58,720 nucleotides of DNA from an uncultured Synechococcales cyanobacterium (GTDB lineage Bacteria > Cyanobacteriota > Cyanobacteriia > CAIUCS01), in the NCBI GenBank assembly GCA_903897715.1, contig CAIUCS010000028.1:1-58720 (forward strand). Direction: 5' to 3'. The notes beneath the pieces are model-generated. The model was given only the letters and a program-made list of their open reading frames with translations. It had not been told where the DNA came from and searched no databases. Every line of letters starts with the position of its first letter. Position 1 is the first letter of the stretch. The position numbers and the translations under genes are program-made. Below, in pieces: positions 1 to 58,720 of this stretch.

Positions 1-186
1 ACCGTCCCCATCTTTATCATACTTAGCGATGATAGCAGCCCGTGTTTGCTGAGCGGCAGATTTAGCAGCTTCCCGTTCCTGGGCATTGAGTTTACCGTCC
101 CCATCTTTATCATACTTAGCGATGATAGCAGCCCGTGTTTGTTGAGCGGCAGATTTAGCGGCTTCCCGTTCTTCCTGACTAAGTTT
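1..186. repeat. 93-nt tandem repeat coding for EF-hand units
   Basis: Bases 1-93 and 94-186 are direct tandem copies. The first ~75 nt of each differ at only two positions; the last ~20 nt diverge more. Each copy codes for one 31-residue unit holding a calcium-loop motif. The array probably continues past the left edge. Confidence 0.85.
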
Positions 187-327
187 GCCATCACCGTTGA
201 CATCAAACTTTTCCAGAAGGGCTCTCTTATTTGGCTTGGGGAAGGTTTGTTGGGGATTTTTTGGATCTGCAGCAGCAAAGGTTGTAAAAGACAGAATTAA
301 GATAAGGGTCAAAAAAATAGTTTTCAT
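1..327 (-). CDS. EF-hand repeat protein, secreted (partial, runs off the left edge)
   Basis: The reading frame starts at the ATG at 325-327 on the minus strand and is still open at base 1, so only about 109 N-terminal residues are present. It opens with a hydrophobic signal-peptide-like stretch (about residues 1-20, ending in Ala-Ala-Ala-Asp). EF-hand-type calcium loops follow, of the form D-x-[ND]-G-D-G-K-L-[SN]-x-x-E, with a basic Ala/Lys/Arg-rich helix between loops. Two successive units are nearly identical at DNA level and 93 nt (31 residues) long. Calcium binding in the periplasm or outside the cell is inferred from the loop residues. The function is unknown and the repeat number cannot be seen. 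Confidence 0.75.
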   Translation of the reverse strand, partial: MKTIFLTLILILSFTTFAAADPKNPQQTFPKPNKRALLEKFDVNGDGKLSQEEREAAKSAAQQTRAAIIAKYDKDGDGKLNAQEREAAKSAAQQTRAAIIAKYDKDGDG

Positions 328-435
328 GGAGCTTAACATCCTAGCCATTGGTTGACGCGCGTGAACTCACTTTATAGTGATTAGTCCTTTAGACAATGGA
401 ACCGCCATCAATGTTCCTAATTAAAATACATTCAG

Positions 436-2022
436 TTAAGCTGCCACTTCTTCCCGTTGGATATTTTTTAAATGTAATTCCTCAGCCAGAAACTGATCCA
501 GTTGTCCCTCAATTTGGGACTTCACAATGGTACGATATTCCAAGAAATGTTCAATTTGGGCGCAAACTGATAAATAACTACTGAGGCCACCAGGGTTATG
601 GCGATAAATATTCCAAAGATTTCGCCAAAACTGCCAACGGGTTTTACGTAAAAGCCCCTGTCGCCAAAAAATTGTGAGTATGGCTCTTACAAGAACCCCG
701 TTCATTGGCTTACGAGCCCTTTTCCCTTTGTTAGGATAAGTTGCTTCCCCCAGCATACGGAAATGTCGATAAACCCGGTCTAAGAATCGCTCCGGATCAT
801 AAAGTTCATAAAAAGCAGTGATGTATTCCCTGGCAATGTCATCTAAAGGACGAGTAGGGGTAAAGTTCATTAGTGTCGTCTGGTTGATGTTCGCGGATTT
901 ATTACGAAGTCGTCCTTCCCGTTCTAGCCGATGCCAAAGTGCTGTGTCTGGTAATGCTTGTAACATACTGAAGAGGGCTGTTGGAATTGCTGTTTTCTCT
1001 ACGAATTGGACAATTCTCCCCCCGGCACCAGCCTTTTCTCCATCAAAACCAATAATAAAACCAGCCATCACTCGTAACCCAGAACGGGCAATAGTAACCA
1101 CTGCTTCGCTGAGGGAATCCCGGGTATTTTGATGTTTCTGGGTCAGGGTAAGACTCTCTTCATCAGGAGTTTCAATACCTAAAAATACTGCACCGAAATT
1201 ACACTGTACCATCATATCCATTAATTCCTGATCCTGAGCTAAGTCCACAGAAGCCTCTGTGGCAAAGGAAAAGGGATATTGATGTTCAACCATCCATGGC
1301 AGTAATTCTTTTAGGAATAACTTTACATTGCGTTTATTCCCAATAAAGTTATCATCTACCATGAAAATACTCCGCCGCCATCCCAATTCATAGAGGTAAT
1401 CTAACTCCCGCAGTAATTGTTGAGGAGTTTTGGTTCGTGGCTTCCGTCCGTAAAGGACAATGATGTCGCAAAATTCGCACTGGAAAGGACATCCCCTGGA
1501 AAATTGGACAGACATTTCAGCATAGGCATCAAATTCCAACAAGTCAAACCGAGGGATGGGAGTCTCAGTCACATCCGGCTTAACCCCATTTGCTCGAAAC
1601 GTACCGCAGGTATCCCCTCGCTCAATAGCCTCAACGAACGCGGGTAACGTAATTTCTCCTTCGTCCAGAATTAAATAATCTGCACCCACTTCCATCACCT
1701 CATGGGGAAGGGCTGTGGCATAAGGACCACCTACAGCAACTCGTTTATCCCGACGTTTAGCCTCCCCAATGCGATAAAGAAGGTCATCTTTTTGGACAAT
1801 CATGGCAGACATGATGACTAAATCTGCCCAATTCCAGTCAGACTCCGAAATATCACAGATGTTACAATCTATCAGTTTAAAGTTCCAATGTTGGGGCAAA
1901 AGGGCAGCCACTGTTACCAACCCCAATGGGGGCAGCATTGCCTTGCGGTTCAGTAGGGCAAGGGTTTTTTCAAAAGACCAAAAGCTTTTAGGAAATAAGG
2001 GATATAGCAGGAGAACATTCAT
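436..2022 (-). CDS. B12-binding radical SAM protein (DUF4070 type)
   Basis: This 528-residue protein has an N-terminal cobalamin-binding (Rossmann) domain, about residues 1-150. A radical SAM core follows with C178-x3-C182-x2-C185, the ligands of the SAM-bound 4Fe-4S cluster. The C-terminal ~120 residues look like the DUF4070 extension. Enzymes of this architecture carry out radical methylations or rearrangements; the hopanoid 2-methylase HpnP belongs to the wider family. The N-terminus here (MNVLLLYPLFPKSFWSFEK) does not look like HpnP as I know it, so I do not assign that role. The start is supported by GGAG six bases upstream of the ATG. It is a single gene with no pathway neighbours. Confidence 0.85.
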   Translation of the reverse strand: MNVLLLYPLFPKSFWSFEKTLALLNRKAMLPPLGLVTVAALLPQHWNFKLIDCNICDISESDWNWADLVIMSAMIVQKDDLLYRIGEAKRRDKRVAVGGPYATALPHEVMEVGADYLILDEGEITLPAFVEAIERGDTCGTFRANGVKPDVTETPIPRFDLLEFDAYAEMSVQFSRGCPFQCEFCDIIVLYGRKPRTKTPQQLLRELDYLYELGWRRSIFMVDDNFIGNKRNVKLFLKELLPWMVEHQYPFSFATEASVDLAQDQELMDMMVQCNFGAVFLGIETPDEESLTLTQKHQNTRDSLSEAVVTIARSGLRVMAGFIIGFDGEKAGAGGRIVQFVEKTAIPTALFSMLQALPDTALWHRLEREGRLRNKSANINQTTLMNFTPTRPLDDIAREYITAFYELYDPERFLDRVYRHFRMLGEATYPNKGKRARKPMNGVLVRAILTIFWRQGLLRKTRWQFWRNLWNIYRHNPGGLSSYLSVCAQIEHFLEYRTIVKSQIEGQLDQFLAEELHLKNIQREEVAA

Positions 2023-2326
2023 TGAAAACTCCGAAATAACTACATTACAACTGGTTTTGGGGGTGGGGTTTTATTAAACTGATGAAAAATATTCTTATAA
2101 TTTCATAAATCGTACCTTATAGTTACACGAGTCCCTGAGTCAACGGTCTGGGTACACGGGTTTCTTAACAATTAGGAAGATTTGGCAGGTCAATACCCAT
2201 GGTATTCTTCTGAAAATCGTGGTGATCCCAACCATAACTAGTTTTGGCTGGTGTAAACTCACAAATACATCAATTACGGCAATTAAAACACCATTCGTTT
2301 TATTATTTTCAGGTTTTTGTTCACCG
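2023..2326. other. Divergent intergenic region
   Basis: This holds the upstream regions of the radical SAM gene (leftward) and the mltA-like gene (rightward). It is AT-rich, and I see no convincing -35/-10 pair, repeat or small gene. Confidence 0.4.
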
Positions 2327-3727
2327 ATGAATATCCAAGACCATTCCTGGCTAGTGAAATTTAGCCAATTCTGTTTGGGAAAGGGTTTAAGTTTATATAT
2401 CCCTTTAATTTTGACTGCGTTTCTCGCCGGTGGACATGGGTCAGATGGTGCAACAGACTGGACGGAAAATAAAGGAACACCCCCATCCTATCCATCCCAT
2501 AGCCCCTCAGTGTCCCCAAGCCCCGATATTGTCAATACTTCTCCTCCATTACGCCTCATCCCTCCCCAATCCATTCCCTCCAGTGTGGGTTGGGATGAGC
2601 GCCTACGGGGCTGGTTAGGGCAACCAGGCGATCGCCAAGTGTTACTTACTGCCATCCAAAATAGTATTCATTATTTATCAACCCCCCATGCACTAGAAGC
2701 ATACCAACGGTATGAAAAAGGAGTCGGTGCTTCCTTAGTTCAGTCAACCCCATTGAATCGTTGTGACGAAACCCTATTGGAACGGGTTAAACGAAGTCTC
2801 AACCGTTTCCGTCAATTATTAGTAAGGTTTAACTCTCCTCACGCATTACAGTCCGCAGTGCGACGGGAATTTATCTTTTATCAATCCATTGGCAAAGATG
2901 GTCAGGGGCAGGTGGGGTTTACAGGATATTTCCAACCCGTTTATGCAGCCAGTCGAACTGCCACGGATGTTTATCGTTATCCCCTATTTCGCACTCCCCC
3001 TGACCTCCATCAGTGGACAAAACCCCATCCCACCAGAGGGGAATTGGAAGGGCGGGATGGGCTACAAAGTCATCAAGGGATGTTAAAGGGGCTAGAACTG
3101 GTGTGGTTGCGGGATCGATTAGAAGCATTTCTGGTTCACGTTCAAGGTTCAGCTCAGTTGCGTCTGACCGATCAAACCATAATGACAGTGGGGTATGCTG
3201 GTCGTACTGATTACCCATACACCAGTATTGGTAAGGAATTGATCAAGGATGGGAAAGTCCCAAGCCAAGGTTTGACATTGCCCGCCGTCCTTGCCTATTT
3301 ACAAAAACATCCCAAGGAGGTGGATGAATACTTGACCCGTAACCAACGGATGGTGTTTTTTCGGGAGACCTTTGGCTCCCCTGCCACCGGTAGTCTCCGT
3401 GTTCCTGTCACCCCGGAACGATCTATTGCCACTGATAAATCCATTTTCCCCCCCGGCGCCTTAGCTTGGTTCCAAACTTCCATTCCCTATCTCCCCCATT
3501 CCAACCATCCCTCCCCCGGTTTGATCAACCTAAAACAACGAAATGTAGGTCGATTCGCCCTAGATCAGGATACAGGTGGAGCGATTATAGGTGCTGGTCG
3601 GGTGGATATTTTTATGGGCACAGGAGAGTTAGCCGGACAACAGGCTGGCTTGATCAATACTCCTGGGAAACTTTACTATTTATTGTTGCCAACTTGTCCA
3701 TGGAATAAACGATTATCCAAGCCCTAA
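2327..3727 (+). CDS. mltA: Membrane-bound lytic murein transglycosylase A family (MltA)
   Basis: MltA enzymes cleave peptidoglycan glycan strands and leave 1,6-anhydro ends. The 466-residue product starts with a hydrophobic export signal (about residues 10-35), then a Pro/Ser-rich linker and the MltA barrel domain. The C-terminal 3D domain (about 409-450) has the Asp-rich run R-F-A-L-D-Q-D-T-G-G and then R-V-D-I-F-M-G, which hold the conserved catalytic-region aspartates. The frame stays open upstream to 2219. I prefer the ATG at 2327 because it puts the signal peptide at the N-terminus, though neither start has a clear ribosome-binding site. It converges with the next gene, three bases apart. 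Confidence 0.85.
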   Translation: MNIQDHSWLVKFSQFCLGKGLSLYIPLILTAFLAGGHGSDGATDWTENKGTPPSYPSHSPSVSPSPDIVNTSPPLRLIPPQSIPSSVGWDERLRGWLGQPGDRQVLLTAIQNSIHYLSTPHALEAYQRYEKGVGASLVQSTPLNRCDETLLERVKRSLNRFRQLLVRFNSPHALQSAVRREFIFYQSIGKDGQGQVGFTGYFQPVYAASRTATDVYRYPLFRTPPDLHQWTKPHPTRGELEGRDGLQSHQGMLKGLELVWLRDRLEAFLVHVQGSAQLRLTDQTIMTVGYAGRTDYPYTSIGKELIKDGKVPSQGLTLPAVLAYLQKHPKEVDEYLTRNQRMVFFRETFGSPATGSLRVPVTPERSIATDKSIFPPGALAWFQTSIPYLPHSNHPSPGLINLKQRNVGRFALDQDTGGAIIGAGRVDIFMGTGELAGQQAGLINTPGKLYYLLLPTCPWNKRLSKP

Positions 3728-3730
3728 TTC

Positions 3731-4345
3731 CTACACCCCTTCTGCGATCGCTACAAAAGCAAACACCCAAAATAAACCGCCTCCAATGTAATGGATCATT
3801 TTTTCGGAAATGCGGTTAGCACACCAACGTCCGCATAAAATAGCAATTAAAGTACAAATAATATGCCCAATAATGGCTCCTACCATCACTCCGTAACGAT
3901 CGTTAGCTGCCGCTAGGGTTATGGTGGCAACTTGGGTGCGATCGCCCCATTCCGCAACAAAGGTCAGCAAAAAACTTGTACAAACAATTCCAATGGGATT
4001 GATCGGTTGATAATCCCTTTGGGCAGTATTGAGGGTTAATTGTGCCTCCTCCATACCGTCTTCTCCTTGGTTATGGGGCATTTGGCTGGCGGTATAAATT
4101 AAATTGGTTCCGAGAATTAGAAATAAACCAATTCCACCATAATGAATCACTGCCTTAGGAAGCAACGCCACGATCTGTCCCATCACTACGGAAACACCTG
4201 TCATGGCTGCCAGGGCAGTTGCAACTCCTAAAAATACCAATTGTGGAGGATGACGCATTGCCAACAAAACTGCAATAAAAAATGTTTTGTCTCCCAATTC
4301 AGAAATGGTGATTAAAATTAACCCTGCTGTAAATGCAGTTAACAT
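3731..4345 (-). CDS. GDT1/TMEM165 (UPF0016) family cation exporter, Mnx-like
   Basis: This 204-residue, mostly hydrophobic protein has the two family signature motifs: E-L-G-D-K at 16-20 and E-W-G-D-R at 132-136, one in each inverted half. Cyanobacterial members such as Mnx of Synechocystis export manganese from the cytoplasm and protect against Mn overload; calcium transport is described for other members. About six or seven membrane segments are visible, split by an acidic loop at ~90-112. The length is normal for a full two-repeat member. Substrate is inferred from the family. Confidence 0.85.
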   Translation of the reverse strand: MLTAFTAGLILITISELGDKTFFIAVLLAMRHPPQLVFLGVATALAAMTGVSVVMGQIVALLPKAVIHYGGIGLFLILGTNLIYTASQMPHNQGEDGMEEAQLTLNTAQRDYQPINPIGIVCTSFLLTFVAEWGDRTQVATITLAAANDRYGVMVGAIIGHIICTLIAILCGRWCANRISEKMIHYIGGGLFWVFAFVAIAEGV

Positions 4346-5003
4346 TTGCTAAAGCCCCCGGATGCTGTGTTGAGTGACCCTGAGTGAGCTGAAGAAAGTG
4401 TCTGAAAGAAAAATTTAACAGGAACTTCACTCAGCCCACAACAGATGTGAACTTCGTGAAGGTCTCGTTTCCAAGTATTTACAAAAACCTTGTCTTTGAA
4501 CCAGGCTCATCGCCAGTGTGTTGATTCAAAATCTGACCAGAGCCAGTTACTACTCCCCTTCTAGATTTAGTATACCCCAAGTGTTCGCTTTATTAATCAA
4601 TCGTTACTTGATGCCATCAGGACAAAGTTTCTCCCATCCCAAGGAAGGGAAAGGATAAGGGCTGCACAATTGGGATACTCTCAGGATAAGTGGAGGGTGT
4701 TCATTTTATCTTCCATTCAGCGATACAGGCACTTTGAAACTCTAGATCCTCCTCTTCCCTAGGGAGATGGGGTTGGAGGGTGAGGGCAACTGGGCTTCAC
4801 TGGAATTGAGGTTGAATACGTCCCACCCAGCCTTATTTCAACTAAAAAGTTTTGTAAACAATTTGTTGATTTCCTTGAACCTCAACTTTACGCATGTCCT
4901 CTTGAAGAGTATGATTGCTTTCAGGTTAAAGCTTTGAATAGTTTTTCTGCAAAGCTTTATCTAGTTTTTCAATACAATCTATTTGTTAAAAGGAAACAAT
5001 CTC
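4346..5003. other. Long intergenic region upstream of psaF
   Basis: This 658-bp stretch separates the divergent exporter gene and psaF. It contains a decayed copy of the palindromic element (about 4641-4680). Part of an inverted left end, with ggagggtgagggcaactggg, lies at about 4775-4794. The AT-rich bases after 4850 are the likely psaF promoter and leader, but I could not fix a -10/-35 pair. Confidence 0.5.
4641..4680 (+). repeat. Decayed right half of the dispersed palindromic element
   Basis: The bases ggataagggctgcacaattg followed by ggatactc match the right end of the intact copy at 11621-11753 with a few changes. Confidence 0.5.
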
Positions 5004-5483
5004 ATGCAACGATTGTTAGTTGTTTTTTTAGCAGTTTGCCTATGGATTGGCTTTGTTCCACCCGCTTCTGCTGACGTTGCAGGGCTGACCCCATGCGTTG
5101 ATTCTCCTGCATTTCAACAACGGGCAGCAACCGCAAAGACTGAACAAGCCAAAGCTCGTTTTGCCCGTTATTCCCAGGCACTTTGTGGTGATGAAGGGTT
5201 ACCCCATCTAATTGCTGACGGACGCTTTAGTCATGTAGGTGACTTTACCATCCCCAGTATTTTATTTTTATATATTGCCGGAGCAATTGGTTGGTCTGGA
5301 AGAGCTTACCTACAAGCAATTAAAAAAGCTGGGGATGCGGAACAAAAAGAAATTATTTTGGATGTTCCCCTAGCTGTCAACAAGACAATTTTAAGTGGAC
5401 TATGGCCTTTACTCGCCATACAAGAACTGCTTTCCGGGCAGTTAACTGCAAAAGATTCAGAGATTACGGTCTCTCCTCGATAA
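5004..5483 (+). CDS. psaF: Photosystem I subunit III (PsaF)
   Basis: PsaF is the lumen-exposed single-span subunit of photosystem I, near the plastocyanin/cytochrome c6 docking side. The 159-residue precursor has a cleavable lumen signal ending Ala-Ser-Ala (about residue 23). The mature N-terminus runs D-V-A-G-L-T-P-C, and one clear membrane helix ([15 protein letters not shown]) is followed by a conserved C-terminal region. The ATG at 5004 is chosen because AGGA lies about nine bases upstream and the signal peptide begins there; a TTG at 4983 is also in frame. psaJ follows 55 bp downstream, the standard cyanobacterial psaFJ pair. Confidence 0.97.
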
Positions 5484-5538
5484 CGGTTCGTTCAATCTTG
5501 TAATTTTTAACAGCCATTTTTTTTAGGAGACTTATTTC

Positions 5539-5655
5539 ATGGCTAAGTTTTTATCCCTATCTCCAGTTATTTTATTTTTATGGTTGGCACAAACATCCGT
5601 CTGGTTAATTGTGTTTAATTATATTTTTCCAGATTTACTCTTTCATCCCCTTTAG
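5539..5655 (+). CDS. psaJ: Photosystem I subunit IX (PsaJ)
   Basis: This 38-residue product has a single hydrophobic helix. It begins M-A-K-F-L-S-L-S-P-V and ends F-P-D-L-L-F-H-P-L, the normal size and pattern of PsaJ. TTAGGAGA lies ten bases before the ATG and gives a good ribosome-binding site. It is translated right after psaF and stabilises PsaF in the photosystem I monomer. Confidence 0.95.
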   Translation: MAKFLSLSPVILFLWLAQTSVWLIVFNYIFPDLLFHPL

Positions 5656-6101
5656 TGAATCGGCTCTCATCCCCCAATCCCTTTCGGGAGATCGTCGGGA
5701 TGAGAGCCTAGGGTGCTAAGGGTTAGATACCCCCTCAGCACCCGAACCGTAATGACTGAACTAATCTAACTCCACGTTGCGTTGAGGAATCTGGTCAGTC
5801 GGTTTTTCCTGCCAATGGATGATTCATAACCTTTTCTTTAGATGGAACATAGATTTTTTTATCCATTGAATTAGGGTGAACACTGATAAATCACTGTAGG
5901 AGAGGTGATTAGAACAATAAATAACGTGAGTTGGGTTAAGAAACGGAAGGCAAGCCCACTCCATAATCAAAGAAGGTTTCTTTGGTTGGTGAAACTAAGC
6001 AATAAGCCCACAAATGACATTGATCAGTGCATGGATGAGACTGCGATGAATTACGACCGGGAGAACCCCATTAACCCTCTGAGGGAATGAATCAGGGATG
6101 T
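5656..6101. other. Intergenic region between psaJ and the sigma-factor gene
   Basis: Apart from the two psaFJ hairpins at 5662-5743, nothing recognisable is present. A GTG-initiated frame at 5905-6090 has no family resemblance. Confidence 0.4.
5662..5743 (+). terminator. Two stem-loops downstream of psaFJ
   Basis: A perfect 12-bp stem pairs ggctctcatccc (5662-5673) with gggatgagagcc (5697-5708). A second stem follows at once, pairing gggtgct at 5711 with agcaccc ending at 5743. There is no strong T-tract, so they may stabilise the psaFJ 3' end rather than terminate on their own. Confidence 0.55.
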
Positions 6102-7289
6102 TCAACTTAAACCATCCAGATAATCTTTTAAACGGTTTTGGCGTTTAGGTTGACGTAGTTTTTGCATTGCTTTTGTTTCAATCTGTCTCACCCGCTCCCT
6201 GGACAAATCCAGTACCAGTCCAACTTCAGACAATGAACGGGCGTACCCATCTTGCAGTCCAAATCGCATTAAAATGACATCCCGTTCTCGACTAGTTAAG
6301 TCAGCCAGTAGGTTGCATAAGTCCTGGCGTAGCCCCTCTTTGAGTAGGTTATCTTCCGGGGTAGGAACCGTCGTTTCTATTAAATCTCCCAATTCCGTGT
6401 CTTGATCTTTTCCAATTTTAGTATCCAAAGAAATTGACCGGGGAACTCCCATCAACGTCTCCCGAATTTGAACTGAATTTATCCCCAGTTCGTGAGCAAT
6501 ATCTTCGATGGATGGTGTCTTTCCCTTGGCTTGGGTAATTTTATACTGGGCTTTTTTGATTTTATTTAGTTTTTCGGTCATGTGAATGGGTAGGCGGATA
6601 GTTCGACTTTGAGATGCCAGTGCCCTTGTTATTCCTTGTCGAATCCACCAAAAAGCATAGGTACTAAACCGATAACCTTTCGTAGGGTCAAATTTTTCTA
6701 CTGCTCGCTCCAAACCCAGTGAACCTTCCTGAATTAAGTCAAGTAATTCCAAACCCCGATTCTGGTATTTTTTGGCGATGGAGACGACTAATCGCAAGTT
6801 GGCACGTATCATGTGATCTTTGGCACGAATCCCTTCCGATAGGATTTTCCTTAATTCTGTAACAGAAATACCAGAAACTTCAGCCCAACATTGCTCCCCA
6901 GCGGCGGTAATAATCTTTAATTCCCCCGGCTCCATCCCTGTCCCCTGAGCCCATTCTTGTAACGAAGGGCGACGACCGAAATTAATTAAGAGTTGTTGAT
7001 AGCGGTGGATTAACTTTAGATAGTGTTGAATTTCAGGGTTAGATTGATTGGTCAATTGATTTTGATGATCTAATAATGCCATGTAACGCTGAATTTTTTC
7101 AGCTTCTGAAATCTCTTCCTTTCCGTCTAATAAATGAACTTGTCCGATTTCTTTTAGGTAGAGGCGGATTATATCTGTGGAACCGGAATTGATGGCATGG
7201 TTAGGGGCAATGGCAACGGTCATTGTTTCAGAGGTCTCACGGTCATCGAAGCAATGATTACTATCTAAATTAAGTGAAGGAGCTGACAT
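6102..7289 (-). CDS. sigC: Group 2 RNA polymerase sigma factor, SigC-like
   Basis: This 395-residue sigma-70 family protein contains region 1.2 (T-D-I-I-R-L-Y-L-K-E-I-G). It also has region 2, with the YRFSTYAFWWIRQGITRALA -10-recognition segment, region 3, and region 4.2 (SLSEVGLVLDLSRERVRQIE). The segment between 1.2 and 2.1 is longer than in SigB or SigD and begins E-E-I-S-E-A-E-K-I-Q-R-Y-M, a feature I associate with SigC; the group 2 assignment is firmer than the letter. I use the ATG at 7289 rather than the upstream in-frame codon at 7325 because it removes a non-conserved N-terminal tail. It is monocistronic. Confidence 0.8.
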   Translation of the reverse strand: MSAPSLNLDSNHCFDDRETSETMTVAIAPNHAINSGSTDIIRLYLKEIGQVHLLDGKEEISEAEKIQRYMALLDHQNQLTNQSNPEIQHYLKLIHRYQQLLINFGRRPSLQEWAQGTGMEPGELKIITAAGEQCWAEVSGISVTELRKILSEGIRAKDHMIRANLRLVVSIAKKYQNRGLELLDLIQEGSLGLERAVEKFDPTKGYRFSTYAFWWIRQGITRALASQSRTIRLPIHMTEKLNKIKKAQYKITQAKGKTPSIEDIAHELGINSVQIRETLMGVPRSISLDTKIGKDQDTELGDLIETTVPTPEDNLLKEGLRQDLCNLLADLTSRERDVILMRFGLQDGYARSLSEVGLVLDLSRERVRQIETKAMQKLRQPKRQNRLKDYLDGLS

Positions 7290-7622
7290 AAATGTATTCC
7301 ATAGGCTCAAGAATATCACCAACAAAAAGACCCTAAGTCAATTTAATTCCGTTGCATCCAGTTAGGTTCAAGCAGCAACTCCATTCATATAAAAGGAAAG
7401 CTAGAACCAGTTGTACAAAGCCCTCAATCTTACAAATTGCAGTAATTATCCCCATTGAAGAAGGAAATTGACCTCTTAATCGTGGAGGTATTATTAACTT
7501 CTTCCACCATTAAGATTAAAATTACGGTTTAAATGTTCCTGAAAATCAAGAATTTTATGGAACTGGTTTGATTTAAATAGGACGATCGCACTTTGCCGAA
7601 AGCGGATAGACCCATTTTGAAA
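7290..7622. other. Intergenic region upstream of the sigma factor
   Basis: This AT-rich 333 bp lies between the gpsA stop and the sigma-factor start, both on the minus strand, so it must hold the sigma-factor promoter. No repeat or small gene is visible. Confidence 0.4.
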
Positions 7623-8561
7623 CTACTCAGGCTTAGCATCTCTCATCATCAGTGATTCCAGAGCCTGTCTAGGGGTCAATCGCCCCGTCAACAGGGCGTA
7701 AACCTGCTGAACGATCGGCAAGTATATGTGGTGTTGATGGGCTAAGGTCATTAAAACCTTAGTGGTATTAACCCCCTCAGCCGTTCCTTCAATTTTTGTC
7801 AAAATGTCCGTCAAAGATTCTCCTTGTCCCAGTCCATAACCCACCTGATAGTTGCGGCTTAACGGACTATTACAGGTAGCCAGTAGATCTCCTAACCCTG
7901 ATAAACCGTAAAAGGTATCGGGTTGGGCACCTAAAAGCTGACCAATCCGAATAATCTCGGTGAGCCCTCGAGTCACTAGGGCTGCTTTAGCATTCGTACC
8001 CAAATTTAGCCCGTCACATACCCCAGCAGCAATAGCAATGACATTTTTAAGGGTACCGCCCAACTCCACCCCTAAATTATCGGCATTGGTATAAACCCGG
8101 AAAATAGGAGAGTTAAATAGGGATTGAATGGTTTCAGCGGCGACAAGATTGGAACTGGCCACCACCGTGGCGGCTGGTAACCCCAGTTGTATTTCTTTAG
8201 ATAGATTAGGTCCTGATAAGACAACTACTGGATGATGAACAATTGTTTCTTGCCAAATCTGGGAAGGAGTACAAACAGTATTTCCATGAGGACAGACCTC
8301 TAATCCTTTGGTAGCAGTCACAATAATGCAATGGTTGGGAATATTCATCTGGCTAATGTGTTGGGCAACCATTCTCACTCCAGCCATCGAAACCGCTGAT
8401 ACAATGACATCGGTGGTGGCAACGACGTGATTCAAAATTACCCCATTTTGTCGCGACCAACTTGATAGGTGATGTCCATTATGATCGGCTAAAGAAGCTA
8501 AAGCCCTTCCCCATTGACCAGTGCCTAAAATACTTACCCTAGCAGGTTGCAGTAGATTCAT
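7623..8561 (-). CDS. gpsA: Glycerol-3-phosphate dehydrogenase [NAD(P)+]
   Basis: GpsA reduces dihydroxyacetone phosphate to sn-glycerol-3-phosphate, the backbone of membrane lipids. The N-terminus has the dinucleotide-binding G-T-G-Q-W-G. Family blocks visible include V-L-S-G-P-N-L-S-K-E-I, G-T-L-K-N-V-I-A-I-A-A-G and G-L-S-G-L-G-D-L-L-A-T-C. Length (312 residues) is normal. I use the ATG at 8561; a TTG two codons upstream would overlap the previous stop. It is the last gene of a three-gene minus-strand operon with the coiled-coil protein and the amidase. Confidence 0.95.
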   Translation of the reverse strand: MNLLQPARVSILGTGQWGRALASLADHNGHHLSSWSRQNGVILNHVVATTDVIVSAVSMAGVRMVAQHISQMNIPNHCIIVTATKGLEVCPHGNTVCTPSQIWQETIVHHPVVVLSGPNLSKEIQLGLPAATVVASSNLVAAETIQSLFNSPIFRVYTNADNLGVELGGTLKNVIAIAAGVCDGLNLGTNAKAALVTRGLTEIIRIGQLLGAQPDTFYGLSGLGDLLATCNSPLSRNYQVGYGLGQGESLTDILTKIEGTAEGVNTTKVLMTLAHQHHIYLPIVQQVYALLTGRLTPRQALESLMMRDAKPE

Positions 8562-8563
8562 TC

Positions 8564-9007
8564 TCAAGGTTTTTTAATTTCTATGGCAGTGTTCGGCTTG
8601 AAATCAGTTTTTGATGGAGTTGAGGGCAACCAGACTATCCGTAGTTGGCTTGGATCAGCCCAATAGGTTTGCTCCTGCATGATGGTACGAGCTTGTTGGG
8701 GATCAAAGTATTGTTGAAAGTTTTCCTGTAATGTATCCATCTTTTCCTCTGTTGCCTTCAGTTCAGTTTCAACCTGTTGTAAACGATTCTGTTGACGTTG
8801 ATAATAGGACAAAATTATACTCAAGGCGGAAAGAGTCAAGCATAAACCAATGCTGCTAATGATTAGTTTAATGACAGTCTCTAGGAAAACCTGTTTTTGG
8901 AAATTATTGAATCTGCGGCGAAAAGAAGAGTTACCCTTGGAACGCTGACGAGAAGGGATATGTTGGGTGGGATAAAACAGGGGTTGGGCTGGATGGGGGA
9001 ATGCCAT
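8564..9007 (-). CDS. Conserved hypothetical single-pass membrane protein with coiled coil
   Basis: I do not recognise a named family. The 147-residue product has a basic N-terminal tail (about 1-40) and one membrane helix (about 44-67). A charged Gln/Glu-rich segment (about 70-98) has the heptad pattern of a coiled coil, and a short C-terminal tail holds a W-A-D-P-S-Q-L-R-I-V-W-L-P patch. It sits six bases after the amidase gene and two bases before gpsA. The basic tail, single helix and coiled coil resemble small envelope or division proteins, and the amidase neighbour fits a cell-wall role, but that is inference. Confidence 0.7.
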   Translation of the reverse strand: MAFPHPAQPLFYPTQHIPSRQRSKGNSSFRRRFNNFQKQVFLETVIKLIISSIGLCLTLSALSIILSYYQRQQNRLQQVETELKATEEKMDTLQENFQQYFDPQQARTIMQEQTYWADPSQLRIVWLPSTPSKTDFKPNTAIEIKKP

Positions 9008-9013
9008 ATTGAA

Positions 9014-10042
9014 TTAAGTCGCTTGTAATAAGTTCATTAATCGTTTGAAACTAAAACTTCGGGGATCCATTCGACTAGCAGATTGATCCACGGCTTTATG
9101 GGTGGTAATACGGTCAAGGGGTATCTGGGTCTGGACAATTAACCAAGCTAAGGAAAGATATTGGGATTGGGTATATCCACTATGGTTGGTGTTATTGTTA
9201 TTTCTCCCTGATAGGGGGGTTTCTAAGGAAATGTGATAGGCAAAGTTATTCACTGAGGGTGAAATTTTAGGATTAGTTTGTACTGTTTCTAGCCCATTTT
9301 TAGAGCGAAATGCAGAATTTCCAGCCCCAAAGGCTCGTTTTTCAGGGGGAACAGTGTAGAAAATAGTACCACTTAAGGAGACGATAGCGTGATAACTTGC
9401 TTGCATATCGTCATTTGGGTGGGGAGTCTGGAAAAAATTGATGGCTGATTGGGCTGAACCAACCGTTTCATGAAGAACGACGATAGGTTGATTGTTGACA
9501 GGCTTACCTTGAATATCAGTTGCTAGGCGATCGCCGAAATTAGTTGGGTGTGCAGGTGCCATCACTTCTTTGGGATGGTGATTCAATAACTTTTCAGTCC
9601 ACTGAGGAGTTTGTGGGGAAGTGGGAACGGGAGTTAATGGCGGGGGAGACGACTGGTCTTGGGGATTTGGATCTAATGGGGTTTGTGACTTGGAGTTTGG
9701 TTTACCTGGCAGTTCTTCATCCCGAATTATATTAGTTAAGAATAATCCAGACTTACGGTCATCCACTGACTGGGCAACTTTAGTGGAATCATTCTCCAAA
9801 CTAATAATTTCATGGAATTTGGAGGGTCCATAAGGTGAACTCGTGTCTGGGTTTAAGTAATGAATAGTCACCACTAATAGTAGTGTTGATAAACCAGCCC
9901 CTAGGGGAATAGTAATCAAGGAAAATCCAGGGATGAAATGTAAACGCCGCTTTGCCATTGACTGAAAGAAAATTGAGCCAAATAAGTTGGCGATTTTTCG
10001 GAAAAGAGTTACCCTCAAAATGCTAGACAGTTTAGGCTTCAT
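9014..10042 (-). CDS. N-acetylmuramoyl-L-alanine amidase (Amidase_2/PGRP fold), membrane-anchored
   Basis: Enzymes of this family cut the bond between N-acetylmuramic acid and the stem peptide of peptidoglycan. The 342-residue protein has a membrane anchor at about 39-60, a Pro/Ser-rich linker to ~165, and an Amidase_2 domain from ~185 to the end. Zinc-ligand candidates are H191 (V-V-L-H-E-T), H315 (T-T-H-K-A-V-D) and D326 (M-D-P-R-S-F); the central core has Y-H-A-I-V and Y-H-I-S-L-E. The usual D-P-G tail motif reads D-P-R here. It is the first gene of the operon with the coiled-coil protein and gpsA. Confidence 0.85.
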   Translation of the reverse strand: MKPKLSSILRVTLFRKIANLFGSIFFQSMAKRRLHFIPGFSLITIPLGAGLSTLLLVVTIHYLNPDTSSPYGPSKFHEIISLENDSTKVAQSVDDRKSGLFLTNIIRDEELPGKPNSKSQTPLDPNPQDQSSPPPLTPVPTSPQTPQWTEKLLNHHPKEVMAPAHPTNFGDRLATDIQGKPVNNQPIVVLHETVGSAQSAINFFQTPHPNDDMQASYHAIVSLSGTIFYTVPPEKRAFGAGNSAFRSKNGLETVQTNPKISPSVNNFAYHISLETPLSGRNNNNTNHSGYTQSQYLSLAWLIVQTQIPLDRITTHKAVDQSASRMDPRSFSFKRLMNLLQAT

Positions 10043-10350
10043 ACCCTAGGTTCACTTCGTAAATTAAATAGATTAGTGTCAGTCAATGCAAACGGGTTCG
10101 ATTTTCCAATTTTGCTTGAAAGATACTTGACTAACCTTTTCCCATCAAAGGGGAGGAGAAGTTAGGAATGGAAAGTAAGGTTACAACAGTGAGATGATTA
10201 CAATTCTACTTTATAGATTCATGAGATATGTCCCCATTCCTTGATTTTTATGACTTGTTTTGGTGAATCGGATTGTTCATAAAGTATTAGGATGATGGTG
10301 TGACTATAGGTATACTAAAAGTAAGCAACAATAGGTATTAATACTTTTTT
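10043..10350. other. Divergent intergenic region
   Basis: This holds the promoters of the amidase operon (leftward) and the CCB-like gene (rightward). A TATACT lies at about 10311-10316, 35 bases before the rightward ATG, without a well-placed -35. No repeat or small gene is seen. Confidence 0.35.
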
Positions 10351-10926
10351 ATGGGCATCCCCGTCATCCCCTCGACTTTTTTTCTCACACTTTTACTTGC
10401 CATTGGTTTACTTTTTTTTATCCGTGCTGCAGTTAAAGACCGCACTGAAGTGGCTAAATTTATCTCTCATCAGTCTAATGAAGAATTATTCTCTTTAATT
10501 AAAAATTATTTTGAGCAACGATCTTACCAGGTTGTTACCACAAATTCTACTCAATCAAAAATAACTTTTAATGGAAGAGTCAGAGCTAGTTGGTTTATGG
10601 CAATTTTTCTTACTTTTTTAGCAGCCGTTGGGATTTCGTGCCTTTCCCTAATATTATCCATATCCATTCCCCACCTAGCCTATTTATGGGTAGGACTAAT
10701 AGCCTTGTCTCCAGTTGCTGGTTTGTTTTATTGGAAACAAGCAGAACGTGATGAACAGGTGCAGCTACAAATAGATGCTGTAAACATCCCCAATGGAGAG
10801 ATACACCAATTGGTAACAGTCACTGCCCACCGAGATGAACTGACAATTTTGAAACGTTCTGGTAATTTACTCATGTTGGGAAGAGTTGTTTCCCCAACAG
10901 AAGATGGGGAAACATCCATACATTGA
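10351..10926 (+). CDS. Cofactor assembly of complex C subunit B-like (CCB) protein
   Basis: This 191-residue membrane protein has an N-terminal helix (about 6-26), a soluble segment, then a pair of helices (about 78-125) and a cytoplasmic or stromal C-terminal domain. The opening pattern S-T-F-F-L-T-L-L-L-A-I-G-L-L-F-F-I-R-A followed by K-D-R-T resembles the cyanobacterial proteins annotated as CCB. The plastid relatives help attach heme c(i) to cytochrome b6 of the b6f complex. The assignment rests on recalled family resemblance. It converges with the RRM gene downstream. Confidence 0.65.
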   Translation: MGIPVIPSTFFLTLLLAIGLLFFIRAAVKDRTEVAKFISHQSNEELFSLIKNYFEQRSYQVVTTNSTQSKITFNGRVRASWFMAIFLTFLAAVGISCLSLILSISIPHLAYLWVGLIALSPVAGLFYWKQAERDEQVQLQIDAVNIPNGEIHQLVTVTAHRDELTILKRSGNLLMLGRVVSPTEDGETSIH

Positions 10927-10953
10927 TAGTCTTGGTAATCCAGATTTCCTTAC

Positions 10954-11241
10954 CTAGGCAGAACGGTTTAGATTTCCCTTTCCTCCCTCATTGCCGCCAT
11001 CTTTGGGCTTGGCTTTGTTCACTTTTAGTTCCCGTCCCAGCCATTGGGCACCATTGAGGTCGGCGATCGCAGCATCTTCCGCATCTTCAGTTTCCATTTC
11101 CACAAAGGCGAACCCTCGTTTTTTGCCACTTTCCCGATCAATGGGAAGGGCAACCCTACTGACCGTACCATATTCAGCGAAAACTTCTCGGAGATCGTCC
11201 TCGGTAGCTTGAAAGGAAAGATTCCCTATATAAATAGTCAC
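10954..11241 (-). CDS. RRM-type RNA-binding protein (cyanobacterial Rbp)
   Basis: This 95-residue protein is a single RNA-recognition motif followed by a short Gly/Lys/Asn tail. RNP2 (I-Y-I-G-N-L) and RNP1 (K-K-R-G-F-A-F-V-E-M) are both intact. Cyanobacterial Rbp proteins of this size bind mRNA and are often cold-induced. The start is set at the GTG at 11241 because GGAG lies six bases upstream and the protein then begins V-T-I-Y-I-G-N-L, like its relatives. The in-frame TTG at 11259 would add six residues that include the ribosome-binding site. Confidence 0.92.
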   Translation of the reverse strand: MTIYIGNLSFQATEDDLREVFAEYGTVSRVALPIDRESGKKRGFAFVEMETEDAEDAAIADLNGAQWLGRELKVNKAKPKDGGNEGGKGNLNRSA

Positions 11242-11891
11242 AGTACACTCCAGATCCAATCAATTAAAGACAGCACTTAATAAAAATTCAAATTGCGGTG
11301 AAAAATTAATTAAGTGATTGACTTGTTTACAAAAATTAAACTTACAACCATCATACTTGATTCCTACAAGGATTTAACCCGAAATGGGATCTAAAATTAT
11401 GAATGAACCATGATCTGATGGACATAGATAGAATAAATATAATCATCAAGATAGATAAAACTTATAGAAAATATCGTGACCAATAATAGTGGGTTTCAAG
11501 TCCTGCCCTTTAGGGCACAAGATTGGTAAACTTAAGTCAGGGGATGGGTAGTTGGGTTTTAATAGGCGTGCGAACTACTGCAAGTCCTCAGCCTAGGGCA
11601 TTTGGCGATGTCCATCAAATGTATCCTAATTTTGCAGCCCTCACCCTAAATTTCTTACCCAGATCGGGAGAGGGACTTTGAATCCGGTTCCCCCTTTTCC
11701 CTTTTTGGGAGAAGGAATTTAGGGATAAGGGGAAACGTGCAAAATTAGGATACTCTCAAGTCCGTCTACCCGTCGGCAGTCCTTGGTGCCCTCACACTGG
11801 CAATTTTAACGCTTGTAGATTGGGGAAAATGTCAAGGTGGAGCAGGAAGTGAAGACGGTATCATAATCCATAATTTTAGAAACACAAACTA
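11242..11891. other. Intergenic region holding a palindromic element
   Basis: This 650-bp stretch contains the intact 133-bp element at 11621-11753. A short GC-rich hairpin (tgccctttagggca, about 11501-11514) lies upstream of it and resembles insertion-sequence end hairpins. The bases just upstream of 11241 are the leader of the RRM gene. No further gene is seen. Confidence 0.5.
11621..11753 (+). repeat. 133-bp palindromic element with perfect 16-bp terminal inverted repeats (MITE-like)
   Basis: The left end gtatcctaattttgca (11621-11636) is the exact reverse complement of the right end (11738-11753). The interior has ccctcaccctaaat and then gggagagggactttgaatcc, both found again in the copy at 47008-47120. 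It has no coding capacity. Confidence 0.85.
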
Positions 11892-13304
11892 ATGATTGCA
11901 ATCATTCCAGTCTTGCGATCCATTGTCGGGGTAGATGGGGTGGAAACTTGGGACGAATTGAATCAACGTTGGCAGGCAATTCTCGGTCGTTCGTTGGTTT
12001 CATTACCCACTCCACCCGTAATGGTCTACCCCCGCACCCAGTCACAATTGGCAGCAATAATGACCTGTGCCCATCGCCATGGTTGGCGGGTTTTACCCTG
12101 TGGGCTTGGTTCAAAATTACATTGGGGGGGGGTGGTTAGTGGAGTTGAAATTGTGGTTAGTACCGCTCGCCTGACTCAATTAGTTGAACATGCCGTTGGT
12201 GATCTAACCTTTACTGCTGAAGCTGGAATGCCTTTTGCTATTGCCCAATCCCAGCTCAACCAATCCAGGCAACATCTTGCCATCGATCCTAATTTTGCCC
12301 ATACAGCCACATTAGGAGGCATACTGGCCACTGCCGATACGGGTTCCCTACGACACCGATTTGGAGGGGTGCGGGATCGGGTGTTGGGTTTGTCCATAGT
12401 GCGGTGTGATGGCGAAATGGTCAAATGTGGTGGAAGAGTGGTTAAAAATGTTGCTGGTTATGACTTGATGAAGTTATTTACAGGTTCCTTTGGCACTTTG
12501 GGGGTGATCTCCCAGGTGACTTTACGGGTTTATCCCCAAGCTGAAGCATTTAGGGCATGGATCGGGGTTGGAGAGGCAACTGCGATCGCCAAAACTGCTA
12601 CAGCTTTACTGGCTTCTACCCTAACTCCCACAACAATTGATCTGTTATCACCACAGTGTGTCAATGACTTGAAATTGGGACATGGCATGGGGTTGGTGGT
12701 CACCTTCGAAAGTTTAACCGATAGTGTGCAATGGCAGGGCGATCGCCTGACAACCATGGGGGAATCCGTAGGTCTATGCACTCAAATCATTGGAGATAGA
12801 ACCCTTTATGATTCCCTATGGCATGGATTAAAAAGACAGATGGATGGCGATGGGGTTGAAGCCCTATCCAATGTCATCGATCCTTCTTCATCATCCAAAT
12901 GGATTCGGGAGCCCATAAATTCTGATCATGTCTCCATCCTGTGCAAACTGGGAATTCGCTCAACGGAGGCGGTAACCCTATTCACCCAACTAGATACCAT
13001 TCTGGCTATTCCTTGGTTTGGTCAAATCCATATGGGCAGCGGACTGGGAAGGTTACGGTTTAACTACCCCGGTTCACTAACACCGGCAACAATAGACCAA
13101 CTGGTGAATAAACTGCTGGCAGTTAGAACCTATTGCCATCAATTCAAGGGGTTCCTGACCATTTTAGATGCCCCGATTCGTCTGAAACAAAAAATGGATG
13201 TGTGGGGATATATGGGTAATGCCCTCACCATTCAGCAATCCCTCAAACAACAATTTGACCCTCTGCAACTTCTAAGCCCCCAACGGTTTCTCGGAGACCT
13301 CTAA
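11892..13304 (+). CDS. glcE: Glycolate oxidase/dehydrogenase FAD-binding subunit GlcE
   Basis: GlcE is the second flavoprotein of the GlcDEF glycolate dehydrogenase, which oxidises photorespiratory glycolate to glyoxylate. The 470-residue protein has a PCMH-type FAD-binding domain (about 40-215) with L-P-C-G-L-G-S-K-L and G-G-R-V-V-K-N-V-A-G-Y-D-L-M-K-L-F-T-G-S-F-G-T-L. The C-terminal half is the shorter GlcE type rather than GlcD. There is no strong Shine-Dalgarno. glcF begins 16 bases downstream, so the two are almost certainly co-transcribed. No glcD is present in the window. Confidence 0.87.
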   Translation: MIAIIPVLRSIVGVDGVETWDELNQRWQAILGRSLVSLPTPPVMVYPRTQSQLAAIMTCAHRHGWRVLPCGLGSKLHWGGVVSGVEIVVSTARLTQLVEHAVGDLTFTAEAGMPFAIAQSQLNQSRQHLAIDPNFAHTATLGGILATADTGSLRHRFGGVRDRVLGLSIVRCDGEMVKCGGRVVKNVAGYDLMKLFTGSFGTLGVISQVTLRVYPQAEAFRAWIGVGEATAIAKTATALLASTLTPTTIDLLSPQCVNDLKLGHGMGLVVTFESLTDSVQWQGDRLTTMGESVGLCTQIIGDRTLYDSLWHGLKRQMDGDGVEALSNVIDPSSSSKWIREPINSDHVSILCKLGIRSTEAVTLFTQLDTILAIPWFGQIHMGSGLGRLRFNYPGSLTPATIDQLVNKLLAVRTYCHQFKGFLTILDAPIRLKQKMDVWGYMGNALTIQQSLKQQFDPLQLLSPQRFLGDL

Positions 13305-13320
13305 CATTTATCTTACTGCC

Positions 13321-14673
13321 ATGATGATGCCTCCTCCCTCCCCTCTAGTCCCGTTCGATGTGAACCATCCCCCTGATCCCCACTTGCTGGATGCCTGTGT
13401 TCATTGTGGTTTTTGTTTGTCTACCTGCCCTAGTTATCGGGTCATTGGCAAGGAAACTGACTCTCCCAGGGGGCGTATTTATTTGATGGATGCCATTCAT
13501 GGAGGGGAAGCAGGCTTGTCTCCTGAAGTCGTTGAACACTTTGATTCATGCCTTGGTTGTCTGGCATGTGTCACCACCTGTCCTTCCGGCGTACAGTACG
13601 ATCGCCTAATCGGTGCAACCCGCCCCCAAATTGAACGAAATCATCAACGTTCTGTTCCTCAACAATTACTCCGACAGTTGATTTTTTCTATCTTCCCCTA
13701 CCCTCAGCGTTTACGTTGGTTGCTGCGTCCCCTGGGGTTCTATCAAAAATCCGGATTACAATCCCTCATTCGATCCCTCCAGATTTTGCCCCGACTCGCC
13801 CCCCAACTGGCAGCGATGGAAGCTTTATTGCCCCCCATCCCAGCCCAAGCTTTCCAAGATAGTTGGTCTGCAATCATCCCAGCCATTGGAAAAAAACGTT
13901 ATCGAGTAGGGATGATTTTAGGCTGTGTGCAACGGGTATTCAATCCGGCAGTGAATGCAGCCACTGTTCGGGTTTTAACAGCTAATGGGTGTGAGGTGGT
14001 CATTCCTCCTACCCAGGGATGTTGTGGTGCCCTAGCCCATCACCAAGGGCAGGAAGAACAATGTCAGTCTCTTGCCCGCCAGATGATTGATTGTTTCAGG
14101 GATATTGAACTTGATGCCATTATTATTAATGCTTCTGGCTGTGGTCATACCTTGAAGGAGTATAGTAAGATCCTACAAGATGACCCCCATTATGGGCAGC
14201 AGGCAACGGAATTAGGGGCAATGGTAAAGGATGTGCAAGAATTTTTAGCTCAAGTAGAGCTGACTGCCCCCCTCACCCCTATCCACTCTCAACCTGTGGC
14301 TGTTGTTTACCAGGATGCGTGTCACATGATCCATGGGCAAAAAATTACAGTACAACCCCGGCAATTATTACGATATATTCCGGGGGTAGAGTTGCGGGAA
14401 CCCATAGATGGGGCGCTATGCTGTGGAAGTGCTGGTATTTATAATATTTTACAGCCAGAAATTGCTAGCGAATTAGGGCAACAGAAAGTCACAAATCTTT
14501 TACGAACCAATGCCCAGGTTATCGCCTCAGCCAATATCGGTTGTTACACCCAAATTACCCTCCATCTCCAGTTGCAAGGAAAGCAAATACCTGTACTCCA
14601 CCCGATGCAGTTGCTAGACTGCTCCATTCGGGGGATTCAGTTAAATGACTACCTTGATAGTGAGTGCCATTGA
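13321..14673 (+). CDS. glcF: Glycolate oxidase iron-sulfur subunit GlcF
   Basis: GlcF passes electrons from the flavin subunits to the quinone pool. Two 4Fe-4S motifs are intact: C26-x2-C29-x2-C32-x3-C36 and C77-x2-C80-x2-C83-x3-C87. Two CCG domains follow, with C-C-G-A-L-A-H-H and C-C-G-S-A-G-I-Y-N, and an A-C-H motif precedes the second. At 450 residues it is full length. It pairs with glcE upstream. Confidence 0.9.
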   Translation: MMMPPPSPLVPFDVNHPPDPHLLDACVHCGFCLSTCPSYRVIGKETDSPRGRIYLMDAIHGGEAGLSPEVVEHFDSCLGCLACVTTCPSGVQYDRLIGATRPQIERNHQRSVPQQLLRQLIFSIFPYPQRLRWLLRPLGFYQKSGLQSLIRSLQILPRLAPQLAAMEALLPPIPAQAFQDSWSAIIPAIGKKRYRVGMILGCVQRVFNPAVNAATVRVLTANGCEVVIPPTQGCCGALAHHQGQEEQCQSLARQMIDCFRDIELDAIIINASGCGHTLKEYSKILQDDPHYGQQATELGAMVKDVQEFLAQVELTAPLTPIHSQPVAVVYQDACHMIHGQKITVQPRQLLRYIPGVELREPIDGALCCGSAGIYNILQPEIASELGQQKVTNLLRTNAQVIASANIGCYTQITLHLQLQGKQIPVLHPMQLLDCSIRGIQLNDYLDSECH

Positions 14674-15122
14674 AGGGTTGCTGTCTGCCCATAACGGACA
14701 GTATTAGGACAGTCGGAACGGGAAGCAGGTTTTTAACGATTGAAGCCCTTGGCTTATCCCGAACTCAAATTAACTATCATTCCTAGAGTATGGAATCTGT
14801 TATCTAAATTAGCTACAGATAAAATGCTGTAATAAACCCAAATAAAAAGCCGCTCTAATACGATGAGGCTTTAGACCTAATTTTTCGGTGATCTAGGGTA
14901 TTAGTGATCACCTTTTAGAATAAAAGTACTGATGAAGAGAGCGCTTTACCTCCACTTCTCCCGCCTCCGACAGAAAAGGTAACCCTAAACCAAATCCGAT
15001 ATTATAGTACCATCTGGAAGTATCAATCACAATTAGAAAAACAAATCCCCTTGACAAGGTCTCTCCTAGAACCGCTCCCCACTCTAAACATCTGTGTTGA
15101 CTAGTTTCGAAGCATCATTTGA
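14674..15122. other. Intergenic region between glcF and the convergent devB-like gene
   Basis: This contains one terminator-like hairpin at 14887-14916 for the rightward glcEF transcript. I see nothing else. Confidence 0.4.
14887..14916 (+). terminator. Weak terminator-like hairpin after glcF
   Basis: A 7-bp stem pairs ggtgatc (14887-14893) with gatcacc (14906-14912), followed by TTTT. It lies 214 bp after the glcF stop. Confidence 0.35.
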
Positions 15123-16211
15123 CTACTGTCGAATCGTTACATATACCTGTAAATTAGTGAATCTAGCCACCCGGTTGCTTTCGTTTAATCGAATTTTAAC
15201 TTCTACAATCCGGGTATCGGTATCAGCTTGAGGGTCTGTATTAAAAACCTCATTCCGTTTGATGGTTAGTCCGATTTGTTCTACTTGACCTGTCACTTCT
15301 CCCTCAAAGACAGGACTGGTAATAATAGCCTGTTGACCCACCTTGACTAAACGAATGTCTGTTTCATAGACTTCAGCGACAACATACATGGTGTCAGTAT
15401 TCCCCAGTTCCAGGATTCCCTTATCTCCTACTTTTTCTCCGGGTAAGGTGTGGATTTGAATTACTTGTCCAGAAATAGGAGCGCGGACATAAGACCGATC
15501 CAAATCCAATTTAGCGCGTTGAAGTGTAGCTTGGGCGATGGCGACCTGAGCTTGAGCCTGTCGTACATCAGTGGGTCGTACTTCTTTGATGCTATTCAAG
15601 GTTTGGCGTGCTTGCTCCAACTGTTGTTCCGTAGTCTTCAATGTCATCCATCGAGCATCTAAATCGGCGACGGAAATAGCACCTTCCTTTTGTAATTGGG
15701 TATGGCGTTGATAGTCTCGACGAACAATTCTCAATTCTGCTTCAATTCGGGCTACATTAGCACGGGCAGCTTCAACCTCACCCAGCTTTGCACCCGACTT
15801 TACCTGTTCAAGTTGGGCGATGGCATTCTCCCAGCTTGCTTGTGCTTCAACTAGTGATGCGGATAAACTCCCTTGATTATCTAATATCGCTAAAACATCT
15901 CCTTGGCTAACCTTTGAACCTTCCTTGACTCGTAACTCTTGAATTACCAACTGTCCACTCATTTGAGTGCTAGAAGGAGTGGCAACTTGAATTAAATCTT
16001 CCCCTTCGGGTTGTAAGCGACCCAAGGCTGTAACATTTCGGGATGAAGCATTAGATTGAATGGAGTTGGAGGGTAGGGTAGTTGCTTTGGCAACATCGGA
16101 ATTTGCTATCTGCTGTCTTAAAACCATCCACAAACTTAATCCCATAACCCCAGCAGTGGTTATCATTACTAACCAAATGAACCGTTGGAATGATGTTTTT
16201 AATTTCAGCAA
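15123..16211 (-). CDS. DevB/HlyD-type membrane fusion protein of an ABC exporter
   Basis: This 362-residue periplasmic adaptor has one N-terminal membrane anchor (about 11-31). Next come a lipoyl/barrel half (L-R-V-K-E-G-S-K-V-S-Q-G-D-V-L-A), a long alpha-hairpin (about 118-215), the second lipoyl half (Y-V-R-A-P-I-S-G-Q-V), and a beta-barrel. The opening G-R-L-Q-P-E-G-E is typical of DevB-type adaptors, which work with a DevC permease, a DevA ATPase and a TolC-like channel. Neither devC nor devA is beside it, so the partner must be encoded elsewhere or is shared. Confidence 0.85.
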   Translation of the reverse strand: MLKLKTSFQRFIWLVMITTAGVMGLSLWMVLRQQIANSDVAKATTLPSNSIQSNASSRNVTALGRLQPEGEDLIQVATPSSTQMSGQLVIQELRVKEGSKVSQGDVLAILDNQGSLSASLVEAQASWENAIAQLEQVKSGAKLGEVEAARANVARIEAELRIVRRDYQRHTQLQKEGAISVADLDARWMTLKTTEQQLEQARQTLNSIKEVRPTDVRQAQAQVAIAQATLQRAKLDLDRSYVRAPISGQVIQIHTLPGEKVGDKGILELGNTDTMYVVAEVYETDIRLVKVGQQAIITSPVFEGEVTGQVEQIGLTIKRNEVFNTDPQADTDTRIVEVKIRLNESNRVARFTNLQVYVTIRQ

Positions 16212-16523
16212 GGCTTCACCGCCTGATTGATCAGTATAGTTTCTTTCATGGTACAGGGAGAATTAACTGCTTTGATGAAATAAATTTAAGAAATATATCC
16301 TTTTTGTTCCGTGTGATTATGATACCATCCTTCAAAACGATGGTAAATTGAAGAACCTAGAATGGATTAGATAAAAATGCACTTTAATTTATTGATAGCT
16401 TGACTGTGCATTATCTCCCTAGGGTTTGGAAGGGCTATAAAGTATAAGGTATCCTCTTGGCTTGTGGACGAGGTAGATGCATCGATAAAAGTACATAACA
16501 GAACCATTTCCCGCTCAACCAAA
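16212..16523. other. Divergent intergenic region
   Basis: This holds the upstream sequences of the devB-like gene and the K+ channel gene. The channel frame is open from a GTG at 16464, inside this stretch. No repeat is seen. Confidence 0.35.
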
Positions 16524-17579
16524 ATGAGAAAGTCATTTCACCATATCACCACGGGAGTTATTTGTTTTTTATTTACCATTTTGATAGCGGTAACCGGCTA
16601 TGTAATGGCGGGTTGGTCGCCCTTAGATGCCCTTTATATGGCAATTATTACTATTTTTGGCGTAGGCTATGGGGAAGTAAGACCAGTCCAGACCCCTCTT
16701 TTACAAATATTCACCATGCTGGTGATCGTTGCAGGTTGTACTTCATTAGCCTACATCTTGGGGGGATTTGTACAAGTAGTCACTGAAGGAGAAATCAACA
16801 AAGCATTGGGAGTTCGACGCATGAATCGCACCATTGAGGTTTTACAACATCATATTATTATTTGTGGATTTGGACGTATCGGTCAGACCCTCGCACGGAA
16901 ACTGGCTGATAGCAATCAACCATTTGTGTTAATTGATAATGCTCCGGAACGGATTGCCCGAGCCCAAAAACTAGATTATTTAGTTGTAAAAGGAGATGCA
17001 ACGGATGAAGCAACTTTACAAGTCGCCGGAATTGATCGGGCTAAGGGGTTGGCTACTACTTTACCCGATGATGCCTTAAATGTATTTATCACCCTGACGG
17101 CTCGAGGGCTTAACCCTAACTTGATGATTTTGGCACGGGGAGAACTGCCATCTAGTGAAAAAAAGTTGATTCAGGCTGGTGCTAACCATGTAGTCTTACC
17201 AGCTGCCATTGGTGCATTGAGAATGGCCCACTTGATTACCCATCCTGCCGCCCTTGACTTTATCACCCAAGATGATGGGCGCAGTACCCTTAACGAACTA
17301 TTGGCTCACATCGATGTACAAGTAGATGAACTGACTATCCCTCCCACCTCAACATTGGTGGATCAAAGCATTGGTGATGTGGAAGTGGGGGGACAGGGTA
17401 CTTTTATTGTGGTGGCTTTAGTGCGGGCAGATGGACAAACCGTCACCCATCCTGATCAAGGGGTTCGGTTAGCAGCGGGGGATACGGTAATTGTGATGGG
17501 ACATCGAAGTGATATTCCAAAGTTTGCAAGAAGCCATACCTTAAAAAGGCAAATGCGTTATCGGGGAGCTAAAATATAA
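16524..17579 (+). CDS. Two-helix potassium channel with RCK (TrkA-N/TrkA-C) domains
   Basis: The product (351 residues) has two membrane helices flanking a pore loop (about 10-80). A cytoplasmic RCK_N domain with the nucleotide-binding G-F-G-R-I-G (115-120) and an acidic partner D-N-A follow, then an RCK_C domain. This is the layout of MthK-like prokaryotic K+ channels. The filter reads T-I-F-G-V-G-Y-G-E (43-51) rather than T-V-G-Y-G-D. I use the ATG at 16524 because the hydrophobic core begins soon after; a GTG 20 codons upstream would add a polar tail. It is monocistronic. Confidence 0.85.
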   Translation: MRKSFHHITTGVICFLFTILIAVTGYVMAGWSPLDALYMAIITIFGVGYGEVRPVQTPLLQIFTMLVIVAGCTSLAYILGGFVQVVTEGEINKALGVRRMNRTIEVLQHHIIICGFGRIGQTLARKLADSNQPFVLIDNAPERIARAQKLDYLVVKGDATDEATLQVAGIDRAKGLATTLPDDALNVFITLTARGLNPNLMILARGELPSSEKKLIQAGANHVVLPAAIGALRMAHLITHPAALDFITQDDGRSTLNELLAHIDVQVDELTIPPTSTLVDQSIGDVEVGGQGTFIVVALVRADGQTVTHPDQGVRLAAGDTVIVMGHRSDIPKFARSHTLKRQMRYRGAKI

Positions 17580-17600
17580 TAAGGTTAGAACCACTCTGGA

Positions 17601-17647
17601 TCCCTGTTCTTCTCTCCATATGAGAAAAACAGGGATATAATTTTTTC
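17601..17647 (+). terminator. Hairpin terminator between the K+ channel and the ferritin-like gene
   Basis: A 14-bp stem with one mismatch (tccctgttcttctc at 17601 with gagaaaaacaggga ending 17635) is followed five bases later by TTTTTT. It lies between convergent genes and could serve the rightward one. Confidence 0.65.
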
Positions 17648-17720
17648 AGAATTAAAGTATCTCCAAAAATTAGGGATAGAAAAGCAAGTTCCCCCACCCC
17701 TTTAAAATGACACATTTTCC

Positions 17721-18614
17721 CTACTGACTAGAACGACTAGGGGGTGATTGACTAAGTCCATTGAGGAACATGGGGATAAATTTATCCATAAATGCCTGTG
17801 GATCCCTGCTCCATGCCCGTTGAGCAGCAGAAATTCGAGTGAGCTGCACTTCTGGAGCCAACAATGTTTCAGGTAGCCGCTCCATGAGATATTTTGGGCG
17901 CTGCCAGACGGGTAGGGTGTTAGCCACAGACAACAACCTTTCCACTCGGCGTAGCTCCGCTCCCAACGTGATATCCATGCCCGATTCAAAAGCCGCCTGC
18001 TCTATAGCAGTATACTTTTCCTTCGCCTTTTGTACTTTTTGACGATGAAGTGGACTTTTGTTGGCTAATTGTGCCAACCAGCGTGTACCCCACCGCACAT
18101 GGGCGGTCTCCTCAGGCAAAATACGTTCAATTGTTTCGCGGATTTTAATGGTCTCCAGTGTTTCCGGGGCTTGCTTAAGGGCATGAATATGGGCAGAAAA
18201 ATATTCACAACCCCGCTTTTCAGTGACGTTGATGGCAACTAGAGCTCCAATCAATTGATCATCTGCTGCCGTATCGGAAGCATAGGTATCCCCATCTAAT
18301 AAGCGATCGAACTCTTCAATGTAGGATTGCCCTGGTGGACGACCGATGTCAGCTCCTAATTCAAACAATAGATCGGTTAGCCAAGCTGCGTGACGGGCTT
18401 CGTCACTCACATGATGGGAGAGATCCTTCATTAATTCAGGAGGCTTGCCATTGAAATATTCAATTAAATTAGTTAAATCCTTACAACTACGCTGCTCACT
18501 ATAGCGATAACGGTTGAGGGTGATGAAATGGAGATCGGGATCGCGGACAACCTGGACTAAAATATCCCGAGCGCTAAGGGCATTGCGAAACTTACGGGGG
18601 TAAGCAACTGTCAT
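17721..18614 (-). CDS. Ferritin-like di-iron domain protein, function unknown
   Basis: This 297-residue helical protein carries two E-x-x-H motifs (E72-x2-H75 and E169-x2-H172). Two further glutamates, E40 and E132, lie about 30-40 residues before each motif, which is the classic ligand set of a ferritin-like di-iron four-helix bundle. The C-terminal ~90 residues form a separate helical tail. Similar proteins are annotated only as ferritin-like in cyanobacteria as far as I know. Oxygenase, oxidase or iron-handling roles are all possible. It is monocistronic. Confidence 0.75.
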   Translation of the reverse strand: MTVAYPRKFRNALSARDILVQVVRDPDLHFITLNRYRYSEQRSCKDLTNLIEYFNGKPPELMKDLSHHVSDEARHAAWLTDLLFELGADIGRPPGQSYIEEFDRLLDGDTYASDTAADDQLIGALVAINVTEKRGCEYFSAHIHALKQAPETLETIKIRETIERILPEETAHVRWGTRWLAQLANKSPLHRQKVQKAKEKYTAIEQAAFESGMDITLGAELRRVERLLSVANTLPVWQRPKYLMERLPETLLAPEVQLTRISAAQRAWSRDPQAFMDKFIPMFLNGLSQSPPSRSSQ

Positions 18615-19596
18615 TTTAAAAAATTCTCCTCACGATTGATGATTATGATTTTGTTTGGTTTGGAAATTGACCAGAGCAACTCCTGTTCATTCGTCCAAAA
18701 TCCTTTTTACAGCCACACAAGAACTTAACTATCCCTGTTCTGGTATTTCCTATTACGGCAAAAGATTTAATGCGTAGGTGAATTACACAATATTTCAATT
18801 TGTAAAATTATTCTAACCTAAACAACCAAATTGAGCATATCAGAGTACCCACACCTATCCGAAAGCCCTTTATAGGTTTGCCTACCCCACACGTTTTTTT
18901 ACTGCCAAGATTTCAATAACTAAATAAGATGGTCTCGCCACAACCGGTTTAATCACCAAGAAGGGTTTGATTAATCCTGTCGCTGTTGATGGATTGGTTC
19001 ATCCGCTATGTGTTCTCTGGAGGGTTTCTATCACCCCATCACCTTGAAGTGCAAGTTATAGTACTGATGGGAGAGGAGGTAACGGAGTGATGGGTATACG
19101 TTATGGCAGATAAAATCCAGATAAATATTAAGGTTTCGGTGTAAGAGAATGCGATTTTAGACCAATACTGCGAACAGGAGACTCAACAGCAAAGGGAAGG
19201 TATCCGCGAATTGATTCGGGGTCTCAAAAAGAAAATCCGAACCAACACAGGAGGCTAAAGGCTCTACCCTGGTTTCACCCTCCGGCTAAAGCATGGTGGC
19301 TCTCAACTGCGATTAGGTAGGGAACACTTTACAAAAAAGTTGAAAGTCCTTGAAATGTTCTTTGGCAGTGGTCATTATATCCGTGTCGATAGCCGTGGTA
19401 CACTATACCCAGATATAGATATAATCCCCATGTCTGACGTTGGATCAAGCCAATTCCTTGCTTTATCCTTCCACCGTAACCCGGTTATTTATAGCCTTGA
19501 TTGATACCTTGATCTAGCCCAAGTCTGAATCTCCTAAATTTTACCGCTTATCAGTTTATCCTTGTCACACAATTTGTAAAACTATTTCGTAAGACT
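18615..19596. other. Gene-poor stretch with a relic ribbon-helix-helix gene
   Basis: This holds nearly 1 kb without an intact gene. It contains the broken RHH gene at 19103-19258 and, in the same frame, a further stretch free of stops to 19504. The last ~90 bp form the tatA upstream region. Confidence 0.5.
19103..19258 (+). pseudogene. Relic ribbon-helix-helix (CopG-like) DNA-binding gene with in-frame stop
   Basis: From the ATG at 19103 the frame reads M-A-D-K-I-Q-I-N-I-K-V-S-V, then TAA at 19142. It then continues E-N-A-I-L-D-Q-Y-C-E-Q-E-T-Q-Q-Q-R-E-G-I-R-E-L-I-R-G-L-K-K-K-I-R to TAA at 19256. The strand, helix, helix order and the L-I-R-x-L-K-K-K ending are those of small CopG-type proteins that often sit beside transposase or toxin genes in cyanobacteria. 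The stop falls between the beta-strand and helix A. No intact toxin or transposase is adjacent. Confidence 0.55.
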
Positions 19597-19917
19597 ATGA
19601 ATATCTTTGGAATTGGATTGCCCGAAATGGTAGTAATTGGCATTTTGGCGCTTTTAATTTTTGGTCCTAAAAAGCTTCCAGAAATTGGTCGGAGTGTGGG
19701 CAAGGCTATTCGTGGCTTTCAAGATGCAACGAAGGAATTTGAGAGTGAATTCAAACGGGAAGCTGAACAATTGGAAACAGTAATGACAGAGCCCATGAAA
19801 GCTACGTTAGAAAGAGAAGAAAAACCTGCCCTGTCTGCTGGAATTTCTCAGCCTGAAACTGGAACTGAAAATTCCTTCTCCTCGGGTGAACGTTCAACGG
19901 ATGCATCCCCCCATTGA
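19597..19917 (+). CDS. tatA: Twin-arginine translocase subunit TatA
   Basis: TatA oligomers form the passage for folded twin-arginine substrates across the thylakoid and plasma membranes. The 106-residue protein has the short N-terminal membrane helix, then the F-G-P-K-K-L-P-E-I-G-R-S-V-G-K hinge and amphipathic helix of the TatA/E family. An acidic, Ser-rich C-terminal tail follows. The hinge argues for TatA rather than TatB. tatC is not in the window. Confidence 0.92.
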   Translation: MNIFGIGLPEMVVIGILALLIFGPKKLPEIGRSVGKAIRGFQDATKEFESEFKREAEQLETVMTEPMKATLEREEKPALSAGISQPETGTENSFSSGERSTDASPH

Positions 19918-20116
19918 TGGAATGCTCCATAACCCGATATGAAAAACCACATAAGGGGATGCTCCTCAAAGAACATGAGCCTACTCTATGTCGTAAGAAG
20001 CTTGGTTAAGTATTTGAAGAAACCACCAAGGAGCAACGAAAGATGAGTGGTACAACGTTCTTTGAGGGATAGGTTATCAATGACTGAGCAGCAAAACAAT
20101 GGGAGATGGGGAAACG

Positions 20117-20783
<667 letters not shown>

Positions 20784-21518
20784 ATGATCGTGCGTATCCA
20801 AAAAATTCTTTCCCAAAGAGGTATTGCATCTCGTCGAAGGGCGGAATTGTTAATAAGTGAAGGAAAAGTTTTGGTAAATGGTCAAGTTGCCCGCTTTGGT
20901 CAGCAAGCAAATCCAGATTTGGATCACATCATCATTGATGGAAAACCTCTTACAGCCTATGAACTACCCATTCTGACTTATCTTTTACTTCATAAACCCT
21001 TAGGTGTCATATCAACCTGTTTTGATCCCTGGGGGCGACCGACTGTATTGGATTTAGTAAAAGGAGAAAACCGTTCCCTAGGGCTCCATCCAGTTGGTCG
21101 GTTAGACACTAATTCCACTGGAGCATTATTATTAACTAATGATGGTTCATTTACTTATTGTTTAACCCATCCATGTTATCATATTTCAAAAACTTATGAG
21201 GTATGGATTCAGGGTAAACCTAGTTTAAGTATACTAAAACAATGGCAAACAGGAGTAATCCTAGATAACCAAATAACCTTGCCGGCTCAAATAACAGTGA
21301 TAAGGACAACAAATGATCGAGCCTGTTTAAAGGTTGTACTAACGGAAGGGCGGAATCGGCAAATTCGTCGAGTCGCTAAATTATTAGGACATCCAGTTAT
21401 TTCATTACATCGACAGTCCATTGGTTTTTTAGAACTCGGTGAATTGCCAGTTGGTCATTATCGGTTCTTGAAAAAAGAAGAAGTTGAACAACTTCAATTC
21501 TTAGAACCCCCTCTCTAA
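20784..21518 (+). CDS. Pseudouridine synthase, RsuA/RluB/RluE/RluF family
   Basis: This family isomerises specific uridines in rRNA. The 244-residue protein has an N-terminal S4 RNA-binding domain (about 3-50, R-I-Q-K-I-L-S-Q-R-G-I-A-S-R-R). The catalytic domain contains G-R-L-D-T-N-S-T-G, whose D108 is the expected nucleophile, and the C-terminal R-N-R-Q-I-R-R motif. Length and motif fit RluB or RsuA, and the exact rRNA position cannot be told. The RodZ-like gene follows 29 bp downstream. Confidence 0.9.
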   Translation: MIVRIQKILSQRGIASRRRAELLISEGKVLVNGQVARFGQQANPDLDHIIIDGKPLTAYELPILTYLLLHKPLGVISTCFDPWGRPTVLDLVKGENRSLGLHPVGRLDTNSTGALLLTNDGSFTYCLTHPCYHISKTYEVWIQGKPSLSILKQWQTGVILDNQITLPAQITVIRTTNDRACLKVVLTEGRNRQIRRVAKLLGHPVISLHRQSIGFLELGELPVGHYRFLKKEEVEQLQFLEPPL

Positions 21519-21547
21519 GTTAGATTAAGTTTTTTAGGACTGGTTAT

Positions 21548-22450
21548 ATGGGAAACACTGATTTAAAAAAATTGCAAGCAGAAAAATTATCTGAAATCGG
21601 TTCACGTCTAAGTGAAAGTCGTTTGGAACAGCTTTTAACCTTGGAACAGGTTGCCTCAAAAACGATGATGCAGACTAAAACTCTAAAGGCAATCGAATTA
21701 GGTGACTTATCCCAACTGCCCGAGTCAATTTACATTCGGGGATTTATTAGCCGATACGCATCAGCTTTAGGATTTGATGGCACAAAACTAGCCGATGAGT
21801 TTCCTGTTGAACCAACACTAGAGCCAAGTATTGTGTGGAATGATACACCAGTGGCTCAACTCCGTCCCCTGCACCTTTATTGGCTGTACGCCGCTGTAAT
21901 TACATTGGCAATTAGTGCTCTTTCTTATTTTTTACAACAGTCTACATCTCCAGTTGCCTCCCTGAGTCCTTCCCCAGTGGTTACTCCCAGTCCCTCACCA
22001 TCCGTTACTCCTAGTCCTTCCCTAGTTGTTTCCCTGAGTCCTTCCCCAGTGGTTACTCCCAGTCCCTCACCATCCGTTACTCCTAGTCTTTCCCCAGTTG
22101 CCTCCCTGAGTCCTTCCCCAGTGGTTACTCCCAGTCCTTCCCCTACCCTAAACCTCTCAGGTCAGCCCATCCAAGTTAACCTAACCTTTAAGGGACAGGC
22201 TTGGATTTCAGTGGAAGTGGACAATAAATTTGCCTTTGAAGGCATTCTGCCTGAAGGTACTCAACGTAATTGGAAGGCGAATCGGGAAATTTTGTTACGC
22301 TCTGGTAATGCGGGTGCTGTCTTAGTCTCGGTGAATGGTAGCGTTCCAAAACCAATGGGTGAACCAGGAGCAGTGGAAGAATTAAAATTATCTTCTCAAC
22401 CAACTCCTTCTGCCACTCCTTCCCTCCGTCCTGCCCTTACTCCGAGATAA
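21548..22450 (+). CDS. RodZ-like helix-turn-helix membrane protein (DUF4115)
   Basis: The N-terminal HTH_25 domain (about 12-88) has L-T-L-E-Q-V-A and Y-I-R-G-F-I-S-R-Y-A, as in RodZ, which links MreB to the cell wall machinery. One membrane helix follows (about 111-130), then a Ser/Pro/Thr/Val repeat region (about 136-200). A C-terminal DUF4115-type beta domain (about 205-285, Q-A-W-I-S-V-E-V-D-N) completes the 300-residue protein. No mreB is nearby. Confidence 0.8.
   Translation: MGNTDLKKLQAEKLSEIGSRLSESRLEQLLTLEQVASKTMMQTKTLKAIELGDLSQLPESIYIRGFISRYASALGFDGTKLADEFPVEPTLEPSIVWNDTPVAQLRPLHLYWLYAAVITLAISALSYFLQQSTSPVASLSPSPVVTPSPSPSVTPSPSLVVSLSPSPVVTPSPSPSVTPSLSPVASLSPSPVVTPSPSPTLNLSGQPIQVNLTFKGQAWISVEVDNKFAFEGILPEGTQRNWKANREILLRSGNAGAVLVSVNGSVPKPMGEPGAVEELKLSSQPTPSATPSLRPALTPR
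21953..22145 (+). repeat. 72-nt tandem repeat coding for a Ser-Pro-rich 24-residue unit
   Basis: There are about 2.7 nearly identical units, each coding for a repeat of the type V-[AV]-S-L-S-P-S-P-V-V-T-P-S-P-S-P. They form the periplasmic linker of the RodZ-like protein. Such arrays change copy number readily. Confidence 0.85.
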
Positions 22451-22479
22451 TCTAAATTAATCCCTAGTTCGGTATCATA

Positions 22480-23538
22480 ATGGCTGGATCCCCTCTGTCC
22501 CATGTAGACCAACACCAACGACCAGCAATGGTGGATATTAGCCACAAAACTGATTCCCAACGGGTGGCATTGGCTGAAACCACCATTCAACTCCCTAATG
22601 CTCTCCGTGATTACATTCAAGGGGATGATTTTTTATTGAAGAAGGGTGCGGTTTTACAAACCGCTATTCTGGCTGGCACCATGGCGGTGAAAAAAACATC
22701 TGATCTCATTCCCCTGTGTCATGGTTTACCCATAGAAGCTTGTCAATTCCATACCCACATTGATGATGTTCATTTAGTCATTACCCTTCAATGTGAAGTG
22801 AAAACAACCTATAAAACTGGGGTTGAGATGGAGGCTCTCTGCGGGGTATCGGTGGCGGCGTTGACTATTTATGATATGTGTAAATCGGTTTCACCGGAGA
22901 TTATCATTTCCCAAACCCGATTATTAAAAAAAACTGGTGGTCAGTCCAATATGTGGGTTGAACCCATCTATGGTTTGGTTTTAACCGGTGGTAACAGTCA
23001 ACGTATGGGTCAGGATAAGGCTTTGATTGATTACCACGGACTCCCCCATGCCCAATTTCTCCATAAACTACTCATGCCCTATTGTGACCAGGTTTTTCTG
23101 TCTGCTCGACTAGGACAATGGCAGGGTACAGTGTTAGAAACCCTACCTACCTTGGTAGATGGGGAGGATAGTGTGGGACCTTTTTCTGGCATCTTGACCG
23201 CGTTGGAAACCTATCCCAAGGTTAAGTGGTTGATCCTGGCCTGTGATTTAGTTCATGTCCAAGCTTCCCTGATTGAACGGCTTTTGGATCAAGCCCATTC
23301 ATCCGCGATCGCCACTTGTTTTCGTAATCCCGAATATGGATTTCCTGAAGCTCTTTGCGGTCTTTATACGCCTAAGATACGACCGTTTTTCCAACGGGCT
23401 AAAGTAGCTAAAATCCATTGTCCGGTGAAGATAGTACAAATGGCTGGAGGGCAGTTAATTGATCCGCCAGATGTCAAAGCCGTTGCTAATATTAATACTC
23501 CTGATGAATTAAATCTCCTGAATTCCGCTGGGGGCTGA
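22480..23538 (+). CDS. Fused molybdenum cofactor protein: MoaC (N) and MobA (C)
   Basis: Residues 1-~158 are a complete cyclic pyranopterin monophosphate synthase (MoaC), with M-V-D-I-S-H-K, L-I-P-L-C-H-G-L-P-I, G-V-E-M-E-A-L and T-I-Y-D-M-C-K. D132 and K135 are spaced like the catalytic pair of E. coli MoaC. Residues ~164-352 are a MobA-type molybdenum cofactor guanylyltransferase with the nucleotide-binding L-T-G-G-N-S-Q-R-M-G-Q-D-K-A. The two join in one frame with almost no linker. MoaC acts first in the pathway and MobA last, so this is not simple substrate hand-off. No other mo-genes are nearby. Confidence 0.9.
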   Translation: MAGSPLSHVDQHQRPAMVDISHKTDSQRVALAETTIQLPNALRDYIQGDDFLLKKGAVLQTAILAGTMAVKKTSDLIPLCHGLPIEACQFHTHIDDVHLVITLQCEVKTTYKTGVEMEALCGVSVAALTIYDMCKSVSPEIIISQTRLLKKTGGQSNMWVEPIYGLVLTGGNSQRMGQDKALIDYHGLPHAQFLHKLLMPYCDQVFLSARLGQWQGTVLETLPTLVDGEDSVGPFSGILTALETYPKVKWLILACDLVHVQASLIERLLDQAHSSAIATCFRNPEYGFPEALCGLYTPKIRPFFQRAKVAKIHCPVKIVQMAGGQLIDPPDVKAVANINTPDELNLLNSAGG

Positions 23539-23540
23539 GG

Positions 23541-23930
23541 GTGAGACCCATTTCATGACCAAAGAAGGCATCGTTGTTTGCTGCATCCAGTTGATAGTTG
23601 CCATTATAGCGGGAATTAATAACAAGACCTGTGACAACTCCCTTATTGAAGGCAAAAGACCAAGTAGTGATCTTTCCATTGTTCTATAACCAATTATAAT
23701 TACTAAAAAAGCTGTACTTCCTGGCAAAGAGTCTTCACCGTTATCTGTTTTAGACTGATAACTCAGTGCTGGATTTTTAACAGAACCTTTACAGGGGGCG
23801 TAGGGGATTCCTGCACTATTCATCACCTCTCCATCACTTTCCATCTCTCTTAGATGTGGGAATATCAAATTGAGGGGTATTGACTCCATAAGGATGACGG
23901 TGACTGGTTAAATAAGTTAGTATAAAATTA
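23541..23930 (-). pseudogene. Decayed, multiply frameshifted gene of unknown identity
   Basis: Protein-like segments appear in different minus-strand frames, in order. First comes S-H-R-H-P-Y-G-V-N-T-P-Q-F-D-I-P-T-S, near 23900. Next is I-P-Y-A-P-C-K-G-S-V-K-N-P-A-L-S-Y-Q-S. Then, after a stop, N-N-G-K-I-T-T-W-S-F-A-F-N-K-G-V-V-T-G, continuing to F-F-G-H-E-M-G-L-T-L-S near 23550. The pattern suggests a beta-rich secreted protein broken by frameshifts and a TAG. I cannot name the family, and this may be chance. Confidence 0.35.
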
Positions 23931-23961
23931 ATGTATTTGGATGTCTATCTTTTATTTACCA

Positions 23962-24618
23962 ATGGCATCATCTTCCTCTATAGCGGTCCGCGAATTACCC
24001 CTTTTCCCCTTACCAGAAGTGGTTCTCTTCCCTGGACGACCCCTACCACTCCATGTATTTGAGTTCCGCTATCGGATTATGATGAACACAATACTGGAGA
24101 GCGATCGCCGTTTTGGTGTCCTCATGTGGGATCCTAATCAAAATTCCCCAGTTTCTATTGGTTGTTGTGCTGAAATCCTTCAATATCAACGTTTACCCGA
24201 TGATCGGATGAAGATTCTAACCTTAGGGCAACAACGATTTCGTGTTTTGGACTATGTACGGGAAAAACCCTATCGGATTGGATTAGTTGAGTGGATAGAG
24301 GATGAGCCAACTGATGTTGATATGCGGGGGTTGGTCAAGGAAGTTGATCAATTATTAAAAGATGTGGTTCACTTATCTGCCAAATTAACCGGACAACCAA
24401 TGGAACTTCCAGACACCATTCCCACAACTCCATTGGAATTATCCTATTGGGTAGCCGGCAACTTGTATGGTGTTGCCACTGAACAGCAAACCTTATTAGA
24501 AATGCAGAATACCCAATCTCGTTTAGAGCGAGAAGTTGAAATTTTGACCTCAACCCGAAATCATTTAGCTGCTCGTACAGTCTTGAAAGACACCTTTGAT
24601 GGTTTTCCTAGCAACTAA
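23962..24618 (+). CDS. Lon N-terminal (PUA-like) substrate-binding domain protein
   Basis: This free-standing Lon-N protein of 218 residues has no ATPase or protease domain. The hallmark opening R-E-L-P-L-F-P-L-P-E-V-V-L-F-P-G is followed by H-V-F-E-F-R-Y-R-I-M. A helical C-terminal part (about 120-218) ends in a coiled-coil-like stretch. These proteins are common in cyanobacteria, but their function is unclear; binding of proteins or of a ligand is suggested by the domain. I start at the ATG at 23962, since seven upstream in-frame residues look non-conserved. Confidence 0.85.
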   Translation: MASSSSIAVRELPLFPLPEVVLFPGRPLPLHVFEFRYRIMMNTILESDRRFGVLMWDPNQNSPVSIGCCAEILQYQRLPDDRMKILTLGQQRFRVLDYVREKPYRIGLVEWIEDEPTDVDMRGLVKEVDQLLKDVVHLSAKLTGQPMELPDTIPTTPLELSYWVAGNLYGVATEQQTLLEMQNTQSRLEREVEILTSTRNHLAARTVLKDTFDGFPSN

Positions 24619-24664
24619 TCAAAATGTCCTACCCAACTATCCTTGACTATTCAGCCCATCAGCC

Positions 24665-25792
24665 ATGTCACCCACCCCTTCTCCCTTTTCCACTATTAGC
24701 AATGGAGCCACCCCTTCGCGAAAAGTTGTGGTTGGTCTTTCCGGAGGTGTAGATAGTTCTGCGGCGGCAGCCATTTTACACCACCAAGGATATGAAGTCA
24801 TTGGAGTCACGTTATGGTTAATGAAGGGCAAGGGGCAATGTTGTTCTGATGGGATGATAGATGCTGCTGCCATCTGTGAAGAATTAGGGATTATTCATCA
24901 TATTGTAGATATGCGGAATGTTTTCCAGACAGAGATTATAGACTACTTGGTATCCGGCTATGGATCTGGGGTTACGCCCCTTCCCTGTTCCCAATGTAAT
25001 AAAACTGTAAAATTTATGCCAATGTTACAGTACGCCCAATCTGAGTTAGGTTGTCACCGTATTGCAACGGGTCATTATGCTCGGATTCAGTTCGATCCAT
25101 CCTGTGGTCGATATCAACTTTTCCGGGCGGTAGATAGGCGCAAGGATCAATCTTATTTTCTATATGACCTCAGCCAAGACGTATTAGCCCATGTTTTATT
25201 TCCCTTAGGAGAATTAACCAAATCAGTAACCAGGGAAATTGCTATCCATTACAACCTGAGAACTGCAAATAAACCTGAAAGTCAAGACCTTTGCCTAGTT
25301 GAATCTAGTGGTTCGATGCGTTCTTTCTTGGATCAATACCTGGCTCCAAAACCTGGAACTATTGTTGATGAACAGGGTCAGATACTAGGGCATCATGAAG
25401 GGATTCAATACTATACCATTGGACAACGAAAAGGGCTGGGAATTGCCCATCATGAACCACTGTATGTAACAAGGCTAGATGTTGGACGCAATCAAGTGGT
25501 TGTAGGACCCCGTAGTTCTGGGCAATCTCAACAATGTGGGGTTCATCGGGTTAATTGGCTTTCCATTCCTCCTCCCGATAATCCCCTCGCGACTCAAGTT
25601 CAAGTCAGGTATCAAGCCCCTGCCGTGCCCGCAACCCTTATTCCCCAAAATGATGGAAATGTTCGGTTAATCTTTGATGAACCCCAGTTTGGAGTGACTC
25701 CCGGACAAGCTGCTGTCTTTTACCAAGACGATAGGGTGCTAGGTGGTGGAATTATTCTGAATGAACCCGATAATTTGTCGCTAAAATTATAA
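24665..25792 (+). CDS. mnmA: tRNA-specific 2-thiouridylase MnmA
   Basis: MnmA thiolates U34 of tRNA-Lys, -Glu and -Gln. The 375-residue protein has the PP-loop S-G-G-V-D-S-S (26-32) that adenylates the base. The two catalytic cysteines are C111 (C-N-K-T-V-K-F) and C211 (S-Q-D-L-C-L-V-E). The C-terminal barrel includes [11 protein letters not shown]. Its substrate tRNA-Gln(UUG) is encoded about 1.1 kb downstream, perhaps by coincidence. def follows 86 bp later on the same strand. Confidence 0.95.
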
Positions 25793-25878
25793 GTATTCGT
25801 CAACGCTGAATGATCCAGATTCAATCCTTGATCACTTTATTAATTTTTCATTGATTCACTTGATCAATCCATTAATCC

Positions 25879-26451
25879 ATGTCTACTGAACTTGCACCTG
25901 TCGAAAAGAAAAAGTCAGACCATCCCCCTTATCAGGTTCACTATTTGGGCGATCGCGTCCTGCGTCAGCCCGCTAAACGAGTGAACAAGGTTGATGCTGA
26001 AGTTCGTCAAACAATTCGTCAAATGTTACAAACAATGTACAGTTTAGATGGAATTGGGCTGGCAGCGCCGCAAGTCGGCATTCACAAACAAATTGTAGTG
26101 GTTGACATCCATCCCGATGATGGTGCCACCGCTCCGTTAATCATGATTAATCCGGAGATCCATGGGTATAGTCAGGATCTATCCATCATGGAGGAGGGAT
26201 GTCTAAGTATCCCCGGAGTTTTCCTGCAGGTACGTCGCCCCCAGGCAATCCAAGTCACATTTAAGGATGAATATGGACGGTTGCATACCATTGAAGACAA
26301 TGAATTACTAGCGCGGGTTATTCAACACGAATTGGATCACCTCCATGGAGTCATGTTTGTGGATCGGGTAGAAAACCCGTTGGTGATGGCACAGCAGTTG
26401 AGTCAGCATGGGTTTTCGGCTAAATCAGTCAAACCAGTTTCTAAGAGTTAA
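25879..26451 (+). CDS. def: Peptide deformylase
   Basis: Def removes the N-formyl group from nascent proteins. The three motifs are intact: G-I-G-L-A-A-P-Q (58-65), E-G-C-L-S with the metal ligand C108, and H-E-L-D-H (150-154) with two His ligands and the catalytic Glu. Length is 190 residues, with a short N-terminal extension typical of cyanobacterial enzymes. The small membrane protein gene starts nine bases downstream. Confidence 0.96.
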   Translation: MSTELAPVEKKKSDHPPYQVHYLGDRVLRQPAKRVNKVDAEVRQTIRQMLQTMYSLDGIGLAAPQVGIHKQIVVVDIHPDDGATAPLIMINPEIHGYSQDLSIMEEGCLSIPGVFLQVRRPQAIQVTFKDEYGRLHTIEDNELLARVIQHELDHLHGVMFVDRVENPLVMAQQLSQHGFSAKSVKPVSKS

Positions 26452-26460
26452 AAATTAATA

Positions 26461-26661
26461 ATGATGATGACCCCTAAAAGCGGCTTATTTCTAGCAAGTT
26501 GTTGTATTGCCGCCATCGCCTCGGTTGGTTCAGTATTTGAATTGACCTCCGGGCATCCCCAGTTAGGAGACACTCCCACCCGTTTAATTTTGATCGCCAG
26601 TATTCCGTTAGTCATCATCTTTTTTGTTCTGGCAATTCGGAATTCCCAATCTAACCCATAG
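26461..26661 (+). CDS. Small two-helix membrane protein, hypothetical
   Basis: This 66-residue protein has two hydrophobic helices (about 9-28 and 42-60) joined by a short polar turn with T-S-G-H-P-Q-L-G-D. It lies nine bases after def and is probably co-transcribed. Similar short proteins are known in cyanobacteria without function. Two further ATG codons directly follow the first, so the start is uncertain by one or two residues. Confidence 0.65.
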   Translation: MMMTPKSGLFLASCCIAAIASVGSVFELTSGHPQLGDTPTRLILIASIPLVIIFFVLAIRNSQSNP

Positions 26662-26748
26662 TCTGCATAGGTATACCCCTGGAATGTCCATTATTTCCAG
26701 GATACAACGCCAACAGAACAGTCACAGGGGGTTGTGAAGGTACCAGTT

Positions 26749-26786
26749 CCCCGACTTCATGAACCTAATACCATCCATAGTCGGGG
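26749..26786. terminator. Stem-loop downstream of def and the small membrane gene
   Basis: An 8-bp stem pairs ccccgact (26749-26756) with agtcgggg (26779-26786). There is no T-tract. Another hairpin (cctggaa/ttccagg, 26678-26701) lies closer to the stop codon. They may end or protect the mnmA-def transcript. Confidence 0.35.
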
Positions 26787-26829
26787 GTTCCTGGCAAAAG
26801 ACAAATGAATGAAAATATGGAAATGGATC

Positions 26830-26860
26830 TTGACAATTAAAAGTCTTAAAATGGTAGAAT
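26830..26860 (+). promoter_or_regulatory. Promoter of tRNA-Gln
   Basis: A perfect TTGACA (26830-26835) and TAGAAT (26855-26860) are separated by 19 bp, two longer than ideal. The predicted start falls a few bases before the tRNA. Confidence 0.55.
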
Positions 26861-26872
26861 GTTATTCATTAG

Positions 26873-26944
26873 TGGGGCGTCGCCAAGCGGTAAGGCAGCG
26901 GGTTTTGGTCCCGCCATTCGGAGGTTCGAATCCTTCCGCCCCAG
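26873..26944 (+). tRNA. tRNA-Gln (anticodon TTG)
   Basis: The 72-nt gene folds into a full cloverleaf. The acceptor stem pairs TGGGGCG with CGCCCCA and leaves discriminator G. The anticodon arm is GCGGG-TTTTGGT-CCCGC with anticodon TTG, and the T arm has GGTTCGAATCC. CCA is not encoded. The gene ends one base before the stop codon of the convergent chp gene. Confidence 0.95.
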
Positions 26945-26945
26945 T

Positions 26946-28070
26946 TTAATCTTGTATATCCATTAACCGTGATTCCTGTAGTCGATCCAACCATCCTTCT
27001 AAATACCTACGGTTTGCTTTTTGTTGGGATGGTTCACATGTATCTGGCGGATAAGGCATGAGACCTTTGATTGCCGCCGTCGTGACACAGAACATAGACT
27101 TTTGGAAACTCACACACAACCGCACCCTCAGATCGGTATTTCCCCTAGGGTTATCCCCATAGATGGTATCCATATAGTCTGGCAAGTAATGACGCATATC
27201 CTGCATGAGTAAGGTAGGAGGGATTCCAGAACCACCGATGGGTAGGGGGTCAGCATAGAGAGCCCCATAATTGAACCGTTCTTGTTCAATGGGAATTTGC
27301 CGAGCTTGGGCATTATAGGAGGTGGTTCCCATAAATGGAAAAGAACGAAGGAAAACTGCTTCCACATAGGGAACGGCTGTATCGGCAAGGAAAGTTAGTC
27401 CTGTGGAACTAGGAATGATGTCATAGGGTTGACCCCCAATGTGAACCCCATAGGTGATGGGTAGGGTTGCGGCAGCTACCAATCCGTCAAGAATATGTTG
27501 AACCACATCCGGTATTGTCTTGATTTCTCCCTGATCATAGCGGTCTGAAAGATTTAAAAACATAGGACTCATGACTCGCCAAAACTGTCCCAAAGCACTA
27601 TAGTATGCCATCTGACGAACTTGTTCTAGCAGAAAGTCACTAAAGATAGCGTTAATACCCTGGATTAGGGGATTGTGCTTAATTTTCGCCTGAATCGCCC
27701 TCCTTGCCAAGGTTTCAAACTCTATGGTATCTAAATAGGCATCCAGTCCACCCCCTCCATGCCAAAACATCGCTTTCATACAATACTCAGAAAATTCGAA
27801 ATTTATTCGGTCATGGAACCAATGGCGAATGAGTTTCCCTGGAGATACGTTTCCATTGAAGTACTTAAAAAATGGGAATAATACTAAAAACTGATGTTCT
27901 GAGATATAAATCAGGTTCTGCCAGTATTCACCCAATACCACTCCATAACTTTTAAGAATACCAACTACTTCTGTGACGTTTTCAGGGGAATCGGGTAATA
28001 AGGCACCCCCAGATTCTAAGCGGTGGAGTAAATGGGAAAGACGGTGAGTTGAATGGGATAGGGTGGACAT
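26946..28070 (-). CDS. CO2 hydration protein (ChpX/CupB or ChpY/CupA family)
   Basis: Chp/Cup proteins bind a zinc ion on the NDH-1MS complexes and convert CO2 to bicarbonate using redox energy, within the CO2-concentrating mechanism. The 374-residue product has the family pattern, with S-E-H-Q-F-L-V-L-F-P-F-F-K-Y-F near 57-71. An H-W-F-H-D-R segment at 83-88 is a likely zinc-site region. The length, and the lack of a cupS gene after it, favour the constitutive CupB (ChpX) type. It is the last gene of the ndhF-ndhD-chp operon, 20 bp after ndhD. Confidence 0.88.
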   Translation of the reverse strand: MSTLSHSTHRLSHLLHRLESGGALLPDSPENVTEVVGILKSYGVVLGEYWQNLIYISEHQFLVLFPFFKYFNGNVSPGKLIRHWFHDRINFEFSEYCMKAMFWHGGGGLDAYLDTIEFETLARRAIQAKIKHNPLIQGINAIFSDFLLEQVRQMAYYSALGQFWRVMSPMFLNLSDRYDQGEIKTIPDVVQHILDGLVAAATLPITYGVHIGGQPYDIIPSSTGLTFLADTAVPYVEAVFLRSFPFMGTTSYNAQARQIPIEQERFNYGALYADPLPIGGSGIPPTLLMQDMRHYLPDYMDTIYGDNPRGNTDLRVRLCVSFQKSMFCVTTAAIKGLMPYPPDTCEPSQQKANRRYLEGWLDRLQESRLMDIQD

Positions 28071-28090
28071 GGTAAAAAGGTAGAGGAAGG

Positions 28091-29575
28091 TTAAGAATGG
28101 AGGGTGGTGGTGGAAATTGGAAAAACATGGGATAGGGCTGTGGTACTAGATTCAATCCATCCCGTTAGCCAAGCGGGCTGTAATCCAAAGGTCACGATGA
28201 GTATGGCTAAAATAATTCCGGGGGTTCGTTCTGACCAGCGTGCCTGGGGCACATTACTGAGGTTGCTGGTAAGACGACCAAAGAATGTTTGATTGACTAG
28301 GAGAAGAAAATAAACTGCCGTAAGCCCTGTACCAATCATTGCGAGTAAGGTTTGTACCGGGAAAACAGGAAAACTCCCCCGAAAAATTAGAAATTCGGAA
28401 ATAAACCCAACCATGCCGGGAATACCGGCACTAGCCATCACTCCTAAAATCATTAAACTACCAATGATGGGAAGCCCCCGTTCCGGGTTTAATAATCCTC
28501 TCAGGGAGTGGATATCTCGTGTCCCTGTTTTTTGGTAAATTACCCCAACTAAAAAAAACAACATGGCTGAAATCAACCCGTGGCTAACCATCTGAAATAC
28601 TGCTCCCAGTAAACTTAAAGGGGTAGCTGCCGCAGCTGCCAATAAAATATAGCCCATGTGACCAATGGAACTAAAGGCTACCATTTTTTTCATGTCAGTT
28701 TGGGCGATCGCTGTAAATGCTCCATACAACACACTGACTACCGCCCAACCCGCTAAGAAGGGTGATAAAGCCAACCATGGCTCTGGGAATAGCCCCAGAC
28801 CAAATCGCAGTAGTCCATAGGTGCCAAGTTTTAACAAAACTCCCGCTAATAGAACCGAAATGGGGGTAGATGCTTCAACGTGGGCATCAGGAAGCCATGT
28901 GTGAAAAGGAACTAGGGGCATTTTGATGCCGAATCCAATTAATAGGGCAATTAATAGCAGATATTGCACATTTATGGGCAAATGATGGTGTTGTAGGGAT
29001 TGGTAGTCAAACGTAGTGCTTTGACTAAACCAAGCCACCCCAAGAAATGCTGCCAGCAATAAAATGCCCGATACTGCGGTGTAGATTAAAAACTTTGTGG
29101 CTGCATATCCCCGCTGAGCCCCCCCCCAAATAGCAATTAATAAATAGAGGGGAATTAATTCTAGTTCATAGAATAAAAAGAATAACAGGAGGTTTTGAGC
29201 ACTGAAAGCACCCGTCACCCCAACATTTAAGAATAAAATTAAGGTAAAATACAACCGAGGTCGGTGGTGGGCTTCATCACTACGGAATAGAGCAAGTCCC
29301 GTCAGTAAGTTATTCAATACAATGAGGGGAAGGGAAAGTCCGTCTGCCCCTAGACGATACGTTAATCCAAGGGGAGCCAGCCATGGAATGTTTTCCAGAA
29401 ATTGTAGGCTGTCATCCATGGGATTGAATTGAATGAGTAATACTAAACTGACCCCTAAAGCTAGGCTGATGGTTATTATGGAAAGAATGCGGGAAACATA
29501 CAATGAAGAAGCTTGGGGAATTAACCAAAGAATGATGATTCCCACCAGTGGAATTAAAAGCAGGATATTAAGCAT
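28091..29575 (-). CDS. ndhD: NADH dehydrogenase-like subunit NdhD (CO2-uptake paralogue D3/D4)
   Basis: NdhD is an antiporter-like proton-pumping subunit of NDH-1. The 494-residue protein has about 14 membrane helices. The pumping-site elements are visible, with the helix-5 glutamate in F-Y-E-L-E-L-I-P-L-Y and the K-M-P-L-V-P-F-H-T-W-L-P-D-A-H segment. Its place between ndhF and chp identifies it as a CO2-uptake paralogue (NdhD3 or NdhD4) rather than respiratory NdhD1/2. I lean to D4 because of the downstream chp type. Confidence 0.92.
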   Translation of the reverse strand: MLNILLLIPLVGIIILWLIPQASSLYVSRILSIITISLALGVSLVLLIQFNPMDDSLQFLENIPWLAPLGLTYRLGADGLSLPLIVLNNLLTGLALFRSDEAHHRPRLYFTLILFLNVGVTGAFSAQNLLLFFLFYELELIPLYLLIAIWGGAQRGYAATKFLIYTAVSGILLLAAFLGVAWFSQSTTFDYQSLQHHHLPINVQYLLLIALLIGFGIKMPLVPFHTWLPDAHVEASTPISVLLAGVLLKLGTYGLLRFGLGLFPEPWLALSPFLAGWAVVSVLYGAFTAIAQTDMKKMVAFSSIGHMGYILLAAAAATPLSLLGAVFQMVSHGLISAMLFFLVGVIYQKTGTRDIHSLRGLLNPERGLPIIGSLMILGVMASAGIPGMVGFISEFLIFRGSFPVFPVQTLLAMIGTGLTAVYFLLLVNQTFFGRLTSNLSNVPQARWSERTPGIILAILIVTFGLQPAWLTGWIESSTTALSHVFPISTTTLHS

Positions 29576-29678
29576 GGGAGATGGATATAAATTTGAAAAT
29601 AAGATTGTAATAAAAGGAAATGATGAAATTATAGAATAACTGACTGCATACTGAATCGTGGCGACTCCATAGGGTGCG

Positions 29679-31511
29679 TTAAACTAACCAACTAACTAAT
29701 AACCCAATCACGGTCATCCCAATCAAAATAGTCAATGCATAGGTTTGGGGTTGTCCTGAAATACTATACTTGAGGCTCTGTCCACCCATGATAGACACTA
29801 TTCCTACAACGTTAATAGCACCATCAATAATGTAGCGATCGCACCAAGAACCAATCTGGGAAAGAGTCGATACCCAAAGGACTACACTACGCCGATAGAG
29901 GGCATCAACATAAAAATCATAGGCTAATAGATCCTGGATAAACCGAAAAGGCTCTTGGATGGGACGAGCCCAAACCCGATTAAATTGCACTGCAAAACCA
30001 CTACCAATCCCGATGAGACTACTCGTCACCATCAATACCACGGAAAGAGGATTAATTAGCTCCCAATCAGGGATTAGGGAAAGATTATCAAAAATAGCAG
30101 GGGCAACAAGAGTAACAATTGTTAATGAAACCATTGGCACTGCCATGGGCCAAAATACTTCCGGTGCCCTTCTGGTTTTAGGCTGGGAGTCACCCAGAAA
30201 AACTTGACGGAACACCCTAGTTAAGTTGAAGGCAGTCAACCCATTGACTAATAAAATCACCAACACCAAAACTGGGGAATCATACCAAAAAGCATTGATA
30301 CCCTGCCAAAAAGCCCAAAACCCCCCCAATGGAAATAGTCCTATCAATCCCATTGAACCCACTAAAAATGCGAAGGTGGTGGCGGGCATTCGTTTCCATA
30401 GTCCACCCATTTCCGTAATATCCTGGCTAGTGGTTGTTAAAATAATTGACCCAACACTCATAAAGAGTAAAGCCTTAGCAAACCCATGGGCTACCAGCAA
30501 AATCAAGGCAAAGTCAGTCCACTGCATCCCGATTGCAATAAATACGAGTCCTAGGTATGCACTGGTGGAATGGGAAAAAACCCGTTTAATATCAATTTGG
30601 GCGATGGAAACGAATGCAGCTCCAATGGCAGTTACGGTTCCCAAGGTAACTAATGCCGTCAACGCCAGGGGGGAAAGGACTAAAATTGGTTGCAATTTAA
30701 TTAAAATATAGGCGCCGCAGGCAACCACGACTGAATTTCGCAATATTGAAGCTGGATTTGGTCCCTCCATTGCCTCATCTAGCCACAAATGTAGGGGGAA
30801 TTGAGCACACTTGCCAATGGGACCAGCAATCAGAGCTAAGCCAAGAAGATTGGCTGTCATAGGAGATAAATCCGCATTTTCAGCCCAATCGTAAATATCT
30901 TGAAATTCAAAACTCCCCGCCATTGTTCCCAATGCCACCACCCCCATCAGTAAAAGAACATCACCCACCCGTTTTGTGAGAAATGCATCCCGTGCGGCGG
31001 TGACAACCAATGGCTGAGCGTACCAAAAACCAACTAACAGATAGGTGGAAAGAGTTAGAATTTCTAAAAGTCCGTAACTTAAAAATAGGGAGTCACTGAG
31101 AGCCAACCCACTCATAGCCCCTTCAAAAAACCCCATTAATCCAAAGAATCGGGCTAATGCCCAATCTTTTTCCATATAGCCAATGGCAAAGAATTGAGCC
31201 AGTAAACTTAATCCTGTTATCAGTTCCATCGCCCCCGTACTGATGGTTGAAATATCTAGGGTTAGGAAAAGCTGTAAACCGGCAGCATTTAACCATTGTA
31301 CAGAAAGTTGTTGGGATTCGTGTCCAAGGGTATGTCGGAATAGAATACCCCCATGGATAAAAGCCACTACGGTCATCAACAGGTTAAAGTAAGCTGCAGG
31401 TCGCTGACCAGTGCGCTGGACTAACCCAATAGCCCAAGGCAAAGTAGCGATCGCCCCAATAAGTCCGTAGGTAGGTACCCACCAACTTGTCTGTACAAGG
31501 AGTTCATTCAT
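29679..31511 (-). CDS. ndhF: NADH dehydrogenase-like subunit NdhF (CO2-uptake paralogue F3/F4)
   Basis: NdhF is the distal antiporter-like subunit with a long lateral helix. The 610-residue protein has the K-C-A-Q-F-P-L-H-L-W-L-D-E-A-M-E-G-P core segment and about 16 membrane helices. As first gene of ndhF-ndhD-chp it belongs to the NDH-1MS or MS' module, which docks the CO2-hydrating subunit. I start at the ATG giving M-N-E-L-L-V-Q-T-S-W-W (31511); the in-frame extension to 31553 adds a Lys/Ile-rich tail that looks unconserved. No CcmR-type regulator is adjacent. Confidence 0.92.
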   Translation of the reverse strand: MNELLVQTSWWVPTYGLIGAIATLPWAIGLVQRTGQRPAAYFNLLMTVVAFIHGGILFRHTLGHESQQLSVQWLNAAGLQLFLTLDISTISTGAMELITGLSLLAQFFAIGYMEKDWALARFFGLMGFFEGAMSGLALSDSLFLSYGLLEILTLSTYLLVGFWYAQPLVVTAARDAFLTKRVGDVLLLMGVVALGTMAGSFEFQDIYDWAENADLSPMTANLLGLALIAGPIGKCAQFPLHLWLDEAMEGPNPASILRNSVVVACGAYILIKLQPILVLSPLALTALVTLGTVTAIGAAFVSIAQIDIKRVFSHSTSAYLGLVFIAIGMQWTDFALILLVAHGFAKALLFMSVGSIILTTTSQDITEMGGLWKRMPATTFAFLVGSMGLIGLFPLGGFWAFWQGINAFWYDSPVLVLVILLVNGLTAFNLTRVFRQVFLGDSQPKTRRAPEVFWPMAVPMVSLTIVTLVAPAIFDNLSLIPDWELINPLSVVLMVTSSLIGIGSGFAVQFNRVWARPIQEPFRFIQDLLAYDFYVDALYRRSVVLWVSTLSQIGSWCDRYIIDGAINVVGIVSIMGGQSLKYSISGQPQTYALTILIGMTVIGLLVSWLV

Positions 31512-32035
31512 GAAGCTGTTACAAATTTTAAGCAGAATTTTAATTAAAATCAATCCATTACCATAGGGAATGGTATAAAACCATGGAAAAGCCTCTCAAG
31601 GATTTTTATTAAGAGATGGAGAAAAGTACTCCACCCCCTTGTCAATTACTGTTGAGAGTAGAGGGGCAAATTTCATGGGTTGTCATCCCTTGAAACCCAG
31701 CCCTCAGCCAAAACCCTAAAACTTTGTAATTTCTTCTTAGGAAGAATTGAAGAAGGTTTATTCTATTATCTTAAGGAAAAATTTAGAAATTGAGATCGAT
31801 AATCTTTAATTCTCCCATGAATTGAAGGAACATCAGTATTGAAACAGTGAGAAAACAAGTGATTTTCATCTTTTTCTTCTATAGGAACCCCATAAAAGTA
31901 ATTAATTATGGAAATCAATGGGTAAAATAGCGGAAAGTCTTGTAAATTAATAAAATTGAATTTTGTGACTGGCGGTCTCAACTTGAGGCGTATTTAGACT
32001 TAAAAAAGGCTTTCATTCAGTAATCCCATCTAATC
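31512..32035. other. Divergent intergenic region
   Basis: This 524 bp holds the promoter region of the CO2-uptake operon (leftward) and the upstream region of the DUF3370 gene (rightward). It is AT-rich. A minus-strand frame at 31766-31981 shows no family features. I see no repeat or clear regulator site. Confidence 0.4.
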
Positions 32036-33646
32036 ATGCTCTCTCTCCTGCCAATTGTGATTCTTACTCAGTCATCCAACCTTTCCTTGGAGTCTCCCTT
32101 ACTGCCTTCTTATTTTCCCCCTAGTATTCAAACGGTTGACATCAGTAAGCAAATCAACGATTCTCAAGGTTCTCCATTCCTTCCATTCGGAAAACCCAAA
32201 ACCAAGCCCTCATCCCCCTTGTTCAAAGGACAAAATCCAACTCTTGCTCAAGTTGTAGTACCTGGTGCAGCCATTGTTGTTCCAACCCCAAGTCCTTCTC
32301 CAACTCCGGTGCCACCCATCCCTCAAGAAGTGCTTCAATTGCAACAAGTACGCCCCTTGCCCGGACAATTGGATCAAGTCCCCGTCCTCAATAGTAATAG
32401 TCCTGAAGTAGTCTTAACGGAGGGGATTCTCACTTCATCATTTCCCTCTCTTGGCAAGGCTGTTCCGGAAGCCCATTTAAATTATGCTTTCAATGGACGA
32501 TTTGATATTTTTGCCCATCATATTGCCAGGGCGGCCACCCCTGCTCAAACTCGTACCCTTTTTTTTGGTGTCATCCTACACAACCCCTCTGTCCAACCCG
32601 TTCAGGTTGATTTAATCCAAGCCGCCACCTACCTCACCAGTCCAGATGCAAGATTTGTTGAGTTACCCAATTATGTAGAAGACCCTTTGGGCACTATTTA
32701 TGCCGGACCTGGCAGTCGAGTCATGGGTGATATTTTACGTGGTCGCCGCCGGGGGGCTTGGCCCAGCAGTTTTACCATTCCTCCCCAGCAAAGTTATCTA
32801 TTGACTAACTTGCCCATACCCGTCAGTACAAACATTCCTTCTTCCAATGGACGGTCATTGTTGATGCGGCTCATGAGCAATGGTCCCATTTATGCCGCAT
32901 CTTTAGCAATGCGAGCCCCCCTCAACCCTGATGGTTCAGAACGATTTCCCCAACTGGAAGAATGGGAAACCCTCTTGCAAACATCAGCATTAGCTGGTCC
33001 TCGCGATATTGCTCCAACCCCCTTAGGTCGCACATTTGCCTTTCCTTTTTATTACGGGCGGGTATCCGGGGTGGCTAAAGGTTCCCGATGGGAGGCAAAC
33101 TTGACAGATAATCAAGGGATAGATAAATTAACTATTCCTCAGCCGGGGCAAGCTTTTTCCTATCCTTTGAGTACCCTTAACCGAGGCACCTTTGGCACTG
33201 GGCAGATACAAAGTGCACCCATAGTAGCTCGTTACTCAGATACTGCCTACCTTGCCCATGGGAATTATGGAATCGAGTATAAGTTAAATTTTCCCCTGTA
33301 CAACCCTACTGACCAAACCCAGACAATTACCGTGTCTTTGCAGACACCCCTAAAACAGGATCGGATTAAGGGGGGGTTAGTATTTTTAGATCCCCCTGCC
33401 CCAAATGTATTCTTTCGGGGAACAGTCAAACTAAAATTCATGGACGACGGGAATGTGGAACAAGTTCGTTATGCCCATCTTGTCCAACGACGGGGACAGC
33501 AGGGGGAACCGTTGGTAACCCTAAAGCTACGTCCTAATGAACGCCGTTCAGTGGAAGTGGAGCTACTCTATCCCCCCGATTCGACTCCGCCTCAGGTTCT
33601 AACGGTGCGGAATATTGATTCCCTTTCAGTGGGACAAGCCCCGTAG
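32036..33646 (+). CDS. DUF3370 family protein (cyanobacterial, probably exported)
   Basis: This 536-residue protein has a short hydrophobic N-terminus, a Pro/Ser-rich spacer (to ~100) and the DUF3370 body. The body begins Q-Q-V-R-P-L-P-G-Q-L-D-Q-V-P-V-L-N and continues with R-F-D-I-F-A-H-H. DUF3370 proteins occur in cyanobacteria and are beta-rich and envelope-associated; no activity is established that I know of. An MBOAT gene follows 97 bp downstream on the same strand. A surface polysaccharide or glycan link is possible but only inferred. Confidence 0.8.
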   Translation: MLSLLPIVILTQSSNLSLESPLLPSYFPPSIQTVDISKQINDSQGSPFLPFGKPKTKPSSPLFKGQNPTLAQVVVPGAAIVVPTPSPSPTPVPPIPQEVLQLQQVRPLPGQLDQVPVLNSNSPEVVLTEGILTSSFPSLGKAVPEAHLNYAFNGRFDIFAHHIARAATPAQTRTLFFGVILHNPSVQPVQVDLIQAATYLTSPDARFVELPNYVEDPLGTIYAGPGSRVMGDILRGRRRGAWPSSFTIPPQQSYLLTNLPIPVSTNIPSSNGRSLLMRLMSNGPIYAASLAMRAPLNPDGSERFPQLEEWETLLQTSALAGPRDIAPTPLGRTFAFPFYYGRVSGVAKGSRWEANLTDNQGIDKLTIPQPGQAFSYPLSTLNRGTFGTGQIQSAPIVARYSDTAYLAHGNYGIEYKLNFPLYNPTDQTQTITVSLQTPLKQDRIKGGLVFLDPPAPNVFFRGTVKLKFMDDGNVEQVRYAHLVQRRGQQGEPLVTLKLRPNERRSVEVELLYPPDSTPPQVLTVRNIDSLSVGQAP

Positions 33647-33743
33647 TGTTTTGATTCGTCAATTTATTTTTGAATAATGACCGCCCTTAGGAAGAAGTTA
33701 TTTGTCTTTCCATCATCTTTGAACGAACTTCAATTTACTTTTC

Positions 33744-35234
33744 ATGAACTTCGCCTCCATTATTTACGGGCTATTTTTTTTGATTACCTTAGGTTTGGTC
33801 TGGGGCGTAAAGACAAATTCCATGCGTTTAGTCATGGTGGTCATTACTAGCATTTTTTTTTATGCCTCTTGGCAGATTCAATACCTCCCTTTGATGATAG
33901 GGATATTATTCATCAATTTTTATTTAGGACGATGGATGTCTAATGCCATCGAGTCAGACCATAATCATTCCCATTCAGCGGTGGAAAATTGGCAATGGTA
34001 TCGATTCCTATTGTTAATCGTTGGTGTTTTCAGTAATATATGTTTACTACTGGGATTTAAATATACCCCGTTTGTCCTGGATATCCTTGGCAATCTTTAC
34101 CATCGGGCTGATCTACTGAACCTGGGGATTGAAATTAAAGAACGGGTCGTTGTCCCCCTTGGGATTAGTTTTTTCAGTTTTGAGTGTATTGCCTATTTAA
34201 TTGATATTTATCGGGGCGCACCGAGTGCCAGCAGTTTGCTGAAGTTTTCCGCCTACAAATTATTTTTTCCTAAATTGATTTCCGGACCCATTACCCGCTA
34301 CCACAGCCTATCAAAGCAACTTCACACCCTCCGTCCTCCCAATACTGACCAAGTCGCCAGTGGGGTTTGGTTGATTGCCTGTGGAGCATTTAAAAAGGCA
34401 CTATTAGCTGATAATTTAGGTATTCTAGTTCGTTTAATTTTCGACAACTTACACCGTGCAGGTAGTTGGGACATTCAGTTAGCGACCTTTGCCTATGGAC
34501 TCCAGCTTTATTTGGATTTTAGCGGCTATGTAGATATGGCTAGGGGGAGCGGGTTACTATTGGGTTTAAACTTACCTGAAAATTTTCAAGCACCTTATTT
34601 CACTACAAATATTGCGGATTTCTGGCGGCGCTGGCACATCACTTTGGGGGATTGGCTACGAAATTATCTTTACTTTCCGTTAGGTGGTTCACGCCATGGG
34701 TTAATACGTACTAGCCTCAATTTATGTGGGGTTATGATAATCGCTGGAGTTTGGCATGGTGCTGCTTGGGGATTTATGATCTGGGGTGGGCTACATGGAC
34801 TAGCCTTGGTCTGTCATCGGCTTACCGTTGGACTCAGCCAACAAATTCCCCTCATTGGTCATTGGTGGGGGACTTGGACTGGAAAAGCGATAGCTTGGTT
34901 ATTGACCCAACTGGTGGTATTTGGATCTTGGATTTTTTTCCGATTACCTGATCCCAAAGACTCTGGATGGGCAATTAGTCATTTATTTTTCCACTCTCCT
35001 GATGGTCAATTTGATCAAAAGGTTTATATGGAAACAATTGGCATAGATAGAACCCTCGTTGGTTTAGCTCTAGTTTTATTATTTACCAGTATGGGACTGT
35101 TAAATTTAGCCCGAGTGAATTTCAAGTTAGATTTGCACTGGTCTATAAAGCTTTTGTTTTCACCCCTTTGTTTTTACTTGGTTTGGCTTTTTGCACCCCA
35201 GGGAGGGTTGCCCTATATCTATTTTGATTTTTAA
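33744..35234 (+). CDS. MBOAT family membrane-bound O-acyltransferase (AlgI-like)
   Basis: This 496-residue polytopic protein has the MBOAT core: D-F-S-G-Y-V-D-M-A-R-G, F-W-R-R-W-H-I-T-L-G-D-W-L-R-N-Y-L-Y, and the catalytic His region G-V-W-H-G-A-A-W-G-F. AlgI-type proteins acetylate exopolysaccharides with help from a periplasmic AlgJ/AlgX-like partner. No such partner is adjacent, so the acceptor is unknown. Neighbouring DUF3370 and pseudopilin genes hint at a surface or extracellular product. Confidence 0.9.
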   Translation: MNFASIIYGLFFLITLGLVWGVKTNSMRLVMVVITSIFFYASWQIQYLPLMIGILFINFYLGRWMSNAIESDHNHSHSAVENWQWYRFLLLIVGVFSNICLLLGFKYTPFVLDILGNLYHRADLLNLGIEIKERVVVPLGISFFSFECIAYLIDIYRGAPSASSLLKFSAYKLFFPKLISGPITRYHSLSKQLHTLRPPNTDQVASGVWLIACGAFKKALLADNLGILVRLIFDNLHRAGSWDIQLATFAYGLQLYLDFSGYVDMARGSGLLLGLNLPENFQAPYFTTNIADFWRRWHITLGDWLRNYLYFPLGGSRHGLIRTSLNLCGVMIIAGVWHGAAWGFMIWGGLHGLALVCHRLTVGLSQQIPLIGHWWGTWTGKAIAWLLTQLVVFGSWIFFRLPDPKDSGWAISHLFFHSPDGQFDQKVYMETIGIDRTLVGLALVLLFTSMGLLNLARVNFKLDLHWSIKLLFSPLCFYLVWLFAPQGGLPYIYFDF

Positions 35235-35324
35235 CGCATCCCTATCTCTACCCTGGAGTCCTCGGCTAATGGACTAAATGCACCCTAGGTCTTATTGGAT
35301 CACCTAACTAGAAACGATAAATTC

Positions 35325-35960
35325 ATGAATCAACCAATGGAACTTTCTAATCTCAAATTGGATTTTGGAGCAAATGACCAAGGGTTTACTCTATTGGAGT
35401 TGTTGATGGCTACCTTGGTAACAACGATGGTTTTAATTATCATAACACCGCCCCTATTTTTGGCAGTGGCAACCAGGGTGCAAGCTCAACGGGTGGAACA
35501 AGCTTTGCAATTCGCCCAACAAAACCTTGAACTTGTTCGCTGGGTCATGAACCAAAACCCCAGTGCTGATCAGTTGCCTGCCACCGTTATGGAAGATGTA
35601 CGTCAAGGACTGCCCCCCACATCCTTTGTCCCACGGTGTGGTGGCAGTGGATGGTTTCCTTGTTCAGCATCGGAGGCAGTCATTACTCCTGATGGACAAT
35701 TTGCTGTTCAAGTGTTTCGGAACCCGGGCTTTAGTTCGTCCAATGGCACCATCGGGGGTTTCCAGGCAGGAATCAGAATCTATAGTATTGAATCTCAAGC
35801 ATTTTTAGGTTCCCTTGAACGACAAACTACCCCTCTGAAAGTAACCTCAGCCCACGGAAGTCGTTTTCGTAATCCGTTAGTGGCAATTTATCCTGAAGTG
35901 CTAGCTGGCGATCGCCCAGGGTCATTGGATGCATATTCCAGATATTTGAATAGACCCTAA
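35325..35960 (+). CDS. Prepilin-like protein, similar to hormogonium pseudopilin HpsB
   Basis: The N-terminus carries a type IV prepilin cleavage site, D-Q-G/F-T-L-L-E-L-L, with Gly20, Phe21 and Glu25 in place. A ~20-residue hydrophobic helix follows, and then T-R-V-Q-A-Q-R-V-E-Q-A-L-Q-F-A-Q. The helix sequence and total length (211 residues) resemble HpsB, a minor pseudopilin used for polysaccharide secretion and gliding in filamentous cyanobacteria. Other hps genes are absent here, so a general minor pseudopilin is equally possible. I use the ATG at 35325; a TTG ten codons upstream is also in frame. Confidence 0.75.
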   Translation: MNQPMELSNLKLDFGANDQGFTLLELLMATLVTTMVLIIITPPLFLAVATRVQAQRVEQALQFAQQNLELVRWVMNQNPSADQLPATVMEDVRQGLPPTSFVPRCGGSGWFPCSASEAVITPDGQFAVQVFRNPGFSSSNGTIGGFQAGIRIYSIESQAFLGSLERQTTPLKVTSAHGSRFRNPLVAIYPEVLAGDRPGSLDAYSRYLNRP

Positions 35961-36121
35961 CCAATGCTTGGTATTCAGTCGCCAGCTACGATCCCAATCA
36001 ACCAGGGAATTCACTTTGCCGTAAACGATATAAACTGGTATGTATTGACTACATCCCCATTTAGGGGAATCCACAAATGGAGGACTGATCCTTACCTAAC
36101 CCCTCTTCGTTCAACTAAACC

Positions 36122-37171
36122 ATGTATCAAACCTCAGATCTCCATGTTCGAGAAACCCGTCCATTGGTCACCCCTAATCAACTGCGCCACCAGTTCCCCA
36201 TTACTGATGCCACTGCCCGTCTGATTGCCAATACCCGTGATTCTATTCGCCAAATTTTGTCTGGCAGCGATCGCCGTCTGCTAGTCATTGTAGGTCCCTG
36301 TTCCATCCATGACCAACATGCTGCCTATGACTACGCTCGTCAACTTTATCCACTCCGAGTTGAATTAAAACAACAACTGGAGATTGTCATGCGGGTTTAC
36401 TTTGAAAAACCCCGAACCCGGATCGGATGGAAAGGATTGATCAATGACCCTCACCTGGATGGCACATTTGACATTAACACTGGTCTGCAAATTGCCCGAC
36501 AGCTATTACTAGATTTAGCCCATTTAGGTCTTCCGGCTGCCACAGAACTATTGGATCCCATTACTCCCCAATATATTGCCGATCTTGTGACCTGGACAGC
36601 AATAGGAGCACGGACCACTGAAAGTCAAACCCATCGGGAAATGGCATCTGGACTCTCCATGCCAGTTGGGTTTAAGAACAGTACCGACGGTAGTATCCAT
36701 ACCGCCGTCAATGCCATTGTTTCTGCTGGTCAGCCCCATTGTTTCTTAGGGATTAACCAATCTGGATATGCCAGTATTGTAACCACCACTGGTAATCCAG
36801 ATGGTCATTTAGTCATGCGGGGTGGGAAGCAGGGTTCTAATTATGACGAAACTCAGGTAAAGCAAGCCGTTTGTGAGTTATCTCGTCATGGATTAGTCCC
36901 CAAAGTAATGATGGATTGTAGTCATGGTAATGCTGAAGGAGATCATAATCGCCAAGGACTCGCACTGCAGAGCGTTGCCCATCAAATCGTAACTGGGTCT
37001 ACTCATTTTATGGGGGTAATGATTGAAAGCCATTTAGTGGCAGGTAAACAGTCTATTCCCTCCGATCTAAAACAATTAACCTATGGACAAAGTATTACTG
37101 ATGCTTGTGTTGATTTAACCACCACCACCCGGATGTTACGCACCCTTGCCCAGGCAGTAGAAGGGAGTTAA
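36122..37171 (+). CDS. aroF: 3-deoxy-7-phosphoheptulonate (DAHP) synthase, class I
   Basis: This enzyme condenses phosphoenolpyruvate and erythrose 4-phosphate, the first step to aromatic amino acids. The 349-residue protein has the class I motifs G-P-C-S-I-H-D, R-V-Y-F-E-K-P-R-T, G-F-K-N-S-T-D-G and M-D-C-S-H-G-N. The length is that of the allosterically controlled AroF/G/H type. The start ATG at 36122 follows a 160-bp gap in which no other gene is seen. Confidence 0.95.
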   Translation: MYQTSDLHVRETRPLVTPNQLRHQFPITDATARLIANTRDSIRQILSGSDRRLLVIVGPCSIHDQHAAYDYARQLYPLRVELKQQLEIVMRVYFEKPRTRIGWKGLINDPHLDGTFDINTGLQIARQLLLDLAHLGLPAATELLDPITPQYIADLVTWTAIGARTTESQTHREMASGLSMPVGFKNSTDGSIHTAVNAIVSAGQPHCFLGINQSGYASIVTTTGNPDGHLVMRGGKQGSNYDETQVKQAVCELSRHGLVPKVMMDCSHGNAEGDHNRQGLALQSVAHQIVTGSTHFMGVMIESHLVAGKQSIPSDLKQLTYGQSITDACVDLTTTTRMLRTLAQAVEGS

Positions 37172-37447
37172 TTCAGATCAAAAGAATTGAGAAAAGGCTC
37201 AGTGGTTGTTCCATGGCTTTTTGATGGAAAATCTGGATTGTAAACCCCGTTCCTCTAGGACGGCTTTGTGCTACAGTAGACATAACTTTAAGCTTAAAAC
37301 CCGTTGAAACTGACAGGGTGAGGGCGAATCCAGGCAGTTGGAATGAGTAATGCTCCAACTTCTCTGTAGTTCTTAGTAAGCTGTCAAGATTATCCCCATC
37401 TTTTGGGGCGGTGATTACGTCAAAACTGTTACGGGAATAGTAAACCT

Positions 37448-38188
37448 GTGAAAATTTTTATCTACCACACCCCTGAGCTGACTCCAGCTTCAGATTTTCC
37501 AGATTGTGCCATTGCCGTTGATGTGTTACGAGCTACTTCCACCATGGCAACTGCGTTATCAGTTGGTGCGGAGGCGATTCAAGTGTTCAGTGATTTAGAT
37601 GAACTATTCCGTATCAGTGAAAGCTGGCCAGCAGATAAACGATTACGAGCAGGTGAACGGGGGGGGGCACGTATCCCTGGTTGTGATCTGGGTAATTCCC
37701 CGTTAGATTGCACCCCTCAGCGCATGGCGGGGCAGCGTTTATTTATTACTACAACCAATGGCACCCGTGCATTACAAGCAATTCAACCTTCTAAATGTGT
37801 TATCGCCGGCGCATTTGTTAACCGGCAGGCAGTTGTCCAGCAAACATTGGCTCAACATCCAGAGACGGTCTGGATTGTTGCATCTGGATGGGAAGGGGGT
37901 TTTTCCTTGGAAGATACTACTTGCGCTGGGGCAATTGTTGACTCCCTGTTAACTGCTACCCAATCTAAACCTCAGTCAATTGCTGGGAATGATGAATTCT
38001 TTAGTGCTTTAGCATTATACCAACAGTGGCGAAATGACTTATCAGGGATGCTGTGTGCCGCCAGTCATGGACAACGGTTATTACGGCTGAATTGCCATGA
38101 AGACCTTACTTACTGTGCCCAAATTGATATTTTAAATACCGTACCCATTCAAATTGAACCAGGGGTCTTAGTGGGTGTGGAAGTCTAG
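37448..38188 (+). CDS. comB: 2-phosphosulfolactate phosphatase family (ComB)
   Basis: The 246-residue protein has the ComB signatures [26 protein letters not shown] and T-T-N-G-T-R-A-L. ComB was named for coenzyme M synthesis in methanogens. Cyanobacteria lack that pathway but carry this gene widely, so its real substrate here is uncertain. It starts with GTG at 37448. Confidence 0.9.
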
Positions 38189-38313
38189 CCAGAAAGGTGA
38201 GTAATACCCAATGGTTGGTACAGGTAGGGTCGTAACCACAGTTCATGGCTGCCCCCGTAGCTGTTGAACTCCAAGTCAACAATTGATTACCAGTAACTAG
38301 ATTGCTTTGGCTC

Positions 38314-39156
38314 ATGGCTAAACAACGGTTGGATATTTTGTTAGTAGAACGGCAACTTTGTGGGTCCCGTCAGCAAGCCCAGCGATTGATTCAAGCGGGT
38401 GAGGTTAAAGTAAACCAATCTATCGTGGATAAGCCGGGAGTTGAAGTTGAACTTACAGCACAAATAGTGGTCAGAACCCGACCCCCCTTTGTGTCTAGGG
38501 GAGGGGAAAAACTAGCTAAGGCCATGACCTTATTCAACATTTCAGTAAAACAACGAATATGTCTGGATGGGGGAATTTCCACTGGGGGCTTTACTGACTG
38601 TTTACTCCAATCAGGAGCCCAACGGGTTTATGGTATTGATGTGGGCTATGGACAGGTGGATTGGAAACTACGGCAGGATCACCGCGTAATTCTGAGAGAA
38701 CGGACTAACATACGCTATCTTACCCCTACTGATTTATACGGATTAGAATCTGGTTCTGAATTAACCGATGCGCTATACCATTCTTTTCCTGATTTAGGAG
38801 TGGTGGACGTTTCATTTATTTCCCTGACTAAAATTTTGTCCCCCCTCTGGCATCTCCTCCGACCACCACGGGAAGTTGTCCTGTTGGTAAAACCCCAATT
38901 TGAAGTTGGACGGGCAAAGGTAGGCAAAAAAGGAGTAGTACGGGATCCTGTGGATCAGGCTGAAGCCATATTAACTATTCTTCAGTGTGCTTTGGGGGTT
39001 GGTTGGCAATATTATGGATTAACATGGTCTCCCCTGACTGGACCACAAGGGAATATTGAGTATTTATTGTGGTTAGGGATTGAAAATCGTTCCCCATCCC
39101 CCAACTTGGATACAATAATCCAGCTAACCCATACTGCCAGACACCACCTAGGGTAA
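38314..39156 (+). CDS. tlyA: TlyA family rRNA (cytidine-2'-O)-methyltransferase / hemolysin-like
   Basis: An N-terminal S4 domain (about 1-60, K-Q-R-L-D-I-L-L-V-E-R) is followed by an FtsJ-like methyltransferase domain with the SAM-binding region L-D-G-G-I-S-T-G-G-F-T-D and V-D-V-S-F-I-S-L. TlyA of mycobacteria 2'-O-methylates 16S and 23S rRNA. Length is 280 residues. Start is the ATG at 38314; an upstream in-frame TTG at 38302 adds four residues. It converges with cobW, 47 bp apart. Confidence 0.9.
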   Translation: MAKQRLDILLVERQLCGSRQQAQRLIQAGEVKVNQSIVDKPGVEVELTAQIVVRTRPPFVSRGGEKLAKAMTLFNISVKQRICLDGGISTGGFTDCLLQSGAQRVYGIDVGYGQVDWKLRQDHRVILRERTNIRYLTPTDLYGLESGSELTDALYHSFPDLGVVDVSFISLTKILSPLWHLLRPPREVVLLVKPQFEVGRAKVGKKGVVRDPVDQAEAILTILQCALGVGWQYYGLTWSPLTGPQGNIEYLLWLGIENRSPSPNLDTIIQLTHTARHHLG

Positions 39157-39203
39157 GAGGACACCAGAAACCCTGTTGGAGCAATGTGACCCCCTTTGTG
39201 ATG

Positions 39204-40274
39204 TTAGGATGGAGGGAGAGGCAGATCTCCGTCATTTTTACCCTTGGTCAACGCCCTGTAGATTTCCTTGGATTCAAGGGATCGTCCAATAAAAACCAAT
39301 CGAGTTTGTCGGGATTCATTCAATTGCCACGGGCGGTCATAAAACGTATCAAACCGATTGCCAACCCCTTGGATAACCAGTCGCATGGATTTATGAGGGA
39401 CAGCAACAAAACCCTTAATCCGATAGATTTCGTATTGGTGTACCAGACTTTGGAGACAACCAATTAATTCCGTCGGGTTAAATGGCTGATCAAGCACCAC
39501 ATTCACTGAAGTCACTTCATCATCATGGTCATGATCTGCATCCGTGTCATGGTGACTGGGACGAGAATCCAAATTGTCCTCAACTGCGGCATTGAATCCT
39601 AACAATAAATTTGGACTAACCTCACCTTGTTTACAAGGTACGATTTTGACCCCACTGGGTAGTTCCCTTTGTAACCAATGTTCAACACGCTTTTGAGCAT
39701 CTAAATCAACCCGATCCACCTTGGTTAGTAATACTAGATCGGCACAAGCTAGTTGATCTTCAAATAACTCTTCAATTGGGGTTTCATGCTCTAAACTATC
39801 ATCTGCCTCTCGTTGAGCCTGTAAGGCATCTAAATCTCCTACAAATTGACCATGGGCAAGGGCTTCACAATCAACCACCGTTACTACCCCATCTACCGTT
39901 GCTCCGGTTCGAATCTCAGGCCAACGAAATGCTTGCACTAAGGGTTTTGGTAATGCCAGACCAGAGGTTTCAATTAAAATACAATCCAAACGATCCCGTC
40001 TTTTTAGTAACTCCTGCATGGTAGGCAAAAATTCCTCCTGCACAGTACAACACAGACAACCATTGGCTAGTTCCAGGATGTTGGTTTTCAATTCTTCATC
40101 ATCATCACACACCTGACAGGATTTGAGTAATTCACCATCAATACCCACTTCACCAAACTCATTCACTAAGACGGCAATACGTCGCTCTTGATTATTTTGC
40201 AGTAAGTGACGAACCAGAGTGGTTTTCCCGGCTCCTAGGAAGCCTGTGATAACTGTTACAGGGATTTTATGCAA
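39204..40274 (-). CDS. cobW: CobW/COG0523 family GTPase metallochaperone
   Basis: This 356-residue G3E GTPase has the P-loop G-F-L-G-A-G-K-T-T (11-19), Walker B E-T-S-G-L, and L-T-K-V-D. The metal-binding C-L-C-C lies at 73-76, followed by T-V-Q-E-E-F-L-P-T. A His/Asp-rich loop (S-H-H-D-T-D-A-D-H-D-H-D-D-E, about 237-250) separates it from the C-terminal CobW_C domain. Members insert cobalt into cobalamin or handle zinc. The His-rich loop fits either metal, and no cobalamin genes are nearby. Its upstream region contains unusual hairpins. Confidence 0.88.
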   Translation of the reverse strand: MHKIPVTVITGFLGAGKTTLVRHLLQNNQERRIAVLVNEFGEVGIDGELLKSCQVCDDDEELKTNILELANGCLCCTVQEEFLPTMQELLKRRDRLDCILIETSGLALPKPLVQAFRWPEIRTGATVDGVVTVVDCEALAHGQFVGDLDALQAQREADDSLEHETPIEELFEDQLACADLVLLTKVDRVDLDAQKRVEHWLQRELPSGVKIVPCKQGEVSPNLLLGFNAAVEDNLDSRPSHHDTDADHDHDDEVTSVNVVLDQPFNPTELIGCLQSLVHQYEIYRIKGFVAVPHKSMRLVIQGVGNRFDTFYDRPWQLNESRQTRLVFIGRSLESKEIYRALTKGKNDGDLPLPPS

Positions 40275-40303
40275 AGCTAACTCTTAGGTAAATTAAAGGT
40301 TAT

Positions 40304-40410
40304 GGACACTCCCCGCTCAGAAGATACGGGGATTCTGAAGAACACAAAGTCTGAGCAGACCCTGATTCTTAACGGCTGTGTCAAACAGCCTCTAGACAGT
40401 CTGGGACTCG
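40304..40410 (-). promoter_or_regulatory. Structured leader or insertion-sequence end upstream of cobW
   Basis: Three stems are visible: CCCCG/CGGGG (40311-40315 with 40327-40331), and CAGAC/GTCTG (about 40356 and 40399) enclosing GGCTGT/ACAGCC (40374-40379 with 40385-40390). On the minus strand this would be the 5' leader of cobW. The gaatccccg...cggggagtgtc part also resembles IS200/IS605 right ends. Confidence 0.4.
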
Positions 40411-40464
40411 ATATCCTGTTCCTACTATAGCTTCTTATACCCTAGAGGGTAAGGCATAAACCCG

Positions 40465-41241
40465 TTATTTTTTGGTCAATCTTTCCATGACGGCTTTTAT
40501 GGCAAATTCAGGTAAAACCATCATTCGTCGCCATCGCCAAGGTTCCTGAATTAACCGATATACCCACTCCATATGAAAATCCCCCATCCATTGGGGTGAT
40601 CTCCTTTTTGCCCCTGCCCAAATATCAAAACTGCCCCCAACTCCCACCCATAGGGAGTTGGGACAAAGGTGGCGATTTTGCTTGATCCAGATTTCCTGCC
40701 GTGGTACACCCAACCCCACTAAAATTAAGCTGGGCTGTTGTTCCATCAGCTTGGTTTTTAGTCTTAATTGGTCATCCGTGGATAAATACCCATTTTCAAC
40801 ACCTAGGATTCTTAGGTTTGGCGATCGCACCATCCATTTAGCTGCGGCTTTATCAGCAATTCCTGGGGCACCGCCGTAGAAAAATAGTGAAGGCTGTCTA
40901 TCCCCATCCATGGAGGAGGAGCCACAAAACCTGATTAATGCTTCAGCCAATTCTATCCCTGGACAACGACGGATTGTCTGTCCAAACAATTTACCATAGA
41001 GTACAATACCAGCCCCATCCGGGATAACTAATTCGGCTTCATCAATAATCGATTTTAATTGAGGATTCTTGATTGACTGGATGACCATTTCGGCATTCAG
41101 TGTCACCACATGTAAGCTTTGTTTATCTATTAATTGGTCAGTCAACCAAGTAGTGTAATTTGGTAATAAATCCACCGGTACCCCTAAAACTAAAAACCGT
41201 TCCGGGGGTTGAATCAACTGAAATGAGTTGTGATTAGTCAC
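40465..41241 (-). CDS. WecG/TagA/CpsF family glycosyltransferase (GT26)
   Basis: GT26 enzymes transfer a sugar (for example N-acetylmannosamine) to a lipid-linked precursor of a surface polymer. The 258-residue protein has the family blocks V-T-L-N-A-E-M-V, P-D-G-A-G-I-V, L-F-F-Y-G-G-A-P-G-I and L-V-G-L-G-V-P-R-Q-E-I-W. It also has a G-G-S-F-D-I-W-A-G near the end. It is monocistronic. Its sugar donor and polymer cannot be told from the sequence. Confidence 0.9.
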   Translation of the reverse strand: MTNHNSFQLIQPPERFLVLGVPVDLLPNYTTWLTDQLIDKQSLHVVTLNAEMVIQSIKNPQLKSIIDEAELVIPDGAGIVLYGKLFGQTIRRCPGIELAEALIRFCGSSSMDGDRQPSLFFYGGAPGIADKAAAKWMVRSPNLRILGVENGYLSTDDQLRLKTKLMEQQPSLILVGLGVPRQEIWIKQNRHLCPNSLWVGVGGSFDIWAGAKRRSPQWMGDFHMEWVYRLIQEPWRWRRMMVLPEFAIKAVMERLTKK

Positions 41242-41308
41242 GGTACTTTACCTACTTTATCGAACGCTTGCCAGATCTATCACCATACAAGGATGGAGAG
41301 AATTTAGG

Positions 41309-41617
41309 ACGTGGGTGAGGCAAAGTCTGAGAAGTTTGGTAGAGAGTTTCACATCATTAACCGATGGGAACCGATTAGCCAAATTTGCTCTCAATGGGTT
41401 TCAAGTGGGGTAAATTGGATCTCAATATTCGGTCGGTTCGATGCCTGAATTGTGACATTGAACACGACCGAGATGAGAATGGAACAAAGAATATAGAGCA
41501 AAGTCGCCCTAGGGCATTGGAAGACTCTAAACAGACGGGGAAGGACCGTAAGACCTCTTCGGAGGCTAGTTGCTGTGAGCTGTCAAGAATCACCGTGGTT
41601 TCAGCCCGGCGAGTATG
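41309..41617 (+). pseudogene. 3' remnant of an IS200/IS605-type tnpB, frameshifted
   Basis: The first frame reads E-K-F-G-R-E-F-H-I-I-N-R-W-E-P-I-S-Q-I-C-S-Q. The sequence then jumps by one base and continues G-F-K-W-G-K-L-D, and later C-L-N-C-D-I-E-H-D-R-D-E-N and T-K-N-I-E-Q. This is the TnpB C-terminus with its zinc finger and the last catalytic D-R-D-x-N motif. Adding one base after 41396 restores the missing C-x-x-C cysteine and the frame. Everything 5' of this point is gone, and no tnpA is present. The 3' end abuts the stop codon of the peroxiredoxin gene. Confidence 0.8.
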
Positions 41618-42190
41618 TCAACCCACAAACTCCAGACGAGGTGAAGACACTCCTGTTGACTGGGTTCCCTTTAAGTAGGCTAACAGGGTGTCAGCATCCG
41701 ACACTTCAAATGGATCAATGGGGCAGTTGTCTGAGAAATTAGGTTCTACAAACATTTTTTCGATAGTGCCATCGTTGACTACCATAGAATATCGCCAGGA
41801 ACGCATTCCAAACCCCAAATTCGCCTTGTCCACAAGCATCCCCATCTTACGGGTAAATTCACCGTTGCCATCAGGTAACAGGTAGACATTTTTTGCTCCG
41901 ATTTGTTTACCCCACTGAAACATGACAAACGCATCATTGACAGACACACAAATAATTGCATCCACCCCCAGAGCTTTAAATTCATCATACAGCTCTTCGT
42001 AACGGGGTAAATGATTGGATGAACAAGTTGGAGTAAATGCACCAGGCAGGGAAAAAACCACAACTTTTTTGCCACCAAAAATATCCTGGGATGTTTTATC
42101 CTCCCATCGATAGGGATTTGGTCCAGGAACGGATTCATCCCTGACTCGTGTTTTAAATGTGACATCGGGCACACGGACAATTGATAACAT
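41618..42190 (-). CDS. Type II peroxiredoxin (redoxin domain)
   Basis: This thiol peroxidase reduces H2O2 and alkyl hydroperoxides using glutaredoxin or thioredoxin. The 190-residue protein has the PrxII/Prx5 motif [10 protein letters not shown] with peroxidatic C56; C81 and C156 are further cysteines. [10 protein letters not shown] is also conserved. It is close to the cyanobacterial PrxII type (Slr1621-like). The C-terminal ~15 residues (after L-A-Y-L-K-G) are Ser/Gly-rich and end right where the tnpB relic begins. Confidence 0.92.
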
Positions 42191-42561
42191 GGTAACCTCT
42201 TACAGCTTTTTAAGTATTCAGCAAAAACCAGTCCACCTCCTTACAAAGGGAAGGAGACGAATAGGGGCGGGTTTACAAATTGGAACATTTTGTATTCGCT
42301 ACCCCACCACAGGAGTGGAAACCGATTCTATTTAAGAATAATTCTGATTTAAGAATAAGTCAAATAATTTCTATGGGTTTCAGCCCTTGGATTATCCCAA
42401 ATTTTGTTAACCAAGGAAGGATGTGCCTAGATTGGCGCTACCGTTGAAGGGTTTAGACGAATTGTAGGCTTCAGGATAGGGAATACGGGCTTAAATAGGA
42501 GGAATAATTTACAATTTATGTAGGTAATTTAATTTCCATTGTTTTTTTCAAATTTAAAATT
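42191..42561. other. Divergent intergenic region
   Basis: This lies between the peroxiredoxin start and frp. A GC-rich run (ataggggcgggtttacaaat, about 42261-42280) is of a type repeated in cyanobacterial intergenic DNA, but I found no second copy here. The 60 bp before frp are very AT-rich. Confidence 0.4.
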
Positions 42562-42888
42562 ATGTACGCTAATAATATTCATTGGTCCCCGGTAGAACAA
42601 AAGGTGGCTCAATCAGCTTTTGAAATCGCCTATAAACGGGAAGTAAAGGCGTTAATCGAGGAGGTACAAATACAAGCCAATCAAATTAACGTTATTGAGG
42701 ATATGTGGCATCTCCATGATTTTTTAAGTGCCAGACGCCATGATATTGATGGTAAATATGATTATCAATATTCGGTGCTAATTTTTGTATTTGCCCGGTT
42801 AGTCAAGGAAGGATGGTTACAACTGAGTGAGTTGGATGGCTTAGACTCGGATAAACTGGGTAAAGTCTCGGCGTTAACTCGGATGTAA
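42562..42888 (+). CDS. frp: Fluorescence recovery protein FRP (OCP-detaching factor)
   Basis: FRP speeds return of the photoactivated orange carotenoid protein to its resting form and so ends phycobilisome quenching. The 108-residue protein has the family core I-E-D-M-W-H-L-H-D-F-L-S-A-R-R-H-D-I-D-G-K-Y-D, and then S-V-L-I-F-V-F-A-R-L. W49, H52, D53 and R59 correspond, one residue offset, to W50, H53, D54 and R60 of the Synechocystis protein, residues important for dimerisation and OCP binding. No ocp gene is in the window; ccdA follows 88 bp after the stop. Confidence 0.9.
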   Translation: MYANNIHWSPVEQKVAQSAFEIAYKREVKALIEEVQIQANQINVIEDMWHLHDFLSARRHDIDGKYDYQYSVLIFVFARLVKEGWLQLSELDGLDSDKLGKVSALTRM

Positions 42889-42976
42889 CCACTACTTGGA
42901 TTCTTCTGGGATTTAATCTGTTTTGGTTAAGCAGAGCAACTTTTCAAGAACTTTTAGGTGACCTTTGGATGGCTCC

Positions 42977-43702
42977 ATGGTAGAGACGTTACAAACCCAA
43001 CTCTATTTAATCAGTCAATTTGCTAATACCTTGGTAACTCAAGAGTTAAGCCACTTAAATTGGCTAAGTGTGGGATTTATTTTTAGTGCAGGTCTTCTAA
43101 CCAGCCTCACCCCCTGTATGTTATCAATGTTGCCGATTACAATTGGTTATATTGGGGGGTATGAGGCAAAGAATCGATGGCAGGGGTTGGCTCAATCTTC
43201 TTGCTTTGCCCTTGGTTTGGCCACAACGTTAGCGGCCTTAGGAATGCTGGCGGCGATCGCTGGTAATATCTACGGTCAAATTGGTTTTGGACTTCCAATT
43301 CTGGTCAGTATACTAGCAATTTTGATGGGCTTAAACCTGCTGCAAGCCCTACCATTGTCATTTCCATCATTCAATGGACTGGAATTAATTTCTAAAGACC
43401 TACCCAACGGAATCCAGGCATATCTGGTTGGACTAACCTTTGGATTAGTAGCATCTCCCTGTAGCACCCCCGTCTTAGCCACCTTACTGGCTTGGGCATC
43501 CACCCTGAAAGACCCCTGGTTAAGCGGTGTGTTATTTTTAGCCTATACGGTCGGTTATGTTTTTCCCCTCATCCTGGCAGGCACCTTCACTGCTGGAATT
43601 AAGCGGTTGTTGGCAGTACGTCAATGGTCGGGCTGGATTACTCCCACTAGTGGGGTGTTATTAATTGGATTTGGGGTATTTTCACTCATGTCTCGCTTCT
43701 AG
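42977..43702 (+). CDS. ccdA: Cytochrome c biogenesis protein CcdA
   Basis: CcdA moves reducing equivalents across the thylakoid membrane to keep the apocytochrome haem-binding cysteines reduced. The 241-residue protein has six hydrophobic segments and the conserved pair of redox Cys regions: L-T-S-L-T-P-C-M-L-S-M-L-P in the first helix and V-A-S-P-C-S-T-P-V in the fourth. Start is the ATG at 42977. In many cyanobacteria ccs1/ccsB follows, but here an M16 peptidase starts 11 bp later. Confidence 0.93.
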   Translation: MVETLQTQLYLISQFANTLVTQELSHLNWLSVGFIFSAGLLTSLTPCMLSMLPITIGYIGGYEAKNRWQGLAQSSCFALGLATTLAALGMLAAIAGNIYGQIGFGLPILVSILAILMGLNLLQALPLSFPSFNGLELISKDLPNGIQAYLVGLTFGLVASPCSTPVLATLLAWASTLKDPWLSGVLFLAYTVGYVFPLILAGTFTAGIKRLLAVRQWSGWITPTSGVLLIGFGVFSLMSRF

Positions 43703-43713
43703 AAAAATTAATA

Positions 43714-45414
43714 ATGTTTGCCACCATGGTGTCCAAGGTGAAGGAGTTGCACTCCGTTTTCATAGACCTTTGCCAGTTCAGTCCCAATCGTCCAACCCCC
43801 CAATACCTCAAACTTTCCGAGGGATTGGGACGGTATTGGGTTGCTTGTTTGGGTGTATTTCTGGCAGTTTACCTAGCTTCAGGATGTTGTGTCCATGGAG
43901 TCATGGCAGCTCCCGTTACCATGGAACCAACCTCAATGATTGGGTTAAGGGTTGCTGATGGATTAAGCCCCACTCAAGACAGTCAATCTATTCAACCTTA
44001 CTTGGATCGCGTGAGTCGTCAAATCAGTCAATTCACCCTACCCAATGGCATCCATTTTATTGTCATGGAACGTCATCAGGCACCGGTCATATCATTTCTC
44101 ACCTATGTAGATGTGGGAGGCGTTGATGAACCAGATGGTCAAACAGGGGTTGCCCACTTCTTTGAACATCTAGCATTTAAGGGAACCCGTCGGATTGGGA
44201 CACGGGATTACGGAGCAGAGAAAAAGCTTCTTGACCAACTAGACTCCCTATCAGATCGGATTGCACTGGCTAAAAAGTCAGGTCAGACCGATAAAGTCAA
44301 AGACTTAACCTCCCAATTTGAACAAATTAACGGGAAAGCAGCCCGCTTAACGGTTCAAAATGAGTATGGACGGATTGTAGAACAATCTGGGGGTGTAGGG
44401 ATGAATGCCACAACTTCTGCAGAAGCCACCCGATACTTCTATAGTTTTCCCTCCAATAAATTGGAATTATGGATGTCCCTAGAGTCAGAACGTTTCCTTG
44501 AACCTGTTTTTCGGGAATTTTATGAAGAGAAGGAGGTTATTTTAGAGGAACGCCGCACCCGTTCGGAAAATTCCCCCATTGGTCAAATGATGGAGGCTTT
44601 CTTGCAGACTGCCTTTACCGTCCATCCCTATGGTCGTCCTGTAATTGGATATACTGACGATATTCGTAATTTGACTCGGCAAGACTTGCAACGATTTTTT
44701 GCCACCCATTATATCCCCAGTCAATTAACAATGGTGTTGGTGGGAGATGTAAACCCATCAACGGTTCAACGTTTGGCAACCCTTTATTTTGGTCGCTACC
44801 AATCTAAAACAGCAGTTCCACCCCTGAACATCATAGAACCGCCTCAAAAGGAACCCAAGGAGGTAATATTGAAACTTCCATCCCAACCCTGGTATTTAGA
44901 GGGTTATCGCCGTCCCTCTCGCCGAGACCCGGATCATGTGGTGTATGAATTAATGGGTCGAATTTTGAGCGATGGACGAACCTCTCGGCTTTACCAAAGC
45001 TTAGTGGAACAACAAAAGGTATCCCTCGCAGCCCAGGGGTTTAGTGGCTTTCCAGGGGATAAATATCCTAATCTCATGTTATTTTACTCCCTAACCGCTC
45101 CAGGTAAAACAGTGGCTGAGGTTGCCCATTCCCTAGAAGTGGAAATTAATCGACTGAAAACTGAACTGGTATCCAGTGATGAGTTGGAGCGGGTAAAAAA
45201 ACAGGCTAAGGCTAAACTTTTACAGTCCCTTGATTCCAATATGGGTATGGCTCAGTTGTTGGCTGAATATCAGGTGAAAACGGGAGACTGGCATAATGTA
45301 TTCACTGAACTGGATAAAATTGTAGCGGTCACCCCATTGGATATCCAACGTGTTGCAATGTCTACGTTTAGACCAGAAAACCGCACTGTTGGTAAAATAG
45401 TGACCCTACCCTAG
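43714..45414 (+). CDS. M16 family zinc metallopeptidase (pitrilysin-like), exported
   Basis: This 566-residue protein has an N-terminal hydrophobic segment (about 45-70) and a peptidase unit with the inverted zinc motif H-F-F-E-H. A downstream E-E-K-E-V-I-L-E-E-R-R block supplies the third ligand. A ~40-residue charged insert (Leu/Lys/Asp-rich, after the zinc motif) is helical. The C-terminal M16_C domain has R-R-D-P-D-H-V-V-Y-E-L. A lipobox-like L-A-S-G-C is present but not canonical. It is probably co-transcribed with ccdA. Confidence 0.9.
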   Translation: MFATMVSKVKELHSVFIDLCQFSPNRPTPQYLKLSEGLGRYWVACLGVFLAVYLASGCCVHGVMAAPVTMEPTSMIGLRVADGLSPTQDSQSIQPYLDRVSRQISQFTLPNGIHFIVMERHQAPVISFLTYVDVGGVDEPDGQTGVAHFFEHLAFKGTRRIGTRDYGAEKKLLDQLDSLSDRIALAKKSGQTDKVKDLTSQFEQINGKAARLTVQNEYGRIVEQSGGVGMNATTSAEATRYFYSFPSNKLELWMSLESERFLEPVFREFYEEKEVILEERRTRSENSPIGQMMEAFLQTAFTVHPYGRPVIGYTDDIRNLTRQDLQRFFATHYIPSQLTMVLVGDVNPSTVQRLATLYFGRYQSKTAVPPLNIIEPPQKEPKEVILKLPSQPWYLEGYRRPSRRDPDHVVYELMGRILSDGRTSRLYQSLVEQQKVSLAAQGFSGFPGDKYPNLMLFYSLTAPGKTVAEVAHSLEVEINRLKTELVSSDELERVKKQAKAKLLQSLDSNMGMAQLLAEYQVKTGDWHNVFTELDKIVAVTPLDIQRVAMSTFRPENRTVGKIVTLP

Positions 45415-45549
45415 AGGATTCTTACTCCCAAAAGCCATGGTTCGTTTGTCACTCCAACCCAGGATGATCGTCCCCATACTTGCTGACGGGGACAAAAATG
45501 TGTCAAAGTAGAGGGCATCCGTGTTAGGTAGGTAATAAAGAATCTCAAC

Positions 45550-47001
45550 ATGTCCGTTATCCGCACATTGCATCAACAATTGATCAACAAAGAACGTTCT
45601 GCCCTAGAGATTGTCCAGTCTAGTTTGGAACGGATTCAAGTTTTAGAGCCAGTGCTCCGAAGTTTTTTACGGGTCACCAGTGATCATGCCATTGATCATG
45701 CTAAAAAAGTGGATGACAAAATCCAAAATGGAGAATCCATTGGATTGTTGGCTGGAATCCCTGTGGCAGTTAAAGATAACCTGTGTACAGTTGGTATTCC
45801 CACAACCTGCGGTTCCCGGATATTGGCGGATTTCATCCCTCCCTATGAATCAACTGTGACTCAAAAACTCGCAAATACAGGGGCAGTATTGGTGGGAAAG
45901 ACGAATATGGATGAATTTGCCATGGGCAGTTCAACGGAGTCTTCCGCCTTTCAGGTGACTGCCAACCCTTGGGATATTACTCGTATTCCTGGTGGTTCTT
46001 CCGGTGGGTCGGCGGCGGCAGTGGCTGCCAATGAATGTGTGGTTTCTCTAGGTTCTGATACGGGTGGTTCCATTCGTCAACCCGCTGCCTTTTGCGGTGT
46101 AGTGGGGCTTAAACCTACTTATGGGTTGGTTTCCCGCTTCGGCTTAGTGGCCTATGCCTCATCTCTGGATCAGATCGGACCCTTTGGGCGCACGGTGGAG
46201 GATGCTGCCATTATGCTGGGGGCGATCGCCGGTCATGACCCTAAAGACTCCACCAGTCTGAATGTGCCCATACCCGACTACACAAACTATTTGATTCCGA
46301 ATTTGAAGGGTATAAAGGTGGGAGTGATTACGGAAACGTTAGGAGAAGGGTTAGATCCACAGGTTGGCATAGCAATTCAAAATGCCCTGAAACAGTTGGA
46401 AATCTTAGGTGCCCAGATCTACGACATTTCCTGTCCACGGTTTCGGTACGGCGTACCCACCTATTATATTATTGCTCCATCGGAAGCTTCCGCTAATCTT
46501 GCTCGTTACGACGGGGTTAAGTACGGTTATCGTAATCCCGATGCTGAGCACCTACTTTCCATGTATACCCAAACCCGTGCTACTGGTTTTGGATCGGAGG
46601 TAAAACGACGCATCATGTTGGGTACCTATGCCCTATCTGCCGGCTATTACGATGCCTATTACCGCAAAGCCCAACAAGTTCGAACGTTGATTAAACAAGA
46701 TTTTCACCAGTCCTTTACCCAGGTTGACGTTTTAGTATGCCCTACAACCCCAACCACAGCTTTCCGACCCGGGGAAAAAACTGATAATCCCCTCAATATG
46801 TATCTTTCGGATTTAATGACAATTCCGGTCAATTTAGCTGGTTTACCCGGACTGAGTCTCCCCTGTGGTTTTGATGACCATGGTTTACCAATTGGGTTAC
46901 AAGTGATTGCCAATGTGTTAAGGGAAGATTTGATCTTCCAGGTAGGGTATGCCTATGAACAATCTACCCAATGGCATGGGTGTACCCCCGAATTTACCTA
47001 A
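45550..47001 (+). CDS. gatA: Glu-tRNA(Gln)/Asp-tRNA(Asn) amidotransferase subunit A
   Basis: GatA releases ammonia from glutamine for transamidation of misacylated Glu-tRNA(Gln), the only route to Gln-tRNA in cyanobacteria. The amidase triad is intact: K75 (P-V-A-V-K-D-N), cis-S150 (P-G-G-S-S-G-G-S) and nucleophile S174 (D-T-G-G-S-I-R-Q-P). Length is 483 residues. gatB and gatC are elsewhere. A palindromic element lies right after the stop. Confidence 0.96.
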
Positions 47002-47007
47002 CAGGGT

Positions 47008-47120
47008 GCATCCCAATTTTGCAGCCCTCACCCTAAATCCCTCTCCCAGAACGGGAGAGGGACTTTGAATCCGGTTCCCCTTATCCCTTTTTGGCAGAAG
47101 GGGTTAGGGGATTGGGATAC
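47008..47120 (+). repeat. Second copy of the dispersed palindromic element
   Basis: The left end gcatcccaattttgca and right end attgggatac form an 8-bp inverted repeat (47010-47017 with 47111-47118). The interior shares ccctcaccctaaat and gggagagggactttgaatcc with the copy at 11621-11753, in the same orientation. It starts seven bases after the gatA stop. Confidence 0.8.
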
Positions 47121-47218
47121 TCTCCCATCCCTCTTTATCCACTTATACTTGGTGGCTTGCACCCAATTCCTGAATAATCCGGTCTAGCCACTTACCAATT
47201 GCTAAAATAAAGGTAATT

Positions 47219-47287
47219 GTTCACTCCCCCTAGGGGAGGAACCAGCGGGGGGAGCCCCCAATCCTCTTTGCCAGGGGAAATGTGAAC
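47219..47287. repeat. 69-bp palindromic element with nested hairpins
   Basis: The ends GTTCAC (47219-47224) and GTGAAC (47282-47287) are inverted, with TCCCC/GGGGA just inside. Two smaller GC-rich hairpins (cccctagggg and gggggagccccc) lie within. No second copy is seen in the window. Confidence 0.6.
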
Positions 47288-47330
47288 GGGTACAAATAAT
47301 GAACACTTATTTTAACGATTATTGTTGATC

Positions 47331-47810
47331 ATGTCTCTAAATACTGTGCGGGAACTGTATCAGCAAGTCATTTTAGACCGCTATAAAAATCCTCGCCACC
47401 GAGGAATGACCCAACCCATTCATCGTCAACAACGGGGACATAATCCATCCTGTGGTGATACGATCCAACTGACGGTGCAATTGAATGAATCTGAAGATTT
47501 CATTGAAGATGTAAAATTTGAAGGAGAGGGGTGCGCGATCGCCATAGCCTCCGCTGATTTAATGGCTGAGGCACTACGGGGAAAACCGGTAGGAGTTGCT
47601 TTAGCCATGGTGGAGCAATTTCAGGGAATGATGAAAGGGGCAGAGGAATTCCCTCAGGAATTCAGAAAATTAAATGTAATGCAAGGAGTATCTCAGTTCC
47701 CAGTGCGAATCAAATGTGCCACCCTCCCTTGGCACACCCTCAAGGCTGCCCTAGAATTAACATCTCCTGTAGCTAAGGATGGTTTTATTTCCAACGAATC
47801 CGATTCATAA
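47331..47810 (+). CDS. sufU: SufU-type iron-sulfur scaffold/sulfur-transfer protein
   Basis: SufU takes sulfur from the SufS cysteine desulfurase. The 159-residue protein keeps the zinc/sulfur ligands C41, D43, C68 and C129 (N-P-S-C-G-D, G-E-G-C-A-I-A, R-I-K-C-A-T-L-P-W). It also has the 18-21 residue insertion after K-G-x-x-x that separates SufU from IscU. Start is the ATG at 47331 (M-S-L-N-T-V-R-E-L-Y). The sufBCDS operon is not nearby. Confidence 0.92.
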   Translation: MSLNTVRELYQQVILDRYKNPRHRGMTQPIHRQQRGHNPSCGDTIQLTVQLNESEDFIEDVKFEGEGCAIAIASADLMAEALRGKPVGVALAMVEQFQGMMKGAEEFPQEFRKLNVMQGVSQFPVRIKCATLPWHTLKAALELTSPVAKDGFISNESDS

Positions 47811-47873
47811 TAGTTATTCCTCTCTAACAGTCCCAATCCTTCCATGGCTCATGGGGCTTAATTCATATCAACC

Positions 47874-48398
47874 ATGATTACAACTGCTCAATTTCTACAA
47901 TTTTCCCAGTGGTCAGCCCTTATCTCCCTTGGGTTTGCAGTATTAGCCGCCATAGGTTTTGCCCTTCAGTGGGGGGTTCGGTTCCGATTGGTGGGGGTGA
48001 CAGGGTTTATGATTGTTCTTACAGGTGGTCTCTTTGCCCTTAGTTTAGTCCCTTTTACCCGCACGGTTATCCCAGGGGCAGTACGCTTTAGTGTGGTTTA
48101 TGATAATGGGGGAACCCAGGCTGTAATTGCTGTAGACCCAACAGTGACTGAATCCCAGTTACATGCCACCCTTGAACAAGCTGCCAACAATTTGTTTTCC
48201 CCTGGTCGTTCAGGGTCTCAAGCTCCAGTTCTCACCATTCGGGCGAGAACCATTCTCCACCCCCAAGAGGGAGTGTCAGAACCAGTTTATCTGGGAACAG
48301 TACACCGATCTCTCCTAGTTCGGGAAGATCCAACTATGACCATTGAAATTAATGGGGATCAAATAGCCCGTTTATCTCAATTTGGTTCTAACTCTTGA
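47874..48398 (+). CDS. ycf51: Ycf51 family protein
   Basis: This 174-residue protein has two N-terminal membrane helices (about 18-63) and a soluble C-terminal domain. The opening (T-A-Q-F-L-Q-F-S-Q-W-S) and the F-T-R-T-V-I-P-G-A-V-R-F-S-V-V-Y-D-N-G-G block are those of Ycf51, encoded in cyanobacteria and some algal plastids. The function is unknown; co-occurrence suggests a photosynthetic membrane role. Confidence 0.88.
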   Translation: MITTAQFLQFSQWSALISLGFAVLAAIGFALQWGVRFRLVGVTGFMIVLTGGLFALSLVPFTRTVIPGAVRFSVVYDNGGTQAVIAVDPTVTESQLHATLEQAANNLFSPGRSGSQAPVLTIRARTILHPQEGVSEPVYLGTVHRSLLVREDPTMTIEINGDQIARLSQFGSNS

Positions 48399-48442
48399 CT
48401 TTTTTATGGTTATGGCTCATCCATTTTAATGTTTCGACTTCA

Positions 48443-49624
48443 ATGAATCAGTCTACTCCCCCCTCTAATCCAGTCCTCAATCAGCCCACTTTTACTTCCA
48501 ACCTGCTCAGCCTTACAATGGCTCCCCAAATAGTTTTACGGGGGGATAACGCCATTGCCCAGTCAGGTCATTTGCTGGCATCCTTGGGCAAGCGTCCTTT
48601 ATTAGTAGGGGGAAACTCTACTTTGAATGTAATTCAACCATGGTTGGAACCAATCTTACGAGAACACAATTTAGAGTCATCCGCAGCCAGTTATGGTAAT
48701 CACTGTACAGAATCTACCCTAGAACGATTAAGACAAGTCGTTGGGGAAACACATGCTGACATGGTCATCGGTATTGGAGGTGGTAAGGCTTTAGACACAG
48801 CGAAACTTTTAGCAGATCACTGTAATTTACCCATTGTTACCATTCCTACTTCTGCAGCTACCTGTGCTGCATGGACTGCCCTGTCTAATATTTATTCTGA
48901 AGCAGGTGGTTTTCGTTACGATGTACCTCTCAAAAAATGTCCCGATCTATTACTGTTAGACTATGGACTCATGCAAACCGCCCCCGCCCATATGCTGGTG
49001 GCAGGTATAGGTGATGCCTTAGCAAAGTGGTATGAATCTTCGGTCAGCAATGGTCATTCTGATCAAACCTTGACGATTGCCGCGGTTCAACAAGCACGAG
49101 TATTGAGAGATATTCTTTTTCAACAGTCCCTTCCTGCCCTTGCAGAACTCGGTGGACATCCTTGGCGGCAAGTTGTTGATGCTACGGTATTGTTAGCCGG
49201 AGTGATTGGTGGTTTAGGGGGTGCTCAATGCCGCACTGTTGCCGCCCATGCCGTTCACAATGGCTTAACCCACCTTCCCACCACGGTTAGTTCTCCCACT
49301 TCCCTCCATGGAGAAAAGGTAGCTTATGGTATTCTGGTACAATTACGATTGGAAGAAATGTTACAAGCAAGTCAATTGGCTGGTGCTGCTCGGTTGCAAT
49401 TATTAAAGTTCTACGGAGAAGTCGGTTTGCCCATAACTTTAGGGGATCTTGGGTTAGACCGGGTTACAGTGTGGGATCTCCACCAAGCAGCTGCAAAAAC
49501 CTGTGCCCCTGGTTCAGATATCCATCGGTTACCTTTCCGGGTAGAAACGTCCCAGTTACTTGCAGCAATGATGTCCACAACGGCTCCGGTTGAACCCATG
49601 TCTCGTAGAGTATCAGAAGTCTGA
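48443..49624 (+). CDS. Iron-containing alcohol dehydrogenase family, glycerol dehydrogenase-like
   Basis: The 393-residue protein has a nucleotide-binding N-terminal half (G-I-G-G-G-K-A-L-D-T-A-K) and a helical C-terminal metal domain. Candidate metal ligands are the Asp in G-I-G-D-A-L-A-K-W-Y-E, the first His of the H-A-V-H-N-G-L block, and the His in L-H-G-E-K-V-A-Y-G. This is the D/H/H set of GldA. It would interconvert glycerol and dihydroxyacetone, though relatives accept other hydroxy compounds. Start is the ATG at 48443; a TTG at 48395 overlapping ycf51 is less likely. Confidence 0.85.
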   Translation: MNQSTPPSNPVLNQPTFTSNLLSLTMAPQIVLRGDNAIAQSGHLLASLGKRPLLVGGNSTLNVIQPWLEPILREHNLESSAASYGNHCTESTLERLRQVVGETHADMVIGIGGGKALDTAKLLADHCNLPIVTIPTSAATCAAWTALSNIYSEAGGFRYDVPLKKCPDLLLLDYGLMQTAPAHMLVAGIGDALAKWYESSVSNGHSDQTLTIAAVQQARVLRDILFQQSLPALAELGGHPWRQVVDATVLLAGVIGGLGGAQCRTVAAHAVHNGLTHLPTTVSSPTSLHGEKVAYGILVQLRLEEMLQASQLAGAARLQLLKFYGEVGLPITLGDLGLDRVTVWDLHQAAAKTCAPGSDIHRLPFRVETSQLLAAMMSTTAPVEPMSRRVSEV

Positions 49625-49716
49625 GGGTTTCACTCAGCTAATGGATAAGAACTCTCCCGTGAACTCATCTACCGACTAAAATGAGTTTAATTTACCCCCC
49701 ACCAAAAGTAGGTTTT

Positions 49717-49989
49717 ATGGCTGCCAATATTGAGATTTATACCTGGAGTCGATGTCCATTTTGTATTCGGGCAAAGGCTTTACTGGATCAAAAGAAAGTA
49801 CGGTATACGGAGTACTGTATTGATGGCGATGAAGTTGCTAGGTCAGCAATGGCTAAACGAGCCAATGGAAGACGATCCGTTCCTCAAATTTTTATTAACG
49901 ATTACCCCATTGGTGGTTGTGATGATTTATATGCCCTTAATGCCCAAGGAACGTTAGACCCATTGCTACAAGATAACTCTAAACTCTAG
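49717..49989 (+). CDS. grxC: Glutaredoxin 3 (GrxC type)
   Basis: This dithiol glutaredoxin of 90 residues has active-site C13-P-F-C16, the R-S-V-P-Q-I-F-I-N cis-Pro segment and the G-G-C-D-D-L glutathione-binding motif. Start is the ATG at 49717; the in-frame ATG at 49681 adds 12 non-conserved residues. Its stop codon overlaps the ribosome-binding site of gshB, so the two are translated from one transcript. Confidence 0.94.
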   Translation: MAANIEIYTWSRCPFCIRAKALLDQKKVRYTEYCIDGDEVARSAMAKRANGRRSVPQIFINDYPIGGCDDLYALNAQGTLDPLLQDNSKL

Positions 49990-49999
49990 GAGTGTGCGG

Positions 50000-50962
50000 G
50001 TGGAATTTGCATTTATTATCGATCCCATTTCAACCCTCGATCCAGGGCATGATACCAGTATCGCTTTGATGGAAGCTGCACAACAGTCAGGACACATTGT
50101 ATGGGTGACCCAAGCCCATCAACTCAGTGTGGTCGATGGTAAAACCTATGCCTGGCTCCAGCACGTTGAACTTGCCCCAATTGAATTGATAGAAGGGCAA
50201 TGGATCACTTCCCAGTCTTGGTTTCAGTTGGGTGAACCTGTTTTTATGCCCCTAGAAACAATGGGTATCGTATTTATGCGAACTGATCCACCAGTGACCA
50301 TCCCCTACCTCTATGCCACTTATTTACTCGATCATGTCGATACTTCTAAAACCCTAATTATTAATTCTCCCCATGGTATCCGCACTGCTAATGAGAAAAT
50401 GTACGCCTTACAGTTTCTGGGTTCTATCCCAAAAACAATCGTCAGTCAAGATAAAAAAGTGATTCGTCAGTTTGTTGAACATCAGGGAGCAGCAGTTCTC
50501 AAGCCTTTGGGCGGTAAGGCTGGTGAGGGCATTTTATTTTTACAGGCTGATGATCCTAATCTTAATTCCCTCGTGGAAATTAGTACCCACCGAGGAAAGG
50601 TTCCTGTGATGATTCAAACCTATTTGCCAGAAGCAAAACTAGGGGATAAACGGGTTATTTTACTGAATGGGGAACCCATTGGCGCTGTCAATCGTATTCC
50701 CACTGGTAATGAATTTCGTGGCAATATGGCAGTGGGGGGGAGGGTTGCAGCGGTGGAAGTCACGGAACGGGATCGTGAGATTTGTCGAGAACTTGCTCCG
50801 ACTCTGAGCCGTGATGGTTTATACTTTGTTGGCATTGATATTATTGGCGATTATCTAACTGAAGTAAATGTCACTAGTCCTACTGGAATTCGTGAAATTC
50901 AACGTTTCAACCACGTCAATATCGGGCGGCAGGTTATTGAATGGACGGAAAATTTAGCATAA
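50000..50962 (+). CDS. gshB: Glutathione synthetase
   Basis: GshB joins gamma-glutamylcysteine and glycine. The protein begins V/M-E-F-A-F-I-I-D-P and has ATP-grasp blocks V-L-K-P-L-G-G-K-A-G-E-G-I and the N-V-T-S-P-T-G-I-R-E product site. The GTG at 50000 is preferred over that at 49994: AGGAG (49988-49992) is then seven bases away, and the N-terminus aligns with known GshB. Length is 320 residues. It is coupled to grxC upstream. Confidence 0.95.
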   Translation: MEFAFIIDPISTLDPGHDTSIALMEAAQQSGHIVWVTQAHQLSVVDGKTYAWLQHVELAPIELIEGQWITSQSWFQLGEPVFMPLETMGIVFMRTDPPVTIPYLYATYLLDHVDTSKTLIINSPHGIRTANEKMYALQFLGSIPKTIVSQDKKVIRQFVEHQGAAVLKPLGGKAGEGILFLQADDPNLNSLVEISTHRGKVPVMIQTYLPEAKLGDKRVILLNGEPIGAVNRIPTGNEFRGNMAVGGRVAAVEVTERDREICRELAPTLSRDGLYFVGIDIIGDYLTEVNVTSPTGIREIQRFNHVNIGRQVIEWTENLA

Positions 50963-50966
50963 AAAA

Positions 50967-50991
50967 CCCCCATTCGTTTAAGGAATGGGGT
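50967..50991 (-). terminator. Intrinsic terminator between gshB and accB (best for the leftward efp-accB transcript)
   Basis: An 8-bp stem (ccccattc/gaatgggg) with a seven-base loop is followed on the minus strand by TTTTTT. It lies just after the gshB stop and about 140 bp beyond accB, so it can serve both convergent units. Confidence 0.7.
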
Positions 50992-51128
50992 ATGGAGTAA
51001 TTGAGCGTTAGCTTTAAAGCATTACTTTTACTATGTCACTGATTCATAATTTGATTTAAGTTTTGTGACGGTTTGTGGAGTGGCTTTTGCGATAATACCC
51101 CATAGTAGGGCATGGGACTGGTTGGCTT

Positions 51129-51659
51129 TTACGAAGGATTCACTCGCATTAACACTTGTCCATATTCAATGGGTTCTCCATTACTCACCAAGATTTCAAT
51201 GATTTCTCCACTTACTTCAGCTTCTAATTCATTCATTAATTTCATCGCTTCAATAATACACACAGTTTGACCGTTGCGGACGCGATCGCCCACTTCTACA
51301 AAAGGTGCTTCATCAGGGGCTGGTGCCCGATAAAACGTTCCCACCATTGGAGAAACAATATCTGCGAATCGACGTTCTAACGGAGGAGGAACCGGAGGGG
51401 AGGAGGGAGTAGCCGGAGTTGGTGTCGAAGACAACGTTGATGGGTTGGGTGGATTCACCGCCGGAATTAGGGGATTTGATAGGGTAGAAGCCAAGTCAGC
51501 ACTAATCCCAGAAAAGTTTGCCATGATAGCCCCATCGGTGGTTACAGATGGACGACGAATCGTAAGTTCTAAATCATTACTTTTAAGGATGAACTCGGTA
51601 ATGTTAGTTTCATTAACAGCTGTTAAAAGTTCGCGGAGATCATTGATATCCAATTCCAC
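51129..51659 (-). CDS. accB: Biotin carboxyl carrier protein of acetyl-CoA carboxylase
   Basis: AccB carries the biotin that shuttles CO2 in the first step of fatty acid synthesis. The 176-residue protein has an N-terminal assembly region, a Pro/Ser/Thr-rich linker (about 65-95) and a biotinyl domain with E-A-M-K-L-M-N, where K140 is the biotinylation site. It lies 15 bp after efp on the same strand, the common cyanobacterial efp-accB pair. Confidence 0.96.
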
Positions 51660-51674
51660 AATAGTTTTCGCCCC

Positions 51675-52232
51675 TTATTCCCGTCCCAAATAGGTGTCAC
51701 TGCGCGTATCAACTTTAATTTTTTCACCGATACTGATGAACAGGGGTACCATGACCTGGGCACCAGTTTCCACAATTGCTGGCTTAGTCCCCCCGGTAGC
51801 GGTATCTCCCTTCACACCCGGATCGGTCTGGATTACTTCCAGAATGACTGAATTAGGCAGTTCAACTTCAATCACTTGTTTTCCCCAAGTGATGACATTA
51901 ACTTCCATGCCATCCTTTAAGTACTTAACCCGTTCACCAATTTCAGTGGATGTTAATCCAGACTCTTCATATGTCTCCATGTCCATGAATACAAAGCGAT
52001 CGCCATCCTTGTAAGTATGTTGCATGGTGCGCTTTTCCAGTGTTGCTTGAGGCACTGTTTCTCCAGCCCGAAACGTTCGTTCTACAACGTTTCCAGTCTG
52101 GGCATTTTTCAATTTAGTCCGCACAAAAGCGGAACCTTTACCCGGTTTCACATGGAGGAACTCCACAACTCGCCAGACATAACCGTCTAATTCAATTGTG
52201 GTGCCGGTACGAAAGTCATTACTGGAAATCAT
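51675..52232 (-). CDS. efp: Elongation factor P
   Basis: EF-P relieves ribosome stalling at proline runs. The 185-residue, three-barrel protein has the domain I loop [10 protein letters not shown] with Lys32 at the tip, the position modified in other bacteria. It also has the C-terminal signature region near [11 protein letters not shown]. It is the first gene of the efp-accB operon. Confidence 0.97.
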
Positions 52233-52641
52233 GTATCTTTCTCTATGGCAGTTTTATTCAAACTACATTTTACCCCTCCATGGAGCATTTTGATACCTCA
52301 CTTTTTCCCATCTTCCATAGCCAATGGAAAAAAGTGGGACTTATTCATTGGATGATGGGAGAGTACTTAGAGTCTTAATTGTGTGATACTATTAGAATTT
52401 GTCAGTAAATTTCTGAAATACCCAGTACAGATTCCCAATCTTAATTCTCCAGGGAGGATGTTACCCAATCACCCTGTTGCCATAACTGATTAAGAGGAAA
52501 ATCCTTTTTGATTTGGAAAATTATTTCTCCTTTTTAGCTGGTTTATTGGATATAGGTAAATGTAAAATAGAGTTTCTCCAACGTTATTTTATGTCAATTA
52601 ACATTGGAATCACCATTCAGGATGGTAATGAGGTATAAGCC
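52233..52641. other. Divergent intergenic region upstream of efp and secE
   Basis: This holds promoters for the two divergent operons. GAGG lies seven bases before the secE ATG. rplS, often upstream of secE in cyanobacteria, is absent. I see no repeat or further gene. Confidence 0.4.
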
Positions 52642-52890
52642 ATGGCAAAGAAAGAAGATACGTTAACCAGCCAAGGAGGGTCAGGAGCGTCTGTCAGCGT
52701 AGACAAAGGGTTTAATCCGGTGGAGTTTTTACAGGAAACAAAAGCGGAATTTGACAAGGTTGTTTGGCCAACCCGTCAGCAACTCATTAGCGAGTCATTA
52801 GGGGTTATTTTGATGGTAATTCTTTCGGCATCGTTAATCTACTTGGTAGATAATTTTTTTAACTGGGGTGCAAAACAGGTATTCGGATGA
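52642..52890 (+). CDS. secE: Preprotein translocase subunit SecE
   Basis: This 82-residue, single-helix SecE is the short bacterial form. A polar N-terminus leads to the amphipathic segment V-E-F-L-Q-E-T-K-A-E-F-D-K-V-V-W-P and one membrane helix (about 52-73). It clamps SecY in the translocon. Its stop overlaps the nusG start by four bases (ATGA). Confidence 0.95.
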   Translation: MAKKEDTLTSQGGSGASVSVDKGFNPVEFLQETKAEFDKVVWPTRQQLISESLGVILMVILSASLIYLVDNFFNWGAKQVFG

Positions 52891-53534
52891 ACTCCCTATT
52901 TAAGGATCAATTAAACGATCACCCACCGGTTGAGGGAAACGGAGATGAAGTCGTTCACGGAACTGCTTACAGTGGTTTCCACTGGTACGCGGTTCAAGTT
53001 GCCTCTGGATGTGAAAATCGGGTTAAGGCAACCCTTGAACAGCGGGCACAGACCCTTGAAGTTGCTGATCGTATTGGTCAAGTTGAAATTCCCCAAACTC
53101 CGGCGGTTAAAATTCGCAAGGATGGTAGCCGTCAGAATTCTGAGGAGAAAATCTTTCCTGGCTATGTGTTAATTCGCATGGTTATGGATGATCAAACTTG
53201 GCTTGTCATCAAAAACACCCCTCACGTGATTAATTTTGTCGGTGCTGAACAGCGCCGCCACTATGGTCGCGGTCGCGGACATGTAAAACCCTTGCCCTTA
53301 AGTGCTTCCGAAGTGGAACGGATATTTAAGAAAGCACAGGATCAACAGCCAGTAGTCAAGATTGATATGGCTCCTGGAGATCAGATTTTGGTACTATCCG
53401 GTCCATTTAAGGAATTTGAAGGAGAGGTAATTGAAGTCAATCCTGAACGCAACAAATTGAAAGCATTACTTTCGATCTTTGGGCGGGAAACTCCAGTGGA
53501 ATTAGAATTTAATCAGGTTCAAAAACAAAACTAG
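52887..53534 (+). CDS. nusG: Transcription termination/antitermination factor NusG
   Basis: The 215-residue protein has the NGN domain ([14 protein letters not shown]) and a C-terminal KOW domain ([16 protein letters not shown]). A ~30-residue N-terminal extension is present, as in other cyanobacteria. NusG couples RNA polymerase to the ribosome. It overlaps secE and precedes rplK by seven bases. Confidence 0.96.
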
Positions 53535-53541
53535 CAATTCA

Positions 53542-53967
53542 ATGGCAAAAAAAGTCACTGCAATTATTAAGCTGGCATTGCCGGCTGGAAAAGCCAATCC
53601 CGCTCCTCCTGTGGGTCCTGCCCTAGGTCAGCATGGGGTTAATATTATGATGTTTTGTAAGGAGTACAATGCCAAAACAGCTGATCAGGTTGGCATGATC
53701 ATTCCTGTGGAAATTTCGGTTTTTGAAGATCGCAGTTTCACATTTGTCCTCAAAACTCCCCCGGCATCAGTTTTAATCCGCAAAGCCGCTGGTATTGAAC
53801 GGGGGTCGGGGGAAGCAAACAAGAAAAAAGTTGGGGCTATTACTCGTGCTCAATTGCAAGAGATTGCTCAGACCAAGATGCCTGACCTTAATGCAGTTGA
53901 TGTTGGGGCAGCCATGCGTATTATCGAAGGAACCGCCCGAAATATGGGTGTGACTATCAAAGACTAG
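53542..53967 (+). CDS. rplK: 50S ribosomal protein L11
   Basis: This 141-residue L11 has the N-terminal [16 protein letters not shown] block and a C-terminal rRNA-binding domain. It is part of the GTPase-associated centre and is needed for stringent response sensing. The order nusG-rplK-rplA is the conserved one. Confidence 0.98.
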
Positions 53968-54061
53968 CATTTAGTCAGTTCCAAGACTCCCATTTATATT
54001 TAATGTTTGTTCACTTACCGGGGGAGAGGCACAACCTCGTCACTAACCCCAAGAGAGTTAT

Positions 54062-54772
54062 ATGAAAAAAGTTTCACGTCGTCTGCGGGAATTACAGAGA
54101 CAAATTGAAGACCGACCCTATCAACCTTTAGAAGCCTTACAACTTCTTAAGTCTACAGCAACCGCAAAATTTCCTGAATCTGCCGAAGCCCATATCCGTC
54201 TTGGTCTTGATCCTAAGTACAACGATCAGCAACTACGGACAACCGTTGTTCTTCCTAAAGGTACAGGGCAGACAATTCGAATCGCGGTCATTGCCCGAGG
54301 TGAAAAAGTCTCGGAGGCATCCACTGCTGGTGCCGATGTAGTGGGTTCAGAAGATTTAATTGATGAAATTCAAAAAGGTCGTTTAGATTTTGACCTTTTA
54401 ATAGCGACTCCAGATATCATGCCCCAAGTGGCTAAGTTAGGGCGGATGTTAGGACCTAAGGGTTTGATGCCTTCACCAAAAGCCGGTACGGTGACAGCAG
54501 ACTTAAACCAAGCAATTGGTGAATTTAAGGCTGGCAAGTTGGAATTTAAAGTGGACAAGACTGGAATCGTCCATGTTTTATTTGGCAAAGTAGCTTTCCC
54601 TGCTGATGACTTACTTATTAATCTTAAGGCATTACAAGACAGTATTGACCGTAACCGTCCTTCTGGGGCTAAGGGGCGTTACTGGCGGAGTATTTATGTC
54701 GCGTCCACAATGGGTCCATCCATTCAGGTGGATATCAATGCTTTACGGGACTTGAAGCTTGCAGGGACTTAA
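54062..54772 (+). CDS. rplA: 50S ribosomal protein L1
   Basis: This 236-residue L1 forms the mobile stalk at the ribosomal E site. Family blocks include [25 protein letters not shown] and G-P-S-I-Q-V-D. L1 proteins also repress their own operon. A 94-bp gap separates it from rplK. Confidence 0.98.
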
Positions 54773-54879
54773 ATGTCATAGTCTATGGTGGGAGGTTGAT
54801 TATTTTGTTCGATTTGGTTTATTATTAATTAATATCTATCTTCTGAATCTTTCACGAAACAGTCCTTTTTCTATTCCAT

Positions 54880-55045
54880 GCCAGAGACAGCAGGAGCCAA
54901 AGGCTTAATCATTCCTGCCGAGGTGGTCACAAAAATTCCATTCTTATGATCAAAAAAAGTATTTACGTTTAGATACTGGATGATTTTAAGCTTGAAATAA
55001 CCACCTCTACCCTCTGGCAGTATTCCAGGGGGTTTGTTTTATTGA
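54880..55045 (+). promoter_or_regulatory. L10 ribosomal protein leader with attenuator
   Basis: Conserved leader sequence gacagcagg...cttaatcattcctgccgaggt lies at about 54885-54924. GAGGTGGT (54920-54927) pairs with ACCACCTC (55000-55007), closing the leader fold that L10(L12)4 binds. One base later begins an intrinsic terminator. Binding of L10 is expected to switch the rplJ-rplL transcript off. Confidence 0.85.
55009..55040 (+). terminator. Attenuator terminator of the L10 leader
   Basis: A 9-bp stem pairs accctctgg (55009-55017) with ccagggggt (55025-55033), including one G-T pair and a seven-base loop. It is followed by ttgtttta. Confidence 0.8.
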
Positions 55046-55139
55046 GGGTTTTAAGGTGCATACAAACTTGCTTTCAACCCTGACGTGTCAGATGAAATGA
55101 ATCCAGTGATTGTAAATCGTTCAAGGAGGTGAAACTGAA

Positions 55140-55667
55140 ATGGGAAAAACTTTGGAGGATAAAAAGGAGGCAGTAACACAACTGAAACACCTTTTGAGTG
55201 AGTCCCAATTGGCATTGGTGATTGACTATAAGGGGTTAACCGTAGCTGAGATTACTGATCTGCGTAAACGATTAAGAGCCCAAGATACGGTTTGCAAAGT
55301 AACTAAAAACACCCTCATGCGAATTGCAGTTGATGGAGATCATCGATGGCAACCATTGACTGAGTTTTTATCTGATTCGTCAGCATTCCTTTTGGTGAAG
55401 GAAAACATGGGCGGAGCCATCAAAGCCTATCAAGACTTCCAAAAAGTAACTAAAAAAACTGAATTAAGGGGCGGTGTATTTGAAGGTCAGGCACTTAGAG
55501 AAGCAGACATCAAAGCAATTAGTGATCTACCCTCTAAGGATCAACTCATGGCTCAAGTGGCTGGTGCTATCAACGGGGTAACTACCAAGATAGCGTTAGG
55601 GGTTAAAGAGGTTCCAGGGTCTTTAGCACGGGCAATCAAAGCAATTTCTGAACAGGAAGCTGCCTAA
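55140..55667 (+). CDS. rplJ: 50S ribosomal protein L10
   Basis: This 175-residue L10 anchors the L7/L12 dimers on the ribosome stalk. It begins M-G-K-T-L-E-D-K-K and has [13 protein letters not shown] and K-N-T-L-M-R-I-A. A very strong ribosome-binding site, AGGAGGTGA (55125-55132), precedes the ATG. Expression is set by the leader at 54880-55045. Confidence 0.98.
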
Positions 55668-55756
55668 CCGGGTTTTCCAAGTCTCATGGAGAATCAATTC
55701 AGTCCAAATTTTCAAGTGTATTTGATTCAATTATTTATTCAATTAAGGAGATTGTC

Positions 55757-56158
55757 ATGTCTGCAAAAACTGATGAGATTTTAGAAAAACTAAAAACGCT
55801 TTCTTTGCTGGAAGCTGCTGAACTCGTCAAACAAATTGAAGAGGCATTCGGGGTTAGCGCTGCTGCGCCTGTAGGGGGTTTTGCCATTGCTGCGGTTCCG
55901 GGAGCTGGAGGAGCGGCGGCGGTAGTTGAGGAAGTTGAAGAACAAACAGAATTTGATGTCATTCTGACTGAAGTTCCTGCTGACAAGAAGATTGCCATTC
56001 TAAAAGTAGTACGGGAACTTACAGGTCTGGGATTGAAAGAAGCGAAAGAAGTAGTAGAATCAGCGCCCAAAAACATCAAGGAAGGTATTGCCAAGGAAGC
56101 TGCTGAAGAAGCGAAGAAGAAGATCGAAGAAGCTGGGGGTAAAGCAACTGTTAAGTAA
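55757..56158 (+). CDS. rplL: 50S ribosomal protein L7/L12
   Basis: This 133-residue stalk protein has an N-terminal dimerisation helix pair, a Gly/Ala/Val-rich hinge (about 35-56) and the C-terminal factor-binding domain ([16 protein letters not shown]). AAGGAG lies just before the ATG. It ends the secE-rplL block. Confidence 0.98.
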
Positions 56159-56179
56159 TTGTTAAAGATTTATTGACTC

Positions 56180-56213
56180 TCCCCCGCTAACCGTTCATAG
56201 AACGTAAGGGGGA
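56180..56213 (+). terminator. Stem-loop after rplL
   Basis: The outer stem TCCCCC/GGGGGA (56180-56185 with 56208-56213) encloses an inner CGTTC/GAACG hairpin with an ATA loop. There is no T-tract. Confidence 0.45.
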
Positions 56214-56371
56214 CTGTCAGGTCTTAGGTTCTTACCAAAATTCTCTGGACTTACCCGAACCATCCCCCTAGATCCCTTGCAAATTTTCAATATAATTCCC
56301 TATGATGGGATTCATCTCAGCCCAACATAGAACCGAGTCAGTTTTCCAAGTAACCAATATTGAGAATAAAT

Positions 56372-57865
56372 ATGATTACAACTGTCCCGTTACCCCAAAC
56401 GTTTACAATTCCTGGGATTCAATCTGGTCTGCCTGATATTTGTGGTAGAGAAGCTGAAATTCAGGCAGCTGTAAACCATTCGGAACCAGTTTTCTTGCCA
56501 ACTACTTCCCTAAAGCTAGAGCTCCTCACTTCTACATTTTCCTGTGCTTTACACATGCACCAACCCACTATTCCGGCAGGGGTGAATGGTGAGTTAATCA
56601 GTAATTTACAGCACATGTTTGAGCATCAGGGAGACGGGGATAACCATAATGCTGGGGTATTTGCATGGTGCTATGGTCGCATGGGGGAGTTTATTCCTGA
56701 TTTAGTTGCCCAAGGTGACAATCCTCGAATTATGTTGGACTACTCTGGCAATTTGCTTTGGGGTTTAATCCAAATGGGCAGAAGTGATATTATCGATAAA
56801 CTAAAGTTAATTACCTGTAATCCCAAGTATCAACCTTATGTAGAATGGCTTGGAACCATGTGGAGCCATGCGGTTGCACCCTCCACCCCCATCCCTGACT
56901 TAAAGCTACAAATTCAGGCATGGCAACATCATTTTGCATCAATTTTTGGGATTGATGCTTTGAAGCGAGTGAAGGGATTTTCTCCGCCAGAAATGCACAT
57001 GCCCAATCATCCTGACACCTTATACCAGTATGTTAAAGCGTTGAAGGAATGCGGTTATCGCTGGTTAATGGTACAAGAGCATTCAGTAGAACAATTGGAT
57101 GGATCTAGTCTCACCCAAGATCAAAAATATATTCCTAACCGCTTGGTGGCACGCAATTCAAAGGGAGATGTCGTTAGCATCACGGCTTTGATCAAAACCC
57201 AGGGTTCTGATACCAAGTTGGTTGCTCAAATGCAGCCCTACCATGAGGCTAAAAGCAGAGGTCGGCAAGTGATTGCGGGTAAATCTGTTCCCGGTTGTGT
57301 TACCCAAATTGCCGATGGAGAAAATGGGGGGGTAATGATGAACGAGTTTCCCCGTGGTTTCAACCCGGTTTGGGCACAACTGCGACAAGTAGGGCAAACA
57401 GAAACTGGGGTAACTGGAGTTAATGGTACAGAGTATATTGAATTGCTAGAATCGGCGGGAGTTGATCCGGAGGATTATCCAGAAATCCAAGCCGTCCAAC
57501 AACATAAGATCTGGCTACGGGTTGACCCCACCCAATCCACTACTGAGGCTGTGGAAAAGGCGATCCAAGATTTGAAACAAATTGATTATCGCTTCCACAT
57601 GGATGGTGCCTCTTGGACTGATGACCTGAGTTGGGTTAACGGATATGATAACGTTCTGGAACCAATGAATCAACTTAGTGCTAACTTTCATCAAAAATTT
57701 GACTCATTGGTGGAGAATGACCCGTCTGTAACCCAAACTCGCCAATACCAGGAAGCTTTGTTATATAACTTGCTGGTTCAAACCAGTTGTTTCCGCTACT
57801 GGGGGCAGGGAACTTGGACGGACTATGCAAGGGAGTTATATCGACGGGGAGAGGCGTTGGTGTAA
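56372..57865 (+). CDS. Glycoside hydrolase family 57 protein
   Basis: GH57 enzymes act on alpha-glucans (amylase, branching enzyme, amylopullulanase). The 497-residue protein has the N-terminal motif L-H-M-H-Q-P and a G-F-S-P-P-E-M-H-M-P block that should include the catalytic glutamate. A late D-G-A-S-W-T-D-D-L-S-W region could supply the acid/base residue. A glycogen-related role is likely but its specificity cannot be told. Start is the ATG at 56372. It is monocistronic and converges with purN. Confidence 0.87.
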   Translation: MITTVPLPQTFTIPGIQSGLPDICGREAEIQAAVNHSEPVFLPTTSLKLELLTSTFSCALHMHQPTIPAGVNGELISNLQHMFEHQGDGDNHNAGVFAWCYGRMGEFIPDLVAQGDNPRIMLDYSGNLLWGLIQMGRSDIIDKLKLITCNPKYQPYVEWLGTMWSHAVAPSTPIPDLKLQIQAWQHHFASIFGIDALKRVKGFSPPEMHMPNHPDTLYQYVKALKECGYRWLMVQEHSVEQLDGSSLTQDQKYIPNRLVARNSKGDVVSITALIKTQGSDTKLVAQMQPYHEAKSRGRQVIAGKSVPGCVTQIADGENGGVMMNEFPRGFNPVWAQLRQVGQTETGVTGVNGTEYIELLESAGVDPEDYPEIQAVQQHKIWLRVDPTQSTTEAVEKAIQDLKQIDYRFHMDGASWTDDLSWVNGYDNVLEPMNQLSANFHQKFDSLVENDPSVTQTRQYQEALLYNLLVQTSCFRYWGQGTWTDYARELYRRGEALV

Positions 57866-57912
57866 TCTCTGCCAATTGTCACCATTTTTGTGGTTTTATT
57901 AAAACCATGATC

Positions 57913-58557
57913 TTAACAGTTGCCTAAACTATCAGATTGTATCGCCAAGGAAATGGCTCGGGGTAGAATCCGATGTTCTTCCACTTGAATCCTTGAATGT
58001 AATGACTCTAGGCTGTCTCCTGGTAAAACAGGCACGGCTGATTGAATGAGAATTGGACCACTGTCCACCGCTAGAATAACCTGATGAACCGTACACCCCG
58101 TAATTTTAACCCCTGATTTCAGGGCTTGTTCCACAGCTCCAATTCCTGGGAAACTGGGCAATAGACTGGGATGGATGTTTAATATCCGTTGGGGAAAGGC
58201 ATCAATTAATTCTTGGGTGACTAACCGCATCCACCCCGCCATAATGACCCATTCCACTTGAAAATCAACCAATGTTTTGATGATGTGTTGATCTAAGGCT
58301 GATCGACTTGCAAATTCCCGATGATTGAGTAACACGGATGGAATATTGAAGCGGTCAGCCCGTTGTTTGACGAAAGCTTGGGGATTATTATAAATTAATA
58401 GAACAATGCGGGCATGAAGTTCACCAGCCTCAATTGCTTGGGCGATCGCCTCCAAATTACTCCCATTTCCAGAAGCCATAATTCCCAACCGAACCGGGGG
58501 GCGGTGGGTGAAGATTGGCGGTGTTTCAGCGGGAGAAATTAAACTAGGGGTAGCCAT
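57913..58557 (-). CDS. purN: Phosphoribosylglycinamide formyltransferase (PurN)
   Basis: PurN transfers a formyl group from 10-formyl-tetrahydrofolate to GAR in purine synthesis. The 214-residue protein has the S-G-N-G-S-N-L phosphate-binding loop and the catalytic N-I-H-P-S-L-L-P region. G-C-T-V-H and D-S-G-P-I-L complete the Asn/His/Asp set. A ~25-residue non-conserved N-terminal extension precedes R-L-G-I-M-A-S-G. I use the ATG at 58557; a TTG at 58584 is also in frame. Confidence 0.95.
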   Translation of the reverse strand: MATPSLISPAETPPIFTHRPPVRLGIMASGNGSNLEAIAQAIEAGELHARIVLLIYNNPQAFVKQRADRFNIPSVLLNHREFASRSALDQHIIKTLVDFQVEWVIMAGWMRLVTQELIDAFPQRILNIHPSLLPSFPGIGAVEQALKSGVKITGCTVHQVILAVDSGPILIQSAVPVLPGDSLESLHSRIQVEEHRILPRAISLAIQSDSLGNC

Positions 58558-58720
58558 AGGTCGAGCAACAACTCCCACTGTCAACTGCTAAGAGCGGTCT
58601 GATGGGGGCTGCTCACATTCACCAATGAGAGTTTTTGTCTCCCAGGCTGTGCATCCACTAAGCCTCCACCAGCAGCAAACGGTTGTCCTACCGTCCGTTT
58701 AAGTAGGTTCAAACGTGCGT

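Follow-up and report, generated by a model that had tools for sequence, protein, structure and literature searches.

The window analyzed here, 58,720 nucleotides of DNA from an uncultured Synechococcales cyanobacterium, carries one gene in which moaC and mobA are fused. Very probably, this gene encodes a bifunctional enzyme of molybdenum cofactor synthesis that goes back to a single merger of neighboring genes within an operon, followed by sideways spread and replacement of the native moaC and mobA genes. MoaC acts early in the pathway, after MoaA, and makes cyclic pyranopterin monophosphate, and MobA performs the last step, attaching GMP to the finished Mo-pterin (MGD or bis-MGD). In the fused protein, the N-terminal MoaC half would catalyze the former reaction and the C-terminal MobA half the latter, and the two active sites, joined by a short flexible linker, probably act independently. 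This explanation takes in the fusion itself and its domain content, the conserved residues, the single clade formed by the fusions, the gene order, and a search for separate copies that found none.

Both domains in one continuous frame

The 352-codon frame was unbroken and contained no internal stop (Table 1). Two Pfam domains lay in one chain, MoaC first and the MobA domain ten residues on; with one domain ending at residue 154 and the other beginning at residue 165, the very short linker described in the initial annotation was borne out. No frame break was found at residues 155 to 165, and the continuous join was common to 12/12 aligned fusion proteins, the window's included. We found no point in favor of an assembly or frameshift artifact that fused two genes, and we dropped this explanation as vanishingly improbable, since the 11 other aligned proteins have the same continuous join and come from other assemblies, five of those genomes being single contigs (G014, G089, G179, G241, and G247). 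Given the intact open reading frame (ORF), both Pfam domains, and the unbroken join, the fusion first read from the bare sequence is real.

Table 1. Positions of the fusion gene, its parts, and its neighbors in the window
Feature	Position	Strand	Basis or remark
moaC::mobA fusion gene	22480..23538	+	352 aa, ATG to TGA
MoaC domain, residues 17-154	22528..22941	+	Pfam PF01967
Inter-domain linker, residues 155-162	22942..22965	+	Pfam limits and predicted model
MobA half, residues 163-344	22966..23511	+	Pfam NTP_transf_3 at 165-302
MobA nucleotide-binding motif TGGNSQRMGQDK, residues 169-180	22984..23019	+	sequence, comparison with E. coli MobA structure
RodZ-like protein (HTH_25 + RodZ_C), upstream neighbor	21548..22450	+	unrelated to cofactor synthesis
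LON substrate-binding domain protein, downstream neighbor	23941..24618	+	unrelated to cofactor synthesis

The first half matched the whole PF01967 profile (positions 1 to 136 of 136) with 159.3 bits against a cutoff of 27 and also passed the cutoff of the MoaC model TIGR00581 (149.2 versus 141.5 bits). Comparison with the solved structure of E. coli MoaC paired K55, H81, E116, E118, D132, and K135 with K51, H77, E112, E114, D128, and K131, and all six positions were invariant among 12 aligned fusions. With a full domain above the cutoff and the active-site residues kept, this half belongs to MoaC. PDB titles show that the MoaC variants D128A and K51A were studied.

The second half matched NTP_transf_3 (PF12804) with 85.0 bits against a cutoff of 27, over profile positions 1 to 139 of 160. 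Here R175, K180, D256, N337, and N339 corresponded to R19, K25, D101, N180, and N182 in the solved structure of E. coli MobA and were likewise invariant among the 12 aligned fusions; we take these positions to bind GMP and Mg. We assigned this half to MobA on its NTP_transf_3 domain and these putative GMP/Mg-binding residues. It gave 73.8 bits with TIGR02665 (molyb_mobA), below the cutoff of 151.85, and 126.1 bits with the bifunctional model NF011059, which is above the TIGR02665 score yet below that model's own cutoff. The statement that both halves keep their catalytic or nucleotide-binding motifs thus held at the matched E. coli positions, whose importance we presume from the E. coli literature. 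As a separate observation, two fusions (L011 and L012) have alanine where the window protein has the aspartate D179, directly before the lysine of the MobA motif.

An AlphaFold model built on 12 sequences had a mean pLDDT of 80.1 and a pTM of 0.55, and does not settle the relative arrangement of the two domains. The pLDDT fell below 50 at residues 1 to 7, 77 to 81, 155 to 158 (in the linker), and 286 to 289. Foldseek matched the model to solved structures of MoaC (4pyd and 1ekr) and MobA (1e5k and 1fr9). The steps catalyzed by the two halves are not consecutive, as the initial annotation had pointed out from knowledge of the pathway, and we therefore dropped channeling between the two sites. 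In an excerpt from a review of Synechocystis metabolism, MoaC of that organism is given as likely bifunctional, at the second and fifth steps (PMC7133116). A literature search found no experiment on any MoaC::MobA fusion.

The window's genome gave one match to the fusion protein at an E value of 0.001. PF12804 was found at 12 places in this genome, one being the fusion gene, and the MobA model at an E value of 1e-15 matched none of the 7 strongest of the 11 others. Three of those 7 passed the cutoffs of GlmU, RmlA, and IspD, and four resembled sugar-phosphate nucleotidyltransferases while staying under the cutoff. With a single protein match and no MobA among the 7 PF12804 places checked, the draft genome thus yielded neither moaC nor mobA as a separate gene, and the suspicion that functional copies elsewhere might leave the fusion silent found no support.

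Three other features of the window are recorded here. A tandem repeat with a 72-base period (21950 to 22143; 2.6 copies, 93% match) lies inside the RodZ-like gene and encodes a Ser/Pro/Val/Thr-rich linker. On the + strand, 54863 to 55048 matched the Rfam model of the ribosomal protein L10 leader (RF00557, 56 bits). The start of the contig (1 to 171) holds 1.8 copies of a 93-base unit with a 97% match, perhaps an assembly break point.

A patchy distribution and a known family

Among 386 genomes drawn from the phylum, 181 had a match at an E value of 0.001. Full-length fusions were found in 12 of the 386, including the window's, at 6.1e-122 or better and with no second match; the other 169 gave far weaker matches (no better than 1.5e-45), and among the matches listed the halves lay apart. 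In a set of 116 relatives, the fusion was whole in 15; in a 16th, the draft genome G447 (L131, contig C282), decay or an assembly error has spread it over two frames. Together these make 20 distinct fusion genomes, the window's and 19 other cyanobacterial ones, one of them split, and the distribution among cyanobacteria is patchy. The initial annotation had asked how widespread the fusion is and whether separate genes coexist with it; these counts, with no second match beside the full-length fusions of the phylum draw, bear on both questions.

A scan of genome contigs with the single protein gave no relative. With an alignment, the scan gave 597 confirmed places; none of the best 80, among whose titles no cyanobacterium is named, combined the two halves in a single ORF (MobA sought at an E value of 1e-6). 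This sample cannot show fusions to be absent outside cyanobacteria. A plasmid search returned two Persicobacter records, in each of which the match fell into two parts (about 42%).

The MoaC-MobA fusion is already known, both as a named NCBIfam family and in print for Synechocystis. The family NF011070/PRK14500, "putative bifunctional MoaC/MobA," has the same domain order, length, and join as the window protein, which aligned over residues 6 to 346 with profile positions 8 to 350 of 358 (533.4 bits, E value of 2.7e-160). However, this score is below the curated cutoff of 606 bits and is the lowest among the 11 fusions scored, of which 5 passed and 6 failed, so that 5 of the 10 others also fall short. 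Because both trees described below place the window protein among the fusions, we assign it to the fusion clade, not to the PRK14500 equivalog as strictly cut. The named families MoaC/MoaB (PRK03604) and MoaC/MOSC (PRK14499) likewise join MoaC to another domain of the cofactor pathway, but the partner differs, and the window protein matches only their MoaC part.

In an excerpt from PMC10094980, slr0902 of Synechocystis sp. PCC 6803 is listed as moaC within the ammonium-repressed unit slr0898-slr0903. A genome with the gene order reported for that unit (G076), whose kinship with Synechocystis we infer from this order, has a fusion that shares 58% identity with the window's. slr0902 stands in a nirA-cynS-moeA-moaA-moaC-moaD-moaE unit, whereas the window fusion stands alone. 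With 19 other cyanobacterial genomes, a named family, and a description in print, rarity of the fusion, which could be read into the initial annotation's remark that the two enzymes normally stand alone, was not supported.

Probable origin from overlapping neighbors

The 19 fusions other than the split copy L131, which was left out, formed one clade both in a MoaC tree of 118 rows (support 100/96) and in a MobA tree of 60 rows (support 100/99). Native cyanobacterial MoaC and MobA were placed apart from the fusions in both trees; one native MoaC row (L170) had a long branch and fell outside its own group. A grouping of the fusions with native cyanobacterial MoaC was rejected (p-AU 0.0006; 62 rows, which retained 24 of the 80 loci of other bacteria, and with L170 outside the tested group), as was a grouping with native cyanobacterial MobA (p-AU 0.019), all groups having been named only after a tree had been seen. 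A fusion of native cyanobacterial genes was thus rejected for both halves. More than one donor is possible, since holding the fusions together with MobA of non-photosynthetic relatives was not rejected (p-AU 0.216), in a tree whose deep branches are long and flagged. In the MoaC tree, the wider clade around the fusions comprised Bacteroidota, Verrucomicrobiota, some Gammaproteobacteria, and other bacteria, together with 4 of the 6 MoaC rows of non-photosynthetic relatives (L019 and L169 fell elsewhere).

Of the best 80 of the 597 confirmed places, all 80 being loci of other bacteria, 25 had both halves, always as separate ORFs, and mobA directly followed moaC in 21. At the junctions examined, mobA was out of frame with moaC in 9/9, and the first start in the mobA frame preceded the moaC stop in 8/9. 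This arrangement, in which moaC neighbors mobA or a mobA-containing gene of about 390 aa, occurs in Bacteroidota, some Gammaproteobacteria, and some non-photosynthetic relatives of cyanobacteria and is the nearest type to both fusion halves in the trees; it keeps the two genes as distinct ORFs, for the most part overlapping and in different frames, whereas the fusion is one ORF. The genes of about 390 aa are extended at the N terminus; by eye, the extension in L040 resembles MobB, and two that were tested (L048 and L055) had no Pfam MobB match.

Of the 19 other fusion loci, 12 were examined; all 12 had the order moeA-moaA-fusion-moaD, and in 10 of them moaE followed. An unfused version of this order (moeA-moaA-moaC...moaD-moaE) occurs in the non-photosynthetic genome G047. 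In the window's genome, the cluster lies in three places: moeA-moaA on contig C8, the fusion in the window itself (contig C28), and moaD-moaE on C56. The RodZ-like upstream neighbor is unrelated to cofactor synthesis, so the fusion gene stands outside the usual cluster here.

Gene order and phylogeny together argue for a merger of overlapping operon neighbors. The fusion would have arisen once, when moaC and mobA merged inside a cluster of the moeA-moaA-moaC-mobA-moaD-moaE type, unlike the native genes; a single length change at the overlapping junction would suffice. The fused gene would then have spread among cyanobacteria, displacing native moaC and mobA, and the cluster of the window's genome would have been scattered later. 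In genus g55, G430 has the fusion, and the five congeners in the genome sets (G177, G332, G405, G421, and G439) give two weak matches each instead, as separate genes would, which suggests that G430 carries a transferred nitrate-cofactor cluster.

Client enzymes and the fate of the MobA half

The dinucleotide cofactor that enzymes of the DMSO-reductase family use is the product of MobA. In an excerpt from a review, MobA is linked to this family, and the cofactor shown bound to MsrP is plain Mo-pterin (PMC7759655). A gene of the family (PF04879) was found in 19 of the 20 fusion genomes, the exception being the window's. In several loci, the fusion and narB or nirA were no more than about 10 kb apart, and two genomes of fusion-carrying genera, G440 and G452 (83% complete), showed neither the fusion nor PF04879. 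These associations would fit a fusion selected for its function, as the initial annotation had proposed, with MobA mounted on the MoaC oligomer so as to fix stoichiometry or to couple pathway entry to bis-MGD formation for nitrate reductase, the main client. We consider this quite unlikely. Non-fused cyanobacteria show the same link to PF04879 (6/6 examined), so that it is silent on the fusion, and the two steps are not consecutive. The window's genome also keeps the fusion with no DMSO-reductase-family gene found, which argues against a tight tie between entry and bis-MGD. The proposed coupling was thus not supported and is not needed, since gene order and phylogeny account for the fusion as a merger of overlapping neighbors. 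As a side observation, in G430 the fusion cluster is adjoined by a NarB gene that spans two ORFs (L139:11492-13594), and a second PF04879 gene elsewhere has an open frame of 719 aa.

The window's genome gave no match to PF00384, PF04879, or a NarB protein query, the last run without a positive control. No clear NirA was found either: PF01077 found only a ferredoxin sulfite reductase (971.7 bits, cutoff 731.5) and a CobG-type protein on contig C148. We rejected the latter as NirA, since it was above the CobG cutoff (292.6 versus 234.8) and under the nitrite-reductase-type cutoffs (381.5 versus 523 and 234.7 versus 594); the first of these, a raw score with PRK09567 (NirA type), was higher than that of CobG but below its cutoff. 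Cobalamin-type genes, recognized by eye, adjoin the CobG-type gene. In searches that covered the DMSO-reductase family and MsrP, the only molybdoenzyme found was MsrP (442 bits, cutoff 207) with MsrQ, on contig C174 (L150:724-2271), in a genome with moaA, moaC::mobA, moaD, moaE, and moeA.

One explanation of these findings is that nitrate assimilation was lost, that the whole pathway now serves the periplasmic repair enzyme MsrP, which takes Mo-pterin without GMP, and that MobA stays only because it is welded to the needed MoaC; or else MobA serves an unrecognized client. Relative to positions invariant in the other 18 fusions, the window protein departed at 6/58 in the MobA half (others 0 to 2 each) and at 1/54 in the MoaC half (others 0 to 1 each), which hints at weaker constraint on MobA. 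However, no catalytic position is among the six, the excess is modest, and the window protein has a long branch in both trees (MobA, 0.53; MoaC, 0.46); moreover, a change common to a tip and its near twin in the set goes uncounted, so that the fair comparison is with lone tips such as L003, L006, L007, and L125, at 1 to 2 changes each in the MobA half. The draft, at 99.99% completeness, is in 207 contigs, so it is possible that the nitrate cluster lies in an assembly gap; one missing contig could hold nirA-nrt-narB. As a control, PF04879 was found in 153 of 160 genomes of the class with a moaC or mobA match. The seven without it were the window's (G000, with the fusion), four with two matches (G051, G127, G262, and G385), and two with one match (G153 and G231). 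Two matches, read as separate moaC and mobA genes, occur in 111 genomes of the class, four of which thus also lack PF04879; MobA may therefore outlive NarB without a fusion. All in all, loss of the client with MobA kept by its fusion appears doubtful.

The window protein is a real, intact, and ordinary member of a known fusion clade, with the missing NarB as one loose end. If that lack is real, the genome would be a natural test of whether a fused domain decays after the loss of its client. What the analysis adds is the probable history of the fusion, namely, one event inside an operon, spread, and replacement of both native genes; given this history, direct cooperation would be a weak inference from the fusion here.
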